Source: Flavobacterium psychrotrophum
Lineage (GTDB): Bacteria > Bacteroidota > Bacteroidia > Flavobacteriales > Flavobacteriaceae
DNA length: 64,000 bases
Direction of reading: 5' to 3'
Assembly: GCF_003403075.1 (NCBI RefSeq)
Contig: NZ_CP031557.1
Span: 1,612,001-1,676,000 of the forward strand
Below are positions 1 through 64,000 of the stretch, piece by piece. Position numbers and translations under genes: made by a program. Under the pieces are notes generated by a model. It had not been told where the DNA came from, searched no databases, and was given only the letters and a program-made list of their open reading frames with translations. Each line of letters starts with the position of its first letter. Position 1 is the first letter of the stretch.

Positions 1-2136
1 TGTAACGAGTGGAAAAAAAGGCTTGGCAACGCTGTAGACCAAAATAATATTTATGAGTTGCAATACAAAACGGTTCCTGAAAAATTTCAGTCGGCTTACG
101 CATTGGGTACTCTTGCCCAAGTTTTTGCAGGCAATACTTTTGTAAAAGCACTACTTAAACCGGAAAACAAAGCACTACTTGATTATTTTGCGTTTGCCAA
201 ACAAATGGAATATACAGGTAACCCTCAAAACTCGAAGTGGGAATCGTGGGATGAAGACCGGAGCAAAGACTGGTGGGAGCGGGCAGAAGATCTTCCAGAA
301 AGAAAAGTTTTTAAGGCTATCGAAGATAAGCTACCTGGTATTAAGGATAAATTTTTACAGCAGCGTTATGCTTTTATGCTGATACGCTATGGACGCAGCG
401 AAAACATATTACCGCTGTATGATTCTTATTTTGCCAGTGATAGCACCGGTACGGTTTTAAAGCCATGGGCATTACTTTTCAGGGCATACATGACAGAAAA
501 TAAAGCTGAACAAAATTATTACCTAAGCCAGTGTTTTGATACCTGCGAAGAAAAAGTGATTGCAGTTTCTCAGGCTTATAATTATGAGGAGCAGGAAGCC
601 ACAATGGCATTTGCCAAGAACGATCATGAACGTGCTGTAATACTTGCCCTTGGTGCTATGCGTAATCCCGGTCCCGGACTAGATGTACTTAAAAAGGTAT
701 ATGGATATGACCCGCAAAGCCCATACCTAAAACTTCTTACAGGCCGCGAAATTAATAAACTGGAAGACTGGGTATTATTCTCTCAGATAAAAGATTCAGG
801 GCCTGATGTCTCTAATAACTACTATTCGGATAGTGATGATGAATTTCAGAAAAACAGGCAGGTAAATTATATAAAAGACATGGCATATCTGGGTAAAGTC
901 AGAGAATACCTTATCAGTATTTACGAGGCTACGCCATCAAATAATAAAGATTATCTGGCCGCAGGTATTGCGCATCTTAGCTTTATAGATGATAATATGG
1001 CAGATGGCTATAAGTATGCTTCTGCGATAAGCGACAAAGCCCCGGATGCCGTTAAGGTTCAAAAATACATAGAGCTTGCACTTGTAGTGGCCAGGCAAGG
1101 CGATATTCAGGATACTGTGGTACAGCAAAAACTGGTAGAGGCTTTTGATAAACTGGAAGATATGGTTAAGGTTAAGTCTTCCTATAACAAGAGTATGTAT
1201 TCGTTATTGGTCGTTTTGTCCTCAGAATACAATAAACAGGGCGATATGGCTACAGCGGGATTATTGTTTCTTAAATCGCAAACGTATAAATATAATTATG
1301 GAGAGAGCGATATGTACTGGACGCCAGATGACCTTGATAAAGCCCCGGCCTATGAGCATATTGCTTATTTTGACCGCTTTGCTGCCCTCAAGGATATGGA
1401 TAAGGTAGTGGCATTGATTGATAAAAAAGATAAAACACCTTTTGAGGCTTTTATTTGTCAAGGTACAACTACTAACCGAAATTTTTACCTCGACCTTAAG
1501 GGTACTATAGCTTTCAGGCAAAATAACCTGCCGTTGGCGTATGATATTTTTAAAGAAATTCCGGACTCTTTTTATAAAAACGAATGGGATTATAAATATT
1601 ACCTTAATGAAGATCCTTTCTATCCTAAGGTGCTTAACTATGCTAAAAAAGGGAATCCTTTTGAATACAATTTCAATAAAGCAAAACTTCTAAAGAGGAT
1701 ATTAGAACTGCAAAAGAAAACAGATACAGAAAGTTACATGCAATTAGCCCATGCATATTACAATTTAAGCTACAGGGGTAATTCATGGCTAATGCAATCT
1801 TATTACCAAGGGTATATGTATTACGATGCTTATTTTGGAAAGATTGCTCCTAAAAAGGAAGAAGGGTATATGGCGGGTAATTACAAAAACTTTACACTTG
1901 CCAAATACTATTATAAAAAGGCATTGGATACAGCCAAAAGTGATGAACACCGCGCTATGGCCAGCCTGATGCTGTATGTAATAAACAATCCGGGAGATTA
2001 TGAAAGCAGGTACTGGGGAGAAGAAGTTAAAAAACACGAGCCGGGCGATTACCTGAATGATTTTTACGGAAAATATAAAAATACCAAAGTATTTAAGCGA
2101 TACAGTTGCCCTGAACTTGAGTATTATTTGAAGTAA
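1..2136 (+). CDS. Large helical-repeat (TPR-like) protein, 5' end outside window
   Basis: The reading frame is open from base 1, with in-frame codons reading C-N-E-W-K-K and no stop. The first in-frame start-like codon is a TTG at 58, so the real start lies left of the window. About 711 residues are visible. They are rich in Tyr, Lys, Asp and Ala and contain repeated helix-turn-helix-like stretches such as LAKYYYKKALDTA near the C-terminus, which resemble tetratricopeptide repeats. No catalytic motif or membrane segment is seen in the visible part. I do not recognise a named family. A scaffold or secreted repeat protein is plausible, but this is inference. The next gene starts 53 bases downstream and has its own -7 box. 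Confidence 0.75.
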   Translation, partial: CNEWKKRLGNAVDQNNIYELQYKTVPEKFQSAYALGTLAQVFAGNTFVKALLKPENKALLDYFAFAKQMEYTGNPQNSKWESWDEDRSKDWWERAEDLPERKVFKAIEDKLPGIKDKFLQQRYAFMLIRYGRSENILPLYDSYFASDSTGTVLKPWALLFRAYMTENKAEQNYYLSQCFDTCEEKVIAVSQAYNYEEQEATMAFAKNDHERAVILALGAMRNPGPGLDVLKKVYGYDPQSPYLKLLTGREINKLEDWVLFSQIKDSGPDVSNNYYSDSDDEFQKNRQVNYIKDMAYLGKVREYLISIYEATPSNNKDYLAAGIAHLSFIDDNMADGYKYASAISDKAPDAVKVQKYIELALVVARQGDIQDTVVQQKLVEAFDKLEDMVKVKSSYNKSMYSLLVVLSSEYNKQGDMATAGLLFLKSQTYKYNYGESDMYWTPDDLDKAPAYEHIAYFDRFAALKDMDKVVALIDKKDKTPFEAFICQGTTTNRNFYLDLKGTIAFRQNNLPLAYDIFKEIPDSFYKNEWDYKYYLNEDPFYPKVLNYAKKGNPFEYNFNKAKLLKRILELQKKTDTESYMQLAHAYYNLSYRGNSWLMQSYYQGYMYYDAYFGKIAPKKEEGYMAGNYKNFTLAKYYYKKALDTAKSDEHRAMASLMLYVINNPGDYESRYWGEEVKKHEPGDYLNDFYGKYKNTKVFKRYSCPELEYYLK

Positions 2137-2159
2137 GCACTAAAAGTGATTTATTTTAA

Positions 2160-2167
2160 TAAATTTG
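2160..2167 (+). promoter_or_regulatory. -7 box for the class V aminotransferase
   Basis: TAAATTTG matches the Bacteroidetes -7 consensus TAnnTTTG and lies 21 bases before the ATG at 2189. No convincing -33 TTG is present at the usual distance, so the call rests on the -7 match and its position. Confidence 0.5.
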
Positions 2168-2188
2168 CAATAACAATACATCTTTATT

Positions 2189-3685
2189 ATGTTACAGGAG
2201 GCAGATACCATAGTTACAAGCAGTCTTGAAGAATATTTCTCAAAATTCAGGGAAAACATCATTGGCGTAAGCCAGGAATTTACCTCGCCTTATGGCCTTA
2301 AAAAAATGGTATATACAGACTGGACTGCCAGCGGCCGCCTGTATCGCCCTATAGAAGATAAGATTGTAAATGAGTTTGGCCCTTTTGTAGCTAACACGCA
2401 TACCGAAACTACTGTAAGTGGTACGGCCATGACAAATGCTTACCATGAAGCACGCCACATCATTAAACACCATGTTAACGCAGGATCTGATGATGTATTG
2501 ATTACAGATGGTACAGGAATGACAGGTGTTGTAAATAAATTTCAGCGCATACTGGGGCTTAAAGTACCAGAGAATATGAGGCCACACACCACTGTACCTG
2601 ACGAAAAGCGCCCTGTGGTATTTATTACCCACATGGAGCACCACAGTAACCAGACTTCATGGCTGGAAACCATTGCTAAAGTAGTAGTAATACCCGCCTG
2701 TCCGCAGGGATTAATTTGCCTGGACAGCTTTAAAGAACTACTTGAAGAACATAAAGATTATACATTAAAAATAGCTTCGATAACAGGTTGTAGTAACGTT
2801 ACAGGAATAAAAACACCCTATTCTGAAGTCGCAAAACTGGTACATCAGTATAATGGTGTTTGTTTTGTAGATTTTGCCTGTAGTGCGCCTTATGTACAAA
2901 TAGATATGCACCCCGAAGATGAAGAGGCATATCTTGATGCCATATTTTTTTCGCCGCATAAATTTTTAGGTGGGCCAGGTACTTCTGGTGTACTTATCTT
3001 TAATAAGAAATTGTACAAAAACATGGTACCTGATCATCCGGGGGGAGGAACCGTAAGCTGGACCAACCCGTGGGGTGAACATAAATACTTAGATAATATT
3101 GAAGAGCGTGAAGATGGTGGTACACCGGGCTTCCTTCAGGTAATCAAAACGGCACTTGCTGTTAAGCTTAAGGAACAAATGGGCGTGCACAATATACTGC
3201 AGCGCGAGAAAGAAATTACCGATTATGTTTTTGAAACACTGGGTAATGTTCCTAACCTTAATATCCTTGCTCCACAGCATACAGAAAGGCTTGGTGTTAT
3301 TTCTTTTTATATTGATGGTTTGCATTACAACCTTGGGGTAAAAATGCTAAACGATAAATTTGGCATACAAACCCGTGGCGGATGCAGCTGCGCCGGTACA
3401 TACGGGCATTTCCTGCTGCACGTAGACCAGGAGCAGTCAAACTACCTGACAGATAAAATAACGGCAGGCGACTTAATTCAAAAGCCGGGATGGATCAGGA
3501 TGTCTATTCACCCTACGACTACCAATGAAGAAATACAGTTTGTATGCGAAAGTATAAAAGCCATGGCTCAAAATTTTGAAGCCTGGAGTGCAGACTATAA
3601 CTATGTTCGCGGTACTAACGAGTTTATACACAAAGAAGAAGTAAATACTACTGATGCATTAATGCAAAAGTGGTTTACTTTATAA
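2189..3685 (+). CDS. Class V aminotransferase-fold PLP enzyme (cysteine desulfurase-like)
   Basis: This 498-residue protein has the fold type I, class V aminotransferase layout. SPHKF near residue 255 carries the PLP-binding lysine. Upstream lie a TDG-T-G phosphate-binding stretch and MEHHSNQ, the histidine-containing stretch typical of SufS/IscS relatives. The C-terminal RGGCSCAGTYGH carries cysteines where SufS-type desulfurases have the catalytic cysteine loop. It is longer than SufS (about 410 aa) and has no suf genes beside it, so it is probably one of the broader 'aminotransferase class V' proteins rather than the housekeeping desulfurase. Substrate is unknown. The ATG at 2189 follows a good -7 box at a sensible distance. 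Confidence 0.88.
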   Translation: MLQEADTIVTSSLEEYFSKFRENIIGVSQEFTSPYGLKKMVYTDWTASGRLYRPIEDKIVNEFGPFVANTHTETTVSGTAMTNAYHEARHIIKHHVNAGSDDVLITDGTGMTGVVNKFQRILGLKVPENMRPHTTVPDEKRPVVFITHMEHHSNQTSWLETIAKVVVIPACPQGLICLDSFKELLEEHKDYTLKIASITGCSNVTGIKTPYSEVAKLVHQYNGVCFVDFACSAPYVQIDMHPEDEEAYLDAIFFSPHKFLGGPGTSGVLIFNKKLYKNMVPDHPGGGTVSWTNPWGEHKYLDNIEEREDGGTPGFLQVIKTALAVKLKEQMGVHNILQREKEITDYVFETLGNVPNLNILAPQHTERLGVISFYIDGLHYNLGVKMLNDKFGIQTRGGCSCAGTYGHFLLHVDQEQSNYLTDKITAGDLIQKPGWIRMSIHPTTTNEEIQFVCESIKAMAQNFEAWSADYNYVRGTNEFIHKEEVNTTDALMQKWFTL

Positions 3686-3691
3686 ATATCC

Positions 3692-3761
3692 CAATTGATT
3701 AATGATTTAATGTACTTATTATTTAGCATATCAATTGGTACATTAAATCATTGATGTATTG
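3692..3761. repeat. Inverted repeat between convergent genes
   Basis: The left arm (3692-3715) and right arm (3738-3761) are inverted copies. The inner 15 bases, AATGATTTAATGTAC and its complement, match perfectly and the outer parts match imperfectly. The element fills the gap between the converging aminotransferase and acyltransferase genes. It could act as a two-way transcription stop, although no clear T-run follows, or be a copy of a dispersed palindromic repeat. Confidence 0.6.
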
Positions 3762-3769
3762 TCACATTA

Positions 3770-4645
3770 TTAATTTCGACGGTGCTTAAAGCGCTTGTGC
3801 GTCCATAAATAGTATTCCGGTTTTTCTAATATCTGTGCTTCAAGCATTTTCATAAAACGGTCAGATATTTCATAATTAGGTATTTCTTTAAGATTGCCCT
3901 CTACAGGTATAAAAGTACAGCTGTAATGACCACGCTTTACTTTTTCTATTTTTGCAAAGATCATATTAAGTCCCAGCTTTTTAGACAGCATTTCTCCGCC
4001 AACGTGTATAGGTACTTCCATACCGAAGAAATCGCCCCAGTGTATGGCAGAGTTCTTAAGCGGACTTTGATCTGTTATAAAGCCATAGACACCTTTAACG
4101 CCGGTACGGGCGTTTTGACGCATTGTAGGCACCACTTCGCGCACGCCTATTAGTTCGGCCTTGAACCTGCCGCGTATTTTGCGTACCAGCCTGTCAAAAT
4201 ATTTATTGCGCATAGGTTTATAAATGCCATAACCCGTATGAGAAATAAAATTAGTATTCATTTGCAGCAGCCATTCATAGCTTGCATAATGCCCCACAAG
4301 CATAGCAATACTCTTACCTTGTTTTTCAAGTTCATGCACTACTTCAAAATTAGTAAACACAAAGCGCTGCTTAATTTCTTTTTGCGATATAGAAAGCGCC
4401 TTTGCCATTTCGGCAAAATTGTCACAAAAATGGTGGTAGAATTTCTTTTCGAGCACCTTTCTTTCTGTCGCGTTTAAATGGGGCAGGGCAAGCGCAAAGT
4501 TTTTACGCACCGTTTTTTTTCGGTAGCCAATAATATAATATACGATGACATAAACCGCGTCAGACAATAGATATAAAAGCCTGAAAGGTAATATTGATAT
4601 AAACCAGATTATGGGGTAGGCCAACAGGTAGGCGAGTAGTTGCAT
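3770..4645 (-). CDS. Lysophospholipid / lipid A acyltransferase (LpxL/HtrB-like)
   Basis: The 291-residue protein belongs to the LPLAT superfamily of the HtrB/LpxL type, which transfers a late acyl chain to lipid A at the inner membrane. The N-terminus is one hydrophobic membrane anchor. GHYASYEW contains the HX4E catalytic motif (His, then Glu five residues on), near residue 115. YGIYKPMRN and FITDQSPL match the conserved blocks after the motif. I chose the ATG at 4645. The frame extends to a TTG at 4666, but that overlaps a -7 box, so the longer form would not be transcribed. The gene is a single unit between convergent and divergent neighbours. Confidence 0.88.
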   Translation of the reverse strand: MQLLAYLLAYPIIWFISILPFRLLYLLSDAVYVIVYYIIGYRKKTVRKNFALALPHLNATERKVLEKKFYHHFCDNFAEMAKALSISQKEIKQRFVFTNFEVVHELEKQGKSIAMLVGHYASYEWLLQMNTNFISHTGYGIYKPMRNKYFDRLVRKIRGRFKAELIGVREVVPTMRQNARTGVKGVYGFITDQSPLKNSAIHWGDFFGMEVPIHVGGEMLSKKLGLNMIFAKIEKVKRGHYSCTFIPVEGNLKEIPNYEISDRFMKMLEAQILEKPEYYLWTHKRFKHRRN

Positions 4646-4663
4646 TCGGCAAAATAATTTATA

Positions 4664-4671
4664 CAAAGATA
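4664..4671 (-). promoter_or_regulatory. -7 box for the acyltransferase gene
   Basis: On the minus strand the sequence reads TATCTTTG, matching TAnnTTTG, 18 bases before the chosen ATG at 4645. Its position argues against the longer TTG-initiated frame. Confidence 0.5.
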
Positions 4672-4760
4672 ATAGATTATTTAATCTTAAATTTTGTGCG
4701 GCTTATTTTACAGTACAGATAATATTTTATTACTTAGCACTACAAATACATTAATATTAT

Positions 4761-5393
4761 ATGGGACTCGAATTTGTAGTTTTTATCATTATTGGCATCA
4801 ATGCACTGGTTAGCTTTAAAGGCTTTAACGACATGGCTTTCTTCCGTAAATATGAATTTCACGTAGGCAGTATCCGCGCCGGCGACCAGGTACGTATGTT
4901 TACAAGTGCGTTTTTACACGCCGATTTGCAGCATCTTATCTTTAATATGATAACGCTATACTTTTTTGGCCCTACGGTTGTATATTATTTAGGCACTCTG
5001 GGTTTTGTAATGGTGTATTTAATAAGTCTTGTTGCAGGCAACCTGCTTACGCTTTATTTTCATAAAAACGATTACAGCTATCGTGCCATTGGTGCATCCG
5101 GAGCAGTTATGGGTATAGTGTTTTCATCTATTCTGCTAAATCCGCATGCAACAATAAATTATTTTATACCTGCTTATCTCTTTGGGATATTTTATTTATT
5201 GTACTCTATTTATGGTATGAGGGCTAAGAACGATAATATAGGTCACACAGCGCATTTTGGCGGAGCCATAGGCGGTTACGCCGTTACGCTGGCACGTATG
5301 CCCGAGCTTTTTTATACCGAAACCATCTATGTAATCATACTGGCCGTGCCTATTATTATCTTATTTATCATGGCAAAAATGGGTAAGCTGTAA
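4761..5393 (+). CDS. Rhomboid family intramembrane serine protease
   Basis: The 210-residue integral membrane protein has about six hydrophobic segments. GASGAVMG near residue 113 is the GxSG catalytic motif (nucleophile Ser). HTAHFGGAIGG near residue 157 supplies the catalytic histidine with the following glycine-rich helix. HADLQHLIFNM in the early part matches the HxxxHxxxN signature of the second helix. Rhomboids cleave membrane proteins within the bilayer; the substrate cannot be told from sequence. The length is that of a minimal bacterial rhomboid. The gene has about 115 bases of AT-rich upstream sequence shared with the divergent acyltransferase gene. Confidence 0.92.
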   Translation: MGLEFVVFIIIGINALVSFKGFNDMAFFRKYEFHVGSIRAGDQVRMFTSAFLHADLQHLIFNMITLYFFGPTVVYYLGTLGFVMVYLISLVAGNLLTLYFHKNDYSYRAIGASGAVMGIVFSSILLNPHATINYFIPAYLFGIFYLLYSIYGMRAKNDNIGHTAHFGGAIGGYAVTLARMPELFYTETIYVIILAVPIIILFIMAKMGKL

Positions 5394-5447
5394 AACTGGC
5401 ACGCATTTTGGATTTCTGTAAGAAAATAACAAAAACAAATAAACACT

Positions 5448-6137
5448 ATGAAAAAGATTTTCCTAACCGCATTAGTATTTACCGGCGTTCTTGCAACGGC
5501 ACAGGTACAACAAAACACACCTCCGCAAATTAACGTTTCCGGTGAGGGCAAAGTATTAGTAATGCCAGATCTTGTAGACATTAGCGTAGGCGTAACAAAC
5601 ACCGGTGCAGATGCCGCAAGCGTTAAAAAAGCAAATGATATAGCTATAGATGCTGTAATTAAATACCTGAAAGCCCAAAAGCTTGATGCTAAAGATTACC
5701 AGACGCAGCGTGTAAGCCTTAACAAGAATTATGACTACGACAAAAAGAAATACAGTTTTGTGGCATCGCAAACCATCATTATCCACCTTAAGGACATTAC
5801 CAAATATGACACTGTAATGCTTGGCCTTACCGATGCGGGAGTGAACACTATAAACGGTGTTACTTTTAAAACATCTAAAGAAGACCAGTATGAAAGCGAA
5901 GCCCGTGTTAAGGCAATAGCCGATGCGCGCAAAAAAGCTGAAGATTACACTAAGGCTTTAGGCAACAAGCTGGGCAAAGCATTATTGGTTACAGACAATT
6001 CTCAAACTTATTACCCTGTTATGCACGCCGCTGCTATGTACAAAACAGAAAATATGGTTGCTGATGCAAGAGAAACACTTGCACCCGGAGAAATAACCAT
6101 TACTGCAAATGTAAACATTGCTTATGCCCTTGAATAA
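5448..6137 (+). CDS. SIMPL domain (DUF541) secreted protein
   Basis: This 229-residue protein starts with a classical signal peptide (MKKIFLTALVF...ATAQ, cleavage near residue 19). The rest is a SIMPL/DUF541 domain: ISVSGEGKV-type opening (INVSGEGKV), then VDISVGVTNTG, and the later ARVKAIADARKKAEDYTKALG helix and GEITITANVNIAYAL ending. The family is periplasmic or outer-membrane associated in Gram-negatives and has no settled biochemical role. The gene stands alone, 54 bases after the rhomboid gene, and ends at a strong hairpin shared with the convergent gene. Confidence 0.9.
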   Translation: MKKIFLTALVFTGVLATAQVQQNTPPQINVSGEGKVLVMPDLVDISVGVTNTGADAASVKKANDIAIDAVIKYLKAQKLDAKDYQTQRVSLNKNYDYDKKKYSFVASQTIIIHLKDITKYDTVMLGLTDAGVNTINGVTFKTSKEDQYESEARVKAIADARKKAEDYTKALGNKLGKALLVTDNSQTYYPVMHAAAMYKTENMVADARETLAPGEITITANVNIAYALE

Positions 6138-6161
6138 AGGATATTAATTGCAAAATCATAA

Positions 6162-6196
6162 AAAAATCCCGTAGGCATAGCGCTTACGGGATTTTT
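6162..6196. terminator. Bidirectional hairpin terminator
   Basis: AAAAATCCCGTA and TACGGGATTTTT form an 11-12 bp stem. T-runs follow on both strands, so it can end both the SIMPL gene and the convergent gene at 6224-6751. Confidence 0.85.
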
Positions 6197-6223
6197 GTTT
6201 TTTACGATATATCGTAAAAAATA

Positions 6224-6751
6224 TTATTCATTCCAAAGCTCAGAAACCTCATTTTTAAGATGCGCAAGAGCAATGCTGCTTGGGCTTTGTTTCTCAAAAA
6301 GATCGGTAAGCATTACCTCGCGTAATTTATTAGCGGTATCTACACGGTCGCTCATATTTGTTTTACGTATGGTTTGTATGGTAGCATTTTTAGCCGTAGT
6401 AATAATACCCCAGCATTCTGCAGAAACATAAATTTGTTGTGTAAGGTTGTGCTCATATTCCTGCTCTACCTGTGATATAACATACTCTTCATAGTCGTGC
6501 TTGTTATTGCTTTGCGGCGTAATGCGTATCAGCAATTTGGCTGGGTCTATGCGCTCCAGAAAAAGAGCAAGCCTTTCATAAGCCTGTAGTCTTAGCGGCA
6601 ACGCATGTCTTTGTGCTTCCTTGTGCAGGCTGTAACGGCGTCTTTTTTGTTCGTTTTCAAAATATCCCTGAAAAAAGTAATAGGCTACAAGTGCTACTAC
6701 AATAGCGGGAAGGGCAGAAAATAATAGTTGTAAAAATTTGTCGAAATCCAT
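6224..6751 (-). CDS. Membrane-anchored protein of unknown function
   Basis: The 175-residue protein has one N-terminal transmembrane helix (about residues 8-28, LLFSALPAIVVALVAYYFF). A charged stretch with QKRRRYSLHKEAQRHALPLR follows, and then a soluble, mostly helical domain facing the cytoplasm by the positive-inside rule. I recall similar proteins as conserved hypotheticals in Bacteroidetes, with the 'LRLQAYERLALFLERI' block as the signature. No function is assigned. It is monocistronic and converges on the SIMPL gene. Confidence 0.75.
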   Translation of the reverse strand: MDFDKFLQLLFSALPAIVVALVAYYFFQGYFENEQKRRRYSLHKEAQRHALPLRLQAYERLALFLERIDPAKLLIRITPQSNNKHDYEEYVISQVEQEYEHNLTQQIYVSAECWGIITTAKNATIQTIRKTNMSDRVDTANKLREVMLTDLFEKQSPSSIALAHLKNEVSELWNE

Positions 6752-6871
6752 GCTTGTGGTAATAAATAGTTATAGTTACTCTATTAACGCAACCTGTGCT
6801 TTATAATTGCGAAAGGCGAAAATAGCGAAATAAGTTATAAAAGTCTCTGAACGAAAAAAATATTTTAGGCT

Positions 6872-6879
6872 TAGATTTG
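6872..6879 (+). promoter_or_regulatory. -7 box for the DUF2809 gene
   Basis: TAGATTTG matches TAnnTTTG, 17 bases before the ATG at 6897. Confidence 0.5.
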
Positions 6880-6896
6880 TCAATCAAACTACGCTA

Positions 6897-7301
6897 ATGA
6901 AACAAATCAACCGCTTTAGTCTTGTCTATTTTATAATAGTGCTTTCAGTAATTGCCCTTGGCCTGTTTGTAAGGATAAAAGCAGCCTTGTTTCCTGATAT
7001 CATTAATCTGTATTTAGGCGATGCACTTTATGCCGTAATGATGTTTTACATTTATAGTACGCTTTTACCCTTAAAAAAAAGTGCTTCACGTGCAATGTTA
7101 GCGTTACTTACCTGCTATTGCATAGAACTTTCACAACTTTGCAATGCCCCATATATCAACGCGATACGTGCAACGTTGCCGGGCAGGCTCATTTTGGGAC
7201 AGGGATTTTTATGGAGTGATATCCTTGCTTATTCAATAGGGGTATCAGTAGCTTTAGGTATAGATATGTTTTGGCGTTCCCGCACAAAAATCAGTGGGTG
7301 A
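6897..7301 (+). CDS. DUF2809 family membrane protein
   Basis: The 134-residue protein has four hydrophobic segments. It carries the DUF2809 pattern: an early RIKAALFPDIINLYLGDALYA block, CIELSQL in the third helix and LVWSD-like FLWSDILAYSIG near the end. These are small inner-membrane proteins of unknown role. It lies 42 bases ahead of the helicase gene on the same strand, but the helicase has its own -7 box, so co-transcription is optional. Confidence 0.82.
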   Translation: MKQINRFSLVYFIIVLSVIALGLFVRIKAALFPDIINLYLGDALYAVMMFYIYSTLLPLKKSASRAMLALLTCYCIELSQLCNAPYINAIRATLPGRLILGQGFLWSDILAYSIGVSVALGIDMFWRSRTKISG

Positions 7302-7318
7302 TTATGGTTTAAATTCGC

Positions 7319-7326
7319 TAATTTTG
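7319..7326 (+). promoter_or_regulatory. -7 box for the UvrD-type helicase
   Basis: TAATTTTG matches TAnnTTTG, 17 bases before the ATG at 7344. Confidence 0.5.
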
Positions 7327-7343
7327 CAGGGTAAAGAAGAAAA

Positions 7344-9692
7344 ATGGATATTTTAGAACATATAAGTAAGTTAAACGAAGCCCAGCAGGCGCCAACCCTG
7401 CAAAAAGAAGGGCCAATGATAGTGATAGCCGGCGCAGGGTCTGGTAAAACACGTGTGCTTACCATGCGTATTGCCTACCTTATGAGCCAGGGTGTAGATG
7501 CTTTTAACATACTCTCGCTTACGTTTACCAATAAGGCTGCGCGCGAAATGAAACATCGTATTGCCCAGATTGTAGGTAACAGCGAAGCAAAAAACCTGTG
7601 GATGGGTACATTTCACTCCATATTTGCTAAAATACTACGCTTTGAGGCCGATAAACTTGGCTTTCCTTCTAACTTTAGTATTTATGACTCCCAGGATAGC
7701 CAGCGACTTATATCTTCTATAATTAAGGAAATGCAGCTGGACAGGGATGTATATAAGCCAAAACAGGTTTTAGGCAGAATATCGTCTTACAAAAACAGTC
7801 TTATTACGGTAAAGGCATATTATAACAACCCTGAACTTCAGGAAGCCGATGCCATGAGTAAAAAGCCACGCCTTGGCGAAATTTATGAGGCATATGTAGA
7901 CCGTTGCTTTAAAGCAGGTGCTATGGATTTTGATGACCTTTTATTGCGTACTAACGAATTGCTGAACCGCTTTCCTGATGTACTTTCTAAATATCAGAAC
8001 CGTTTTCGCTACATCATGGTAGATGAGTACCAGGATACTAACCACAGCCAGTACCTTATTGTAAGGGCACTGTCTGATAAGTTCCAGAACATTTGTGTGG
8101 TGGGCGATGATGCCCAGAGTATCTACGCATTTCGTGGGGCGAATATTAATAACATCCTGAATTTCCAGAAAGATTATGATGGTGTAAAGATGTTCCGCCT
8201 GGAACAGAATTACCGTTCTACCCGAAATATAGTAGAAGCGGCAAACTCCATTATTGACAAGAATAAGGTAAAGCTTGATAAAGTGGTGTGGACGGCTAAT
8301 GATGACGGCCCGCCAATAAAAGTACACCGCAGCCTTACCGATGGCGAAGAAGGACGTTTTGTAGCAGGTACCATTTTTGAACAAAAGATGCAGAACCAGC
8401 TTAAGAACGGGCAGTTTGCCATACTATACCGTACCAATGCCCAGAGCCGTGCTATGGAAGATGCCCTGCGCAAACGCGATATACCGTACCGTATTTATGG
8501 CGGATTATCATTCTACCAGCGCAAAGAAATTAAAGATGTACTGGCTTACCTGCGCCTGGTTATAAACCCTAAAGATGAGGAAGCACTTAACCGTGTTATC
8601 AACTTTCCGGTTAGGGGTATAGGTAACAGTACCATGGAGAAGCTTACTGTGGCTGCAAACCACTACGGCCGATCGGTATTTGAAGTGATGGAAAACATCG
8701 ACCGTATTGACCTGAAGTTTAACAGCGGTACTAAAGGCAAGCTGACCGATTTTGTAATGATGATAAAGAGTTTCCAGGTAATGAACGAAACCCAGGATGC
8801 TTTTGCTCTTTCTGAACATATTACAAAGAAAACGGGCCTTATACAGGAACTTAAAAAAGATGCTACACCAGAGGGTATAGCCCGTATAGAGAATATTGAA
8901 GAATTATTAAATGGTATTCGCGACTTTATAGAAGGTCAGGTAGAGGTAGATGGCGCACGTGGCGCATTATCTGAGTTTCTGGAGGACGTAGCATTAGCTA
9001 CAGATCTTGATAAAGATACCGGAGATGATGACCGTGTGGCGCTAATGACCATTCACTTGGCAAAAGGGCTTGAATTTCCGCATGTGTTTATTGTGGGTAT
9101 GGAAGAAGATCTTTTTCCTAGTGCCATGAGCCAGAATACGCGTAGTGAGCTGGAAGAAGAACGACGCCTGTTCTATGTAGCGCTTACCCGTGCAGAGCAT
9201 CAGGCATACCTTACCTATGCACAGTCGCGCTACCGTTGGGGCAAACTGGTAGACAGCGATCCATCTCGTTTTATTGAAGAAATAACCGATAAGTTTATAG
9301 AATACCTTACACCGCCAGAAACGAACTACCGCTATAAGCCAATGGTTAATGCTGATATTTTTGGCGATGTAGACAAATCAAAACTAAGGCAGGTAAAACC
9401 TACTGCCGGAACCCCGCCAAAATGGGTTACCGATAACGACCCTAAGCCCGATAGTGGCATCCGTCGCCTTAAGCCTATGGCTACAAACAGTACATCATCT
9501 AATAGTAGTGGCCCCGCAATGCCTGATAGTAAACTGGCTGCTGGCAATATTGTAATGCACGAGCGTTTTGGTAAGGGCAAAATACTTAACTTAGAAGGGG
9601 TAGGAGCCGACCGTAAAGCTGAAATTCATTTTGAGGTAGGCGGTATTAAAAAACTGCTATTGCGCTTTGCCAAGCTTGATGTTATAGGATAG
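7344..9692 (+). CDS. uvrD: UvrD/PcrA-type superfamily 1 DNA helicase
   Basis: The 782-residue ATP-dependent 3'-5' DNA helicase shows the SF1A motifs in order. LNEAQQ is the Q-motif region. AGAGSGKT near residue 30 is Walker A. FTNKAAREM is motif Ia, VDEYQDTN near residue 230 is motif II, and GDDAQSIYAFRGA is motif III. LEQNYRS is motif IV, LMTIHLAKGLEF near residue 570 is motif V and LFYVALTRAE is motif VI. The C-terminal VMHERFGKGKILNLEG stretch is the usual PcrA/UvrD tail that contacts partners such as RNA polymerase. Expected roles are nucleotide excision repair, mismatch repair and clearing of protein roadblocks. Length fits the family. Confidence 0.95.
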   Translation: MDILEHISKLNEAQQAPTLQKEGPMIVIAGAGSGKTRVLTMRIAYLMSQGVDAFNILSLTFTNKAAREMKHRIAQIVGNSEAKNLWMGTFHSIFAKILRFEADKLGFPSNFSIYDSQDSQRLISSIIKEMQLDRDVYKPKQVLGRISSYKNSLITVKAYYNNPELQEADAMSKKPRLGEIYEAYVDRCFKAGAMDFDDLLLRTNELLNRFPDVLSKYQNRFRYIMVDEYQDTNHSQYLIVRALSDKFQNICVVGDDAQSIYAFRGANINNILNFQKDYDGVKMFRLEQNYRSTRNIVEAANSIIDKNKVKLDKVVWTANDDGPPIKVHRSLTDGEEGRFVAGTIFEQKMQNQLKNGQFAILYRTNAQSRAMEDALRKRDIPYRIYGGLSFYQRKEIKDVLAYLRLVINPKDEEALNRVINFPVRGIGNSTMEKLTVAANHYGRSVFEVMENIDRIDLKFNSGTKGKLTDFVMMIKSFQVMNETQDAFALSEHITKKTGLIQELKKDATPEGIARIENIEELLNGIRDFIEGQVEVDGARGALSEFLEDVALATDLDKDTGDDDRVALMTIHLAKGLEFPHVFIVGMEEDLFPSAMSQNTRSELEEERRLFYVALTRAEHQAYLTYAQSRYRWGKLVDSDPSRFIEEITDKFIEYLTPPETNYRYKPMVNADIFGDVDKSKLRQVKPTAGTPPKWVTDNDPKPDSGIRRLKPMATNSTSSNSSGPAMPDSKLAAGNIVMHERFGKGKILNLEGVGADRKAEIHFEVGGIKKLLLRFAKLDVIG

Positions 9693-9740
9693 ATTTAAGA
9701 GGCTGATTTAGAACCATGATTGCCTGAATTAATAAGCTAC

Positions 9741-9787
9741 AAAAGGCACTAATTTCACAAATTATCGTGTGAAATTAGTGCCTTTTT
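9741..9787. terminator. Bidirectional hairpin terminator
   Basis: AAAAGGCACTAATTTCACA pairs with TGTGAAATTAGTGCCTTTT across an 8-base loop, giving a perfect stem of about 19 bp with A/T runs on both sides. It sits between the converging helicase and DUF5686 genes. Confidence 0.92.
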
Positions 9788-9811
9788 GTGGCTTTAAATA
9801 GTAAGGGTGTC

Positions 9812-12283
9812 CTACATTCCTAAAGAGAACATAACCCCGTTTGTAGATACGTTGCTCTGAACAGAATGTACATAGTCTACACGTAATCCCCTGAAAGAGC
9901 CAATGCCTATGTTGCCAAAGCCTGCTGTAAACTCATGATACGGTGCCCTATCCGGTGTTATAAGGCTGTGGTAGCCCACAATTAGGTTCCATTGCAATAC
10001 GTTAAGCAGCGGTATCTTATTCATGATAAAGCCTTTGGTATTAAGCTCACTATGAAATTCAAGGTAAGCATTGTTAGTGCTTTGGGTATAATATGGCAGC
10101 ATATTAAAGGCTTTCAGTCGTTGTTCATCATCTGCTACAACGTGGGTCTGGTTACCATTAAAGTGTTTATAATCTACAAACGAAATACCGTCTGCACCAA
10201 AGAATTTACCTGCATTCAATCCTAACCCAAGATCGCCTTTGTTGCCTAAAGATGTATTGTATGTACTGGTTAGGCTTACAAAATCGTATTTATACTTATC
10301 ATCATTTGCGGCAAAAGCCTTTTGGTATAAGAAAGATACCTTAGGATATTTTTCCCGGTCTAATGGCATCCTGCCTCCACCCGGGTAACTAATATACTTA
10401 TATGGCCAGATGATACTTCCGCCAATGCTTGCCTTAGTTACATAATGTGTTGCAAACGGCGCCGACGTAAAATTATATGGCTCCAGCGGATTGTTTGAGG
10501 TATAAATATCGTCGTTTTTTATAAGAACATAATCGGTATTATTATACAGTGCCTTGCGCCTTGAATACTCTATATATCCTGTGAGCGATAGCCAACTGAA
10601 TGGGCTACGGCTGTATGATAAGCCTAAATAAGTCTTATCGTAAAGCTTCATGTAATTATCTTTAAATACCAGTGAACTAATAGTGTTAATTAATGGTGTA
10701 ATAGGTTCGTTAGGGTTAAATTGCTTAATAGCATTACCACCGCTTATTGTAAAAGTTCCCACTTTTTTAAAACCTTTACCAATAGTTCCCTCAACCCTTA
10801 GCCTGTCTTCGGCAAGGCCATAATCAAAAGAGGCATCGGCATAGAAATAAGATGTTTTTTTACCCCAGCGAGAGTAACTTAACTTGGTATGTGTGTTCCA
10901 TCCCTGTACCGTGTTGTACATTGGTATTGCAAGTCCGTCATATTTAAAACGAACGGTTTTGCCAACGGCAGTATCCTTATCGGTCTTGTAATAATCATAC
11001 CCTGTTATAAAATCAAAGAAATGATATTTGTTTCGCACCCTTGCAATAGAGTCTAATCGGGCAGGGTCGTTACGCACCGTTTTAATACTGTCTTTCTTTA
11101 CATAGTCCCGTGTTTCTTCTTCCGTAAGCGGAACCGGTCGCACGGTATTCCAGTATAGGCTGTCTTTTTTATTGGCATCCTTATCATAAGATACTACTTC
11201 GCGCCCAAATGTCTTTTTATCAAAATGGTTGTGAAATATATAATTACTGTATACATGGGTAAATTTACCCGAGAAGTTTATACCAAACATCCCCGCTTTA
11301 AAGTCAAAGGTTTGCGAGTTTTTTGCCCAGATGCCTGTAGACGGGTTATAACTAAAATTTTGTTGCAGGTTAAGGGTTTGCAGCGGTGGCACTTGCACAC
11401 GGTAGCCTTTAATGTCTACATCTAATGCATAGATGGCCCAACTTTGGCTTACAATATAAATGTATCCTTCAAAAACCGGCTCTTTGTCGCGCCTTGGAAT
11501 GATTTTGATCTTGTTGATCTCATTGCCATTTTCATCAAAAAAGCTGCCTTCAAATTTATAACGGTAATAGCCCAGCGCTCCTTTTGCTAATGGCGAAACC
11601 ATATTGATCTCAAACTCTACATTATCATTATAAAAGTTGTAGAATGTACCCAGTGCTGTATTATAGCTAAAACCATTATCGCTACCGCTTACCTTACTGG
11701 CTATAATACGTTCTTTAAGGTTATCGGGCTGCTCAAAAGTAAGGTGTGATACTGTTTCGCTTAGATACATGACACCTTTACCCGTACTGTCTACAGAGCC
11801 TTCCGGGGTTTCTACCTTCATACCCATAATCCTTTTTGGCAGGTTGGCAACTCTAAAAATACCCTTGCTGTAAAAATCGGCTTCAAAGCGGCCGGCTTTT
11901 TCGCTGTTTATTTTTTTATTGGCAATAGCCTGGCGGATAATTGCGTAGGCAGGATCTTCGCTATTGCTTACCACCACTTCTTTTAATTCATAGTTTTCAT
12001 CTTCAAGAACAACATCAAGTGTATGAGGAAGGGTAATAGCATTTACCGGAATTTTTTTTGTTTTGTAGCCAATGCTCTGAAAAACAAGTGTGTATTTACC
12101 TGGTTGTTTAACGCCTATTTCATAACCGCCATTTTCGTTTGCTGTAGTGTTATTATAAGTGTTTTCTATAGCAACAGCAACAAAGGGCAGTCCTTGTCCG
12201 GCTTTATCCGTTATTTTTCCCTTGATCTGGGCATTCATGGCAATCCCTGCCAACATAAAAATTAGAAAGAACAGTTTTTTCAT
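9812..12283 (-). CDS. DUF5686 outer-membrane protein with carboxypeptidase-regulatory domain
   Basis: The 823-residue protein opens with a signal peptide (MKKLFFLIFMLAGIAMNA). A CarboxypepD_reg-like beta-sandwich follows (about residues 20-105: KGKITDKAGQGLPFVAVAIENT...GGYEIGV). A long DUF5686 region then shows the alternating aromatic pattern of outer-membrane strands towards the C-terminus. The architecture resembles TonB-dependent receptors but lacks the plug and TonB-box features. The family is common in Bacteroidetes, located in the outer membrane, with no agreed substrate. Some 170 bases without other genes precede it, shared with the divergent small gene at 12481. Confidence 0.9.
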   Translation of the reverse strand: MKKLFFLIFMLAGIAMNAQIKGKITDKAGQGLPFVAVAIENTYNNTTANENGGYEIGVKQPGKYTLVFQSIGYKTKKIPVNAITLPHTLDVVLEDENYELKEVVVSNSEDPAYAIIRQAIANKKINSEKAGRFEADFYSKGIFRVANLPKRIMGMKVETPEGSVDSTGKGVMYLSETVSHLTFEQPDNLKERIIASKVSGSDNGFSYNTALGTFYNFYNDNVEFEINMVSPLAKGALGYYRYKFEGSFFDENGNEINKIKIIPRRDKEPVFEGYIYIVSQSWAIYALDVDIKGYRVQVPPLQTLNLQQNFSYNPSTGIWAKNSQTFDFKAGMFGINFSGKFTHVYSNYIFHNHFDKKTFGREVVSYDKDANKKDSLYWNTVRPVPLTEEETRDYVKKDSIKTVRNDPARLDSIARVRNKYHFFDFITGYDYYKTDKDTAVGKTVRFKYDGLAIPMYNTVQGWNTHTKLSYSRWGKKTSYFYADASFDYGLAEDRLRVEGTIGKGFKKVGTFTISGGNAIKQFNPNEPITPLINTISSLVFKDNYMKLYDKTYLGLSYSRSPFSWLSLTGYIEYSRRKALYNNTDYVLIKNDDIYTSNNPLEPYNFTSAPFATHYVTKASIGGSIIWPYKYISYPGGGRMPLDREKYPKVSFLYQKAFAANDDKYKYDFVSLTSTYNTSLGNKGDLGLGLNAGKFFGADGISFVDYKHFNGNQTHVVADDEQRLKAFNMLPYYTQSTNNAYLEFHSELNTKGFIMNKIPLLNVLQWNLIVGYHSLITPDRAPYHEFTAGFGNIGIGSFRGLRVDYVHSVQSNVSTNGVMFSLGM

Positions 12284-12480
12284 GTAGTGGTTTTATTGGT
12301 GATTTAGGTTATTTGGGAAATCCCGCTATGTTTCCTTAGACGGGTAAAAAGTTTAATTGGTTGCATCGGTCTGAAAAAAAACAAAACTTTAACAGGATTT
12401 CTTCCGTAAAAATAAACGACGGTTAGTAAGTTTAATTGCCCGTGCGGTAAAAAATGGATGAGAAGCCTTATTTTTGCGAA

Positions 12481-12864
12481 ATGAAAAATGCCTGCCTGTA
12501 TTTATTGATAATTATAACAGCCGCTTACAGTACAGGCCTGTCTGAACTGGCTAAAACTCCTGCGTTCATCAGTCATTACAAAGAACATAGGGCAGATAAT
12601 TCGGCAAGCGGATTGCATGAATTTATCAGTATGCACTACTTTGGGCACGACAAAAAAGACGATGACCGCCAAAAGGACGAAGCACTCCCTTTTAAAAACC
12701 ATCATAATAAACCATCGGTTTATACTAAAGCCGAGGTTGCTTATCCCGACATTTTTCCGTTTAAATATACCATTGCAAAAAAAGTAATCCCTTATCGTGA
12801 GGGATGTTTAGCTTTAGATGTTGCTCTTGCTTTTTTCCGCCCTCCGTGTGTAACGGTTTGTTAA
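12481..12864 (+). CDS. Small secreted His/Asp/Lys-rich protein of unknown function
   Basis: The protein is 127 residues from the ATG at 12481; the frame extends to 12454 but the extension is not signal-like. It begins with a hydrophobic signal segment (NACLYLLIIITAAY). The middle is hydrophilic, with HYFGHDKKDDDRQKDEALPFK followed by NHHNKP, a metal-binding-like composition, and the end is PPCVTVC. It lies 41 bases before a CDF metal exporter gene, which suggests but does not prove a role in metal handling. A -7-like TATTTTTG at 12469-12476 sits only four bases before the ATG, so either the message is nearly leaderless or this box is fortuitous. Confidence 0.65.
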   Translation: MKNACLYLLIIITAAYSTGLSELAKTPAFISHYKEHRADNSASGLHEFISMHYFGHDKKDDDRQKDEALPFKNHHNKPSVYTKAEVAYPDIFPFKYTIAKKVIPYREGCLALDVALAFFRPPCVTVC

Positions 12865-12905
12865 TCTCAGACCCGGAATTATTGTATATTTAAAACCATT
12901 TAAAA

Positions 12906-13805
12906 ATGGAAAAAAAAGTTATTGCCCCAACGCCCGAGGCCGGACTTAAAACCACCCTTATTGGCATCGTGATCAGTACTATACTGGCGGTAATTAAAGC
13001 GCTTGGAGGTATATTTGGAAACTCATACGCGCTTATTGCCGATGCCATAGAAAGCACCACCGATATTGTAACCAGCGGTATGCTGTACATAGGCCTTAAA
13101 TGGAGCGTGCGCCCGGCAGACAGCAAGCACCCTTATGGGCATGGTAAAGCCGAAGCGCTTATAGCCCTTGGTATCGCTCTTGCACTTTGTGTGGCGGCTG
13201 TAATTATTTCGGTAGAAAGCGTACACAACATACAAACCCCACACAAAGCGCCTAAGCCTTTTACCCTTATTATACTCGCCGTCGTAATTATTACCAAAGA
13301 GCTACTGTACAGATTTGTAATAAAAACCGGTGAAGAACTGGATAGTGGAGCCGTTAAGGCTGATGCATTTCATCATCGTAGCGATGCTATAAGTAGTGGT
13401 GCTGCCTTTATAGGCATTACCATTGGTATCATTGGCGGGCCGGGTTATGAGGTAGCAGATGACTGGGCTGCACTTATGGCTGCTGTTGTAATAGTTATTA
13501 ATGCCTGGCTTATAGCGCGCCCCGCACTTGGCGAGTTACTGGATGAAGAATTACAGCCTGAACTTAACATTCGTGTAAGGGAAATTGCAGCAGAAGTTGC
13601 CGGTGTTGTAATGGTCGAAAAATGCCATATCCGTAAGATGGGGTTGCAAAGCCATGCCGATATGCACGTTTGGGTTAATAAAGACCTCACAGTAGAGCAG
13701 GGGCATAACATAGCCCACGCCGTTCAGGATCATATACAAAGCATACTGCCACAGTTTGCACAAATCCACATACATATAGAGCCGGATGGTCGCTCTGATA
13801 TTTAA
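12906..13805 (+). CDS. Cation diffusion facilitator (CDF) metal efflux protein
   Basis: The 299-residue protein has about six transmembrane helices and a cytoplasmic C-terminal domain, as in ZitB/FieF. The first metal site is in helix 2 (ADAIESTTD). The second is in helix 5 (DAFHHRSDA, HxxxD). KHPYGHGKAEAL between helices 2 and 3 is the CDF signature loop. The C-terminal part (about residues 210-295) is the ferredoxin-like dimerisation domain ending in HIHIEPDG. It exports divalent metals such as Zn, Fe, Co or Cd by proton antiport. The preferred ion cannot be fixed from sequence. It probably forms one transcript with 12481-12864 and the cytochrome gene 26 bases downstream. Confidence 0.93.
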   Translation: MEKKVIAPTPEAGLKTTLIGIVISTILAVIKALGGIFGNSYALIADAIESTTDIVTSGMLYIGLKWSVRPADSKHPYGHGKAEALIALGIALALCVAAVIISVESVHNIQTPHKAPKPFTLIILAVVIITKELLYRFVIKTGEELDSGAVKADAFHHRSDAISSGAAFIGITIGIIGGPGYEVADDWAALMAAVVIVINAWLIARPALGELLDEELQPELNIRVREIAAEVAGVVMVEKCHIRKMGLQSHADMHVWVNKDLTVEQGHNIAHAVQDHIQSILPQFAQIHIHIEPDGRSDI

Positions 13806-13831
13806 TCAAAATCCAAAAACAACATATTATC

Positions 13832-14407
13832 ATGAAAGATAAACGATTTAACCTTGCTTCAAGGCTGATACACTGGGCTATTGCCTTTACTTTTTTATAC
13901 CTGTTACTTACCGTGCTGCTTCGGATGGGCTGGATGAACAAGAACAATATGGGAAGCATTATGCAAAATGGCCTTGCCGAAAAAGGTGTTACCATAGATG
14001 ATGATACAGCGGGTACTGTTGCTAAGCAGGTGCGCCGCCCTATGTGGGGTACACATACCATTGCAGGCTATGTGCTTGTAGGTTTATACATTATACGCAT
14101 GATTATTTTTGCGGTGCAGGGCATTACATTTGGCAGTCCATTTAAAAAAGACAGTACAACTTACCAACGTTTTCGGTCGTGGGTATATTTACTTTTTTAT
14201 GTATTTGTGGCAGTTTCATTGATTACAGGATTGTTGATAGAGTTTGGCCCCGATAGCATACACGAGCCAAGTGAAGAGATTCACAAACTATCGCTTTACT
14301 ATATGGTTAGTTTTATTGCACTGCACCTGGCAGGCGTTGTTATTGCCGATGGTGGTAAAGAGCGCGGCATCATTTCTAAAATGGTAAGTGGGGAGGAGCC
14401 TGCTTAA
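13832..14407 (+). CDS. Cytochrome b561-type membrane protein
   Basis: The 191-residue protein has four hydrophobic helices. Histidines sit where b-type haem ligands are expected: RLIHWAIAF in helix 1, GTHTIAGYVLVG in helix 2, and HKLSLYYMVSFIALHLAG in the last helices. This is the cytochrome b/b6 or b561 domain that moves electrons within the inner membrane. An insert after helix 1 (about residues 40-70) with many Gly and Asn is longer than in the minimal family. It follows the CDF gene by 26 bases on the same strand and ends before a strong terminator. Confidence 0.88.
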   Translation: MKDKRFNLASRLIHWAIAFTFLYLLLTVLLRMGWMNKNNMGSIMQNGLAEKGVTIDDDTAGTVAKQVRRPMWGTHTIAGYVLVGLYIIRMIIFAVQGITFGSPFKKDSTTYQRFRSWVYLLFYVFVAVSLITGLLIEFGPDSIHEPSEEIHKLSLYYMVSFIALHLAGVVIADGGKERGIISKMVSGEEPA

Positions 14408-14431
14408 TACCTTTTATATATGTCTAGAAAT

Positions 14432-14470
14432 AAAATGAGGAACCTGATTATAGGTTCCTCATTTGTTTTA
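14432..14470. terminator. Bidirectional hairpin terminator
   Basis: AAATGAGGAACCT pairs with AGGTTCCTCATTT around a six-base loop, followed by GTTTTATC. It separates the converging cytochrome and beta-glucosidase genes. Confidence 0.88.
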
Positions 14471-14490
14471 TCAGATGACTAAAGTCTTGA

Positions 14491-16962
14491 TTATTTTACA
14501 GTAACGGTGCCCTTAAGTTTTATATCTGCAGATGATGAACCTACCAGGATTTCAAATGTTCCGGCATCGTAACCAAAGGCTTTTTTATCATCTTTCCAGT
14601 ACGAAAAAGCATCTTTATCTAACTGAACAGTAACGGTTTTACTTTCGTCTTTTTTAAGCATTACTTTAGTAAAGGCTTTCAATTCTTTTACAGGGCGTGC
14701 AACCGGGCTGTTAACCTGTCTTACGTAAACCTGTGCAACTTCTGCGCCATCATAATCTCCTGAATTCTCAATGCTGAAAGTAAGATTGACATCTGTTTTG
14801 CCATTAGAAGTTATCGCCATATCGGTATAGTCAAACGTAGTATATGATAAACCAAAACCGAACGGGAATTGTGGTTTTACATCACTATGGTCATAATAAC
14901 GGTAACCTATGTCAAGACCTTCTTTATACAATACATGTTTGTCGCCATCGGCATCATAATAGTTGTTAAAGGTAGGGTTGTCTTCCCATTTCTTTTCAAA
15001 ACTTGCGGGTAACTTACCGCTTGGGTTTACTTTTCCGGTAAGTATTTCACCTATGGCGGTACCACCTTCCTGACCCGGATACCAGGCGTGAAGCAAACCT
15101 TTTATATTACCCAACCACGGCTGCATATCTACATTTCCGCCAGAATTTAGCACTACTACGGTATTGGCATTTGCTTTAGCAACGGCGCTTATCAGCTGGT
15201 CATGGTATTCCGGCAGTTTAAAAGTACGGTCAGAGCCTTCACTTTCAGATGAACCGTTATAACCTACGGAAACGATAGCTACATCTGCAGCCTTAGCGGC
15301 TTTAACCGCCTCGCTAAAGTCTACATTGTCCTGGTATACGGCAAATGAAATTTGCGCACCACCGCCATGCTCATAATATTCCAGCTTAAAACTGTAATCT
15401 TTGCCTGCTTTAAGTGTAATGTCTTTGCTCTGCACTACAGCTGCATGGTCGCCCCACATTTCGATTACCTTTTCGCCGTCTACGAACAGTCGGAAACCAT
15501 CATCGCCTTTAACGCTAAATTTATATGTGCCTGCCTTTTCTACACGTACCACACCGGTGTAGCGTGCCGAAAAATTATCGGCACCAATACCTTTAATACC
15601 TGTTTCTCCTCCCCAGGTATGGTTAATGCTTTTCTCGGTTTGCTGGGTTACGGCATCGCCTTCAAGATCCATATTATTAAAATAAGATGCTTTTACACCT
15701 TTGGTCTTAGAGCCTTTATCAAGGTACAGGGGAGAGTTATCGGCATAGTTTTCCATTTGTGGTATGCTGTTGGGTACATAAACCACTTTAGCACCCGGAG
15801 CAGCTGCTTTTATACCTTTTAGCAAACTGGTGTAGTGGAATGGTTCTGTAAACGAACTACCGCCACCGGCAGGGTTTAGGTCGGCGTTAGGGCCTATAAC
15901 AGCTATGGTTTTCACCTTGTTTTGCAGCGGCAGTATATTGTCGTTTTTAAGAAGCACGACACCGCCACGGGCAAGATCTAACGCTACAGCCTCGCTCTGG
16001 GTATTTGCCTTCAGCGGGCTCACAGCCTCATAAGGTGTGTCATAAAATCCGAAGCGGAAGATAACCCTCAATATCCTGCGTATCTTATCATTAATCAATT
16101 CTTCGGTAATGGTTTCGTTTTGTAATGCCGGCATCAGGTTTTTACGGTTCATAAAAGCACCGTTTGGCATTTCCAGGTCCAGGCCACCTTTAGCCGCAGC
16201 CACACCATCATAGGTAGCTACCCAATCGCTCATCACGATACCGTCAAACTTCCATTCGTTTTTAAGTATATCGTTATTAAGATGATTGTTTTGTGTAGCA
16301 TGCTCACCATTAATAAGGTTATAACTGTCCATAACTGCAGCTACATGGCCTTTTGTTACCGCAGCTTTAAACGCGGGCAGGTATATTTCGCGCAGGGTGC
16401 GCTCGTCCATATCGCTGCTTACATTGTTACGGTCCCATTCCTGGTTGTTGGCTGCAAAGTGTTTTATCGTGGCTACTACGCCTTTGCTCTGCACACCATT
16501 TATGTAAGCCACTGCCATTTCTCCAGCCAGGTAAGGGTCTTCGCCCATGTACTCAAAGTTACGCCCGTTCATGGGCGCACGGTAAATATTTACACCCGGG
16601 GCTAATAGTATATGTACACCACGCTCGCGGGCATCGTTACCCAGGGCTTCGCCAAGACGTTTTGCAAGCGCGGTATCCCAGGTTGCAGCACTTAGTATGC
16701 TGGCAGGGTAGGCTGTAGTATTACCATAGTTACGGGTACCCACAGGGCCATCGGTCATCTTAATCTGTGGCAGGCCAAGGCGTTCTATCGGGCGGATGTA
16801 AAAATCATTGTAACCGCCTATGTAGTCAATCTTTTCCTCAAGGGTCATTTCCTTAAGAAGTGTATTAACACGGTCTTCAACAGTAGCCTTTTTATCTTTA
16901 TAAGTTTGGGAGAATACCGGCAGGTACAGCAATACCGCGGCAATAAGTAATCGATTTCGCAT
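14491..16962 (-). CDS. Secreted GH3 beta-glucosidase with PA14 domain
   Basis: The 823-residue glycoside hydrolase family 3 enzyme has a signal peptide (LLIAAVLLYLPVFSQ). The N-terminal barrel shows KMTDGPVGTR, KHFAANNQEWDR and GIVMSDW, whose Asp (about residue 244) is the catalytic nucleophile. The C-terminal alpha/beta domain is split by a PA14 insert (about residues 430-555: AGTYKFSVKGDDGFRLFVDG), a carbohydrate-binding module seen in many Bacteroidetes GH3 enzymes. A fibronectin III-like domain ends the protein. The expected reaction is release of terminal beta-linked glucose in the periplasm. No SusC/SusD pair or other CAZyme is nearby, so it is not part of a visible polysaccharide utilisation locus. 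Confidence 0.93.
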   Translation of the reverse strand: MRNRLLIAAVLLYLPVFSQTYKDKKATVEDRVNTLLKEMTLEEKIDYIGGYNDFYIRPIERLGLPQIKMTDGPVGTRNYGNTTAYPASILSAATWDTALAKRLGEALGNDARERGVHILLAPGVNIYRAPMNGRNFEYMGEDPYLAGEMAVAYINGVQSKGVVATIKHFAANNQEWDRNNVSSDMDERTLREIYLPAFKAAVTKGHVAAVMDSYNLINGEHATQNNHLNNDILKNEWKFDGIVMSDWVATYDGVAAAKGGLDLEMPNGAFMNRKNLMPALQNETITEELINDKIRRILRVIFRFGFYDTPYEAVSPLKANTQSEAVALDLARGGVVLLKNDNILPLQNKVKTIAVIGPNADLNPAGGGSSFTEPFHYTSLLKGIKAAAPGAKVVYVPNSIPQMENYADNSPLYLDKGSKTKGVKASYFNNMDLEGDAVTQQTEKSINHTWGGETGIKGIGADNFSARYTGVVRVEKAGTYKFSVKGDDGFRLFVDGEKVIEMWGDHAAVVQSKDITLKAGKDYSFKLEYYEHGGGAQISFAVYQDNVDFSEAVKAAKAADVAIVSVGYNGSSESEGSDRTFKLPEYHDQLISAVAKANANTVVVLNSGGNVDMQPWLGNIKGLLHAWYPGQEGGTAIGEILTGKVNPSGKLPASFEKKWEDNPTFNNYYDADGDKHVLYKEGLDIGYRYYDHSDVKPQFPFGFGLSYTTFDYTDMAITSNGKTDVNLTFSIENSGDYDGAEVAQVYVRQVNSPVARPVKELKAFTKVMLKKDESKTVTVQLDKDAFSYWKDDKKAFGYDAGTFEILVGSSSADIKLKGTVTVK

Positions 16963-17131
16963 TATGAGATGTTTTGGATTTTGTATAGCTAATTTAGGAA
17001 AATATTTACATCCTCAATTTATTTCAATGTTATATTCATCCTTAGAAAATCTTCTATATTTTACCAAAAAACGAATGGGAAACCATAGATCAGTGGCAGC
17101 ATTTTAAAATGTGCATACTGCCATAAACAGT

Positions 17132-17186
17132 AAAAAGCCGTGCCTTTACCTGCCTGGTTATTGACAGCCTTAAAGGAACGACTTTT
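17132..17186 (-). terminator. Hairpin terminator after the nucleoside phosphorylase
   Basis: AAAAGCCGTGCCTTTA pairs with TAAAGGAACGACTTTT with two mismatches. On the minus strand the hairpin is followed by TTTTTACTG, and it lies just past the stop codon at 17207. Confidence 0.7.
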
Positions 17187-17206
17187 AAGATATTATTGAA
17201 AATAGG

Positions 17207-18079
17207 CTATTGCGCTATTTTATCAAGCGTATAACTAATAAGATTATTTACAGCAGCGTAAGGATCTGCACTAAACGTACCCGAAGCCCTGTTAGCAATA
17301 ATGGCATTCATAGAAAGCGCATTGTGACCTAATAGTGCAGACAGCCCGTAAATAGCGGCCGTTTCCATCTCAAGGTTGGTAACGCGGTTGCTGTTAAAGT
17401 TAAAGCTATCCATTTTGCTGTTCAGGCTGCTGTCTTGTATACCAAGTCGCAATACACGCCCCTGTGGCCCGTAAAATCCACCCGCTGTAGCAGTAATACC
17501 TTTATGGATATCCGGAGTGTAAAGCAGTTCCTGTAATACTTTACTGCCACGTACAGCATACGGACGGCCTTTGCGAATATCCCACGATGTGTGGTTTATA
17601 AAGGCATCTTCCAAAGCGCTGTCTGTAACCTTGCTTACTTCATAAGAGCGCAGCATATTATCGAGCCCCAGCGCAAATTCAGACATTACGATACTGTCTA
17701 CAGGAATATCTGTATGCAATGAACCCGATGTACCCACACGAATGATATTTAGCGATGTAAGATTTTCTTTCGGGAGGCGTGTTTGCAGGTCGATATTAAC
17801 AAGCGCATCAAGCTCGTTCATTACAATATCAATATTATCCGGCCCAATACCGGTAGACATTACCGTAATGCGTTTGCCTTTATAGGTACCTGTCTGGGTT
17901 TTAAATTCGCGCTTTTGTGTCGAAAACTCTATACTGTCAAAATACGATGTTATTTTTGCCACACGATCCTGGTCGCCCACAAAAATAATGTCATGCGCTA
18001 TATTTTCCGGTTTCAGGTTCAGGTGGTAAACGCTGCCATCCGGATTAAGGATAAGTTCAGATTCCTGTATGTTACTCAT
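17207..18079 (-). CDS. Nucleoside phosphorylase (uridine/purine phosphorylase superfamily)
   Basis: The 290-residue protein has the PNP_UDP_1 fold features: FVGDQDRV at the start of the domain, MSTGIGPDNI near residue 75, IRVGTSGSLH near residue 115, and TNLEMETAAIYGL near residue 240, the nucleoside and ribose contact block with the MET-Glu motif. It splits a nucleoside with phosphate to give base and ribose-1-phosphate. Specificity is not settled by these motifs; annotation as uridine phosphorylase is common for such Bacteroidetes proteins. It follows the SUI1 gene by 14 bases, so the two probably share a transcript. Confidence 0.88.
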   Translation of the reverse strand: MSNIQESELILNPDGSVYHLNLKPENIAHDIIFVGDQDRVAKITSYFDSIEFSTQKREFKTQTGTYKGKRITVMSTGIGPDNIDIVMNELDALVNIDLQTRLPKENLTSLNIIRVGTSGSLHTDIPVDSIVMSEFALGLDNMLRSYEVSKVTDSALEDAFINHTSWDIRKGRPYAVRGSKVLQELLYTPDIHKGITATAGGFYGPQGRVLRLGIQDSSLNSKMDSFNFNSNRVTNLEMETAAIYGLSALLGHNALSMNAIIANRASGTFSADPYAAVNNLISYTLDKIAQ

Positions 18080-18093
18080 ATCGATTCTTGGTT

Positions 18094-18444
18094 TTAACCG
18101 CCCACGCGTTTTACTTTATAACCTTCTTTAGCAAGGAAATCCATTATTTTATCCCTGAAATTTCCCTGAATGATGATCTCATTATCTTTCGCCGATCCAC
18201 CTACACCGCATAGCGTTTTTAGCTGCTTGGCAAGCGCTTTAAGGTCATCCTCAGTCCCTTCAAAACCTTTTATAACAGTAGCTACTTTGCCGCCACGGTT
18301 TTTCTTGTCGAGATGGGCTTCCAGTTTTTGCTGGTTAGGGGCAGGGGTTTCCTGCTGCTCGTCGTTATTGTTTAACTCAAAGTCCTTATTGGTTGAAAAT
18401 ACAAACCCGCCAAGACTTTCTAAACTATTTAATTTCTTTCCCAT
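18094..18444 (-). CDS. SUI1/YciH-family translation factor
   Basis: The 116-residue protein has a variable N-terminal half and a C-terminal SUI1 (eIF1-like) domain. The domain is marked by RGGKVATVIKGFEG near residue 50, then LKTLCGVGGSAKDNEIIIQG and a basic YKVKRVGG end. This matches bacterial YciH, which influences start-codon selection and initiation fidelity. The gene lies between the GxxExxY cassette upstream and the nucleoside phosphorylase 14 bases downstream. Confidence 0.92.
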   Translation of the reverse strand: MGKKLNSLESLGGFVFSTNKDFELNNNDEQQETPAPNQQKLEAHLDKKNRGGKVATVIKGFEGTEDDLKALAKQLKTLCGVGGSAKDNEIIIQGNFRDKIMDFLAKEGYKVKRVGG

Positions 18445-18452
18445 ATTTATGA

Positions 18453-18915
18453 TGGAACGCGGATGCCGCGGATTAAGCGGATTTTCACGGATTTATTTAT
18501 TAATATTCTGAAATACTTTTCGCATAAATTCCGGCTTTTTGCCAAAATTCAAAAGTAGTCCAACTTCACATTGTGTACTTCTTAAGTAATTTACTATTTG
18601 ATGCTCAAATTCTTCTGTCAGGTAATCACAAGCTTTAAGCTCTAGAATCACTAGGTCATTTACAATAATATCAGCAAAATAATCTCCAACAGGTATTTCT
18701 TTGTAATATACAGTAATTTTTCGCTGCGCTTCCACACTTAACCCTCTTAATTTTAATTCGTGGAATAGTGCGTTTTGATATACTCTTTCTAAAAAGCCAT
18801 AGCCGAGCTCATTATAAACATCATAAAAAGCTTTTAAAATCTGACCTGTCAATTCTTCGTGTAACATAAATAGAAATCTGTGAAAATCCGCTTAATTCGT
18901 GGCATCCGCGTTCCA
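18453..18915. mobile_element. GxxExxY gene cassette bounded by 42-bp inverted repeats
   Basis: The left arm (18453-18494) and right arm (18874-18915) are inverted copies with 39 of 42 positions identical; all three differences are G in the left arm against A in the right. The arms enclose only the GxxExxY gene, and the left arm overlaps its stop codon by two bases. The unit sits between two minus-strand genes without damaging either. Its arms share the GCCACGAATTA core with the gene-less palindrome at 25252-25322. Mobility is inferred from this structure; no transposase is present. Confidence 0.7.
18493..18867 (-). CDS. GxxExxY protein (PD-(D/E)XK nuclease-like fold)
   Basis: The 124-residue protein carries the family's namesake motif as GFLERVY near residue 24. 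It also carries a nuclease-type core: DYFADII followed by ILELKA (Asp, then ExK, about residues 61-78), the arrangement of PD-(D/E)XK enzymes. The family often occurs in several copies per genome in Bacteroidetes and relatives, and its function is not established. The gene is enclosed by long inverted repeats, so I infer it is cargo of, or agent for, a small mobile cassette. No promoter box is evident inside the arms. Confidence 0.88.
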   Translation of the reverse strand: MLHEELTGQILKAFYDVYNELGYGFLERVYQNALFHELKLRGLSVEAQRKITVYYKEIPVGDYFADIIVNDLVILELKACDYLTEEFEHQIVNYLRSTQCEVGLLLNFGKKPEFMRKVFQNINK

Positions 18916-18932
18916 TTAATCTTTATTGCATA

Positions 18933-19883
18933 TTACTTCTTAATCAATCCAAGCTCCACAAGTCTTTCATACAAAAACTCCCCTGCGGTAATGTCTTCAT
19001 ATAACTTAGGATGTTCTGCATCAATACAGTTCTCAAGACAATCCAGTTTCATTTCACTAACCGGGTGCATAAAGAACGGAATAGAATATCTTGATGTGCC
19101 CCATAACTCACGTGGTGGGTTAACCACCTGGTGTATTGTCGATTTTAGCCTGTTATTAGTATGGCGGCTTAGCATATCGCCTACATTTATAACAAGTTCG
19201 TCAGGTTCAGCTATGGCGTCTATCCATTGTCCATCATGGTTTTGTACCTGCAGGCCGCGCCCCTGCGCGCCCATAAGCAGGGTTATAAGGTTGATGTCGC
19301 CATGCGCTGCTGCGCGTACAGCATTATCAGGTTCAGAGGTAATAGGAGGGTAGTGGATAGGGCGCAGTATGCTATTGCCTTCAAGTGCATATTTGTCAAA
19401 ATACAATTCATCCAACCCTAGGTACAACGCTAATGCACGCAGCACATAGATACCCGTTTTTTCGAGCATCTGGTAGGCTTCTTTACCTACAGCATTGAAA
19501 TTAGCAAGCTCATTAACAGTTACATTTTCAGGATATTCACCTGCCCTGGCAGAGCCTTCGTTAAGGTATTGGCCAAAATGCCAAAACTCTTTAAGGTCGC
19601 CTTCTTTCCGGCCTTTGGCGTGTTCTTTACCAAAGGAAACATAGCCGCGCTGGCCACCAATACCCGGAATTTCATATTGTTCCTTAACCTCAAGCGGCAG
19701 GTTAAAAAAGTTACGCACTTCACCATACAGGCTGTCTACCAGCGTATCGTTTAGAAAATGCCCTTTTAATGCCACAAAACCTATATCTTCATAGGCCTTT
19801 CCGATTTCATTTACAAATTTTTGCTTGCGTTCCGGTTCACCCGAAAGGAAATCACGCAGATCCACACTGGGAATGTTTTGCAT
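18933..19883 (-). CDS. Isopenicillin N synthase-like Fe(II)/2-oxoglutarate oxygenase
   Basis: The 316-residue protein has the DIOX_N domain at the start (VDLRDFLSG...FVNEIGKAYEDIGFVAL). A double-stranded beta-helix follows, with HGDINLITLLMG near residue 195 (iron ligands His and Asp), STIHQVVNP near residue 252 (third ligand His) and RYSIPFFMHP, whose Arg binds the 2-oxoglutarate carboxylate. The family hydroxylates or oxidises small molecules; the substrate here is unknown. Such proteins are commonly annotated 'isopenicillin N synthase family' but there is no beta-lactam gene context. It is transcribed alone from a good -7 box. Confidence 0.9.
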   Translation of the reverse strand: MQNIPSVDLRDFLSGEPERKQKFVNEIGKAYEDIGFVALKGHFLNDTLVDSLYGEVRNFFNLPLEVKEQYEIPGIGGQRGYVSFGKEHAKGRKEGDLKEFWHFGQYLNEGSARAGEYPENVTVNELANFNAVGKEAYQMLEKTGIYVLRALALYLGLDELYFDKYALEGNSILRPIHYPPITSEPDNAVRAAAHGDINLITLLMGAQGRGLQVQNHDGQWIDAIAEPDELVINVGDMLSRHTNNRLKSTIHQVVNPPRELWGTSRYSIPFFMHPVSEMKLDCLENCIDAEHPKLYEDITAGEFLYERLVELGLIKK

Positions 19884-19933
19884 AAGAAAGGTTTATTGTT
19901 AATAACTTTACAAAGCCTAAAGCCTTGTGTTTA

Positions 19934-19941
19934 CAAAGCTA
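19934..19941 (-). promoter_or_regulatory. -7 box for the 2-oxoglutarate oxygenase gene
   Basis: The minus strand reads TAGCTTTG (TAnnTTTG), 50 bases before the ATG at 19883. Confidence 0.45.
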
Positions 19942-20008
19942 AGGATTAATTTTTATTTGTAGGAAATGAAGTTGTTAACAGGTAGTATCTACGATTAATT
20001 TGAATTTG

Positions 20009-20410
20009 TTACCTGTATAATTCCCTGCATTGAGATAAAAGATTTTTCACGGTAATATCCTCTTCGTTCTCAAACGCATTTACAGACTTTAAATGAGGCA
20101 GTAGTTCCTGATTTACAATCTTATAATACTTTTTTCCTGTAGCAAACTCATTTTCAGACTTTAATATTGCTATTTTGAGGAATAATATGATGATTGGTTT
20201 TTGAAGACTTTCCCTTTGAATTAAACTGTTCAGTTTTTTCAGGGGAATAGAGTCAGGATTATCAATATCCGTATCAAAAAACTCTTGAAGCAAATCATTA
20301 GACTGTTGTTCAAAGGCTTCCGATTCTGAATCAATACTTATTTTAAGAAGCTTCTTGATAAAAAGCGAAAAGCGCTCAATCATCTTTAAGATAAAATCTT
20401 CCTGCTGCAT
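20009..20410 (-). CDS. Hypothetical helical protein
   Basis: The 133-residue protein lacks a signal peptide or membrane helix and is predicted mostly helical, with heptad-like Leu/Ile patterning (MIERFSLFIKKLLKI near the start, LKKLNSLIQRESL in the middle). I do not recognise the family. Composition matches its neighbours and it has its own upstream gap, so it looks like a real short gene rather than a chance frame. It lies between the oxygenase and serine dehydratase genes, all on the minus strand, without tight spacing. Confidence 0.65.
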   Translation of the reverse strand: MQQEDFILKMIERFSLFIKKLLKISIDSESEAFEQQSNDLLQEFFDTDIDNPDSIPLKKLNSLIQRESLQKPIIILFLKIAILKSENEFATGKKYYKIVNQELLPHLKSVNAFENEEDITVKNLLSQCRELYR

Positions 20411-20504
20411 TTTTGATGTCGGTTAGTGGTTTCCGTAAACATACAAAAGCTAAAGATATTACCAAAAGCAATACCTCAAATTAACACAATGCAGACAGCT
20501 ACAG

Positions 20505-21929
20505 TTAGCAGTCTACATTGTTAACCGTTACGGCAAGGCCGCCTTCGCTGGTTTCTTTATACTTGTTATTCATATCCTGGGCGGTTTGCCACATGGTATT
20601 CACAACCTTGTCAAGAGGAACTTTTGCGTTTGCAGGGTCTGTTTCAAGGGCAAGTTCTGCCGCGTTAATAGCTTTTATTGCGCCCATAGTATTGCGTTCT
20701 ATACATGGCACCTGTACCAACCCGCCTATAGGGTCGCACGTCATGCCAAGGTGGTGTTCCATAGCAATTTCTGCTGCCATAAGGCATTGTTCTGGAGTGC
20801 CGCCCATAAGTTCGCATAATGCAGCTGCTGCCATGGCGCTCGAAACGCCTATTTCGGCCTGGCATCCACCCATAGCCGCACTAATGGTAGCTCCTTTTTT
20901 AAAGATACTGCCTATTTCGCCTGCAACTAAAAGGAATTGTTTTATGTGGCGTTCGTCTGCCTGGTGGTTTTCTATAACCATATAATACATTAACACGGCA
21001 GGAATAACACCCGCACTACCATTAGTAGGCGCGGTAACCACGCGTCCAAGGGCCGCATTAACCTCATTAACGGCAAGGGCAAAACAACTTACCCATTTAA
21101 GTATCTGACGGAATTTCACCTCAGTTTGTCTTATAACCTGAAGCCATTCCTGCGGAGACGAATAGGGGAGTTCGCCTATCATTTTATTGTGCATATCATA
21201 AGCACGGCGGCGCACATTAAGCCCACCCGGCAATATGCCCGATGTGTGGCAGCCGGTGTACATACACTCCAGCATGGTGTTCCATACACGCATCAGCTCG
21301 TGGTCTATTTCTGCCTCAGTACGTATCGATTTTTCATTCTCATATACTACTTCAGAGATACTTTTTCCCAGCGTTTTAGTATAGGCTAAAAGTTCATCAG
21401 CCTTATCAATTGGGTAAGGGAACGCACGGCGTATTTCCTGTTTTTGTTTTGCTACAATGCGCTCTTCCTTAACTACAAAGCCACCACCTATAGAATAAAA
21501 AGTTGAAGTATATTCACCTTTATTATGGTATGCTGTAAACATAAACCCGTTGGCGTGAAAAGGCAGGAAATCGCGATTAAAAATAATATCGGTGAAAAAG
21601 GAGAAATCAATTTCCCGTTCGTTACCTAAAGTAAGTTTTTGATTATGAGTAATGCTTTCTATGATACCATCAATACTATCAATAGGCACATACTCCGGGT
21701 CAGCTCCGCTAAGGCCAAGCATTACAGCAAGGTCTGTAGCATGGCCTTTACCGGTAAGGGATAGTGAACCATAAAGGTCTATGCGCACGCGGGTAACGGC
21801 ATCAAAAATTCCTTCTTCGCGAAGTTCGTTAAGAAAGCGTTCGGCACCGCGCCACGGACCTAAAGTATGTGAGCTCGATGGGCCAACGCCTATCTTAAGC
21901 ATGTCAAAAACAGAAATACATTCAGTCAT
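20505..21929 (-). CDS. sdaA: L-serine ammonia-lyase (single-chain, iron-sulfur)
   Basis: The 474-residue enzyme deaminates L-serine to pyruvate and ammonia using a [4Fe-4S] cluster. The N-terminal beta domain opens with [20 protein letters not shown]. The C-terminal alpha domain has [36 protein letters not shown] and [18 protein letters not shown], whose cysteines are the cluster ligands. I chose the ATG at 21929. The frame runs 16 codons further to 21977, but that segment contains the -7 box and lies outside the conserved family start. It has no linked partner gene. Confidence 0.93.
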
Positions 21930-21950
21930 AGCAATGTGTAGCAATTGCTG

Positions 21951-21978
21951 CAAATATAACGCAATTACAGCCCGCAAA
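21951..21978 (-). promoter_or_regulatory. Promoter of the serine dehydratase gene
   Basis: On the minus strand TTTG (21978-21975) is followed after 16 bases by TATATTTG (21958-21951), a -33/-7 pair of the Bacteroidetes type. The -7 box is 21 bases ahead of the ATG at 21929. Confidence 0.65.
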
Positions 21979-22069
21979 TTTAATTATTTTTAATAATGCT
22001 ATAACGATGTAGGGTAAAAATTATTGATTTGGTAAAATAGCTTAGGATAATGGGTTATAATTATTTTGC

Positions 22070-23074
22070 CTAATTTATATAATCTTTAAATACATCTTCT
22101 ATAGCGTGATACCTTTCTGATACTATATTACCATTTTTATCCATCATAAAATAAGTAGGGAACTCCCAAATACCTAATGTCTCAGTAGGGGTATTGTTTC
22201 CATTTTGCCTGTAATTCATCCAATTATAACTATGTTTTGAAAGATAGTTGTCCCAGGCGGTAAAATTGTTATCGGTGGCAATCCCTATAACTTCAATGTT
22301 GTGCTTCTTTAAATCGTTAAGTCGTTTACTAATAAGTTTATGGTCGCGCGCACATGGTACACATTTTACAAACCAAAAATCAACCAGATATAATTTATTT
22401 TCTTTTAAGGGTATCTGTTCAATAACATTTTTTCGGTTTGTAAATTCATACAGTGAAAGTGTAAGATTATTTAAAGGCTTAAGTTCTTTTTGTAGAGCGA
22501 TATACATCCCCTCTGCGCCAAATTTAATATCATCAGGCTGTTGCTCTAATTTTTGTAATATACTCTTTAGCAACTTCGGATTGTTACGGTTATAGCTATG
22601 ATAATTCATAACAACAAGATTAGAAAATACACTGTTTTTATGTTCTTCAAATTTTTTAAGTAAATAAGCATTACGTAGTGTATTATTATCTTCAAATTTA
22701 TTAAGATCCTGAAGAAATGTAAAATATTCATAATACAAAGGCGCATTTTGCACAGTATCAATAACAAGTTCTTCATTTATAAAATGTAAATCTACTTTGG
22801 GCGTACCATTGTTTAGCCATAGTTTTTGGCTGTAATGTTTACCTCCTTTAAAAAACGCAATAACGTAGAGATTAGGTTTATCAAAAGTAAAGACAGCATT
22901 AATTTGGCCGTCATCAGGATATGAATGCCACTGTGTAAAGAGGTCATCAGTAATAACAACGCTGTCAACTTTACTCTCTGCGGTATAATTAATACTAATT
23001 TTGGTGCCTGTAATTTTCTCTTTCTTACATGCAGCTAAACAAAGCATCGATATTAGTATCACAAAATATTTCAT
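22070..23074 (-). CDS. Thioredoxin-like (TlpA/ResA-type) lipoprotein
   Basis: The 334-residue protein starts with a lipoprotein signal (LISMLCLAACKK, lipobox LAAC). After about 200 residues of Bacteroidetes-type N-terminal domain (DUF4369-like in style) comes a thioredoxin fold with FVKCVPCARDH near residue 240, giving the redox pair CVPC. WEFPTYFMMDKNGNIV follows with the cis-proline. It should sit at the periplasmic face of a membrane and reduce or exchange disulfides. The start is at 23074; the frame extends nine codons upstream without signal character. No linked cytochrome maturation gene is visible. Confidence 0.87.
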   Translation of the reverse strand: MKYFVILISMLCLAACKKEKITGTKISINYTAESKVDSVVITDDLFTQWHSYPDDGQINAVFTFDKPNLYVIAFFKGGKHYSQKLWLNNGTPKVDLHFINEELVIDTVQNAPLYYEYFTFLQDLNKFEDNNTLRNAYLLKKFEEHKNSVFSNLVVMNYHSYNRNNPKLLKSILQKLEQQPDDIKFGAEGMYIALQKELKPLNNLTLSLYEFTNRKNVIEQIPLKENKLYLVDFWFVKCVPCARDHKLISKRLNDLKKHNIEVIGIATDNNFTAWDNYLSKHSYNWMNYRQNGNNTPTETLGIWEFPTYFMMDKNGNIVSERYHAIEDVFKDYIN

Positions 23075-23152
23075 AAGCTTATGGTTGGTTGTTAAAATCA
23101 CAACGTACTATAAACATAAGTAGTATAATGCTACAATAATTATTTGTGGATG

Positions 23153-23160
23153 TACCTTTG
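23153..23160 (+). promoter_or_regulatory. -7 box for the MBL-fold hydrolase gene
   Basis: TACCTTTG matches TAnnTTTG, 49 bases before the ATG at 23210. Confidence 0.45.
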
Positions 23161-23209
23161 CAACATCATACTAATATCGGATTTTGATATTGGCACAATG
23201 TAATATCTT

Positions 23210-23947
23210 ATGAAAATTATTCCGCTAAATGAAGGCGTTTTCCATGTAAGTAACGATAAGGAGTTTTACCAGGAAGGTGAGGCGCTACCTAACGATGGAA
23301 AAGGTTTCCTTACAATGGCTATTTGTCCGTTTCTTATTGAACTACCAAATGACCTGATACTAATAGATACCGGTTTAGGATTTCTAAAAAATGGAACGCC
23401 TGTTATTAGGCAATGTATTGAAAATGCCGGATATAAAGTAGAAAATATAACAAAGGTGCTGCTCAGTCACCTGCATAAAGATCATACTGATGGCCTGGGG
23501 TATTTTGAAAACGGTGTTTTCATACAAAATTTTCCACAGGCAGCTATCTATGTTCAGGAACGTGAACTTGATAATGCGCTTACACAATCTGCAAGCCATT
23601 CTTATAATCAGGAAGTATTACAGCAGTTAGGATATCTGGATAATATTAAATTCATGAATGACGACAAGGGGCACATTGGCGATTTCATAACGTATGAGGT
23701 TACGAGCGGGCATTCACCGTTTCATCAGGTATTCTGGATTGAACATGATGGTGAAATTGCTTTCTTTGGGGGAGACAACCTGCCTCAACTGGCCTACCTG
23801 AAATACCACATAGCCTATAAAACTGATTTTGATGGTAAAAAAGCAATGGAATTACGCCAAAAATGGGAAAAGCAAGCTTTAGAAAACAACTGGTCGCTGC
23901 TCTTTTACCACGATGTTAAAAGACAGGTAGTAAAACTAAACAAATAG
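23210..23947 (+). CDS. Metallo-beta-lactamase-fold hydrolase
   Basis: The 245-residue protein carries the metal-binding HxHxDH motif as SHLHKDHTDGL near residue 88. Further ligands are in TSGHSPFHQVF near residue 165, FFGGDNLPQ near residue 188 and a C-terminal YHDV. The layout (LIDTGLGFL early, then the motif) matches the broad glyoxalase II/AHL-lactonase-like group, so it hydrolyses an ester, thioester or lactone; the substrate is unknown. It is a solitary plus-strand gene and ends eight bases from the end of argH, which comes from the other side. Confidence 0.88.
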   Translation: MKIIPLNEGVFHVSNDKEFYQEGEALPNDGKGFLTMAICPFLIELPNDLILIDTGLGFLKNGTPVIRQCIENAGYKVENITKVLLSHLHKDHTDGLGYFENGVFIQNFPQAAIYVQERELDNALTQSASHSYNQEVLQQLGYLDNIKFMNDDKGHIGDFITYEVTSGHSPFHQVFWIEHDGEIAFFGGDNLPQLAYLKYHIAYKTDFDGKKAMELRQKWEKQALENNWSLLFYHDVKRQVVKLNK

Positions 23948-23955
23948 GAGATGCT

Positions 23956-25236
23956 TTAAAACACCTTTTCCATTTTGGCAACAATCTCATCAAGGCATAA
24001 GTTATTGATGCTGCCCTCATGAGTATGTTTTGTAGCTTTTGGCGACTCAAAAGTGCCATTATCTACCTGCTCGCCCACAATTTTATATGCATCGCGGAAA
24101 GGTATTCCCGATGTAACCAACTCATTAAGCGCATCTACCGTAAACAGGTAATCATACTTTTTATCGTCAAGGATATTTTCATTAACCTTGATTTCTTTAA
24201 TGGAATAATGCGCCATTTCAAGGCAGGATTTCAGTGTTTGCAATGCAGGAAATAACCCTTCTTTAAGCAACTGAAATTCTCTGTGATATCCGCTTGGCAG
24301 GTTATTAGTTATCAGCGTAAGTTCGTATGGTAATGCCTGTATTTTGTTACACTTGCCGCGAATTAACTCAAAAATATCCGGGTTCTTTTTATGAGGCATA
24401 ATGCTGCTACCGGTAGTAAGGTGTTGCGGCAGGCTTATAAAACTAAAATTCTGGCTCAGATACAATGTAATATCCATAGCAAGTTTGGATAGGGTACCTG
24501 CTACAGCGGCCATTGCAAAAGCAGTAGTTTTCTCAACCTTGCCACGGCTCATTTGTGCGGCTACTGCATTGTACTTAAGAGTAGCAAACCCCATTTCCTT
24601 AGTTGTAAAAGTACGATCGATGGGAAAGGAGCTTCCGTAACCGGCAGCCGATCCTAGCGGGTTCTGGTCGGCTACGGTAAGCGCTGCATTCAGCATCGTT
24701 ACATCATCAATAAGCGTTTCTGCATATGCCGAAAACCACATACCAAAAGACGATGGCATAGCAACCTGAAAATGCGTATATCCCGGAAGCAGAATATTTT
24801 GGTATTGGGTGCTTAAACCAATAAGTAAATCAAAAAGCTCTTTAACCTGGGTTTTTATTGTTAGTATTTCAGCCTTAAGATACAGGTGCACATCAGTTAA
24901 AACCTGGTCGTTGCGGGAACGTGCCGTGTGTATTTTTTTACCGGTATCGCCCAGTTTCTCAATTAGCAGATATTCTACTTTGCTGTGCACATCTTCAAAT
25001 GAATCTTCTATGGTAAAATTACCCGCTTTTATCTGGGTACGTATTTCTTCTAAGGCCGCTACCAATTGTTTACCTTCATCATCCGTAAGCAAACCCACTT
25101 TGGCAAGCATTTTAGCCTGGGCCATAGACCCGATAACGTCGTACTCGGCCAATACAAGGTCGAGTTCGCGATCGTTGCCTACGGTAAAAATATCGGTTTT
25201 CTTATCAGTTGGTATGCCTTTTTCCCAGAGTTTCAT
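23956..25236 (-). CDS. argH: Argininosuccinate lyase
   Basis: The 426-residue enzyme splits argininosuccinate into arginine and fumarate, the last step of arginine synthesis, in the cytoplasm. HTARSRNDQV near residue 97 and GSSIMPHKKNPD near residue 265 are the fumarase/aspartase superfamily signatures, including the catalytic serine loop. I use the ATG at 25236 (MKLWEKG). Thirteen more upstream codons are open but run into a palindromic repeat. It is the last gene of the leftward arginine operon and is separated from argE by that repeat (25252-25322), which could weaken or stabilise the distal part of the message. Confidence 0.95.
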   Translation of the reverse strand: MKLWEKGIPTDKKTDIFTVGNDRELDLVLAEYDVIGSMAQAKMLAKVGLLTDDEGKQLVAALEEIRTQIKAGNFTIEDSFEDVHSKVEYLLIEKLGDTGKKIHTARSRNDQVLTDVHLYLKAEILTIKTQVKELFDLLIGLSTQYQNILLPGYTHFQVAMPSSFGMWFSAYAETLIDDVTMLNAALTVADQNPLGSAAGYGSSFPIDRTFTTKEMGFATLKYNAVAAQMSRGKVEKTTAFAMAAVAGTLSKLAMDITLYLSQNFSFISLPQHLTTGSSIMPHKKNPDIFELIRGKCNKIQALPYELTLITNNLPSGYHREFQLLKEGLFPALQTLKSCLEMAHYSIKEIKVNENILDDKKYDYLFTVDALNELVTSGIPFRDAYKIVGEQVDNGTFESPKATKHTHEGSINNLCLDEIVAKMEKVF

Positions 25237-25251
25237 TTTGTGTTTTTTTAA

Positions 25252-25322
25252 GCCACGAATTACACTAATTCTCACAAATCTATCATGATATATTAATTCG
25301 TGTTATTAGTGTAATCCGTGGC
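25252..25322. repeat. Gene-less palindrome related to the GxxExxY cassette arms
   Basis: The left arm begins GCCACGAATTACACTAAT and the right arm is its near complement (complement reads GCCACGGATTACACTAAT), with about 15 bases between the arms. The GCCACGAATTA core and the following ATT-TCACA-AT spacing match the inner half of the arms at 18453-18494 and 18874-18915. It therefore appears to be the same repeat family without cargo. It lies between argE and argH. Confidence 0.75.
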
Positions 25323-25346
25323 GAAATATTTTTAGCCAGCAGATAA

Positions 25347-26483
25347 TTACTGCTCAGATTCAGCAACAGCCTCTTCAGCTTTGTTGCTATTTATATTCAG
25401 GAATTTAGAGAGTATTTTTACATATAACGCTATTCCTTCTTCAATTTCGTTTACAAAAATATATTCGTCGGCGCTATGCGAACGGGTTGATAAGCCCGGA
25501 CCCAGCTTAAGCGATTGACAGCTTAAAACCGACTGGTCGCTAAGGGTAGGGGAACCATAGGTAGTCCTTCCCAGTTCTATGCCTGCCTGCACAAGCGGAT
25601 GTTCTTTATCTATAGACGAAGAATTAAGGTGTAATGAACGCGGATTTACTCTCACCTTATCTCCAAATTTTGCCGCAAGCTCGGTACGGATGATTTCCAG
25701 TACTTCTATATTCGTGTATTTATCGTTAACACGAACGTCTACCACAAGGCTGCATTCTGCCGGTATAACGTTGTGCTGCTTACCCGCGTTTATACCCGTA
25801 ACTGTCATTTTCATGGGGCCAAGTACATCGCTTACGTGTTCAAAACGATAATTTCTAAACCATTCTATTACAGGTATAGCATTGTATATACTCACATCAT
25901 CGTTAGGGTGCGCGGCATGGCCAGGAGTTCCTGTAATGGTAACATCAAGTACCAGCAATCCTTTTTCAGCAATGGCAAGTTGCATCTCAGTAGGTTCACC
26001 CACAATGGCGAGTTCCAGGTTTGGCAGGTGCTTTAGTACACTGTTTAGTCCTTTCGGCCCACTGCTTTCTTCTTCGGCAGAAGCTACGATTACCACATTA
26101 TATGGTAAATTTTCTGCCTCATACAAATACGTAAAAGAGGCAATCAACGACACCAGGCAACCACCTGCATCATTACTGCCAAGGCCGTAAAGTTTACCAT
26201 CTTCTATAGCAGGAGCTAACGGATTTCGAGTATAGCCCTGATTAGGTTTTACGGTATCGTGGTGCGAGTTAAGCAACAATAAAGGTTTACCTGCAACAAA
26301 ATTTTTATTGTATGCCCAGATATTATTGTTCTCCCTTTTAAAAGGAATATTGTTATTGTTAAACCATGCCTCTATAAGCAGTGCCGTACCTTCTTCTTCA
26401 GATGAAAAAGACTGGGTTGAGATCAGCTGCTTTAGCAAAGCTATGGCTTCCTGTGTTAGTGTTTGTATTGTTTTGTCACTCAT
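25347..26483 (-). CDS. argE: Acetylornithine deacetylase-type M20 amidohydrolase
   Basis: The 378-residue M20 metallopeptidase-family enzyme removes the acyl group after carbamoylation, giving citrulline in this pathway. Metal ligands are visible as NSHHDTV near residue 78, SNDAGGC near residue 105, AEEESSGPKG near residue 140 (catalytic Glu and ligand Glu), GEPTEM and a C-terminal RSHSADEYI. In a pathway that uses an acylornithine carbamoyltransferase the substrate is the acylcitrulline. The last 15 residues are acidic and look like a tail. It lies 14 bases after argB. Confidence 0.92.
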   Translation of the reverse strand: MSDKTIQTLTQEAIALLKQLISTQSFSSEEEGTALLIEAWFNNNNIPFKRENNNIWAYNKNFVAGKPLLLLNSHHDTVKPNQGYTRNPLAPAIEDGKLYGLGSNDAGGCLVSLIASFTYLYEAENLPYNVVIVASAEEESSGPKGLNSVLKHLPNLELAIVGEPTEMQLAIAEKGLLVLDVTITGTPGHAAHPNDDVSIYNAIPVIEWFRNYRFEHVSDVLGPMKMTVTGINAGKQHNVIPAECSLVVDVRVNDKYTNIEVLEIIRTELAAKFGDKVRVNPRSLHLNSSSIDKEHPLVQAGIELGRTTYGSPTLSDQSVLSCQSLKLGPGLSTRSHSADEYIFVNEIEEGIALYVKILSKFLNINSNKAEEAVAESEQ

Positions 26484-26497
26484 ACAATCGTGTTTCG

Positions 26498-27283
26498 TTA
26501 TGCGGTTATCAGGGTATAAATGCTATTTCCTTTCAGCATTTCAGGGCTGCCAATACCTATTTGCGTAACGCCCTGATTTAGCGCGTTAAAACAATTTTCA
26601 AGCTTAGGCAGCATACCGGAGTGGATTATACCTTGTTCCCGCAGTGTCTTGTAGGTGCCAAAAGTAAGGTTTTTTATAACGGAATCCTCATTTTCGCTAT
26701 CCATAAGCACACCTTTTTTCTCAAAGCAATACATCAGTTGTACCTCAAAGTATTTGCTACAGGATACGGCTAGTGTACTGGCTATTGTATCGGCATTAGT
26801 GTTAAGCAATTGACCATTTCCGTCGTGTGTAATGGCACAAAATACCGGCACAACATTTTGAGTAATAACTACCCTAAGCAATTCAGCATTTACAGCAAGT
26901 ACATCGCCTACAAAACCAAAATCTACTACCGCATTTTTACGCTTTTCAGATAGTATAAGGTTACCATCTGCACCGGTAAAACCCATAGCATTACTGCCAA
27001 AGGCCTGCAATTGGGCTACAACGTCTTTATTAATAAGCCCTGCATAGGTCATAACCGTAACATCCAACATGGGCTTATCGGTAATCCTTCGGCCTTCATG
27101 AAAAACTGCGTTTATGCCAAGCCCCTCAGCGGTTTTAGTAGCAATCTTACCACCGCCATGTACCAGGATTTTATGTCCCTCTAAAGCTGCAAAATCTGCA
27201 AGAAAGCTTTTAAGGGCAGCAGGATTGTCTATCACATTGCCACCTATTTTTACTACGGTTAGTTTTGGCTTAGTTTCCTGCAT
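26498..27283 (-). CDS. argB: Acetylglutamate kinase
   Basis: The 261-residue amino-acid kinase phosphorylates N-acylglutamate. VVKIGGNVIDNP at the start and LVHGGGKIAT near residue 38 are the ATP/acyl-glutamate binding loops. GFVGDV, NTNADTIAS and SGMLPKLENC are later family blocks. It lacks the N-terminal helix used by arginine-inhibited hexameric forms, so feedback by arginine on this enzyme is not expected from sequence. Its start overlaps the end of the carbamoyltransferase gene by 14 bases, implying coupled translation. Confidence 0.94.
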   Translation of the reverse strand: MQETKPKLTVVKIGGNVIDNPAALKSFLADFAALEGHKILVHGGGKIATKTAEGLGINAVFHEGRRITDKPMLDVTVMTYAGLINKDVVAQLQAFGSNAMGFTGADGNLILSEKRKNAVVDFGFVGDVLAVNAELLRVVITQNVVPVFCAITHDGNGQLLNTNADTIASTLAVSCSKYFEVQLMYCFEKKGVLMDSENEDSVIKNLTFGTYKTLREQGIIHSGMLPKLENCFNALNQGVTQIGIGSPEMLKGNSIYTLITA

Positions 27284-28223
27284 CTTCCAGTATTTTAGTT
27301 AAAATAGCCTGAGCCGCATAGGTACGGTTGTTTGACTGAGGTATTACAATAGAACTGTCGCTATCTAGCACAGCATCAGTAACAATCATGTTACGGCGCA
27401 CAGGCAGGCAGTGCATAAATTTACCATTATCAGTCAGTCCCATTTTTTCAGGAGTAATCGTCCATGATGGATCCTTGCTGGTTATCTTGCCGTAATCAAT
27501 ATAACTGCTCCAGTTTTTGGCATAGATAAAATCGGCATCCTTAAACGCTTCGTCCTGGTCATGGGTAATAGTAACGCCTGTAGTAAACTCAGGGTTAAGC
27601 TCATAACCTTCGGGGTGTGTGATTATGAAATCAACATCTGCCTTTTTCATCACTTTTACAAATGAATTAGGCACTGCATGTGGCAGTGCTTTAGGGTGCG
27701 GTGCCCATGTAAGCACCACCTTAGGACGAGGCTTTGTCTTATATTCTTCAATGGTAAGTGCATCAGCAACAGCCTGCAACGGGTGTTCTGTAGAACCTTC
27801 AAGGCTTAGTACAGGTACCGTAGCATATTTTTTAAAGGCACTTATTACATATTCCTCTTCATCTTTTTCCTTATCTGTAAGGGTAGGAAAACTACGAATG
27901 GCAATGATATCACAGTATTGCGAAACCACCTGTGCGGCCTCTTTAATGTGCTCGCTGCTGGCGCCATCCATTACCACGCCATTTTCAAACTCCAGTGTCC
28001 AGCCTTCGGTATTAAGGTTCATTACTATAGGGTTCATGCCCAGGTTAAGCGCAGCCTTTTGGGTGCTTAGCCTTGTCCTTAAACTTGGGTTAAAAAATAA
28101 TAATCCAAGGATTTTATTTTTACCAATTTCCTGATTGGCAAAGGGAGCTGCCTTAATGGCCTTCGCCAAAGATACAAGCCCGTTAAGGTCCTGTATATCG
28201 TCTACCGAAGTGAAGTTTTTCAT
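27270..28223 (-). CDS. argF': N-acetyl/N-succinylornithine carbamoyltransferase
   Basis: The 317-residue enzyme transfers a carbamoyl group to an acylated ornithine, replacing classical ArgF. NPSLRTRLSTQKAA near residue 45 is the carbamoyl-phosphate loop. TWAPHPKALPHAVPNSF near residue 180 is the proline-rich loop found in acylornithine enzymes, and HCLPVRRNM is near residue 280. The residue known to separate acetyl- from succinyl-ornithine enzymes (Glu92 in Xanthomonas AOTC, Pro90 in Bacteroides fragilis SOTC) is Ser90 here, within MDGASSEH. The ATG at 28223 is chosen; a TTG further up lies inside a palindromic repeat. Confidence 0.93.
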   Translation of the reverse strand: MKNFTSVDDIQDLNGLVSLAKAIKAAPFANQEIGKNKILGLLFFNPSLRTRLSTQKAALNLGMNPIVMNLNTEGWTLEFENGVVMDGASSEHIKEAAQVVSQYCDIIAIRSFPTLTDKEKDEEEYVISAFKKYATVPVLSLEGSTEHPLQAVADALTIEEYKTKPRPKVVLTWAPHPKALPHAVPNSFVKVMKKADVDFIITHPEGYELNPEFTTGVTITHDQDEAFKDADFIYAKNWSSYIDYGKITSKDPSWTITPEKMGLTDNGKFMHCLPVRRNMIVTDAVLDSDSSIVIPQSNNRTYAAQAILTKILEDAGN

Positions 28224-28236
28224 TTGCTTTTTTATT

Positions 28237-28327
28237 ACCTGCAAGGTTTCCAAAACCTTGTAGGTTTATTATTATGTTAATTAAGATGATAAATTGAATA
28301 CCTACAAGGTTTTCGAAACCTTGCAGG
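28237..28327. repeat. Pair of inverted palindromic repeats inside the arginine operon
   Basis: Two units (28237-28265 and 28300-28327) are each nearly perfect palindromes built on CTGCAAGGTTT / AAACCTTGTAGG. They are inverted relative to each other with one central difference. They fill the gap between argD and argF'. A transcript would fold into two hairpins or one long stem. This looks like a dispersed REP-like element of the genus. Confidence 0.8.
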
Positions 28328-28336
28328 AACCTGAGC

Positions 28337-29467
28337 TTATATTGATAACGCATTTTTTAATCCCTCAAAAAACACATCTACATCAGCCTTAGTTATAGAA
28401 AGTGGAGGGAGGATGCGCAATAGATTCTTCTGAGAAGCATTACCTGTAAAAATATGCTCGTTATAGATAAGTTTTTTGCGAAGCTCAGTTACATCAAAGT
28501 CAAATTCAAGGCCCAGCATCAGTCCACGTCCTTTAATGTTTTTAACTTGTGGAATATCTGCTGCTTTATCCTTAAAATAAGCACTGATGGTATTTACATT
28601 ATCAATAAGGTTTTCTTTTTCGATAACATCCAAAACCGATAACGCCGCAGCACAGGCCAGGTGGTTACCCCCAAAGGTTGTGCCCAGCAAGCCGTATTTA
28701 GCCTCAAATTTTGGAGAGATAAGGATGCCGCCGATAGGGAAGCCGTTACCCATGCCTTTTGCCAGAGAAATAACATCAGGAGTAATATTGTGATGTTGGT
28801 GCGCAAAAAACTTACCCGAGCGGCCGTAACCGCTTTGTATCTCGTCTAAAATAAGTACAACGTTATTATCATTGCAGGCTTTTTCAATCAATTTAAAAAA
28901 TTCGGTAGTAGCCTGGTCAAGACCGCCTACGCCCTGTATGCCCTCGATGATAACGCAGCTAGCATCGCCTTTGGCTATTTCAGCCATAAAAGCAGCTTCG
29001 TTATTAAGTTCAAGGAAAACAACTTCATGTCCGGCATTAACCGGCGCAACTATAGAGGGGTTATCTGTAGCGGCTACAGCAGCCGATGTACGTCCGTGAA
29101 AGGCTTTTTTAAAGGCAATGATCTTCTTTCTCCCATTGTGGAATGATGCCAGTTTCAGGGCATTCTCATTTGCCTCAGCACCTGAGTTACACAGGAACAA
29201 TGTAAAATCAGGATATCCTGATTGTTCCGGTAGTTTTTTGCCCAGTGCTTCCTGTATAGGATTTTCTATGGAGTTTGAGTAGAAGCCTATTTTAGCCACC
29301 TGCTCACTTACTGCTTTTACATATTGCGGGTGGGAGTGCCCGGCAGAAATTACGCCATGGCCTCCGTAAAAATCCAGGTATTCCTGGCCTTTATCGTCCC
29401 ACACTTTAGCGCCCAGCGCTTTTACCGGGGTAATGTTATATATGGGGTATACGTTAAATAAACTCAT
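28337..29467 (-). CDS. argD: Acylornithine aminotransferase
   Basis: The 376-residue class III, PLP-dependent aminotransferase forms N-acylornithine from the semialdehyde with glutamate as donor. The N-terminus reads FNVYPIYNI, followed by DFYGGHGVISAGHSHP. LILDEIQSGYGRSGKFFAH near residue 205 and SLAKGMGNGFPIGG near residue 235 contain the cofactor aspartate and Schiff-base lysine. GTTFGGNHLACAA follows. Because the carbamoyltransferase uses an acylornithine, the acyl group is kept here. It lies 61 bases after argC, with a short C-rich/G-rich hairpin at 29507-29518 in the gap. Confidence 0.93.
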   Translation of the reverse strand: MSLFNVYPIYNITPVKALGAKVWDDKGQEYLDFYGGHGVISAGHSHPQYVKAVSEQVAKIGFYSNSIENPIQEALGKKLPEQSGYPDFTLFLCNSGAEANENALKLASFHNGRKKIIAFKKAFHGRTSAAVAATDNPSIVAPVNAGHEVVFLELNNEAAFMAEIAKGDASCVIIEGIQGVGGLDQATTEFFKLIEKACNDNNVVLILDEIQSGYGRSGKFFAHQHHNITPDVISLAKGMGNGFPIGGILISPKFEAKYGLLGTTFGGNHLACAAALSVLDVIEKENLIDNVNTISAYFKDKAADIPQVKNIKGRGLMLGLEFDFDVTELRKKLIYNEHIFTGNASQKNLLRILPPLSITKADVDVFFEGLKNALSI

Positions 29468-29528
29468 CTTTAAATTTGTGGTTTATTGTTTATAGTTTGT
29501 TGTTCTCCCCCTTTGGGGCAGGGGGCTG

Positions 29529-30506
29529 TTAAAACCCCTGAGCTTTCAATTTAAGTCCTGTAGTTTCTTCAAGGCCAAACATAAGGTTCATATTTTCAAT
29601 AGCCTGTCCGCTTGCACCTTTTATAAGGTTATCTATTACTGACGTTATAAGTAAATATTTACCCTGTTGCTCAAGGCTTATAAAGCAATTGTTCGTTTGT
29701 AATACCAGCTTCATATTAACGCTGTTTGTAGTAATCTTTACAAACGGCTCAGATGCATAATATTCAGTATATAATTTTAGGACTGCATCAAAATCAGCAG
29801 GAAGTTTAGTATATAATGTTGCAAAAATACCACGCGGAAAATCGCCACGGTTAGGGATAAACAATAACTCTTCGTTAAATGCTTGTTGGGTTAATGCTAA
29901 ACTTTGAATGATTTCACCTAAATGCTGATGGTTAAATGCTTTATAATGACTCATATTGCCCATTCTCCACGGGTGGTGCGACGTAGCCGATGGCATTACA
30001 CCCGCGCCCGTACTGCCTGTTGTGGCGTTAATGTGCACAGTGTTGTTGAGTAAATTATGTTTAGCTAATGGGAGCAAAGCCAACTGTATAGCTGTAGCAA
30101 AACAACCGGGGTTAGCAATATATTGTGCCGATTTAATAGTATCACGATTCAGTTCCGGCAGGCCATAAACAAAGGTTTTACCTTTAAAATCAGCATCTGC
30201 CGTAAGGCGGAAATCATTACCTAAGTCAATTATCTTAGTAGTATTTGAAAAAGTATTGGCTTCTAAAAATGCTAACGATTTACCATGGCCCAAACATAAA
30301 AATACTACATCTATATCTGGGTTAACGGCATCGGTAAAATTAATATCGAGTGTGCCATACAGGTCTTCATGTACCGAAGCCACGGGGCTGCCGGCATTAG
30401 TAGTACTGTACACAAAATCGATATGCGCTTCAGGATGATTGACTAACAAGCGCAGCAATTCGCCTGCCGTGTAGCCCGATCCTCCTATGATGCCTATGTT
30501 AATCAT
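29529..30506 (-). CDS. argC: N-acyl-gamma-glutamyl-phosphate reductase
   Basis: The 325-residue NADPH-dependent enzyme makes the glutamate semialdehyde step of the pathway. IGIIGGSGYTAGELLRLL at the N-terminus is the nucleotide-binding loop. YIANPGCFATA near residue 133 carries the catalytic cysteine. HINATTGSTGAG and FIPNRGDFPRGIFATL are the later conserved blocks; the enzymes' general-base His is in the region around residue 196. Its start codon overlaps the end of argG by eight bases, indicating translational coupling. Confidence 0.95.
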   Translation of the reverse strand: MINIGIIGGSGYTAGELLRLLVNHPEAHIDFVYSTTNAGSPVASVHEDLYGTLDINFTDAVNPDIDVVFLCLGHGKSLAFLEANTFSNTTKIIDLGNDFRLTADADFKGKTFVYGLPELNRDTIKSAQYIANPGCFATAIQLALLPLAKHNLLNNTVHINATTGSTGAGVMPSATSHHPWRMGNMSHYKAFNHQHLGEIIQSLALTQQAFNEELLFIPNRGDFPRGIFATLYTKLPADFDAVLKLYTEYYASEPFVKITTNSVNMKLVLQTNNCFISLEQQGKYLLITSVIDNLIKGASGQAIENMNLMFGLEETTGLKLKAQGF

Positions 30507-31695
30507 ATTTTTCGTTGTTTACGTGCGCATAAATATTCTGCGCATTGCCTACAATTTTGATAAAGCCTTTAGCATCATCTGCGCTCCAGGCGTTGTTTAC
30601 TTCGCCATACTGCCCAAAGCTGCTGTTCATAAGGTCGTGTTCCGACTCAATACCATCAAGCGAAAAATGATATGGCTTGAGACTTACAGTAACTGTTCCT
30701 GTAACTGTTTTTTGAGTATCTTCTAAAAAGGTCTCTATGTTACGCATTACCGGATCAAGGTATTGCCCTTCATGGAAAAGCATGCCATACCAGTTGCCCA
30801 GTTGTTCTTTCCAGTATTGTTGCCATTTACCCAGCGTATGTTTTTCCAACAGGTGGTGCGCTTTAATGATGATTAGCGGAGCTGCTGCTTCAAAACCTAC
30901 ACGGCCTTTAATACCTATAATAGTATCGCCCACATGTATGTCGCGTCCTATGGCAAATGCCGAAGCCAGCGCTTCAAGCTTTTGTATGTTAGCCGATGGC
31001 TTATCAAATTCATTATTGATACCTTTAAGTTCGCCTTTTTCAAAATGAAGGATAACTTTTTCAGGTTCTGTTTTTTGCAGTTGTGATGGATACGCCGAAT
31101 CGGGCAGGGGCTGGCCTGAAGTCAGGGTTTCTTTGCCGCCTACGCTTGTACCCCAAATACCTTTGTTTATAGAGTATTGTGCTTTTTCCCAACTGTATTC
31201 CACACCGTTTTGTTGCAGGTAAGCTACTTCTTCCTGGCGGCTAAGCTTTAGGTCGCGGATAGGGGTAATGATTTCCATCTCCGGGGCAATGGTCTGGAAA
31301 ACCAGGTCAAAGCGTATCTGGTCGTTGCCGGCACCAGTACTGCCGTGTGATATGGCTTCTGCACCCACTTTTTTAGCATAGCGCACGGTTTCCAGTGCCT
31401 GGAACACACGCTCTGCACTTACCGAAAGGGGATAGGTGTTGTTTTTAAGTACATTGCCATACACCAAATATTTAATGGCTTTATCATAGTACTTATCTAT
31501 AATATCGAGGTTAAGGTGGTTAGCGCTGCCCAGTTCATAGGCACGCTTTTCTATGGCCTGCAACTCTTCTTCGCCAAAGCCACCGGTGTTAATTAAAATG
31601 GTATGAACTTCATACCCCAGTTCGTTCTTTAGGTACTTAAGGCAGTAAGAGGTATCCAAACCTCCGCTGTATGCCAAAACCACTTTTTTACTCAT
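30499..31695 (-). CDS. argG: Argininosuccinate synthase
   Basis: The 398-residue enzyme joins citrulline and aspartate using ATP. VVLAYSGGLDTSYCL at the start is the N-type ATP pyrophosphatase P-loop. GSTGAGNDQIRFD near residue 115 and the later KGRVGFEAAAPLI match the family. Placed second in the operon, directly after the acyltransferase with an eight-base overlap, and before argC with another eight-base overlap, it is tied tightly to the early enzymes even though it acts near the end of the pathway. Confidence 0.95.
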   Translation of the reverse strand: MSKKVVLAYSGGLDTSYCLKYLKNELGYEVHTILINTGGFGEEELQAIEKRAYELGSANHLNLDIIDKYYDKAIKYLVYGNVLKNNTYPLSVSAERVFQALETVRYAKKVGAEAISHGSTGAGNDQIRFDLVFQTIAPEMEIITPIRDLKLSRQEEVAYLQQNGVEYSWEKAQYSINKGIWGTSVGGKETLTSGQPLPDSAYPSQLQKTEPEKVILHFEKGELKGINNEFDKPSANIQKLEALASAFAIGRDIHVGDTIIGIKGRVGFEAAAPLIIIKAHHLLEKHTLGKWQQYWKEQLGNWYGMLFHEGQYLDPVMRNIETFLEDTQKTVTGTVTVSLKPYHFSLDGIESEHDLMNSSFGQYGEVNNAWSADDAKGFIKIVGNAQNIYAHVNNEKYD

Positions 31696-32323
31696 TGTCT
31701 TTCTCTTTTTTAAGGAACAGCGCCTGCTTAATACTTTTTAAACGGGCAAGCACTTTGTTATTAAATGTATATTGGTCTTCTTCTTTACTTTTTTTCTCGG
31801 CAGGGTCATACAGCATACCGGTGCACAGGCACATTTTGTACTCTTTGCGTTGCAGTATGTCGTAGTTATTACAGCCGCTGCACCCTTTCCAGAAGGATGG
31901 GTCATCTGTAAGTTCGCTAAAAGGTACAGGCTTATAACCCAGTTCTGAGTTTATCTTCATTACAGCAAGTCCCGTAGTGATACCAAATATCTTGGCACCG
32001 GGATATTTTTCCTGGGAGTAGTTAAATACACGCTCTTTTATTTTCTTGGCAAGGCCAAGATTGCGAAAATCAGGGTGTACAATAAGTCCGGAATTGGCCA
32101 CAAATTTGCCATGGCTCCAGCTCTCAATGTAGCAAAATCCTGCAAACTTACCGTCGCCTATTGCAATAACGGCATCTTTATGTTGCATCTTAGTAACAAT
32201 ATATTCGGGCGTGCGTTTGGCAATGCCGGTACCGCGCTGTATGGCAGATTCGTACATGGTATCTACAATTTCCTGTGCAAATTTGTAGTGCTCTTCGCTG
32301 GCTATTACAATGGATATATTCAT
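31688..32323 (-). CDS. GNAT acyltransferase, candidate glutamate N-acyltransferase of the arginine pathway
   Basis: The 211-residue protein has a GNAT fold. HPDFRNLGLAKKI (about residues 83-95) holds the acyl-CoA pyrophosphate loop RxxGxA, and a beta4/beta5 region precedes it. After the GNAT core a short Cys cluster appears (C148, C151, C165, C167) and then a charged tail. No argJ or recognisable argA is present, yet argB, argC, argD and argE are, so something must acylate glutamate. This first gene of the operon, overlapping argG by eight bases, is the natural candidate. Whether it uses acetyl-CoA or succinyl-CoA is not readable. Confidence 0.85.
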   Translation of the reverse strand: MNISIVIASEEHYKFAQEIVDTMYESAIQRGTGIAKRTPEYIVTKMQHKDAVIAIGDGKFAGFCYIESWSHGKFVANSGLIVHPDFRNLGLAKKIKERVFNYSQEKYPGAKIFGITTGLAVMKINSELGYKPVPFSELTDDPSFWKGCSGCNNYDILQRKEYKMCLCTGMLYDPAEKKSKEEDQYTFNNKVLARLKSIKQALFLKKEKDNE

Positions 32324-32580
32324 TTCAGCTTAAGAAATAAAGTATATAAAGTTCAATAATAAATAAGGATAGTTTCGTGGGATACGGGCAGGACGGACCC
32401 ACCCAAAATATATGCAGACCGTTAAGGCCTGAAGCGCCTCGGGCTCAGGAAAGAATTAAGGTTGCTGATGTAAGCAAGATCCCCAATTATAGAAGCGGTA
32501 AAAACAGATGTGTTTTTCAATATAATTAAAAATAAAAATGAACGGTTAATGCAAATTGCAATTCAGCTTTATTTACGGCT
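32324..32580 (-). promoter_or_regulatory. Structured leader of the arginine operon
   Basis: About 250 untranslated bases lie between the probable -7 box (32582-32589) and the first operon gene. The part from about 32375 to 32485 is much richer in G and C than the flanks. On the minus strand it contains hairpins such as CCTGAGC...GCTTCAGG (32450-32429) and GTGGG...CCCAC (32396-32373). It does not match the SAM, TPP, FMN or cobalamin consensus that I can recall. A cis-regulatory RNA is inferred from length, folding potential and position. Confidence 0.4.
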
Positions 32581-32581
32581 G

Positions 32582-32589
32582 CAAATGTA
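32582..32589 (-). promoter_or_regulatory. -7 box of the arginine operon
   Basis: The minus strand reads TACATTTG (TAnnTTTG). No other match lies closer to the operon's first ATG at 32323. No clear -33 TTG is seen. The remaining 32590-32853, up to the OmpA promoter, is AT-rich and I see nothing in it. Confidence 0.5.
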
Positions 32590-32853
32590 TATCATTTGAA
32601 AAATACATCGCCTAAAAAAATCATAAAAAAATCAATTATCACTAATATGATATAAAATGTTGCAAAATATTGCAGGATGCGTAAAATTATATGATTAATG
32701 TATTTGGTAAAGTTAGGGAATTTCTCTCAGTGTAATATTTAATCTAAGAAAAGTCCAGAGCCAATAACATTACTTAAGAGTCTAAATTAACTTCAGGTTA
32801 AGAGGGGATTAGTCTATTGTTTGAGCACATTAAATTAGGCTTTTTTTAAGATA

Positions 32854-32880
32854 TTGAATATTTATGAAGCTATATATTTG
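32854..32880 (+). promoter_or_regulatory. Promoter of the OmpA-family lipoprotein gene
   Basis: TTG (32854-32856), a 16-base spacer and TATATTTG (32873-32880) form a Bacteroidetes-type -33/-7 pair, 24 bases ahead of the ATG at 32905. Confidence 0.65.
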
Positions 32881-32904
32881 ATTAAACATAAATTGTAAAT
32901 AATT

Positions 32905-33936
32905 ATGAAAGTATCGTTTATTGCTTACACCGCTTTAGCTGTGTGTGTTATTTCATGCAAAAACAATTCAGCCGATAATACTAAAGTTGTTGAAACTACC
33001 GATAGCATTGCCCCTGATAATGAAAAGGCAAACGCTACAGTTGTGACTGAACAAATAAACTGGGATGATGTGCCTGAACTGAATAATATAGGAGATTATC
33101 CTTTTCTTACATCGCCGGAAGGAATTGATGTTCAGGACTGGGGAGATAAGAAAGATGGGATTTCAGAAATATTTGATCTGAGAAAATGGGAAGTATATAA
33201 CGGGACAGGCATTACAGCAGTAGAAGGAAAACTGGCAGTACTGCGCTACGTTGAAGATACAAGTAACGGACTGAAATATGACCAGTATATTTTTGACCGC
33301 AGTTTTTCAGATTATCTTGAAAAGTCAGGAGCTAAGAAAATTTACAGCGGTAAGTTTCCGGAGGATGAAGCGATAAGAGAAAAACTTAAGGAGAATATGT
33401 ATAGTGGTAAGTATGTTACTTATGGGCTGTCTGACGATGAACCGTTTACCGTTTATGTTTTAAAAAACAAAGGCAAAAAGTATATAATTACACTGCAGTC
33501 AAATTCTGCTGCAGGACATATCTATATTGTAGAGCTAAAAGATTTTAACCAGACAATTACTCCTTACAAAGCTAAAGAGATTGAGAAAGACCTTAAAGAC
33601 AAGGGCAAAGCGGTGTTATATATTAACTTTGATACAGACAAAGCAACCTTAAAGCCCGACGGAAAACAAATTGTAGATATTATAAATGAAGTGCTAAAGA
33701 GCGATAATGCGCTTAAACTCTCCATCAACGGTTATACTGATAATACAGGATCTACTGAACACAACCAAAAATTATCGCTTAGCCGTGCAGAAACGATTAA
33801 AAATACTTTGGTGTCGATGGGTATAAGCTCTGCAAGGTTACAAACAAAAGGCTATGGGGCTGATATGCCATTAGCGGCTAACGACAGCGAAGAGAATAAA
33901 GCTAAAAATCGTAGGGTAGAGTTAATTAAGCTCTAA
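32905..33936 (+). CDS. OmpA-family peptidoglycan-binding lipoprotein
   Basis: The 343-residue protein has a lipoprotein signal (MKVSFIAYTALAVCVISCKN, lipobox Cys near residue 19). A middle domain of about 200 residues is unfamiliar. The C-terminal OmpA domain (about residues 235-343) is marked by YINFDTDKATLKPD, NGYTDNTGS and LQTKGYGADMPLA...NRRVEL, with the peptidoglycan-contacting Asp and Arg of the family. It should tether the outer membrane to the cell wall. It is a single gene with its own promoter and a terminator-like hairpin after the stop. Confidence 0.92.
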   Translation: MKVSFIAYTALAVCVISCKNNSADNTKVVETTDSIAPDNEKANATVVTEQINWDDVPELNNIGDYPFLTSPEGIDVQDWGDKKDGISEIFDLRKWEVYNGTGITAVEGKLAVLRYVEDTSNGLKYDQYIFDRSFSDYLEKSGAKKIYSGKFPEDEAIREKLKENMYSGKYVTYGLSDDEPFTVYVLKNKGKKYIITLQSNSAAGHIYIVELKDFNQTITPYKAKEIEKDLKDKGKAVLYINFDTDKATLKPDGKQIVDIINEVLKSDNALKLSINGYTDNTGSTEHNQKLSLSRAETIKNTLVSMGISSARLQTKGYGADMPLAANDSEENKAKNRRVELIKL

Positions 33937-33967
33937 AAATATTTTATTAGCGGTTTTGTAAATATAT

Positions 33968-34003
33968 AATCCGGTTGCAGTATAGCAGCCGGATTTATTT
34001 TTT
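33968..34003 (+). terminator. Hairpin terminator after the OmpA-family gene
   Basis: AATCCGGTTGC pairs with GCAGCCGGATT (one wobble) over a six-base loop, followed by TTATTTTTTAT. The convergent MFS gene ends just beyond. Confidence 0.75.
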
Positions 34004-35227
34004 ATGTCCGGTTTCTCTCAAAAATATTGTCAGCAACAATGCAGTAAGAATACCAAACACAAAGAATAACACGGCGCCTGCAAAATGAGCTTCTTTATTG
34101 GCTGTAGTAAGCAAAGAATTTCCATAAATGTAACTAAACAATGGCCCAAGTAATGAGGTAACCCCAAAGGTTATAAAGTTGATAGCCCCGGTAGCACTGC
34201 CTTTAACCCAGTCTGGGTTAACCTCTTTTATAATGGCATAAGGAAGCATGGCTACTCCGGATGCTATGCCTAAAATAAGGGGAGTAATATAAGGGTGGAG
34301 AAGTGTGGGGAAATATGCAAGTTGCAGCAGGCTTAAGGCCATAATACTTGCCCCAAGTGCCAGCACTTTTTTACGGCTTCCGGTTTTATCGGCCAGCCAG
34401 CCCATAAGCGGACATCCGATAGCCCAGCCTATAGGCACTATAGCCCAGGTAATTGTTGCGGCTGTATAATCAAGACCACGGCCACTCTGGAAAAATGCCA
34501 CACCCCAGGTCATTGCAAAAACAGTAGTAGGAGCAAAGAGTAACCCCGATACTAGACCGCACATATAGCTCTGGATATTTGAAAACACAATTTTATAGGG
34601 CAGCAATATTGATGTATTCGATTTTGATACAGGTACAATTTTATCTTTAGGAGTTTTTCCAAAAACAAAGCCGCCAATGATTAGTGATAAAACACCAATA
34701 ATGATCCAGAAAGCTGCAAGCCCTAAACCATTTTTAAAGAGGGGAGCTGATATGAATTGACCCGCCGACCCGCCCAACATACCAAGGCTTTGCGTAGCAC
34801 CTATAGCGGTAGCAAGGTGTTTTGGCGAAAAGGCCCGCACGGCAAGGTACACACACGCAGGAAATGCAATTGCCGAACCCATGCCCTGTAATAACCTGCC
34901 CGTGTAGCCTGCATACACATCGCTAACGGCAAATAATATACAGCCTATTCCTAATATTACTGTACCTGCAATAAGTGGGTTTTTAGCGCCCATGCGGTCT
35001 ATAAGTAGTCCTGCAGCCAGGCTGATAACAGAATAAGTTACATAGTACATACCTATAAGGCCGCTAACGGCAGCTGTTGGTAATGCAAATGCGATACCCA
35101 GTTCTGGTATCATTATGCTTGGAGCCGAGCGTACTGCATATTCTAAAGCATAGAATAGCAGGCCAAGTACCCATGCAGATATAAATGTTTTTTGTGTGGT
35201 TTTATCAGGACGTATTGAGGTAGTCAT
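33995..35227 (-). CDS. MFS transporter, substrate unknown
   Basis: The 410-residue protein has about twelve transmembrane helices. The MFS signature loop between helices 2 and 3 reads GLLIDRMGAKNP, and the repeat in the second half reads GWLADKTGSRKK. Helix 4 has GRLLQGMGSAIAFPA. These features place it in the major facilitator superfamily, close to organic-anion or sugar-acid carriers in style, but no substrate can be assigned. A perfect 8-bp inverted repeat lies directly upstream of its start. No enzyme gene is clustered with it. Confidence 0.85.
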   Translation of the reverse strand: MTTSIRPDKTTQKTFISAWVLGLLFYALEYAVRSAPSIMIPELGIAFALPTAAVSGLIGMYYVTYSVISLAAGLLIDRMGAKNPLIAGTVILGIGCILFAVSDVYAGYTGRLLQGMGSAIAFPACVYLAVRAFSPKHLATAIGATQSLGMLGGSAGQFISAPLFKNGLGLAAFWIIIGVLSLIIGGFVFGKTPKDKIVPVSKSNTSILLPYKIVFSNIQSYMCGLVSGLLFAPTTVFAMTWGVAFFQSGRGLDYTAATITWAIVPIGWAIGCPLMGWLADKTGSRKKVLALGASIMALSLLQLAYFPTLLHPYITPLILGIASGVAMLPYAIIKEVNPDWVKGSATGAINFITFGVTSLLGPLFSYIYGNSLLTTANKEAHFAGAVLFFVFGILTALLLTIFLRETGHKK

Positions 35228-35233
35228 TATAAT

Positions 35234-35254
35234 ATTGTTTCAAAACGAAACAAT
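35234..35254. promoter_or_regulatory. Candidate operator ahead of the MFS gene
   Basis: ATTGTTTC and GAAACAAT form a perfect 8-bp inverted repeat around AAAAC, 7-27 bases before the MFS start codon. Size and position fit the binding site of a dimeric repressor; no regulator gene is adjacent. Confidence 0.45.
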
Positions 35255-35306
35255 AAATTTACTATATGAAAGTGTAGTAATCACACTATAAATTTATTAT
35301 ATGAAA
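35253..35306. repeat. Two direct repeats, period 35
   Basis: ATAAATTTACTATATGAAA (35253-35271) recurs with one change at 35288-35306. The pair lies in the gap upstream of the MFS gene and could be a duplicated binding site or chance AT-rich repetition. The rest of the 35228-35656 gap holds the operator, a REP-like repeat and a terminator; no gene is seen. Confidence 0.5.
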
Positions 35307-35491
35307 ACTATTACGCTATGTGCAATTTTTTAAGTGTAAAATTATTGGTCTGTTAAAAAACATCCATGTATTTCTACTCATGTCTTTTGAGAAACAAATC
35401 TAATTATAGGATACATTATTTTTACTTAGTTTCAAATACATATAAAAAATCATTGAAAGTACTTATAAAGATCACTTTGGTACTCTTTGTA

Positions 35492-35578
35492 AGATTGCTT
35501 CGTTCCTCGCAATGACGGTACGGATTGGAACGCTTTTCACACGCTGTCTTTGCGAGGGAGGAACGAGCGCGGCAATCT
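35492..35578. repeat. REP-like inverted repeat of the ATTGCGAGGAACGAAGCAATC type
   Basis: The left arm (35492-35517) reads as the reverse complement of the widespread CATTGCGAGGAACGAAGC-type element. The right arm (35551-35578) is a diverged inverted copy, TGCGAGGGAGGAACGAGCGC. The pair would fold into one long stem. It lies between the MFS promoter region and the fahA terminator. Confidence 0.8.
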
Positions 35579-35608
35579 AATAAGTCAAGAATATTAGGTT
35601 TATGATAT

Positions 35609-35637
35609 AAAAAAAACGCTTCGGTAAAGAAGCGTTT
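35609..35637 (-). terminator. Hairpin terminator after fahA
   Basis: AAACGCTTC pairs with GAAGCGTTT around six bases. On the minus strand a run of T follows, and the stop codon of fahA is 20 bases upstream. Confidence 0.88.
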
Positions 35638-35656
35638 GATTATAAAAAAACAATTA

Positions 35657-36943
35657 CTATTTATGTTTTGTAAATGGCGGCAGCAACTTACTGCAAACCT
35701 CGCCAAAGCCTATACGTACATCATTATTCTGGCAGTAACCGCGCATTATAACGCTGTCACCATCGTTTATAAACTTGCGTTCTGTGCCATCTTTAAGCGT
35801 AAGCGGGTTTTTACCGCCCCATGTAAGTTCCAGCATTGATCCAAAACTATCTTCGGTAGGGCCGCTTATCGTGCCGCTGCCCATAAGGTCGCCACTGTTT
35901 ACGCGGCAACCGTTAATAGTATGATGCGCCAGCTGCTGTGCCATACTCCAGTACATATATTTAAAGTTACTGTTGCTAATCACGGTTTCTTCGCCGCCTT
36001 CGGGCTCTATTGCTACCTGCAAATTAATATCATAAGCATGAGCACCTTCCTGCTGAAGGTATTCCAGCGGCTTAGGCTCCTGCTCAGGGCCTTTGGTACG
36101 GAATGGTTCCAACGCATCCAAAGTTACAATCCATGGTGATACAGAAGAGGCAAAATTCTTTGCAAGGAAGGGGCCAAGTGGCACATATTCCCATTTCTGG
36201 ATATCGCGTGCGCTCCAGTCATTAAACAGCACAAGGCCAAAGATATGCTCTTCTGCTTCTTCTACAGGAACAGATTCGCCCATTATATTGGCATCAGTAG
36301 TAATAAATGCCATTTCAAGTTCAAAGTCTACCAGTTTTGAAGGACCAAAAACAGGCTGCGTTTCGCCGTTAGGCAATGTTTGCCCTAAAGGCCTGTGCAC
36401 CGGTATGCCGCTTGGTACAATAGTGCTTGAACGCCCATGATACCCTACAGGCAGGTGCAGCCAGTTAGGCAACAGTGCATTTTCTGGGTCGCGGAACATC
36501 TTTCCAACATTAGTAGCGTGTTCTTTACTGCTATAAAAATCGGTATAATCACCTATAAGTACAGGCAACTGCATTTCTACATCTTCAATCTTAAAAACTA
36601 CAACTTCTTTATGCGCTTCGTTATCTTTTAAGGTTGTATTGTTAGCATCAAATATTTCTGCAATACGGTTACGCACAGCTCTCCATGTTTTTTTTCCGTC
36701 AGATATAAAATCGTTTAGCGTATCCTGCATAAACATATCGTCTGTTAATTCAATGCCTTCAAAATAATTAAGTTGTTGCAGGGCACCCAGGTCTATGGCA
36801 TTATCGCCAATGCGGGTACCTATGGTAACTACATCATCTTTAGTTATAAACACCCCAAACGGAATGTTTTGTATCGGGAAATCGCTGTTATCAGGCACAT
36901 TAAGCCAGGATTTTCTTGTAATATCGTTTGCTGTTAGCGGCAT
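35657..36943 (-). CDS. fahA: Fumarylacetoacetase
   Basis: The 428-residue enzyme cleaves fumarylacetoacetate to fumarate and acetoacetate, the final step of tyrosine and phenylalanine breakdown. The N-terminal SH3-like part opens with [35 protein letters not shown] near residue 120 has the catalytic and metal-binding residues, [13 protein letters not shown] follows near residue 152, and the acidic metal ligands continue at FELEMAF and [14 protein letters not shown] use the ATG at 36943. The frame is open to 37045, but that stretch contains the promoters for this gene and glyA. Other tyrosine-degradation genes are not in the window. Confidence 0.94.
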
Positions 36944-36975
36944 ATCTTTAGTTTGTGTATTGTATATTGTTAATG

Positions 36976-37004
36976 TTTGTGTCGTTGTATCAAATATACT
37001 TTTG
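36976..37004 (+). promoter_or_regulatory. glyA promoter, overlapping the fahA promoter
   Basis: TTTG (36976-36979), a 17-base spacer and TACTTTTG (36997-37004) form a -33/-7 pair. A second TACTTTTG at 37031-37038, nearer the gene, lacks a -33 partner. Confidence 0.6.
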
Positions 37005-37021
37005 TCTGGTATTTTACCAAA
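36991..37021 (-). promoter_or_regulatory. fahA promoter, overlapping the glyA promoter
   Basis: On the minus strand TTTG (37021-37018), a 19-base spacer and TATATTTG (36998-36991) match the Bacteroidetes consensus. Its -7 box shares two bases (36997-36998) with the -7 box of glyA. Confidence 0.65.
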
Positions 37022-37064
37022 CGTTTTTTGTACTTTTGGCAGCAAATTAACGAAAAATAATACA

Positions 37065-38339
37065 ATGCAACGCGACGAACAAATTTTTGACTTAATTCTT
37101 GAAGAACAGGACAGGCAAATACATGGCCTTGAGCTGATAGCATCTGAAAATTTTGTGAGCGACCAGGTAATGGAAGCTGCAGGATCTGTGCTTACAAATA
37201 AATATGCTGAGGGCTACCCGGGCAAGAGGTACTATGGCGGATGCGAAGTAGTAGACGTTATAGAACAAATAGCTATAGACAGGGCTAAGGCATTATTTGG
37301 CGCTGAGTATGCTAACGTACAGCCACACTCAGGCTCTCAGGCTAACGCATCTGTATTTCATGCGTGCCTTAAACCGGGCGATAAAATTTTAGGTTTTGAC
37401 CTTTCTCACGGTGGACACCTTACACATGGCTCTCCGGTAAACTTTTCTGGCCGTTTATACAACCCCGTATTTTATGGAGTAGAAAAAGAAACAGGTCGTT
37501 TAAATTATGACAAGATACAGGAAATAGCTACTGCCGAAAAGCCTCAGATGATTATTGCCGGTGCTTCTGCATACAGCCGTGATATGGATTTTGCACGTTT
37601 CCGTGAAATTGCAGACAGCGTGGGCGCTATCCTTTTAGCTGATATATCTCATCCTGCAGGGCTTATAGCCAAAGGGCTTATGAACGATCCTATACCACAT
37701 TGCCACATTGTAACAACCACTACCCACAAAACCCTTCGCGGGCCAAGGGGAGGGCTTATACTTATGGGTAAAGATTTTGAAAACCCTTGGGGCCATAAAA
37801 CACCAAAAGGCGAAATTAGAATGATGTCTGCACTGTTAGACTTAGCTGTTTTTCCTGGTAACCAGGGTGGGCCTTTAGAGCATATTATTGCTGCAAAGGC
37901 AGTTGCTTTTGGCGAAGCGTTAAGCGATGAGTTCTTTGCTTACGCAAGACAATTACAAAAAAATGCTAAAGTTATGGCCGATGCTTTTGTAAAGCGCGGA
38001 TATGATATTATTAGTGGCGGTACAGATAACCACATGATGCTTATTGACCTTCGTAATAAAAATATTAGCGGTAAAGAAGCTGAAAACGCTCTTGTTAAGG
38101 CTGAAATTACGGTTAATAAGAACATGGTTCCGTTTGATGACAAGAGTCCGTTTGTAACCTCTGGTATACGCGTGGGTACTGCTGCCATTACAACCCGCGG
38201 ACTTGTAGAAGCTGATATGGAAACTATTGTAGACCTTATAGACAGGGTTATTACAAACCATACTGATGAAGCAGTTCTTGAAGAAGTAGCAGATTTAGTT
38301 AATGATATGATGAGCGAAAGGCCAATCTTTGTTTTCTAA
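37065..38339 (+). CDS. glyA: Serine hydroxymethyltransferase
   Basis: The 424-residue PLP enzyme interconverts serine and glycine with tetrahydrofolate and supplies one-carbon units. The ATG at 37065 gives the usual start ([11 protein letters not shown]) and family length. [12 protein letters not shown] near residue 25, [15 protein letters not shown] near residue 48, [12 protein letters not shown] near residue 112 and [14 protein letters not shown] near residue 225 (Schiff-base lysine) are all intact. The open frame extends 90 codons further up, but that part overlaps fahA antisense and both promoters, so it is not coding. A good terminator follows. Confidence 0.97.
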
Positions 38340-38363
38340 AAAAAGCAAATATATCTATATATC

Positions 38364-38391
38364 AAAATCCTCCGTAAGGGGGATTTTTTTA
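38364..38391 (+). terminator. Hairpin terminator after glyA
   Basis: AAAATCCTCC pairs with GGGGGATTTT around GTAA, followed by a run of T, 25 bases after the stop codon. Confidence 0.85.
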
Positions 38392-38461
38392 TACCTAAAA
38401 TACAGATTTTTAATTTCTTATTGTTACATTTAGAGGACTAATCAATATAATTTTTCACGCT

Positions 38462-38896
38462 ATGAAAAAGACATTACTTATTTTAAGCTGCCTTGCCATC
38501 ATTGGATGTTCTAATGATGACAAAGCAAAAGAAACTACTGCTGCATCACTTATAGGCAACTGGCAACTGACAGCGCAGTATGGCAGCGATGGCGGAAGCA
38601 ACAGCGGCTGGGTGCCGGTGCAAATGGGCTATGCCATGAAGTTTAATGAAAACGGAACCTTTACATCTCAGAAGTACGCAGAATGTACTGAAGGAACATA
38701 TACGGTTTCTGGAAACAAGCTAAAACTGGATTATGGATGCGAAGGTTTTACTACCGGAGCAGAATCGCCGGCAGGAATTTTTGTAGAAGAAGTTAGTTTT
38801 GAAAATGGATCATTAATTCTTAACCCTACCTATGCAACTTGTGATGAAGGATGTTGGGTAAAATTTGAAAGGACAGGAGAGTTTGTAGTATATTAA
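38462..38896 (+). CDS. Lipocalin-like lipoprotein
   Basis: The 144-residue protein has a lipoprotein signal (LLILSCLAIIGCSND; lipobox Cys near residue 17). A small beta-rich domain follows, with SLIGNWQLTAQYG at its start (the GxW of lipocalins) and KFNENGTFTSQ, GTYTVSGNKLKL and LILNPTY strands after it. This matches the lipocalin-like / DUF-type cell-surface lipoproteins common in Flavobacteria; the ligand is unknown. Four cysteines in the mature part could form two disulfides. It is a single gene. On the opposite strand a small RNA ends about 26 bases downstream. Confidence 0.85.
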   Translation: MKKTLLILSCLAIIGCSNDDKAKETTAASLIGNWQLTAQYGSDGGSNSGWVPVQMGYAMKFNENGTFTSQKYAECTEGTYTVSGNKLKLDYGCEGFTTGAESPAGIFVEEVSFENGSLILNPTYATCDEGCWVKFERTGEFVVY

Positions 38897-38921
38897 GGTA
38901 TAATAAAAAAAACAAACCTCT

Positions 38922-38992
38922 ATAAAAAGCGAAGACCCGAGGGTGGAAGCCCCTGGGTCTTACCATTAAAGACCCATAACATGATCAATAAT
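38922..38992 (-). ncRNA. Candidate small RNA with two mutually exclusive hairpins
   Basis: A -7 box TACTTTTG lies at 39006-38999. Downstream on the minus strand GGGTCTT (38975-38969 complement) can pair with the next AAGACCC. Alternatively that AAGACCC, extended by AGGG, can pair with CCCT plus the second GGGTCTT to make an 11-bp hairpin with one bulge, followed by CGCTTTTT. No reading frame of note is present and neither flanking gene is in position to be its target in cis. A Flavobacteria-specific RNA family such as Rfam Flavo-1 is possible but I cannot test it. Confidence 0.5.
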
Positions 38993-38998
38993 GAGCTG

Positions 38999-39006
38999 CA
39001 AAAGTA
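38999..39006 (-). promoter_or_regulatory. -7 box of the candidate small RNA
   Basis: The minus strand reads TACTTTTG. It is followed by GCAGC, and transcription would begin near 38992. Confidence 0.45.
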
Positions 39007-39101
39007 GGGTATAGGTTTACAATTTCCTAACATAAACAGATGTTTTTTGAAAATAATTTATATTAGTACTGATAAACAATATCTTAAAGTATCGGGCAAT
39101 T

Positions 39102-39671
39102 TTACTTTATGACCAAATCAAATTTTGTTAGCAAGCCTTTAAGACCTTCAGTAGTGAAAATAGCTTTTTTAAGTTTATTTTTTTCAGGATCTATTGTAAA
39201 GTTATAGGCAGTACTAAAATCGGTTTTATTAGCTGTGGTATCAATAAATACACTTTTGTGCAGATTACAATTATCAAATACAGATCCGGTTATATCAGCT
39301 TCCATAAAATCTACTGCAATCATGCTACAATTTTCGAATAATGTGTTGCGCATTTTAAAGGCATAAAATTTAGTATAGTCCAGCTTACAGTCCTTAAAGG
39401 CAAATTTAAAAAGGAGCTTATCTACGGTTACAAAATTTACTTCTGTAAAATCGCAGCCGGTAAATTGTACATCTCTAAAAGAAACATAATTTATTCTTGC
39501 TTTTGCAAAGTTGCAGTTTATAAAAATACAATCTATAAATGCGACACCAGAAAAATCGACAGCACTAAAATCGCAATCATCAAATGTACAGCGTTCAAAA
39601 TCATGATATATTATTTCTCTTTCAAAAAAAATACTGCCCGAATATTGCTTGTTTATTATATAGTCTGCCAT
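39102..39671 (-). CDS. Pentapeptide-repeat protein
   Basis: The 189-residue protein is built of five-residue repeats of the A(D/N)LXX type, here rich in Phe and Cys. Examples are CDFSAVDFSGVAFIDCIFIN, CDFTEVNF and CSMIAVDFMEADITGSVFDN. These fold into a right-handed square beta-helix. There is no signal peptide. Known relatives include DNA-gyrase mimics such as Qnr/MfpA, but most have no assigned role and this one lacks a distinguishing feature. It has its own -7 box about 18 bases upstream. Confidence 0.88.
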   Translation of the reverse strand: MADYIINKQYSGSIFFEREIIYHDFERCTFDDCDFSAVDFSGVAFIDCIFINCNFAKARINYVSFRDVQFTGCDFTEVNFVTVDKLLFKFAFKDCKLDYTKFYAFKMRNTLFENCSMIAVDFMEADITGSVFDNCNLHKSVFIDTTANKTDFSTAYNFTIDPEKNKLKKAIFTTEGLKGLLTKFDLVIK

Positions 39672-39688
39672 TAATGTTATATTTATTA

Positions 39689-39696
39689 CAAAAGTA
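39689..39696 (-). promoter_or_regulatory. -7 box for the pentapeptide-repeat gene
   Basis: The minus strand reads TACTTTTG, 17 bases before the ATG at 39671. The adjoining 39697-39967 is very AT-rich, includes a short TA run at 39885-39897, and holds no gene that I can see. Confidence 0.5.
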
Positions 39697-39967
39697 CATT
39701 AATGGATTATACTTTTTGAAATATAAAAAAAGTCATCTTTATTTATCAAATATATTTGAATTCCGGATTCCAAAATTATAACTGAAAATTAATTAGTTAG
39801 AGCTAATTATATAAACCTTTATAAAATGCAATAATATTATTTATTGTAAAATAGACGACTATGCACCTCTCTAATTAGTTTCATATATATATATATGACT
39901 TATAATATATATTATGTAAAATAAAAGGTAAAAAAATAAACCGGACTATTACCCGGCTTAAATTATG

Positions 39968-40480
39968 TTATTTAACTGTAAATGGTACTTCCAGCTTTTC
40001 CCAGCTTAGTACTACACCTGTTTTAGTAATAGTATATGTAAGGCTTTCTGCAAGTTTGTCAACTTTTTTTGTTTTAACTGTTACACGCAAAGCATCTTGT
40101 TTCTCATTATATTTATAAGCTCCCCATTGTTTAGCTTCTTTATTAAATATAACTGTAGCTGTACCGTTCTCTTGTGGAATAATAAATAATGAATATGTAC
40201 CTGCGGCAAGGTCTTTACCTTCAACTTTTATTGCTTTACTTGTTTCAAAAGTTGTAGCATCGTTAGCACCTGCACGCCATACTTGTCCGTATGGTACAAG
40301 GCTTCCCCATATTTGGCGGCCTTTAACAAATGGGCTGTTATATTTAATTGTAATAGCGGCTCCGTTAATTGTGCCTTTAGCTTCGGCCGCAGGACTTGCC
40401 GGTTTCTTTTCCTGTGCAACGGCACTGTTTACAGATACAAGCGCTACAAATAGCAACGCCAATTTTGCAATAAGTTTCAT
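39968..40480 (-). CDS. DUF2911 secreted protein
   Basis: The 170-residue protein has a signal peptide (KLALLFVALVSVNSAVA). It carries the DUF2911 domain: ITIKYNSPFVKGRQIWGSLVPYGQVWRAGANDATTFE in several blocks, then GTYSLFIIPQE and a C-terminal SYTITKTGVVLSWEKLEV. The family is widespread in Bacteroidetes, presumably periplasmic, and without known activity. It is a single gene divergent from the DUF294 gene. Confidence 0.92.
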   Translation of the reverse strand: MKLIAKLALLFVALVSVNSAVAQEKKPASPAAEAKGTINGAAITIKYNSPFVKGRQIWGSLVPYGQVWRAGANDATTFETSKAIKVEGKDLAAGTYSLFIIPQENGTATVIFNKEAKQWGAYKYNEKQDALRVTVKTKKVDKLAESLTYTITKTGVVLSWEKLEVPFTVK

Positions 40481-40627
40481 TTTTAAATTGTTTTATTGTT
40501 GTGCTTGTAAAGTTATAAAGACTCTTCTTAAATATTAAATTTTAACAAACCTTTATGTGTTTTTACTGTAAGTATTTCTTTCATTGCTTTTTAAAAAATA
40601 GTATTTTTAGCATCAAACTTTCATTTG

Positions 40628-42546
40628 ATGAAAAACCCTGTTGCCCAAAAGGTTGCTGATTTTTTAAAGCATTATCCACCTTTTAGTAGTCTTACTCCAG
40701 ATAACCTTTTTGCTATTGCTGAGGCTTCAAGGCTATTATATCTTGATAAAAACCAGACGCTTTTTAAAGGGGGCGATCATATTCATACTGATTTTTACAT
40801 AGTTAATACAGGTGTTGTAGGGCTTTCGCTTACGTCAGATGCCGAGGAAATGCTTATAGACAAATGTGATGAAGGCGATATACTGGGCTTGCGCCCTTTC
40901 TTTGCAAAGAATGATTACCTGATGACGGCGCGTGCCCGCGAAGAAGCCACAGTATATGCAATTCCGATTACTTTTTTTGAGCAGTTTATAACAGGAAACT
41001 CAAAAGTACTTGAATTTTTATTAGAAAGTTTTGCATCGCAAACACGTAATCCATTAGACAGGGAACGTAGCGGTCGTTTACTTTCTGAAAATACAATTTA
41101 CAGCGACCAGGATGTTGATATCCAATACTTTCAACCTATAAAATATACACGCAATCCTATTACGGCAAATCCGGATGATGTATTAATGTATATTGCAAAA
41201 ACAATGGCTAACAGTGCTATTGGCAGTGTCATTATTCAAAAAGACCAACTGCCAATAGGTATTATAACCGACAGGGACCTGAGGGCAAAAATAGCAACGG
41301 GCCTGCTTCCTATTACTTCGATAGCTACCGAGGTTATGACCAGCCCTGTAATTACTGTACCGGAAAACATATCAGTTGCAGAAGCCCAGATGATTATGCT
41401 TAAACATAATGTAGGCCACCTGTGTGTAACGCGCGACGGTACTGATAATACAGCTGTTAGCGGTATAATTTCTGAGCATGATGTGGTTGCCGCACAGGCA
41501 AATACTCCGGGAGTTTTATTAAAACAAACCCGCAGGTCGGCAAATAATAAGGAACTAAAGTATGTACGAGAAAAACTTACAGATCTTATACAGAACTCTA
41601 TAGATAAGAATATCCCTATTTCGCACATTTCTAATATTGTGGCTGAGATAAATATAGCGCTTACCCGTAGGGCTATAGAACTGGCTGTAACTAAAATAGG
41701 CAGCCCCCTCCTGTTCGTTTTGTATGGATGAACATTGGCAGTCAGGGACGCAAAGAACAACTTTTACGTACAGACCAGGATAATGCGCTGATATTTGAAG
41801 ATGTAGCGCCGGAACAACATGATACTGTAAAACGCTACTTTATGGAACTTGCTGAACTGGTTACAGAGTCCTTGAATAAAGTAGGCTACGAATTTTCTCC
41901 GCATAATATTGTTGCAAGAAATCCTAAATGGTGTAAGTCTTTAACAGACTGGATAAAACAATATAATGAGTGGACAAACACACCCCGTGAAAAAGATATT
42001 GAAGTAAGTACACTTTTCTTTGATTTCGATTTTATATATGGTTTCCCCGCTATTGAAGAAGTGATAATTGATACTATAAACCAAAATATTACCCGAAACA
42101 AGAAGTTTTTTGCATTCCTTGCATCAGATACTCTTAAAAACCCTGCCCCACTTGGATTTTTCAGGCAGTTTTTATTGGAGAGTGACGGCGAGCATAAAGA
42201 TAATTTTGATATAAAAGCACGCGCACTTGAGCCGCTTATTGATGCTGCGCGCCTGCTTGCCCTAAGCCAGGGCCTTACCGAAATAACAAATACCTACCAC
42301 AGGTTTAAAAAACTTGCTGAGCTTGAGCCTCAAAATGCAGAACTTTATGAAGAATGTTCTGAAGCATTTAATACCCTGCAGCGCTTTAGGACTGAGGAAG
42401 GCCTTATAAACGATTCTAATGGCAGGTACTTAAACCTTAATGAGTTATCTAAAACAGATAAAGTAAAACTTAAAAACTGTTTTCAGCCCATAACAGATGT
42501 ACAGGATATGATCAAGAACCGATTTTCTTTAACTTACTTAAGCTAA
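40628..42546 (+). pseudogene. Frameshifted cNMP-binding / CBS / DUF294 nucleotidyltransferase-like protein
   Basis: Two overlapping frames (40628-41731 and 41728-42546) together encode one expected protein of about 639 residues. The order is a cyclic-nucleotide-binding domain (about 1-140), two CBS motifs (about 180-300), a DUF294 nucleotidyltransferase-like domain with NIGSQGRKEQ and TDQDNA, and a C-terminal helical domain. At a run of five C (41704-41708) the first frame turns into PLLFVLYG-stop. In the other frame the same bases read PPPVRFVWMNIGSQG, which continues the family sequence perfectly. One extra C restores the full frame. This could be a real loss, phase variation or a sequencing indel. 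The exonuclease gene follows four bases later. Confidence 0.85.
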
Positions 42547-42550
42547 TATT

Positions 42551-43150
42551 ATGGCATTTGAATGGCTTACCGGCAGCAATCCGCAGTTTTGGAAAAACTA
42601 TCTTTCCCTCTTTGAGAATGATAATAATACGGGTAAAAAACGTTTTGTGGTTTTTGATATGGAAGCTACCGGGCTCGACTTTAAAGAAGATACGATACTA
42701 TCTATAGGTGCTATGGGCGTTAATGATGGTGGCATTTCTATTGGCGATTTTTTTCAGGCTTATGTTGCTCGCGAGCAATTCAGTCCACGATCTGTAGCAT
42801 TGCAGGATGTGGTAAAAGACACAAATGAAACGGTCGTAGAAGCCGAAGCAATGATACAATTTTTAAATTTTATTAAAGATGCTACACTGGTAGGCCATAA
42901 CATAAACCTTGATATTGAAATGCTTAATCAGGCACTTAAAAGGCTAGAACTGGGCAGGCTCAAAAATGATGTTATGGATACAAACGTATTGTTTAAACGC
43001 TGGAAAGGAAATACTGATGATAGCCAGTATACGCTTGACGAACTTTGCGATGCGCTTAAAATTGATAAGACAGACCGGCATACTGCATGGGGTAATGCAT
43101 ACACTACTGCAATGGTATTTTTAAAGCTGAAAAATAAGCTGGGTATTTAA
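42551..43150 (+). CDS. DnaQ-like 3'-5' exonuclease with altered motif III
   Basis: The 199-residue DEDDh-family protein resembles the epsilon subunit of DNA polymerase III. FDMEATGLD gives Asp36 and Glu38 (motif I) and GHNINLD gives Asp121 (motif II). Motif III should be HxxxxD; here it is HTAWGN, His177 with Asn182 in place of the last metal-binding aspartate. One base change (AAT for GAT) would restore it. The start lies four bases after the DUF294 reading frame, so the two form an operon; the pairing of DUF294-CBS protein and exonuclease is a familiar one near acetate genes. Activity may be impaired. Confidence 0.88.
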   Translation: MAFEWLTGSNPQFWKNYLSLFENDNNTGKKRFVVFDMEATGLDFKEDTILSIGAMGVNDGGISIGDFFQAYVAREQFSPRSVALQDVVKDTNETVVEAEAMIQFLNFIKDATLVGHNINLDIEMLNQALKRLELGRLKNDVMDTNVLFKRWKGNTDDSQYTLDELCDALKIDKTDRHTAWGNAYTTAMVFLKLKNKLGI

Positions 43151-43155
43151 GAAAT

Positions 43156-45870
43156 TTACTGTGCTTCCGGAAGTAAGATAACAAATGTGGTTCCCTGCCC
43201 CTGAACAGATTCTACATATATTGCACCATTATGATGGTTTACAATACGACGGCAAATAGCAAGGCCTATACCACTACCGGAATATTCTGAACGGGAATGC
43301 AGCCTTTTAAACACTTCAAATATTTGCTTTTTATATTGTTCTTCTATACCAATACCATTATCCCGTACTTCGATTTTATAATACTGCACCGGTAAGGGCG
43401 ACTTAATGTAAAGTGCTACTTCTGCCCTGCTTATTTTTCCTGAACTAATGTTAATGGTTGGTATTTTACCGGCTTCAACAAATTTAAGAGCATTGCCCAC
43501 CAGGTTATAAAACAACTGGTTCATTTGTAGGGATACTGCTTCAATTTCCGGAAGGTGCCCTATGTGCACTACAGCCCCGCGTTCTTCAATGAGCAACTCA
43601 AAATCGTGTATTATATTCTTTACAATATTCTCAATATTTGTTTTTACAAAGCGTACATCCGGGCTAAGTAGCCTCGAAAACTCAAGCAGGTCTTTTATCA
43701 GCAGCGACATCCGGTCTGAAGCCTTTACAATTTTATCAATTGTAAGAGCATGTATGTTATCAACATCCCTGTCTTTTAACAGGTTGCTGAACATACTTAT
43801 TTTTCGCAATGGCTCCTGAAGGTCATGGCTTGCTACATAAGCATATTGTTCCAGCTCCTGATTAGTATTTATAAGTTTCAGGTTTATTTCTTCAAGTTCG
43901 TAATTTGCTTTTTGTAATGCTTCTGTACGTTCTTTAACCTCATTTTCAAGGGCTAGTTGTATTTTTTTTGTTGCAGTAATATCCTGGGCAGTACCACGCA
44001 GCATATACGGTTTTCCACTATTGTCACGAAAAGCTTTACCCTGTGCGTGTAAAATACGTTCTCTGCCTGTAATACGGCTTATAACCCTAAATTCTTCGTC
44101 ATAATGCCCGTCAGATTCTAATGCTAATGCACCATCAACAGCGTCAGCAATACGCTGCCTGTCATCAGGATGTATAGAATTAATAACATCATTAAGGTCT
44201 TCAATAGCGCCGGTTAACCCAAACCATTCTAAAACTCTTTCAGAATAATCTACCACTCCTGTAGAAGGATCTACCGTCCAGGTACCAAGTTCTGCAAGCT
44301 CTATGGCACCTCTCAGGGCAGTTTCTGTTTCGCGCAAAGCTTCCTGGGCTTTAATTGTTTCTGTTACATCAATTGCAATATCAAGAACCGCATATATTTT
44401 TCCGTTGCCGTCATAAAGCGGCGAATAGCTTACATTATAAAAATTTTGGGTAAGCACACCATTTCTCATAATGTTTACCTGTCTTCCAAAGTGGTGTGTT
44501 TTTATACCTTTTGCAAAAACTTCGCGCATGAGGTCAATAGATGCCTGGCCTTCCATTTCAGGCATGCTTTGCAGTAAGGGCAAACCTTCCATTTCTTCAC
44601 GCGTGCGGCCTACAAAACGCAAAAACTCATTATTCATCAAATCTGCAACAAGCTCTTCTCCTTTAAATACAGCCACAGCAGCCTGGGCAGAATATATAAC
44701 CGACCTGAATTTTTCTTCGCTGGCAGCAATTTCTTTAAGTGCCCGGTTACGGTCGCTCACATCATTAGCAAGTATCACTATACCACTTATTTCTCCATGT
44801 TCATTCCTGAATGGTGAATAGGTAAAATCAACATATACATCTGTGAGTAGATTATCGTGCGTTAGCTTTACAAGCGTATCATATCCCCTATGAGGTATCC
44901 CGGTATTATAAACCCCATCAAGCAGTTCTAAAAATCCCTGTCCTTTAATTTCTGGAAGTGCTTCTGATAACGGCAGGCTTATGATGCTTTCATCTTTACC
45001 CCATATTTTGAGAATCATTTCGTTGGCAATTTCCACCACCATATCCTTACCTGTAAGAAAACCAATGGCCATAGGACTTTGCTCTGTAACATTCCTGAAA
45101 CGGGCCTCGCTTTCTAAAAGCCTTCGTTTAGATACTACCCTATCGGTAACATTTACAGCCGTATTCATAATCGCATAAACCTCGCCCTGCCTGTTAAATA
45201 ACGGTTTATAGGTAAAATCAAAATAATACGTATCAAGTACACCATCTACCGCAAGGTATGCGGGCTCATCGGTTACAGTATAAATTTCTCCGGTAGTAAA
45301 AACATTATCAAGTATCTGCAAAAAGGGCTGACCTTCAAGCTCGGGAACGGCATCAGCCAGTTTCTGACCTATAATGGCGCGCGTTTTACCCCAAAAACTC
45401 AGGATAACATCATTAGCAATACCTACTACAAGCTCCCTGCCCACATAAAGCCCTATGGCCACAGTAGATTCGGCTATAATGTTTGCCAATGTCTCCTGGC
45501 TTTTTCCTGGCTGAAATGCATTATTAAATGCTTTTTGCACCGTTCCATAAATCACATCTTCATCATTTACAGTAACGCGTTTGCCTTTTACAATAATATG
45601 GGTGTTAGAATTGTGTGGTAAATAACTCAAGCTTATCTCGCCGGTAATAAGTGCCCGCTGAATTGCTGCTGAAACATGTGGCAGGTCATCAGCATCTGTA
45701 AGTGTAAATATGTTATTGTAAGGGCCGGTGGCATGCGGGTACCCAAAGAGCAGCTGTGACCTTTCATCAAGGGTTACAATTCCTGTGGCTTCATTAAATA
45801 ACCATACACCTATACCAGAGGCATTAATTACCAGGCTAAGGTCAACATTATTAAGGCCAGGGTGCTGCAT
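43156..45870 (-). CDS. Multi-PAS sensor histidine kinase
   Basis: The 904-residue soluble kinase has an N-terminal PAS-like region (about 10-115). Three PAS copies that are clearly related to each other follow (about 134-245, 264-375 and 391-505; each with IANxxxL-x-W/FVGK-type and ExEGQ blocks), then a PAS_3-type domain (about 519-635) and a coiled coil. HDLQEPLRK gives the phosphoacceptor His682 and VRDNGIGI and SGIGLAICRR give the ATP-binding N and G boxes. It has no membrane segment. This is the phytochrome-like HisKA class. No response regulator is directly attached; the nearest is at 48712. Confidence 0.92.
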   Translation of the reverse strand: MQHPGLNNVDLSLVINASGIGVWLFNEATGIVTLDERSQLLFGYPHATGPYNNIFTLTDADDLPHVSAAIQRALITGEISLSYLPHNSNTHIIVKGKRVTVNDEDVIYGTVQKAFNNAFQPGKSQETLANIIAESTVAIGLYVGRELVVGIANDVILSFWGKTRAIIGQKLADAVPELEGQPFLQILDNVFTTGEIYTVTDEPAYLAVDGVLDTYYFDFTYKPLFNRQGEVYAIMNTAVNVTDRVVSKRRLLESEARFRNVTEQSPMAIGFLTGKDMVVEIANEMILKIWGKDESIISLPLSEALPEIKGQGFLELLDGVYNTGIPHRGYDTLVKLTHDNLLTDVYVDFTYSPFRNEHGEISGIVILANDVSDRNRALKEIAASEEKFRSVIYSAQAAVAVFKGEELVADLMNNEFLRFVGRTREEMEGLPLLQSMPEMEGQASIDLMREVFAKGIKTHHFGRQVNIMRNGVLTQNFYNVSYSPLYDGNGKIYAVLDIAIDVTETIKAQEALRETETALRGAIELAELGTWTVDPSTGVVDYSERVLEWFGLTGAIEDLNDVINSIHPDDRQRIADAVDGALALESDGHYDEEFRVISRITGRERILHAQGKAFRDNSGKPYMLRGTAQDITATKKIQLALENEVKERTEALQKANYELEEINLKLINTNQELEQYAYVASHDLQEPLRKISMFSNLLKDRDVDNIHALTIDKIVKASDRMSLLIKDLLEFSRLLSPDVRFVKTNIENIVKNIIHDFELLIEERGAVVHIGHLPEIEAVSLQMNQLFYNLVGNALKFVEAGKIPTINISSGKISRAEVALYIKSPLPVQYYKIEVRDNGIGIEEQYKKQIFEVFKRLHSRSEYSGSGIGLAICRRIVNHHNGAIYVESVQGQGTTFVILLPEAQ

Positions 45871-45895
45871 ACTATTTTAAAGAATTTATCTAAAA

Positions 45896-45903
45896 CAAAT
45901 ATA
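45896..45903 (-). promoter_or_regulatory. -7 box for the multi-PAS kinase gene
   Basis: The minus strand reads TATATTTG, 25 bases before the ATG at 45870. Confidence 0.55.
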
Positions 45904-45946
45904 TCTAATTAAAAAGAGATACGGAAAGCCAAATACATATAGTGCA

Positions 45947-46609
45947 TTATTTACAGGCAGTATCAAGAAAGATAATTTTTTGCATAGGCACGCATTGAAT
46001 AAGTTTTGTATGGCTAATAACTTCACCGGAAGGAGAACAGGTATAAAATTCTTTGATAACCCCTGGAGGAAATGTGATTCCGTTCTTTTCAAAATAGTTA
46101 AGCATGCCATTTATTCCGGTTATAGAGAGCGTAAAATTATAACTGTTATCAAATATATACTTATATGTATTGAGCTCTTTCTTCTTAGATTTTTTTTCAT
46201 TTTTTGGAGCCAGCTTAACATAACTGTAGGCCTTATCAGTTATCAGCGTGTCCTCTAGTTTAGAATAAGTGTAATTTTCTAGACCAGTATCAGGATTACC
46301 ATTGTAAAATCCCGTTTTAGGGCATTTAAGACTAATGGCATATACCAGGAAATCATTTTTTTCCATCGAGTCAGTATAGATTTTACCATTGGCAAGCCTT
46401 AATGTCATGTACAATTTTTCGCCCTCGGGTGTTACGGTAAGTGAAAAGCTGTTATCCTTAGAATTAAAGAATTTATAAAAATCTCCACTTTTATGGGTTG
46501 TACCATTATTTTCAAAATGATATTCCTGAACGTAATCAAAGTCATATTGCTGTGCTATACACGGAAAAGCAAAACATAGTAATAATAGTTTTAGCAGATT
46601 GGTAAACAT
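45947..46609 (-). CDS. Secreted protein of unknown function
   Basis: The 220-residue protein has a signal peptide (LLKLLLLCFAFPCIAQ). The mature part is polar and beta-like, starting YDFDYVQEYHFENNG, with a basic segment (KNEKKSKKKELNTYKY) in the middle. I recognise no domain. Only three cysteines occur, so a disulfide-rich fold is unlikely. It lies between acs (whose terminator separates them) and the PAS kinase gene, so it is probably transcribed alone. Confidence 0.7.
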   Translation of the reverse strand: MFTNLLKLLLLCFAFPCIAQQYDFDYVQEYHFENNGTTHKSGDFYKFFNSKDNSFSLTVTPEGEKLYMTLRLANGKIYTDSMEKNDFLVYAISLKCPKTGFYNGNPDTGLENYTYSKLEDTLITDKAYSYVKLAPKNEKKSKKKELNTYKYIFDNSYNFTLSITGINGMLNYFEKNGITFPPGVIKEFYTCSPSGEVISHTKLIQCVPMQKIIFLDTACK

Positions 46610-46635
46610 AGTAGAATTGGTTTACTGCAAGATAC

Positions 46636-46668
46636 AAAAAAAGCGGTACCATTACTGATACCGCTTTT
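46636..46668 (-). terminator. Hairpin terminator after acs
   Basis: AAAAGCGGTA pairs with TACCGCTTTT around a ten-base loop. On the minus strand seven T residues follow. It lies 20 bases past the acs stop codon. Confidence 0.88.
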
Positions 46669-46687
46669 ACAAGAGTTTTCAAAACTA

Positions 46688-48598
46688 TTATTCTATACGA
46701 TCTTTTTTGATCTCCTCAACAATTTCAGGATTAAGCAATGTAGAAGTATCGCCAAAGTTAGAGAAGTCGCCTTCTGCTATCTTACGCAATATACGCCTCA
46801 TGATCTTACCCGAACGGGTTTTTGGTAAGCCGCTTACAAACTGAATTTTATCCAGTTTTGCAATTGGGCCAATGTGGCTCGATATATGTTCGTTGATTTC
46901 TTTTACAAGGTTTTCCTGGTTACGCCATGCGCCCGCTTCTTTAAGTATGATAAAGCCATACAGCGCATTACCCTTAACATCGTGCGGGAAGCCTACAATG
47001 GCAGATTCTGCAACCGATGGGTGCTCGTTAATAGCATCTTCAATAGGTGCGGTGCCCAGGTTATGGCCAGAAACAATAACAACATCATCTACACGGCCGG
47101 TAATACGGTAGTAACCTACTTCATCTCGTAGTGCGCCATCTCCGGTAAAATATTTACCCGGGAAGGTACTAAAGTAAGTATCTTTAAAACGCTGATGATC
47201 ACCCCAAATGGTACGGGCCATGCCCGGCCAAGGGAATTTTATACACAGGCTGCCTACAACCTGGTTATCTTCTATTTCGTTACGCCTTTCATCCATTAGT
47301 ACAGGCTGTACACCCGGTAACGGAAGTGTAGCATAAGTAGGCTTAGTAGGGGTAACAAAAGGAAGCGGCGATATCATGATGCCACCGGTTTCGGTTTGCC
47401 ACCAGGTATCTACAACAGGCGATTTCTTTTTGCCTACGTGGTCATTATACCAGTGCCATGCTTCTTCATTTATTGGCTCACCTACAGATCCTATTACTTT
47501 TAGAGATGTAAGGTCGTGCTTGTCTACCCACTTCCAGTCTTCTTTAGCAAGCGAGCGTATAGCAGTTGGTGCAGTATAAAACTGGTTTACCTTATGCTTG
47601 TCTATAACTTCCCAAAAACGCCCGAAATCAGGATATGAAGGTATACCTTCAAAAATAATAGTTGTTGCACCATTTAATAATGGTCCGTATAGTATGTAAG
47701 AGTGGCCTGTAATCCAGCCAATATCGGCAGTACACCAGTACACATCACTTTCTTCATAAGCAAAAATATTTTTAAAGGTATAGGCAGAATATACCATGTA
47801 GCCTGCAGTAGTATGCAGCATACCTTTAGGCTTACCTGTTGATCCTGATGTATACAGGATAAACAACGGATCCTCGGCATCCATTATTTCGGCTACGTTG
47901 TTTGGTATAGCATCATCAAGCAGCGGCTGTAGCCACTGGTCACGGCCTTCCTGCATCTTTATTTCGGCATTGGTTCTTTTAACAACCAATACATTTTCTA
48001 CAGTTGGACATGTTTTAAGCGCCTCGTCTACAATGCCTTTAAGATCAATCGTCTTGTTGCCACGGAAACCACCATCTGATGTAATAACCATTTTAGCACC
48101 ACAGTCTATAACCCTTGCAGCAACTGCCGATGCAGAAAATCCTGCAAAGATAACAGAGTGTACTGCCCCTATCCTGGCGCAGGCCAATACTGTAACCGCA
48201 AGCTCAGGTATCATGGGCAGGTAAATACATACCCTGTCGCCTTTTTTAATACCCTGATCTCTTAATACGTTGGCCATTTTAGCCACGCGGTCATACAATT
48301 CATTATATGTTATGTGCTGTGCAGCCTCATCAGGGCTATTTGGTTCAAATATAATAGCTGTTTTGTTGCCCCTTTTCGCAAGATGGCGGTCAATACAGTT
48401 TTTTGTAATATTTACTTTAGCATTGGTAAACCATTTTACCTCTGCTTCCTGCATATCAAACTCTACAACCTTATCCCACTTTTGGTACCAGGTAAAATTC
48501 TCATCAGCAATACGATCCCAAAATTTTCTGGGCTCGCGCACCGATTTGTTATAGTGCTTAAAATATTGTTCCAGGTTCTCTACCTTATAGTAACTCAT
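46688..48598 (-). CDS. acs: Acetyl-CoA synthetase
   Basis: The 636-residue AMP-forming enzyme activates acetate to acetyl-CoA. YTSGSTGKPKG near residue 255 is the P-loop, DTWWQTETGG near residue 400 the adenine/acetate block, and YRITGRVDDVVIVSGHNLG near residue 505 the hinge. PKTRSGKIMRR near residue 600 carries the lysine that is acetylated in regulated Acs enzymes. Length and order are typical. The response regulator gene and the symporter-kinase lie directly upstream on the same strand, which points to acetate or a related carboxylate as the signal. It has its own -7 box. Confidence 0.97.
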   Translation of the reverse strand: MSYYKVENLEQYFKHYNKSVREPRKFWDRIADENFTWYQKWDKVVEFDMQEAEVKWFTNAKVNITKNCIDRHLAKRGNKTAIIFEPNSPDEAAQHITYNELYDRVAKMANVLRDQGIKKGDRVCIYLPMIPELAVTVLACARIGAVHSVIFAGFSASAVAARVIDCGAKMVITSDGGFRGNKTIDLKGIVDEALKTCPTVENVLVVKRTNAEIKMQEGRDQWLQPLLDDAIPNNVAEIMDAEDPLFILYTSGSTGKPKGMLHTTAGYMVYSAYTFKNIFAYEESDVYWCTADIGWITGHSYILYGPLLNGATTIIFEGIPSYPDFGRFWEVIDKHKVNQFYTAPTAIRSLAKEDWKWVDKHDLTSLKVIGSVGEPINEEAWHWYNDHVGKKKSPVVDTWWQTETGGIMISPLPFVTPTKPTYATLPLPGVQPVLMDERRNEIEDNQVVGSLCIKFPWPGMARTIWGDHQRFKDTYFSTFPGKYFTGDGALRDEVGYYRITGRVDDVVIVSGHNLGTAPIEDAINEHPSVAESAIVGFPHDVKGNALYGFIILKEAGAWRNQENLVKEINEHISSHIGPIAKLDKIQFVSGLPKTRSGKIMRRILRKIAEGDFSNFGDTSTLLNPEIVEEIKKDRIE

Positions 48599-48677
48599 GA
48601 TGTGTTTGTGTTTAAGCTGTTTTTTTTAATACAATGTAAATATATTAAGGTTTTTTTAATGATGCTATATATTTATG

Positions 48678-48685
48678 CAAAAATA
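48678..48685 (-). promoter_or_regulatory. -7 box of acs
   Basis: The minus strand reads TATTTTTG, 79 bases before the ATG at 48598. It lies in the very AT-rich gap after the response regulator gene. Confidence 0.5.
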
Positions 48686-48711
48686 ATATATATACTATAT
48701 TTTCTAAGCAT

Positions 48712-49077
48712 CTATACTGTAAGCAATTCATTAACCTGCTCTACCAGCTTTTTTATCGAAAACGGCTTGGTCATGTATAGGTTGGCCCCGAGTGATAAAC
48801 CCTTCTCAATATCACTTTCCTTGTTCTTAGCCGACAGGAAAATAACTTTAGTATCTGTAAGCCTTTCGTCCTTTTTTATTTGTTCCAGCGTAGCATAACC
48901 ATCTACCATGGGCATCATTACGTCAAGTATGATCATGTCAGGGCATTCGGTTTTTAAAATATCAAGCGCTTCCTGTCCGTCACGTGCTATAAACACCTCA
49001 AAATTATTTTTCCTGAAGGTATATTCGAGCGACATAACTATGTTTGGCTCATCGTCAACAATTAATATCTTTTTCAT
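48712..49077 (-). CDS. Single-domain response regulator (CheY-like)
   Basis: The 121-residue receiver domain has the acidic pair at IVDDEPN (Asp8, Asp9), the phosphoacceptor Asp52 in ILDVMMP, the conserved Ser/Thr at FLSAK and the lysine at MTKPF. There is no output domain. It begins 17 bases after the symporter-kinase stop, so the two are co-transcribed and the kinase is its likely partner. The ATG at 49077 is chosen because the frame's 65-codon upstream extension lies inside the kinase gene. Confidence 0.94.
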   Translation of the reverse strand: MKKILIVDDEPNIVMSLEYTFRKNNFEVFIARDGQEALDILKTECPDMIILDVMMPMVDGYATLEQIKKDERLTDTKVIFLSAKNKESDIEKGLSLGANLYMTKPFSIKKLVEQVNELLTV

Positions 49078-49093
49078 TTGGCGTATGTGTGTA

Positions 49094-51781
49094 TTATATT
49101 TTTGGCAGTGTAAAGATAAGGCAGGCGCCGCTATTTTCGGTATTTTCTGCCCATATGTGCCCACCATGATATTCAATGATCTGGCGGCAGATAGACAAGC
49201 CGAGTCCGCTTCCCACCGGCTTTTTAATATTCTGGTTGTCTGACTGGTAAAACTTATCAAAAATAGCATCAAAATCGCCTTCGCTTATTCCTCTGCCATT
49301 ATCGCATACCGTGGTAATTATTTCAAGCTCTTCTACAACCACGCCAATAGTGATGGTACCATTTTGTTCGGGGCAAAATTTTATAGCATTACTAACCAGG
49401 TTCGTAATAACCTGTATTATACGGTCTTCATCAAAACGGGCATGTATGGCAGTATGCTTAGAAAGGGTAAGTTTAATGCCCTTGTTCTTGATAAGTTGGT
49501 GCAAGGGTACCAAAGCCTTTTCTATGGTCTGGCCAAGATTATTTACTGATAGATTGATCTTTTGCTTGCCTGTTTCAAATTTTTCAAGGTCAAGAATGTT
49601 ATTTATAAGCCGGTTAAGCCGGTCTGACTCAGACATGATACTTTGCAGGAATTGTTTTTTAAGCTCCTCGGGCATATCATCTTCATCGTGCAAAAGCTCT
49701 GTAGCGGCTTTAATTGCAGTAATGGGCGTGCGCAGCTCATGTGCTACGGTATCCAGAAATTCATCTTTCTGTTTGTCTTTCCATACCAGTTTCTGGTTTG
49801 CCTTTTGTAACTCTCCTGTAATGGCCTTCAGCTCATTACCTGTTTCGGTTAACTTTTTGTTGATGAGAATGTTCTCATGCGATTCTTCAAGTATCTTAAG
49901 TACTTCGGGTAAGGTAATTTTTTCTTCCTTTACCACACTGGATATTAATATCCTTGCAGATGCGGTACCCAAGTGCCCTGTAAGCAGGTTTTCGGCAAAT
50001 TTTATAAGCCTTGCATCAGCCAGATCCTGGTTTTTATCCAAGCCGTATTTTGAATTAAAGAGCGATAGCGCCCTCTTTGTACGGTCTTCTCCCAGAAAAC
50101 GTGCTAATACCTTTTGTATATCGCTGGTGTAGGCAGTACCTTTCCAGATAAAGGCATTTTCGTGCATGGTAATATATTTGTCTACATCTACAAACATCTC
50201 TGCATAGTTACGCTCGCGATAGTTACCCCGGTACATAACAGACACCCACATAAACGTAAAAATGTTAGCAAACATACTCCAAAACAGGGCATGCGGTACC
50301 GGGTCAAGATAATCTAAACCAAATAGTTCAAATGGGCGCAGTAAGCCAATGCCCCAGGGGCCATTCATTAAAAAAGATCCGCCAAGATGCGAGGCTCCGG
50401 TAGCATATGGTATTAACAAGGTATAGGTACATACTGCAAATCCGGCAATAATGCCGGCAATGGCTCCTCTCCTGCTTGCCCTGCGCCACGTAAAAGCGGC
50501 AAAGAATGATGGTGCCAGCTGCGCGATCATTACAAACGATACCAAACCTATTGATACCAGATTGTAGTCGAGCACTACCACACGATAAATAAAATAGGCC
50601 ACAACAATAAGGCTAAAGATGCCTACCTTTCGCATATTAACAATGCGCTTGCGGTTTACTTCTGGCTCTGCAGATTTAAATGTTTCTAGGAAACCATATG
50701 GGATAAGTATATTGTTGCTCAGCATTGTAGATAAACCTATAGATGATACCACAATCATGGATATCGCTGCCGAAAACCCTCCCAAAAATACCAGTACGGT
50801 TATTACCTTATTACCCATTAATTGAGGAATAAGTAATGAATAAGTATCGGCATTAACCTCTGTATCATGAAATAATATATTACCTCCCCAAGCTATGGGG
50901 TACACAAAAATATTGATGAGCAAGAGGTATAAAGGGAAAAGCCACGTAGCTGTCTTAATATGGTTTTCGCGGTGGTTTTCTATAACACCCATCTGGAATT
51001 GACGTGGTAATAAAAATATGGCAAAAGTAGACAGCACACACAGCATAAACCAGTTAATGGCCTGCGGAATACCCCCCATGGTGTTTCGTTCTTTAAAATA
51101 AGACAGCTTGCTTGCCTGAGCATAAATATCATCAAAACCATCAAATACAAAAAAGGTTACATACAGCCCTACCAAAAGAAAAAAGAACAGCTTAAAAGCA
51201 GATTCCATTGCCACAGCGGTAACAATGCCCCTCCTTTTTTCAGAGGCATCTACATACCGTGTTCCGTAATAAGATGCAAATAATGCCAATGCGATGGCTA
51301 CATAGGTTGTAGTGTCGTTAAACACGTTAGAGCTAAGCGAAGTTTGTGTAACTACATGAAATGTTTCTGCTATAGCCTTAAGCTGAAGGGCTATATATGG
51401 TAGTATACCAAAAAGGCAGATAAGCGATACCAACGCACCCAGAAAACGACTGTTGCCATAGCGCAGCGATATAAAATCGGCAATGCTGGATATCTTATTT
51501 ACCCGAGATATCCTGATTATCTTGCGGAGTATGATCATCCATGCAGGAATGATGATCACGGGCCCCACATAAGTAGGCAGAAAGCCCAGTCCGCTTTTTG
51601 CAGCTACGCCTATACTGCCATAGTATGTCCAGGCAGAGCAGTATACCGCGAGAGAAAGTCCGTACACATAAGGGTTATTCGTCCAGCGACTGCCGGTTGC
51701 TTTTTTTTCTGCCCAGTGCGCTACAAAAAACAGTAAGGCCAGGTATAGGGTAAGGATAAGCAATAAGGAAGCACTACTCAT
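49094..51781 (-). CDS. Sodium:solute symporter fused to sensor histidine kinase (CbrA-like)
   Basis: The 895-residue protein has an SLC5-type transporter of about thirteen membrane helices (residues 1-520; YGSIGVAAKSGLGFLPTYVGP early, and RQFQMGVIENH). A linker with a STAC-like region follows, and then a kinase with VAHELRTPITAI (His681), CDNGRGI and GSGLGLSICRQII. Relatives such as CbrA couple transport or sensing of a small solute to phosphorylation. Its neighbours (response regulator, acs, carriers, porin) suggest a carboxylate signal. Its start overlaps the upstream 64-residue gene by eight bases. Confidence 0.94.
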   Translation of the reverse strand: MSSASLLLILTLYLALLFFVAHWAEKKATGSRWTNNPYVYGLSLAVYCSAWTYYGSIGVAAKSGLGFLPTYVGPVIIIPAWMIILRKIIRISRVNKISSIADFISLRYGNSRFLGALVSLICLFGILPYIALQLKAIAETFHVVTQTSLSSNVFNDTTTYVAIALALFASYYGTRYVDASEKRRGIVTAVAMESAFKLFFFLLVGLYVTFFVFDGFDDIYAQASKLSYFKERNTMGGIPQAINWFMLCVLSTFAIFLLPRQFQMGVIENHRENHIKTATWLFPLYLLLINIFVYPIAWGGNILFHDTEVNADTYSLLIPQLMGNKVITVLVFLGGFSAAISMIVVSSIGLSTMLSNNILIPYGFLETFKSAEPEVNRKRIVNMRKVGIFSLIVVAYFIYRVVVLDYNLVSIGLVSFVMIAQLAPSFFAAFTWRRASRRGAIAGIIAGFAVCTYTLLIPYATGASHLGGSFLMNGPWGIGLLRPFELFGLDYLDPVPHALFWSMFANIFTFMWVSVMYRGNYRERNYAEMFVDVDKYITMHENAFIWKGTAYTSDIQKVLARFLGEDRTKRALSLFNSKYGLDKNQDLADARLIKFAENLLTGHLGTASARILISSVVKEEKITLPEVLKILEESHENILINKKLTETGNELKAITGELQKANQKLVWKDKQKDEFLDTVAHELRTPITAIKAATELLHDEDDMPEELKKQFLQSIMSESDRLNRLINNILDLEKFETGKQKINLSVNNLGQTIEKALVPLHQLIKNKGIKLTLSKHTAIHARFDEDRIIQVITNLVSNAIKFCPEQNGTITIGVVVEELEIITTVCDNGRGISEGDFDAIFDKFYQSDNQNIKKPVGSGLGLSICRQIIEYHGGHIWAENTENSGACLIFTLPKI

Positions 51782-51968
51782 AATACCTCCTGATTATGTA
51801 GGCTGAAACTAATATAGAAAATAACCATACCGAAAAGATATAGATGTAAATTACAGGTATACCCCCTACAGGTTCTGCGCTGTCAAACAACAACATAAGC
51901 GGCATGTTAAAAGCTATAAGGAGCAGCAGTGAAACGATAAGCAGTTTTTGTTCGTGCCTTTTTTTCAT
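51774..51968 (-). CDS. Tiny two-helix membrane protein
   Basis: The 64-residue protein has a basic N-terminus (MKKRHEQK) and two hydrophobic helices (about 9-28 and 38-58) ending in IIRRYYE. It overlaps the symporter-kinase start by eight bases, so its translation is coupled to that gene. Small partners of this kind are known beside SLC5 symporters (the DUF485/YjcH position next to ActP), but this protein does not look like DUF485. I infer that it is an accessory subunit. Confidence 0.75.
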   Translation of the reverse strand: MKKRHEQKLLIVSLLLLIAFNMPLMLLFDSAEPVGGIPVIYIYIFSVWLFSILVSAYIIRRYYE

Positions 51969-52034
51969 AAACAGTATATAAAAGCCGTAGCCCCCAGAGA
52001 GGGAGCTACAGCAAATGGTCTATAAACTATAAAA

Positions 52035-52256
52035 TTACACTTCGTCATATTCTCCCTTCAGGGCATATAACCCAAAGGTTCCCAGCCCGGCCACGATAAG
52101 CGGCGTAAGGATAAAAAGGATAATGATGCCAAACACAAGGTCATCCTGTTTTCCGGTAGCAAACTTGGGCAACCCGAAGATAAAGATACAAAAATATGCT
52201 GCTGCTGCTGCCAGTGCCAGCCAAAGCAGCCCTAATATTCTTTTTAATGCTTTCAT
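52035..52256 (-). CDS. Small membrane protein, two helices
   Basis: The 73-residue protein has two hydrophobic segments (about 8-27 and 41-63) and a short acidic tail (EYDEV). I recall such proteins as a conserved small family (DUF6814-like) next to MHS-type MFS carriers in Bacteroidetes. It begins 13 bases after the carrier gene and precedes the other small gene by 66 bases, so both sit between carrier and sensor in one leftward transcript. Function is unknown. Confidence 0.75.
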   Translation of the reverse strand: MKALKRILGLLWLALAAAAAYFCIFIFGLPKFATGKQDDLVFGIIILFILTPLIVAGLGTFGLYALKGEYDEV

Positions 52257-52269
52257 GATTTCAATTTTT

Positions 52270-53808
52270 TTAGTCGTGTTCTACGTTATTTTTTGCTTTA
52301 ATGTATATCATACCTATTACAAAACTTATGGCTGCAATAATTATTGGGTACCATAAACCTTCAAGGTAGAATTTAGCATCGCCATTATCTTTTGCACTGG
52401 TAACAAGGTAGGTAGAAATTGCCGGAAGCAAACCACCAAAGATACCATTACCCACGTGATACGGTAAAGACATAGAAGTATAGCGTATTTTAACCGGGAA
52501 CATTTCTACCAGGAATGCTGCAATAGGGCCATATACCATGGTTACAAAAATTACCTGTATAAACACAAGGAAGATAAGCATCCACCTGTCATCGCTGTTA
52601 ATGGTTTTTGTCAGTTTTGTATCGGCTTTTACTTTACCATCTTCGTCTATGGCAGCTTTGCCATCTTCTAAATGTACTGTTTTAACTTCTACCAGTTTTG
52701 TACCATCAGTATATTCTTTTGTAGTGGTATATATAGAGTCTGACTTACCCTCTTTAACTTCCTTAATTACAGCATCAATTTTAGTTTTCTCTACAACTTC
52801 TGTCTTTGTTGCAAGGTCTGTAGTTTCATACATTTTCTGGTAAATAGGCCTGTATAATAATATTGCAGCAAGCATACCTACCATCATTATGGCCTTTCGG
52901 CCTATTTTATCACTCAGCCAGCCAAATACTACAAAGAAAGGAGTACCAATTAAAAGCGCTATCCCTAAGAGTGCGTCTACCTGGCTGCTGTCTACCGCCA
53001 TTACTGTTTTAAGGAAACTCATGGCATAAAACTGACCCGTGTACCATACTACACCCTGCCCCATAGCTGCACCAAATAGCGCAAGTAACACGAATTTAAG
53101 GTTGTATTTATTACCAAAGCTTTCTTTTAACGGATTAGCCGTAGTTTTTCCTTCTGCCTTTGCTTTTGCAAAAACAGGTGATTCGTGCATATTCTTACGA
53201 ATGAAATAAGAAACAATAACCATTATTATAGATACCCAGAATGGTACCCTCCATCCCCATAGGTCAAACTCTTCTGCACTAAGCGTTGCCCTTGTAAGCA
53301 GGATAACCATTAGCGAAATGAAAAGCCCGAAAGTAGCAGTAGTCTGTATCCACGAGGTCCAGTAACCGCGTTCACCACGAGGGGCATGTTCAGCCACATA
53401 GGTTGCTGCACCACCATATTCACCACCTAATGCAAGTCCCTGTAATAACCTTAAGATTAATACCAGCAAAGGTGCAAAAAAGCCGATAGATTCATAACTT
53501 GGTATACAGCCTATTAAAAATGTGGCTCCGCCCATTAGGAGCAGCGTTACCATAAAGGTGTATTTACGCCCGATGATATCGCCCAGGCGGCCAAAGAACA
53601 GCGCCCCGAAAGGCCTTACCACAAAGCCTGCCGCAAAGGTAGCCAGCGTACTTAAAAAGGCAGCGGTAGGATTATCTGCCGGAAAAAACTTGGTAGAAAT
53701 GACCACGGCAAGGCTGCCGAAAATGTAAAAGTCATACCACTCAATTAATGTACCAAGGGAGGAGGCCGTGATTACCTTCCATATCCCTTTTGTAGATGGA
53801 TTGCTCAT
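52270..53808 (-). CDS. MHS-family (ProP/KgtP-like) MFS carrier with periplasmic insert
   Basis: The 512-residue protein has twelve helices. SSLGTLIEWYDFYIFGSLA at the N-terminus, RPFGALFFGRLGDIIGRKYT between helices 2 and 3 and GLALGGEYGGAATYVAEHAP in helix 4 are the metabolite:H+ symporter hallmarks. Between helices 9 and 10 there is an additional hydrophilic segment of about 85 residues, rich in Lys, Glu, Asp and Thr. It is absent from ProP or KgtP and should face the periplasm. Substrates of the family are carboxylates or betaines; the neighbouring acs suggests a short carboxylate. Expressed with the small genes downstream. Confidence 0.9.
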   Translation of the reverse strand: MSNPSTKGIWKVITASSLGTLIEWYDFYIFGSLAVVISTKFFPADNPTAAFLSTLATFAAGFVVRPFGALFFGRLGDIIGRKYTFMVTLLLMGGATFLIGCIPSYESIGFFAPLLVLILRLLQGLALGGEYGGAATYVAEHAPRGERGYWTSWIQTTATFGLFISLMVILLTRATLSAEEFDLWGWRVPFWVSIIMVIVSYFIRKNMHESPVFAKAKAEGKTTANPLKESFGNKYNLKFVLLALFGAAMGQGVVWYTGQFYAMSFLKTVMAVDSSQVDALLGIALLIGTPFFVVFGWLSDKIGRKAIMMVGMLAAILLYRPIYQKMYETTDLATKTEVVEKTKIDAVIKEVKEGKSDSIYTTTKEYTDGTKLVEVKTVHLEDGKAAIDEDGKVKADTKLTKTINSDDRWMLIFLVFIQVIFVTMVYGPIAAFLVEMFPVKIRYTSMSLPYHVGNGIFGGLLPAISTYLVTSAKDNGDAKFYLEGLWYPIIIAAISFVIGMIYIKAKNNVEHD

Positions 53809-53843
53809 AGTTGTAATTTAGTGTTTATAGAATTATTGTTTAT

Positions 53844-55235
53844 TTACAGATAGATGGCCAGTTGCACCAGGAATTCTCCTTTTGTGCTATAGCTGTCAGT
53901 ACTTGTATATACCGGCCTTGTGGCATATTGTGTTGTTATCTTGGCATGGTGCCCGTCTATATACCAGTTAGCTCCTACGTCAAACTGTGAACTGGCTTTA
54001 TCAAGCGCTTCAAAATTTTTGTAGGTATAAGCTGCATACGGCTGTATCCTTACTTTTGGCTTAGCATGGCTGTCCGGTATAAGAAAACCTGCCTGAGTGT
54101 ACCAAATGCTCCCTGTACCCATTGTAGGCTGGGCGTTACCTGCTCCTGCAATAGCGCGAGAACCTGTAAAGGTTCCATCGTTTACCCCTACGTTCATAAT
54201 ACCCAGGTTACGCATGTAGTTAGGACCAAAATCATAGCTATAAAACACACTGTATGCGGTTATTGCCCCTTTTTTAGAGCCTATTGGTATATCAAGAAAA
54301 GCATCGGCAGAGAACAGGTTAATGTCGTGTTTAGATACCGTGGCATCTGCATTGCGCGATCGTGTACCATCCGGAGCCAGGTAAAAACCTGCTCCCAGGT
54401 TAAATACCTTTTTACTGCCCAGATAACTTCCTACCTTATAAGGCAGCAGGTTACTTTCTACATCAAAAAACTGGTATTCTATATATCCTGCCTTACTCCA
54501 TTTTGTATTGCCATTACTGTCAAAGGCAACGCCCTGAGGCTGAACATAAGCCCCAGATGCGGCATTAGTTTCAAGTATGTTAATATTTGTTGCAAATGGC
54601 TTGTTATAGCTAAGGCGGTATTCTAAATGCCCATATTTACCTTTAGCAAAAAGCCCCATCTGCCGGGCAAACTGGTCTGAATTTTCAATTAGCGGCCAGT
54701 TGAATATTGGTGCGTCTGCGGCAAGAAAGTTAAGTGTAGACGCCATTGTCATACGGCTTAACCCCATATAATAGTGCAGGCCACCTCCTATCGAAAGGCT
54801 AAATTTTCCGCTTTCTCCCGGCAGTATAACTGCATATTCGTTCCAGGCATCATGAAAAAACATTCCCGGTTTTTTTGCGGCACCATAACCACCGGTTCCT
54901 GTTGTACTGGCAGCGCCGCCATTAGTAAAAGTCTGGTTGTTAATACCAAAGTGTGTAAGGATAAGGTACCTTTTAGAGAGCTGCGCATACATAAGCAAAC
55001 GCAGCCTGCGATTACCAATATCGGTACTTGTTGTTGCGGTTTCGCCGTTAATGGCAGTACCCGGATTCATCTCGGTAGATCGTAGCCATATCTGGTCCCA
55101 TACTATGGTACGCAGATATTTGCTGCCTGTAGAATCGATATTAAACTTTAAGCCGGAACCGTACTCACTGGATCCCTGAGCTAATGCGGCGACTGAAGAA
55201 AACAGCAGTGCGGCACAGATGGTTAATTTTTTCAT
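53844..55235 (-). CDS. Outer-membrane porin-like protein
   Basis: The 463-residue protein starts with a signal peptide (MKKLTICAALLFSSVAALAQ) and continues as a beta-barrel with alternating aromatic strands, ending in FLVQLAIYL, a typical C-terminal strand. LRTIVWDQIWLRSTEMNPG near the start and RRLRLLMYAQLSKRYLI resemble the phosphate-selective/OprP-type porin families seen in Bacteroidetes. It lies 35 bases ahead of the inner-membrane carrier, so the pair may move one solute across both membranes. The ATG at 55235 gives the proper signal peptide; a GTG-like extension of four codons is not needed. Confidence 0.85.
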   Translation of the reverse strand: MKKLTICAALLFSSVAALAQGSSEYGSGLKFNIDSTGSKYLRTIVWDQIWLRSTEMNPGTAINGETATTSTDIGNRRLRLLMYAQLSKRYLILTHFGINNQTFTNGGAASTTGTGGYGAAKKPGMFFHDAWNEYAVILPGESGKFSLSIGGGLHYYMGLSRMTMASTLNFLAADAPIFNWPLIENSDQFARQMGLFAKGKYGHLEYRLSYNKPFATNINILETNAASGAYVQPQGVAFDSNGNTKWSKAGYIEYQFFDVESNLLPYKVGSYLGSKKVFNLGAGFYLAPDGTRSRNADATVSKHDINLFSADAFLDIPIGSKKGAITAYSVFYSYDFGPNYMRNLGIMNVGVNDGTFTGSRAIAGAGNAQPTMGTGSIWYTQAGFLIPDSHAKPKVRIQPYAAYTYKNFEALDKASSQFDVGANWYIDGHHAKITTQYATRPVYTSTDSYSTKGEFLVQLAIYL

Positions 55236-55341
55236 ACTATTCGTCAAAATTTGGGTTTTTGTAACGTTTTCGTACAGCCAAATTCTAAAAAACAGTTCAA
55301 TGAAAGAAATTATAGTATATACAGTTGTAAAGTGTATAGTT

Positions 55342-55761
55342 TTAGTCCTTAAAACGTTCCCATTTTATAAGCATGAATTTATCGCCAAGCTCAGTAATAA
55401 TCATGCCTGCGCCAGATAAGCGGTCTTTGTTTTTGAGGTATTCTACAAGTTCTAAATGGTTGAATATCTTATAGGTGGGATGATAATCGCCGTGTGATGG
55501 TTTCTTGACCTTAAACTCCTTTACCCAGTTGCTTACCGTAACATGGGATACGCCAATAATACGCTCAATTTCCCTAAAGCTAAGTCCTTCAAGATACAGC
55601 TGTAATACTTTAGTAACGTAATAGTTATCTATCTTCTTACCTATTTTGTTAACGGTAAAATAATAGTTGCATTTTTTACAGAGATAACGCTGCTTATTAC
55701 TTATTATTCCGCTCTTAACTATCTGGTTGCCGTGGCATTTTGGGCAGGCTAAAATGTCCAT
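55342..55761 (-). CDS. IS1 InsA-like zinc-ribbon/HTH DNA-binding protein
   Basis: The 139-residue protein begins with a zinc ribbon (CPKCHGNQ and, 18 residues later, CKKC). A helix-turn-helix region follows (LEGLSFREIERIIGVSHVTVSNWV), and then a 50-residue tail with no similarity I recognise. The first two parts resemble InsA, the DNA-binding half of IS1. There is no InsB reading frame, no terminal repeats and no frame damage, so I read it as a domesticated transposase fragment now acting as a regulator. It sits directly upstream of the porin gene and is a candidate regulator of the uptake cluster. Confidence 0.85.
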   Translation of the reverse strand: MDILACPKCHGNQIVKSGIISNKQRYLCKKCNYYFTVNKIGKKIDNYYVTKVLQLYLEGLSFREIERIIGVSHVTVSNWVKEFKVKKPSHGDYHPTYKIFNHLELVEYLKNKDRLSGAGMIITELGDKFMLIKWERFKD

Positions 55762-55794
55762 ATATACTATTTTTGCATAAATATAATAATTTAG

Positions 55795-55802
55795 CAAATA
55801 TA
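55795..55802 (-). promoter_or_regulatory. -7 box for the InsA-like regulator gene
   Basis: The minus strand reads TATATTTG, 33 bases before the ATG at 55761. The gap 55803-56046 is AT-rich and shows no gene. Confidence 0.5.
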
Positions 55803-56046
55803 TAAAAACGAATAATAAAAAAAATGTCTTGTTTTTTTATTTACAGAACAATTATAATTTAAAATAATTACACATAATTCATAGATTGATGTATTTAATA
55901 GATTGACTTTGCTTTGTTATAATACATTTTAATATATACCATTGGCATTTTTAGTATTTAGTATTATGAGTTAAAAATTCTACCCTGTAACACCGTAAAC
56001 AGTTGGGGAAAGTTGAAAAAACCAGAATTTATAAGGACCAGATGTT

Positions 56047-57087
56047 TTAGTCAAGAATATTTACATCCCAGGATAATGTAGTATCGTAATACAACTCACC
56101 GTTTTGAACCACAAGTGGCGAGTCAAAATTATTAGTATATAAAGCACCGGTACCCAGACCTTGTGGCATCGGGTTATTTTTAGTAAAAGTGTACTGGGCA
56201 ATGGCGTTAAGGCCAATATTACTTTCTAATGCAGATGTGATCCACCAGCCAATATTGTACTTTTCAGCAAGAACTATCCATTCCTCACTTCCTCTAAACC
56301 CACCTACAAGGCTTGGTTTTAGAATGATGTATTGGGGTTGTATTTTTTGCAGTAAGGCTTCTTTATCTTCATAGCTAAAAACACCTATAAGTTCTTCATC
56401 AAGCGCTATGGGAAGTGATGTATCTAAGCAGAGTTTCTTCATTGCATCAGGCTGCCCTGCTTTTACAGGTTGCTCTATGCTATGTAATTCAAATATTGAT
56501 AGTTGTGATAGTTTACTTAAAGCATCTGCTACAGCAAAAGCGCCATTAGCATCTACGCGTATCTCTATTTCATCTGCGCTAAAATGCTGCCTGATAAATG
56601 CTAAAAGATTAAGTTCTTTTTCGAAATCTATAGCACCAATTTTGAGTTTGATACAGTTAAAACCCTGTGCAAGTTTATCCTCGATTTGCTGCTTCATGTA
56701 GCCCTCATCCCCCATCCAGACCAGTCCGTTTATAGGGATGTTTGCCTTGCCTGAAGTAAATGTCGATGGATAGATTTCAAAAGCATTTTGTGCAGCTAAA
56801 GACCTAAACGCGGTTTCTAAACCAAACTGTATTGAAGGAAATTCAATTAATGCTTCCCACAAGGCAGCCTCGCCTAAATGAATATTATTGCAGGCCCACT
56901 TTAGCTTTTCTTCATAATCTGGCCGGTCGTCAATGCTTAAGCCACGCAGTATACCACACTCACCTATCCCCTTTTTGCCATCAGCTTCCAGTATAATGAA
57001 CCAGGTTTCTTTTTGGGTCATTACACCACGTGATGTTCCGCTGGGGCGTTTAAAATCAAGAATGTATTGTTGATATTTTGCTATCAT
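56047..57087 (-). CDS. menC: o-Succinylbenzoate synthase
   Basis: The 346-residue enolase-superfamily enzyme dehydrates SHCHC to o-succinylbenzoate in menaquinone synthesis. The acid/base lysine pair is in CIKLKIGA near residue 158. The metal ligands are RVDANGAF near residue 190, the Glu of HSIEQPVK near residue 217 and the Asp of ALDEEL near residue 240. The second catalytic lysine is in IILKPSLVGG near residue 265. It is the last gene of the leftward menaquinone cluster, separated from the hydrolase gene by an inverted repeat. Confidence 0.94.
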   Translation of the reverse strand: MIAKYQQYILDFKRPSGTSRGVMTQKETWFIILEADGKKGIGECGILRGLSIDDRPDYEEKLKWACNNIHLGEAALWEALIEFPSIQFGLETAFRSLAAQNAFEIYPSTFTSGKANIPINGLVWMGDEGYMKQQIEDKLAQGFNCIKLKIGAIDFEKELNLLAFIRQHFSADEIEIRVDANGAFAVADALSKLSQLSIFELHSIEQPVKAGQPDAMKKLCLDTSLPIALDEELIGVFSYEDKEALLQKIQPQYIILKPSLVGGFRGSEEWIVLAEKYNIGWWITSALESNIGLNAIAQYTFTKNNPMPQGLGTGALYTNNFDSPLVVQNGELYYDTTLSWDVNILD

Positions 57088-57118
57088 GAATTGCGAATTG
57101 AATCAATTACACTAAGTT

Positions 57119-57206
57119 ACGCAAAGAAGGCACAAAGTTTCACTAAGGGTATAATCAAAAGTACGTATACCTTATGGCCTTTGCGAAACTTTGTGCCTTC
57201 TTTGAG
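57119..57206. repeat. Inverted repeat (CAAAGAAGGCACAAAGTTTC family)
   Basis: The left arm (about 57119-57148) and right arm (about 57178-57206) are inverted copies sharing CAAAGAAGGCACAAAGTTTC. A further GCAAAGTATCTCAAAG-like half copy adjoins the right arm. This type of repeat recurs in Flavobacteria. It separates menC from the hydrolase gene. Confidence 0.8.
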
Positions 57207-57219
57207 ATACTTTGCGATA

Positions 57220-57894
57220 TTATACGGTCAGGCTATCGCCTATTTCTAGTAAGGTAATCTTCTTTCCTTTATCAGTAAATAGCTTCTTAGTCGCTTCATG
57301 GTCTATTTTGATATAACCAAACGTATCATAGTGATAACCCAGTACATTGTCGCATTCAACAAAATCTGATGCTATAACAGCATCTTCAGCATCCATGGTA
57401 AAGTTAGAGCCAATAGGCAGGATAGCAAGATCCAGCTTTGTACGCAGCGGAATAAGCTTCATATCATAGGTAAGGGCAGTATCGCCGGCTATATAAATGT
57501 TCTTATCAGCCTCTATAACAAAACCACCCTGGTTACCACCATATGTACCGTCAGGAAACTGGCTTGAGTGTATAGCATTTACATACTTTACCTTACCAAA
57601 GTCAAACTGCCAGCTGCCACCATGGTTCATAGGGTGTACGTTAAAACCTTTTTTACCATAATAAGTAGCAATCTCTGCGTTAGAAACTATGGTTGCACCG
57701 GTGTTTTTAGCAATTTCTTCTACATCCAGTACGTGATCACCATGTGCATGGGTAAGTAAAATATAATCGGCTTTAAGGTCTTCAATTTTTATATGTGCGG
57801 CAAGCTCATTAGCAGTGATGTAAGGGTCTACAATAATATGCTTTCCGTTAGTTTCAATGCCAAGACTGGCGTGTCCGTAAAATGTAATTTTCAT
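57220..57894 (-). CDS. UlaG-like metal-dependent hydrolase
   Basis: The 224-residue metallo-beta-lactamase-fold protein has the compact UlaG-type layout: KITFYGHASLGIETNGKHIIVDPYI at the start in two blocks, LTHAHGDHVLDVEE near residue 52 (HxHxDH) and IYIAGDTALTYDM near residue 140. The family, also known as UPF0173, hydrolyses phosphodiesters or lactones; the substrate is unknown. I use the ATG at 57894. The frame runs 16 codons further into menA. It lies between menA and menC in the same direction, a recurrent neighbour of menaquinone genes. Confidence 0.92.
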   Translation of the reverse strand: MKITFYGHASLGIETNGKHIIVDPYITANELAAHIKIEDLKADYILLTHAHGDHVLDVEEIAKNTGATIVSNAEIATYYGKKGFNVHPMNHGGSWQFDFGKVKYVNAIHSSQFPDGTYGGNQGGFVIEADKNIYIAGDTALTYDMKLIPLRTKLDLAILPIGSNFTMDAEDAVIASDFVECDNVLGYHYDTFGYIKIDHEATKKLFTDKGKKITLLEIGDSLTV

Positions 57895-57920
57895 AATGTG
57901 TGTATTTGGTAATTTGTAAT

Positions 57921-58823
57921 TTATAGTTGCATGGCAATGCATAGCAGCACCGACAAAAAGAATGTGCCCAGCGCTACTTTTTTAAGCTCAGGGTCTAAGT
58001 CGCGCGGAACAGTATTGTTAGCAACGGTTTTTAAATGCAGGAGAAATGGTATGTATGCAAGGAGAAAAACATACTGCACCGCAGTAAAATGATTTAATAT
58101 AGCAAAAGCAAGTGTTAATGCCAATGCGGTAATTATTACAGTATAATGATATAGCTTGGCGGCTTTAGCTCCCATTTTTACCACAATGGTATTTTTACCA
58201 CTCATGGTATCGCTTACCTGATCGCGCATGTTGTTAAGGTTAAGTACCGCAACACTTAATAGACCAACAGATATTGCCGGAAGTATTACCAACACATCTA
58301 CCTGCTTAGAGAACAGGAAGTAACAGCCAATAACACTAACAAGGCCAAAAAAGATAAAGACAAATACATCGCCAAGCCCTCTGTAGCCGTAAGCATTATT
58401 ACCTACCGTATATTTTATTGCAGCCGCAACAGCTCCTAATCCTAATACGAAAAAGAAAACCGAGTAGGCAAAATTTTCGCTGCCAAACGATAGGTAAATC
58501 AGCACAATGGCAGCAATCATAGTAAGAACCGATGTAATTATAATACCCTTTTTCATGGCGGGTATTGTAATAGCACCTTTTTGTATGGCGCGTTGCGGCC
58601 CTATACGGTGCTCATTATCTGTTCCCTTAACACCATCGCCATAATCATTAGCAAAGTTAGAAAGTACCTGTAAACCAAGTGTCGTAACTAATGCCAGAGC
58701 CAGTATGCCCCAATTAATATATCCTTGTGAAAACGCGTAAAAACTACCTACCAGTATGCCGGATACAGATAGTGGAAGTGTTCTTAAACGTGCGGCCTCA
58801 AGCCATGCTTTTGTATTAGACAT
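57921..58823 (-). CDS. menA: 1,4-dihydroxy-2-naphthoate polyprenyltransferase
   Basis: The 300-residue UbiA-superfamily membrane enzyme has about nine helices. It attaches the polyprenyl chain to DHNA, giving demethylmenaquinone. NFANDYGDGVKGTDN near residue 60 and NLNNMRDQVSDTMSGKNT near residue 195 are the two Asp-rich prenyl-diphosphate motifs. The N-terminus AWLEAARLRTLPLSVSG is the family start. It ends 26 bases before the hydrolase start and follows the second PH-domain gene by 79 bases. Confidence 0.95.
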   Translation of the reverse strand: MSNTKAWLEAARLRTLPLSVSGILVGSFYAFSQGYINWGILALALVTTLGLQVLSNFANDYGDGVKGTDNEHRIGPQRAIQKGAITIPAMKKGIIITSVLTMIAAIVLIYLSFGSENFAYSVFFFVLGLGAVAAAIKYTVGNNAYGYRGLGDVFVFIFFGLVSVIGCYFLFSKQVDVLVILPAISVGLLSVAVLNLNNMRDQVSDTMSGKNTIVVKMGAKAAKLYHYTVIITALALTLAFAILNHFTAVQYVFLLAYIPFLLHLKTVANNTVPRDLDPELKKVALGTFFLSVLLCIAMQL

Positions 58824-58902
58824 TTAATTTATTTTAAATTATAAATTTTGAATTCAAAGCGACGAATTACTTGCATTACCAAATTGACAAATCCACATGA
58901 AA

Positions 58903-60399
58903 TTACATCCAGTTTTTATCTGTGGTTTCTACCTGGTAAAGCCAGTAATTGGCCAGTTTTTTTAGTTGTGTAAAGTTAGCCAATCCAAAGGTAGTGTGCC
59001 CGCCGGCAGTATAAATTTTTATAACACCTACATCGCTCATTTTCTGCCAAAAGTATTGCTGCAATTGTATGCCCTGAATTTTATGAGGCATCAATATGTC
59101 ATTATCAATATCCCAGGCACCCCGCTGACGGATTATAAAATCGGGGGTTATAAATAGTCTGCTGTTCCTGAAAGCAAAGTAAATAAGTATGCCAACAAAC
59201 ACTACATAAAAAGGCACAACCATTAATATACCTGCTACAGGAGGTACCAGTTTTGTATAACCGTACAACAAGCCTACAGGCGCTATGATGAGAGTAAAGG
59301 TTTCAAAAATCATTTTACGAAAGTTAGGCTTTACAGCAAAACCGCGTTCCGGCATTTTTTCAAGTAAAAATTCTAACAGAATGTTCTTCTCGGTTTCGTT
59401 TACACCCGGAATTTCCATCGACATCTTAGCGCGGTCTTTACTTTGTTCCAAGTCTGATGCCTGACGAATCTTCACATCATTAATATCAAACTTTTTTTGG
59501 AAATAGTTACGCCCTACAGTAACCATTTGCACCTTATCGGGCCTTATGATCGTATTCTGCGTGTTTATAAGCCCGTGCGATAGTAATAGAGAATTTTTCT
59601 CTTTAGTAACCTTAAAATCATAAAAGCGCAGTATGGTTCGCCCCAAGTTTATAAGTAACGTTAATAAAAGGATAGAAAAAATAATGGATGCTATAAAGCG
59701 CAGCAGAAACTCGGTATTAAAATAATCGTGTATAAAGCTCTCTTTTGTATCGTTATAAGTAAGATAGTCATCCAGGTGCTGAAATGTAGAGATAAAAAAG
59801 GCAAACAATATACCAAAGCTCCTTACATAATTACTGGTAATACCTGTTTTTAATATACTGGAAAAGCTTATGTAAATAAAAGGCTTTTGCTTTGTTAATC
59901 CTAAAAATTCATCATCATTAAAAGTATCATCGGTTACAGCACCATCTTGTAAAAGGCGTTGTTTAAGAGCCAGTGCATACTGCCTGGATACTGCTTTTAT
60001 GGTTATTTCGGTTTTTGAGCTTCCCGCAGTATCAACCTCCAGTTCATATACTTTAAGTATACGCTGTATAAAATTCTGGTTGATGTTTACCTGCTGTATT
60101 TTATGCAACGGAACTGCAATGCGGGTTTTTTTAAAGATCCCTTTCCGTAAAACAAAATCGCCGTCTTCTATAAAAAAGGTAAAATTAAGGTACCGGAAAT
60201 AACCTATTATTAGTCCGCCAACAAGTACAATAGCAAAAGGAATCACATAAAAAAGCCATTTCTTTTTTTCTGAAAACAACGATATTACAACAAACGGCAA
60301 TAAGGCCCGCACACCCTCCTGAAACGAATCTGCAAACATTATAAAGATACCCAGTAATGACTGTCGCTGCGGGGTGTTGAAATTAATTTGCTGCTCCAT
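58903..60399 (-). CDS. PH (bPH2) domain membrane protein, YdbT-like
   Basis: The 498-residue protein contains three bacterial PH-like domains separated by pairs of transmembrane helices, the YdbT architecture: LRKGIFKKTRIAVPLHKIQQVNI near residue 75, a middle copy with LLSHGLINTQNTIIRPDKVQMV, and a C-terminal copy with FIIRQRGAWDIDNDILMPHKIQG. Its start overlaps the end of the preceding PH gene by 17 bases. I chose the ATG at 60399. In Bacillus, YdbS/YdbT affect resistance to bacteriocins; a general role in envelope lipid or stress sensing is inferred. Confidence 0.88.
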   Translation of the reverse strand: MEQQINFNTPQRQSLLGIFIMFADSFQEGVRALLPFVVISLFSEKKKWLFYVIPFAIVLVGGLIIGYFRYLNFTFFIEDGDFVLRKGIFKKTRIAVPLHKIQQVNINQNFIQRILKVYELEVDTAGSSKTEITIKAVSRQYALALKQRLLQDGAVTDDTFNDDEFLGLTKQKPFIYISFSSILKTGITSNYVRSFGILFAFFISTFQHLDDYLTYNDTKESFIHDYFNTEFLLRFIASIIFSILLLTLLINLGRTILRFYDFKVTKEKNSLLLSHGLINTQNTIIRPDKVQMVTVGRNYFQKKFDINDVKIRQASDLEQSKDRAKMSMEIPGVNETEKNILLEFLLEKMPERGFAVKPNFRKMIFETFTLIIAPVGLLYGYTKLVPPVAGILMVVPFYVVFVGILIYFAFRNSRLFITPDFIIRQRGAWDIDNDILMPHKIQGIQLQQYFWQKMSDVGVIKIYTAGGHTTFGLANFTQLKKLANYWLYQVETTDKNWM

Positions 60400-60991
60400 C
60401 CTCATCGGTTGTTTCAGACAAAATTTCACGGTTACGCTCTTCAACAGCTGCCGAATAAAGATCAGTCTCCTCTTCTTCCTGTTTGTTTTCTATTTTACCA
60501 ATAAGTAATTTTTTCAGGGCTGAAGCGTGTATTTTTTCAAGGCCGGGAATTTTAATGTCGCCACCTGTACCCCCGGCAGTAAATATCTCAACAGTAGCCA
60601 GGCCAAGCCAGCGCGCTACAATACCTTCATGCTGGGCTACGTGCTGCACCCTGTTATAAGGTATTATCATTGTAGTGGTGCTTATGGCACCGCTACGGTA
60701 AATAACATCGTGCGTGCGAAACGCAAAGCCTTTATTCCTGAAACTTATATAACGGGTTATAATAGTAAAAAGTAACAATACAATATACCCTATAGTTATT
60801 TGCATCCAGTAATCAGGCGCATCAGTAACAAAATAAAAGAGCAACCCGGCCACTATGGCCATAATGCCAAATACAAAGGCTATATTAAACCATATCACAT
60901 TGAGGTATGAAGGATGTATGGGTGTAAGCTCCACATCTTCATACCGGGGCAGGTTAAGGGTATCTATAGTTTCGTTGCTAAAATCGTTCAT
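60383..60991 (-). CDS. PH (bPH2) domain membrane protein, YdbS-like
   Basis: The 202-residue protein has two transmembrane helices (about 28-50 and 60-80). One bPH2 domain follows, with VIYRSGAISTTTMIIPYNRVQHV and LATVEIFTAGG, the YdbS layout. A charged tail rich in Glu follows (about 160-202). It pairs with the YdbT-like gene, which overlaps its 3' end by 17 bases, so the two proteins are probably made together and form a complex. The pair sits inside the menaquinone cluster. Confidence 0.9.
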   Translation of the reverse strand: MNDFSNETIDTLNLPRYEDVELTPIHPSYLNVIWFNIAFVFGIMAIVAGLLFYFVTDAPDYWMQITIGYIVLLLFTIITRYISFRNKGFAFRTHDVIYRSGAISTTTMIIPYNRVQHVAQHEGIVARWLGLATVEIFTAGGTGGDIKIPGLEKIHASALKKLLIGKIENKQEEEETDLYSAAVEERNREILSETTDEDGAAN

Positions 60992-60999
60992 TTTAGTTA

Positions 61000-61024
61000 T
61001 TGGTTGTCAGTTGTTGGTTGTCAG
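61000..61024. repeat. Short direct repeat TTGGTTGTCAG, period 14
   Basis: TTGGTTGTCAG occurs at 61000-61010 and again at 61014-61024. A partial inverted match (AACTAACAACCATAAACC) lies about 80 bases on, before the menB stop codon. It looks like a degenerate dispersed repeat. Confidence 0.5.
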
Positions 61025-61116
61025 CCTTACTCAGATAATTGTATGAAATAATTCATTATAAGCTTATAACGTATGATGAAGTTTCTATCAACCTGTAACT
61101 AACAACCATAAACCGG

Positions 61117-61959
61117 TTACGGTATCCACTTAATATCACGGAAGTTAGGCTTTCTCTTTTCAAGAAAAGCATCACGTCCTTCTTTTGCCTCTTCGGTCAT
61201 GTAAGTAAGGCGTGTGGCCTCACCGGCAAATACCTGCTGACCTACCATACCATCATCGGTAAGGTTAAAGGCAAACTTAAGCATCTTGATAGATGTAGGC
61301 GATTTACCCAGTATTTCCTGTGCCCATTCATAAGCTGTATCTTCAAGTTCGGCATGGGGTATAACAGCATTTACCATACCCATATCATAAGCCTCCTGCG
61401 CGTTGTAGTTTCTTCCTAAAAAGAATATTTCACGTGCACGTTTCTGGCCTACCATTTTAGCAAGGTATGCAGAACCATATCCACCGTCAAAACTGGTAAC
61501 ATCGGCATCGGTTTGTTTAAAAATAGCGTGTTCTTTACTGGCCAGGGTAAGGTCGCAAACTACATGCAGGCTATGCCCCCCGCCTACTGCCCATCCGGGA
61601 ACTACGGCAATAACTACCTTTGGCATAAAACGGATAACACGCTGTACCTCTAAAATATTAAGGCGGTGCATACCATCATCGCCCACATACCCCTGGTGTC
61701 CGCGGGCTTTTTGGTCGCCGCCACTGCAAAAGCTGTACACACCGTCTCTGCTTGAAGGCCCTTCGGCGCTAAGTAATACGACACCTATAGAGGTATCCTC
61801 CCTGGCATCTATAAAAGCTTCAAAAAGTTCGGCTGTGGTTTTAGGACGAAAGGCGTTGCGCACATCGGGCCTGTTAAAAGCTATGCGGGCTACGCCATTA
61901 CATTTCTTATAGGTTATATCTTCAAACTCCTTTACGGTTTTCCAGTTAATTTTATCCAT
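61117..61959 (-). CDS. menB: 1,4-dihydroxy-2-naphthoyl-CoA synthase
   Basis: The 280-residue crotonase-family enzyme closes the second ring of menaquinone. NRPDVRNAFRPKT near residue 30, SFCSGGDQKARG near residue 76 (the oxyanion-hole glycines), VPGWAVGGGHSLHVVCDL near residue 120 and FDGGYGSAYLAK near residue 160 are the MenB signatures. The length is standard. It is the first gene of the leftward menaquinone cluster within the window; menD, menF and menE are not here. Confidence 0.97.
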   Translation of the reverse strand: MDKINWKTVKEFEDITYKKCNGVARIAFNRPDVRNAFRPKTTAELFEAFIDAREDTSIGVVLLSAEGPSSRDGVYSFCSGGDQKARGHQGYVGDDGMHRLNILEVQRVIRFMPKVVIAVVPGWAVGGGHSLHVVCDLTLASKEHAIFKQTDADVTSFDGGYGSAYLAKMVGQKRAREIFFLGRNYNAQEAYDMGMVNAVIPHAELEDTAYEWAQEILGKSPTSIKMLKFAFNLTDDGMVGQQVFAGEATRLTYMTEEAKEGRDAFLEKRKPNFRDIKWIP

Positions 61960-62135
61960 TACAGTAGTTATATTTTACCGTAAAAATAGGCAATTTTTAT
62001 TGTTTGGTCGCAAGAAAAAAAATGCTTGGTACCAAAGCCGCTGCCTTTCAAAAAGTTAAAGAAAACAACACAATAAAATTTAAAAAATAACTGTTAACAC
62101 TATCAAAAAAGGGTTTTATAACTAATGGCTTTAAT

Positions 62136-62143
62136 TATATTTG
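62136..62143 (+). promoter_or_regulatory. -7 box for the serine hydrolase gene
   Basis: TATATTTG matches TAnnTTTG and lies 23 bases before the ATG at 62167. Its position inside the longer open frame supports the shorter start. Confidence 0.55.
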
Positions 62144-62166
62144 CGGTTTCGACCCTAGACACACAC

Positions 62167-63363
62167 ATGAAGATTTTACGATATACACCCTTTATATTAT
62201 TACTTTTATTAACGGCCTGTAAACAGGAATCAAAAGCACTGGCAGACAATACAGATGATAATGAGCCTGATACTGTACTACATATAACACCGTTAAACAC
62301 AAAGTTCGCAAAGCTGAGCGACAGCTACAAAAATTCAAAAAAAACAGCCATACAGCATTTTTATAATAAGGTATGGTCTAAAGATGACCTGAGCGGTGGC
62401 TTTTTAGTAGCCAAGAACGGGCAAATAATTTTTGAACATTATGGCGGCTTTGCAAACAGGAAAGAAAAGACTGAGATAACCGAAGATACCCCGCTGCACC
62501 TTGCATCGGTAAGTAAGGTACTAACAGCAGCCGTGATACTTAAGCTGGTAGACCGTGGCAAACTGGATCTTGACCAGAAGGTAAACACGATTCTTCCGGA
62601 ATTTCCTTATGAGGATATTTCTATAAAAATGCTGCTTAATCACCGTAGCGGACTGCCTAACTATGCTTATTTTAGTGATGACCGCGCCATTTGGGACCGG
62701 TCTATGATGACCAACCAGGATGTGTTGAATTTATTGGCTGAGCATAAATTTGCGCTTTACTTTAAGCCCGATAAAAAGTTTGGTTATTGTAATACAAACT
62801 ATACCATGCTGGCACTGGTAATAGAAAAGCTTACCGGCATGAACTATCGCCAGGCAATGAAAAAGGTAATTTTTGAGCCGCTGGGCATGAAGAACACTTT
62901 TGTGTTTGATTATGAGAAAGACAAAGCTACGGCATCGCTGTCTTATAAAGGGAATGGCGTGTTGTATGATTATGATTTTTTAGATAACATATATGGCGAT
63001 AAGAACATCTACTCTACCCCGAGGGATATGCTTAAGTTTGACCTGGCTACCTACTCTAAAAAATTCCTGAATCCTAAACTTGTAAAGCAGGTTTTTCAGG
63101 GGTACAGTTATGAACATAAGGGTGAAAGAAATTATGGCCTTGGCATACGTATGCACGAATGGGAAACAGGTGAAAAACTGTTTTACCATAACGGATGGTG
63201 GCATGGTAACACAACATCATATGTTACGCTAAAAAAAGATACTGTTACGCTTATAGCACTTAGCAACAGGTTTTCGTATAAGCCTTATAAAATATGGAAG
63301 CTTTCTACCCAGTTTGGTAAATATCCTATAAAACCGGATAAAGGAGACGACGGCGCAGAATAA
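62167..63363 (+). CDS. Beta-lactamase-family serine hydrolase lipoprotein
   Basis: The 398-residue protein has a lipoprotein signal (LRYTPFILLLLLTACKQ, lipobox LTAC). It has the class C beta-lactamase / esterase fold: LASVSKVLTAAV near residue 118 carries the SxxK nucleophile, FGYCNTNYTML near residue 205 the YxN tyrosine and FYHNGWWHG near residue 340 the third (HxG) motif. The family includes D-alanyl-D-alanine carboxypeptidases and esterases, so annotation as an antibiotic-resistance gene would be unjustified. It is a single gene with a strong terminator. Confidence 0.92.
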   Translation: MKILRYTPFILLLLLTACKQESKALADNTDDNEPDTVLHITPLNTKFAKLSDSYKNSKKTAIQHFYNKVWSKDDLSGGFLVAKNGQIIFEHYGGFANRKEKTEITEDTPLHLASVSKVLTAAVILKLVDRGKLDLDQKVNTILPEFPYEDISIKMLLNHRSGLPNYAYFSDDRAIWDRSMMTNQDVLNLLAEHKFALYFKPDKKFGYCNTNYTMLALVIEKLTGMNYRQAMKKVIFEPLGMKNTFVFDYEKDKATASLSYKGNGVLYDYDFLDNIYGDKNIYSTPRDMLKFDLATYSKKFLNPKLVKQVFQGYSYEHKGERNYGLGIRMHEWETGEKLFYHNGWWHGNTTSYVTLKKDTVTLIALSNRFSYKPYKIWKLSTQFGKYPIKPDKGDDGAE

Positions 63364-63384
63364 ATATAATCGTTTAAAAATTTT

Positions 63385-63427
63385 ATAACCCCACTATGCA
63401 GTATGTGTATGTGGGGTTATTTTTTTG
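63385..63427 (+). terminator. Hairpin terminator after the serine hydrolase
   Basis: ATAACCCCAC pairs with GTGGGGTTAT over a 16-base loop, followed by seven T residues. Confidence 0.9.
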
Positions 63428-63509
63428 TGCGCGATAAGTCATTTTATAAATGTATTTCAGAATGTTTTGGGTTGTAAACAAAAATAGGTTGATAATTTTT
63501 TAATTCATT

Positions 63510-63530
63510 ACTCTACTAATTTAGTAGAGT
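63510..63530. promoter_or_regulatory. Perfect 10-bp inverted repeat, candidate operator
   Basis: ACTCTACTAA and TTAGTAGAGT form a perfect inverted repeat around a single T. The right edge is four bases from the -7 box (63535-63542), in the space where the -33 region would be. The ACTA/TAGT half-sites resemble those bound by BlaI/MecI/CopY-type repressors; that comparison is from memory. Confidence 0.65.
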
Positions 63531-63534
63531 TTTA

Positions 63535-63542
63535 TATTTTTG
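63535..63542 (+). promoter_or_regulatory. -7 box of the sterol desaturase-family gene
   Basis: TATTTTTG matches TAnnTTTG, 21 bases before the ATG at 63564. Confidence 0.6.
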
Positions 63543-63563
63543 CAGTGCACACAATCAAAACAC

Positions 63564-64000
63564 ATGGAACATTATAATTACCTTGCCTTTGCCATGCCGG
63601 CATTTTTCCTTTTTGTATTTTTAGAATACAAGGCGGCACAGCGGCAAAAAAGGCCTGAATTATTTAAGTACGAAAGCTCGGTAAGTAACGTAAGCATAGG
63701 CATTGCAGAAAGGCTGCTTAACCTTTTTGTTGCAGGCGCATTCTATACCCTTTATTATTGGATATACGAGAACTTTGCCATATTTAAGATACCTAACCAT
63801 TGGGCAATATGGATAGGCCTTATCCTGGCTACAGATTTTGTATGGTACTGGTACCACCGCCTTGGGCATGAAGTAAACATATTCTGGGCAGCGCACATTG
63901 TGCATCACCACAGCGAGGAATTTAATTTTACAGCTGCTGCACGTATCACTACAATACAGGCCGTTATCCGTACAGGATTTTGGTGCTTGTTGCCGTTATT
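63564..64000 (+). CDS. Sterol desaturase / fatty acid hydroxylase family protein, 3' end outside window
   Basis: The frame is open from the ATG at 63564 to the window edge, giving 145 visible residues. Three hydrophobic segments are visible. Histidine clusters of the di-iron membrane oxidases are present: YHRLGHE (HxxxH, about residues 97-101) and AAHIVHHHSEEFN (HxxHH, about residues 113-118). The third cluster would lie beyond the window. The family introduces hydroxyl groups or double bases-type desaturations into lipids; the substrate here is unknown. A 10-bp perfect inverted repeat overlaps the promoter and suggests repression by a dimeric regulator. Confidence 0.88.
   Translation, partial: MEHYNYLAFAMPAFFLFVFLEYKAAQRQKRPELFKYESSVSNVSIGIAERLLNLFVAGAFYTLYYWIYENFAIFKIPNHWAIWIGLILATDFVWYWYHRLGHEVNIFWAAHIVHHHSEEFNFTAAARITTIQAVIRTGFWCLLPL

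Follow-up and report, generated by a model that had tools for sequence, protein, structure and literature searches.

A GxxExxY gene framed by its own dispersed, clade-specific repeats recurs across Flavobacterium genomes

We analysed a window of 64,000 nucleotides from Flavobacterium psychrotrophum (NZ_CP031557.1, positions 1,612,001 to 1,676,000 of the forward strand), and coordinates without a contig prefix refer to this whole stretch. An inverted-repeat search recovered two arms of 43 nt that are 93% complementary (40/43) and lie 379 nt apart (18452-18494 and 18874-18916), that is, the pair given as 39/42 in the preliminary description plus one base. As stated there, every arm difference opposes G to A (three mismatches, read from the sequence). 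The same description had placed a GxxExxY frame as the sole content between the arms; indeed, no other open reading frame (ORF) of at least 80 amino acids was found besides this 124-codon frame. The whole cassette spans 465 nt, and the locus comprises the following features.

18094 to 18444, minus strand: downstream neighbour, a SUI1/YciH-like gene (116 aa), the second landmark of the site.
18452 to 18494, plus strand: arm at the 3' end of the gene, outside-inwards ATGGAA plus four 7-bp units (inverted-repeat search, unit rule).
18458-18464, 18467-18473, 18476-18482 and 18486-18492, plus strand: units of the 3'-end arm, with spacers of 2, 2 and 3 nt.
18493 to 18867, minus strand: GxxExxY/PDDEXK_3 protein of 124 aa (ORF, profile matches, conserved residues, AlphaFold2 model).
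18874 to 18916, minus strand: arm at the 5' end of the gene, four units (inverted-repeat search).
18910-18904, 18901-18895, 18892-18886 and 18882-18876, minus strand: units of the 5'-end arm, read on that strand.
18933 to 19883, minus strand: upstream neighbour, a 2OG-Fe(II) oxygenase-like gene of 316 aa, used as conserved landmark when comparing the site between species.

The stop codon of the GxxExxY gene shares 2 nt with the 3'-end arm, and the 5'-end arm stops 6 nt ahead of the start codon. Local alignment of the two flanks scored 75, compared with 21 for the best of 20 shuffles. Each arm consists of ATGGAA followed by four 7-bp units, which in one of them read CGCGGAT, CGCGGAT, AGCGGAT and CACGGAT, and the short spacers place a GAT every 9-10 bp. 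Several unit positions vary mostly between G and A over ten Flavobacterium species at this site, in agreement with the G-versus-A differences described for the window arms.

Profile searches identified the encoded protein as a clear member of the GxxExxY/PDDEXK_3 family, with 131.6 bits to TIGR04256 (cut-off 35) and 136.7 bits to PF13366 (cut-off 22), and matched it to no family besides. The PD-(D/E)XK-like core (an Asp, then ExK) proposed in the preliminary description is borne out by the PF13366 match and by D66, E76 and K78, which, like E27, are each kept in 189-190 of 190 aligned relatives; the protein thus carries the D...ExK signature of the PD-(D/E)XK superfamily. A structure search with its AlphaFold2 model (mean pLDDT 93.9) retrieved lambda exonuclease, LHK-Exo and SSO0001, the last of which we take to be Cas4, as the nearest solved folds, with weak scores (TM-score on the query 0.46-0.58 over the first 12 matches; best E-value 1.3e-3). 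These nucleases, while closest to the model, differ from it in sharing just 10-20% identity and in being 1.6-1.8 times its length, and a sequence search of solved structures yielded a single match (E 0.37). Together, the confident model, the weak likeness to nuclease folds and the conservation of E27, D66, E76 and K78 lead us to propose a nuclease that would act on its own repeats. Selection on GxxExxY is strongly purifying, with dN far below dS (e.g., 0.074/1.22). To our knowledge, neither an enzyme activity of GxxExxY proteins nor a role for this widespread family has been described. In the accessible text of PMC8934634, the name GxxExxY occurs once, labelling a gene near a reverse transcriptase, and PMC12085832 also contains the word. 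In the literature searched, outside whose scope lay most subscription papers and all bioRxiv preprints, we found no description of arms flanking GxxExxY genes.

A genus-wide search found GxxExxY genes in 161 of 199 sampled Flavobacterium genomes (one per species), at 1 to 12 copies each. Loci were scored as armed when an inverted score of at least 30 was reached within 200 nt of the gene, with thresholds set by eye. The 133 genus loci fetched are a non-random draw of 130 of the best-scoring places plus three from the window's own genome. Some species were present as named and unnamed duplicates (e.g., L269 and L202), and the set of relatives of the window protein (the clade loci) consisted of the named copies plus L001, L276, L279 and L289. 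Short flanks left out three of the 133 genus loci and seven of the 70 clade loci. Such arms were evident at 89/130 genus loci and at 32/63 relatives of the window protein, compared with 0/126 and 0/59, respectively, 400 nt further out and with 12/244 for other genes in the fetched loci. The recurrence of armed GxxExxY genes predicted at the outset was therefore confirmed. Relatives 50-87% identical to the window protein occur in Bacteroidota, Deltaproteobacteria, Nitrospinota, several candidate phyla and archaea. When flanks of 300 nt were scored, loci in Desulfobacteraceae (L225), Geobacteraceae (L234), Nitrospinota (L224, L262) and Ca. Magasanikbacteria (L233) reached 30, as did loci of Bacteroidota and Ignavibacteria. 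None of the six scorable archaeal loci did so (range 17 to 26), and arms in archaea are therefore not established. In the window genome, paired arms frame two of the four GxxExxY genes; those devoid of them lie at C1:74433-74762 (L065) and C1:3338455-3338805 (L062), the latter with two direct CGCAAAG-type repeats upstream.

The arms also exist as dispersed copies. BLAST with the window arm revealed four more chromosomal copies, 82-89% identical over 41-47 nt, and the outer 11-mer of the arm has 20 exact copies in the chromosome, the two window arms included, versus one for the reversed control. The preliminary description had held that arms found nowhere else in the genome would argue against a mobile element, and this is not what the genome shows. 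Seventeen of the 18 places outside the window cassette are extragenic, that is, mainly outside ORFs of at least 100 codons, which cover 0.83 of the same loci; at one of these 17 (L045), the 11-mer stands alone with no repeat body around it. Alignment shows a nearby inverted partner at two of the 18 places, and a motif search adds one more. Of 62 repeats collected from several genomes, 47 have a gap of at least 8 nt separating unit two from unit three, and a perfect stem of at least 4 pairs is present in 28 of them, versus 8.5% in shuffles; this collection also contains repeats adjacent to clade genes (L338, L340) as well as multiple copies from a single genome, which are not independent. The stem letters differ from repeat to repeat (TTCGC/GCGAA, TTTAC/GTAAA, TTTGC/GCAAA). 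Folding of single arms, the window arm among them, was no better than that of shuffles over the four stretches used, one of which (L043) held part of the repeat only. Some repeats form inverted pairs without a gene or tandem runs, and a direct tandem run of near-identical GAT-type repeats at G013:C4:402350-402900 (L337) suggests recent local amplification.

Arms are matched to the gene that they frame. When each arm was compared with all possible partners, its own partner had a mean rank fraction of 0.14 in the genus and 0.22 in the clade, with 0.5 expected, and ranked top in 24/130 and 15/63 loci, respectively. Units end either in GAT or in AAG/GAG, with the consensus CRCRGAT in the window clade and CRCNRAG in the AAG/GAG clades. 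We placed this unit type on a tree of 190 proteins (14 of the 204 located having been left out for length, stops or duplication), of which the 124 with an arm score of at least 28 and a clear type could be labelled (51 GAT, 73 AAG/GAG). A single change, the minimum, explains the distribution, while 200 shuffles needed at least 33. Within the genus, the more alike two proteins are, the more alike are their arms (Mantel r 0.67, p 0.0005, n=91). Both unit types coexist in at least ten genomes (G059, G079, G096, G102, G105, G109, G112, G179, G183 and G197), as well as in the window genome, which carries them at the window gene and at L064. Between the own arms of the 122 loci scoring at least 30, units agree at 1919/2099 positions versus 541/733 for spacers; own-versus-cross identity of spacers was set aside, since the cross pairs had been picked by score. 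In the aligned GxxExxY proteins, positions 7, 10, 29, 33, 93 and 101 separate the GAT-unit from the AAG/GAG-unit proteins (e.g., N93 versus T93), and the residues there are candidates for unit recognition on the basis of the alignment.

Repeat number follows the presence of the gene. The gene of the window's clade was detected in 79 of the 199 genomes (E 1e-30 or better), with one match in 66 of them and two or three in the remaining 13. After subtraction of two arms per gene, the median number of GAT-type repeats was 10 in these 79 genomes versus 1 in the 120 without a clade gene (Mann-Whitney p 3e-11, in a test that ignores host relatedness), and at least ten such repeats were counted in 42/79 versus 19/120 genomes. 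The difference was significant in three of the four genome-size classes. Similarly, the median for CGCAAAG-type repeats, again ignoring host relatedness, was 7 in the 161 genomes with any GxxExxY gene versus 0 in the 38 without, and zero matches were scored in 17/161 versus 26/38 of them. When phylogeny was taken into account, using 37 genomes placed on an oxygenase-gene tree, 2.8 independent pairs favoured the association versus 0.3 against, too few for significance. G191, with 50 GAT-type repeats and no clade gene, counts on the other side; exceptions of this kind either argue against strict dependence or reflect repeats that persist after gene loss.

We then followed the cassette at its own site between species. 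Of the 30 genus loci most similar to the window in the oxygenase gene, 8, counting the window itself, carry it between that gene and SUI1. Decayed forms occur at the same site, with an early stop in the gene (L076, L210) or one arm kept (L082), and in L273 (G243) the gene body is deleted and both arms are retained, which is an intermediate between the cassette and a gene-free inverted pair. At this site, L274 (G224) has no cassette but another repeat, patterned TTGCGAGGAG...GAAGCAATC. Among 11 species at the site, identity at fourfold positions was 0.37 for GxxExxY and 0.41 for the oxygenase. Upstream arms from ten of them, L289 having been left out because a hairpin insert prevents gapless alignment, were nonetheless 0.71 identical without gaps, compared with 0.26 after shuffling. 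With gaps, upstream arms reached 0.75 (shuffled, 0.55), the 40 nt outside the upstream arm 0.60, and downstream arms 0.81 in the 7/11 species where an anchor located them; the lack of an anchor match for the downstream arm in the other 4/11 species at this site counts against the reading proposed below. Since fourfold sites are saturated yet the arms are conserved, the arms are constrained in place rather than left over from recent insertions. The shared site and the similar fourfold saturation also lead us to infer vertical inheritance. Identities of the oxygenase and GxxExxY are weakly congruent (Mantel r 0.31, p 0.09, 11 loci), and some transfer may have occurred. Gene and arms in the same place in distant genera had been named in the preliminary description as the mark of static inheritance; this is partly seen, within the genus, where several species share the oxygenase/SUI1 site, and distant taxa carry the gene in other contexts.

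We propose, at about even chances, that the cassette is a REPtron-like unit, that is, a mostly single-copy PD-(D/E)XK nuclease gene with its own extragenic repeats. This reading draws on the arms at GxxExxY loci, the rank of own partners, the sorting of unit type by clade and the Mantel link between arms and proteins, along with the extragenic solo copies, the copy number that tracks a mostly single gene, the constraint on arms and the small hairpins. Against it we count the 41/130 genus loci and 31/63 clade relatives that score below 30, the two unarmed GxxExxY genes of the window genome and the archaeal loci below that score, as well as the 19/120 genomes with ten or more GAT-type repeats but no clade gene, the folding of single arms, the want of a new insertion or recently moved cassette among the sites and pairs compared, the small phylogeny-aware test and the choice of best-scoring genus loci. 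The GxxExxY product would most likely bind the phased 7-bp units and nick or cleave there. Over long times, this action could spread the short repeats, by copying or moving them, to further extragenic sites, and the copy with the gene would mostly stay put and be inherited.

The comparison with REPtrons is close in layout. According to the available portion of PMC6006769, each type of repeat generally has a single full-length tnpA-REP gene, which REPs often flank; these repeats are dispersed between genes, their types track the enzyme subclass, and the unit does not appear to transpose. The portion of PMC8049555 available describes RAYTs as single-copy and vertically inherited, with more REPINs in the E. 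coli genomes that hold the gene. As in those units, to the extent that these portions describe them, we found mostly one gene flanked by copies of its own repeat, which is dispersed and extragenic and whose unit type follows the protein clade. However, REPtrons encode a HuH-Y transposase and have hairpin repeats with a conserved tetranucleotide, the cassette encodes a PD-(D/E)XK enzyme, and the window arms are tandem units of ~7 bp without a clear palindrome, unlike many other copies and some gene-bearing arms (L289, L340), which do contain small hairpins. Given the absence of a HuH enzyme, the cassette would work like a REPtron without being a member of that class.

A regulatory role accounts for part of the same evidence. 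The arms could be binding sites through which GxxExxY itself or another host protein controls its own gene and the genes adjacent to solo copies, with no mobility at all. Operators would fit with arms that adjoin both ends of the reading frame and stay conserved in place, with the extragenic position of solo copies and with a unit type that tracks the protein clade. Nevertheless, an operator would not require a further complete arm, inverted, at the gene's 3' end, and both the gene-free inverted pairs and tandem copies and the near-invariant catalytic residues argue against this possibility, which we consider rather improbable.

Alternatively, the arms could pair in the transcript and the resulting stem be removed by RNase III, as in the S23 intervening sequence. 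The available text of PMC4990558 describes this element of 23S rRNA, a known case of an ORF inside long terminal inverted repeats, as 428 nt long with terminal inverted repeats of 28 bp, which resembles the 465-nt cassette in size and layout. S23 genes of the window genome and the genus carry such arms too. In the four-helix-bundle family TIGR02436 (S23), 26/35 loci reached an arm score of 30, versus 0/35 further out (36 loci were given and 35 located), and the own partner was the best of all in 25 loci, drawn from the own genome and the genus and with AT-rich units. Six of the eight TIGR02436 genes in the window genome (L066-L073; e.g., C1:2393138-2393458) score at least 30, and their arms are tandem AT-rich units of ~7-9 bp whose sequence changes by locus. 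The cassette differs from the intervening sequence in encoding another protein and in lying between two protein genes rather than in 23S rRNA; it is not a member of that class. Mismatches that stay wobble-paired in the coding-strand RNA are not in excess (111 versus 143). With no sign of selection for RNA pairing on the cassette arms, it is probably the DNA, not an RNA stem, that selection keeps. Moreover, copies without a nearby inverted partner predominate in the window genome, and pairing alone needs no clade-tied tandem units. An RNA-hairpin role of the arms is unlikely.

An equally low probability attaches to an autonomous transposon, in which a transposase-like GxxExxY nuclease would move the whole cassette by its terminal arms. 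Terminal inverted repeats with no other gene inside are what such an element would have, and the 67 clade loci fall into 41 context groups, although flanks of up to 2 kb, some of them short, add singletons to this number. The flanks are unrelated in 54/472 pairs at 80-90% protein identity and in 502/878 at 70-80%. In contrast, all 104 pairs at 90% identity or above share at least one flank, and none lies in wholly unrelated surroundings, which indicates that the gene-bearing cassette moves rarely; copy-versus-copy comparisons within the 13/79 genomes with two or three clade genes were left out of this analysis. Neither target duplication nor clean excision was found at the oxygenase/SUI1 sites read, where divergence could hide a short duplication, and in the site and pair comparisons we saw neither a fresh insertion nor an empty site with a duplication, nor a cassette that had moved recently. 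Recent whole-cassette transposition was accordingly rejected for these 104 pairs, and the recent copies in new sites with target duplications that mark insertion sequences were not seen. The self-mobilising cassette envisaged in the preliminary description thus stands as to the recurrent cassette and its dispersed arms and falls short as to recent movement and target duplication.

We give still less weight to a defence or conflict nuclease, by which GxxExxY would cut foreign DNA and the arms would mark self or control the enzyme. A small nuclease with a patchy distribution, losses and strong purifying selection could serve in conflict, but the window protein matched no PADLOC or PHROGs family, and no partner gene lies between the arms. 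Furthermore, no match was found in 50,697 phage records, and matches were found in 8 of 72,556 plasmid records and at one viral-contig locus; carriage by phages or plasmids, being nearly nil in these records, was rejected. Finally, that dispersed generic genome repeats should stand beside the gene by accident or as relics is very improbable, chance arms being ruled out by the far-flank (0/126), other-gene (12/244) and shuffle controls, and the single change of unit type on the protein tree and the conservation of arms despite saturated fourfold sites arguing likewise.

A small GIY-YIG gene of the window genome (C1:563055-563270, L372) is flanked by inverted repeats that differ in kind (24 nt at 100%, 44 nt at 80%), and a solo copy of the window arm (C1:562571) is found ~0.5 kb away. 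We tentatively suggest, with rather less confidence than an even chance would warrant, that GxxExxY proteins act in trans as the enzymes of a nuclease-repeat class not described before, PD-(D/E)XK "REPtrons" whose repeats of phased units co-diverge with them, and that S23 and perhaps GIY-YIG genes follow the same design. This class would extend over several bacterial phyla; in archaeal genomes, the gene is known and the arms are not yet.

Bacterial genomes contain many short repeats without a known maker, and REP/RAYT is the main worked case of repeats with a known enzyme. GxxExxY would add another enzyme family, unrelated to the first, whose link to its own repeats shows in where they lie, in a unit type specific to the protein clade and in their joint occurrence across genomes. 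A family present in 161 of the 199 sampled genomes of the genus would thereby gain a testable function, and the origin of the repeats would itself become testable. The correspondence between unit type and protein clade offers biochemistry an ordered protein-DNA code, and the widespread GxxExxY family gains a specific, testable partner. If the proposal is true, a large share of the unexplained short repeats of Bacteroidota would belong to enzyme-repeat pairs of this kind.
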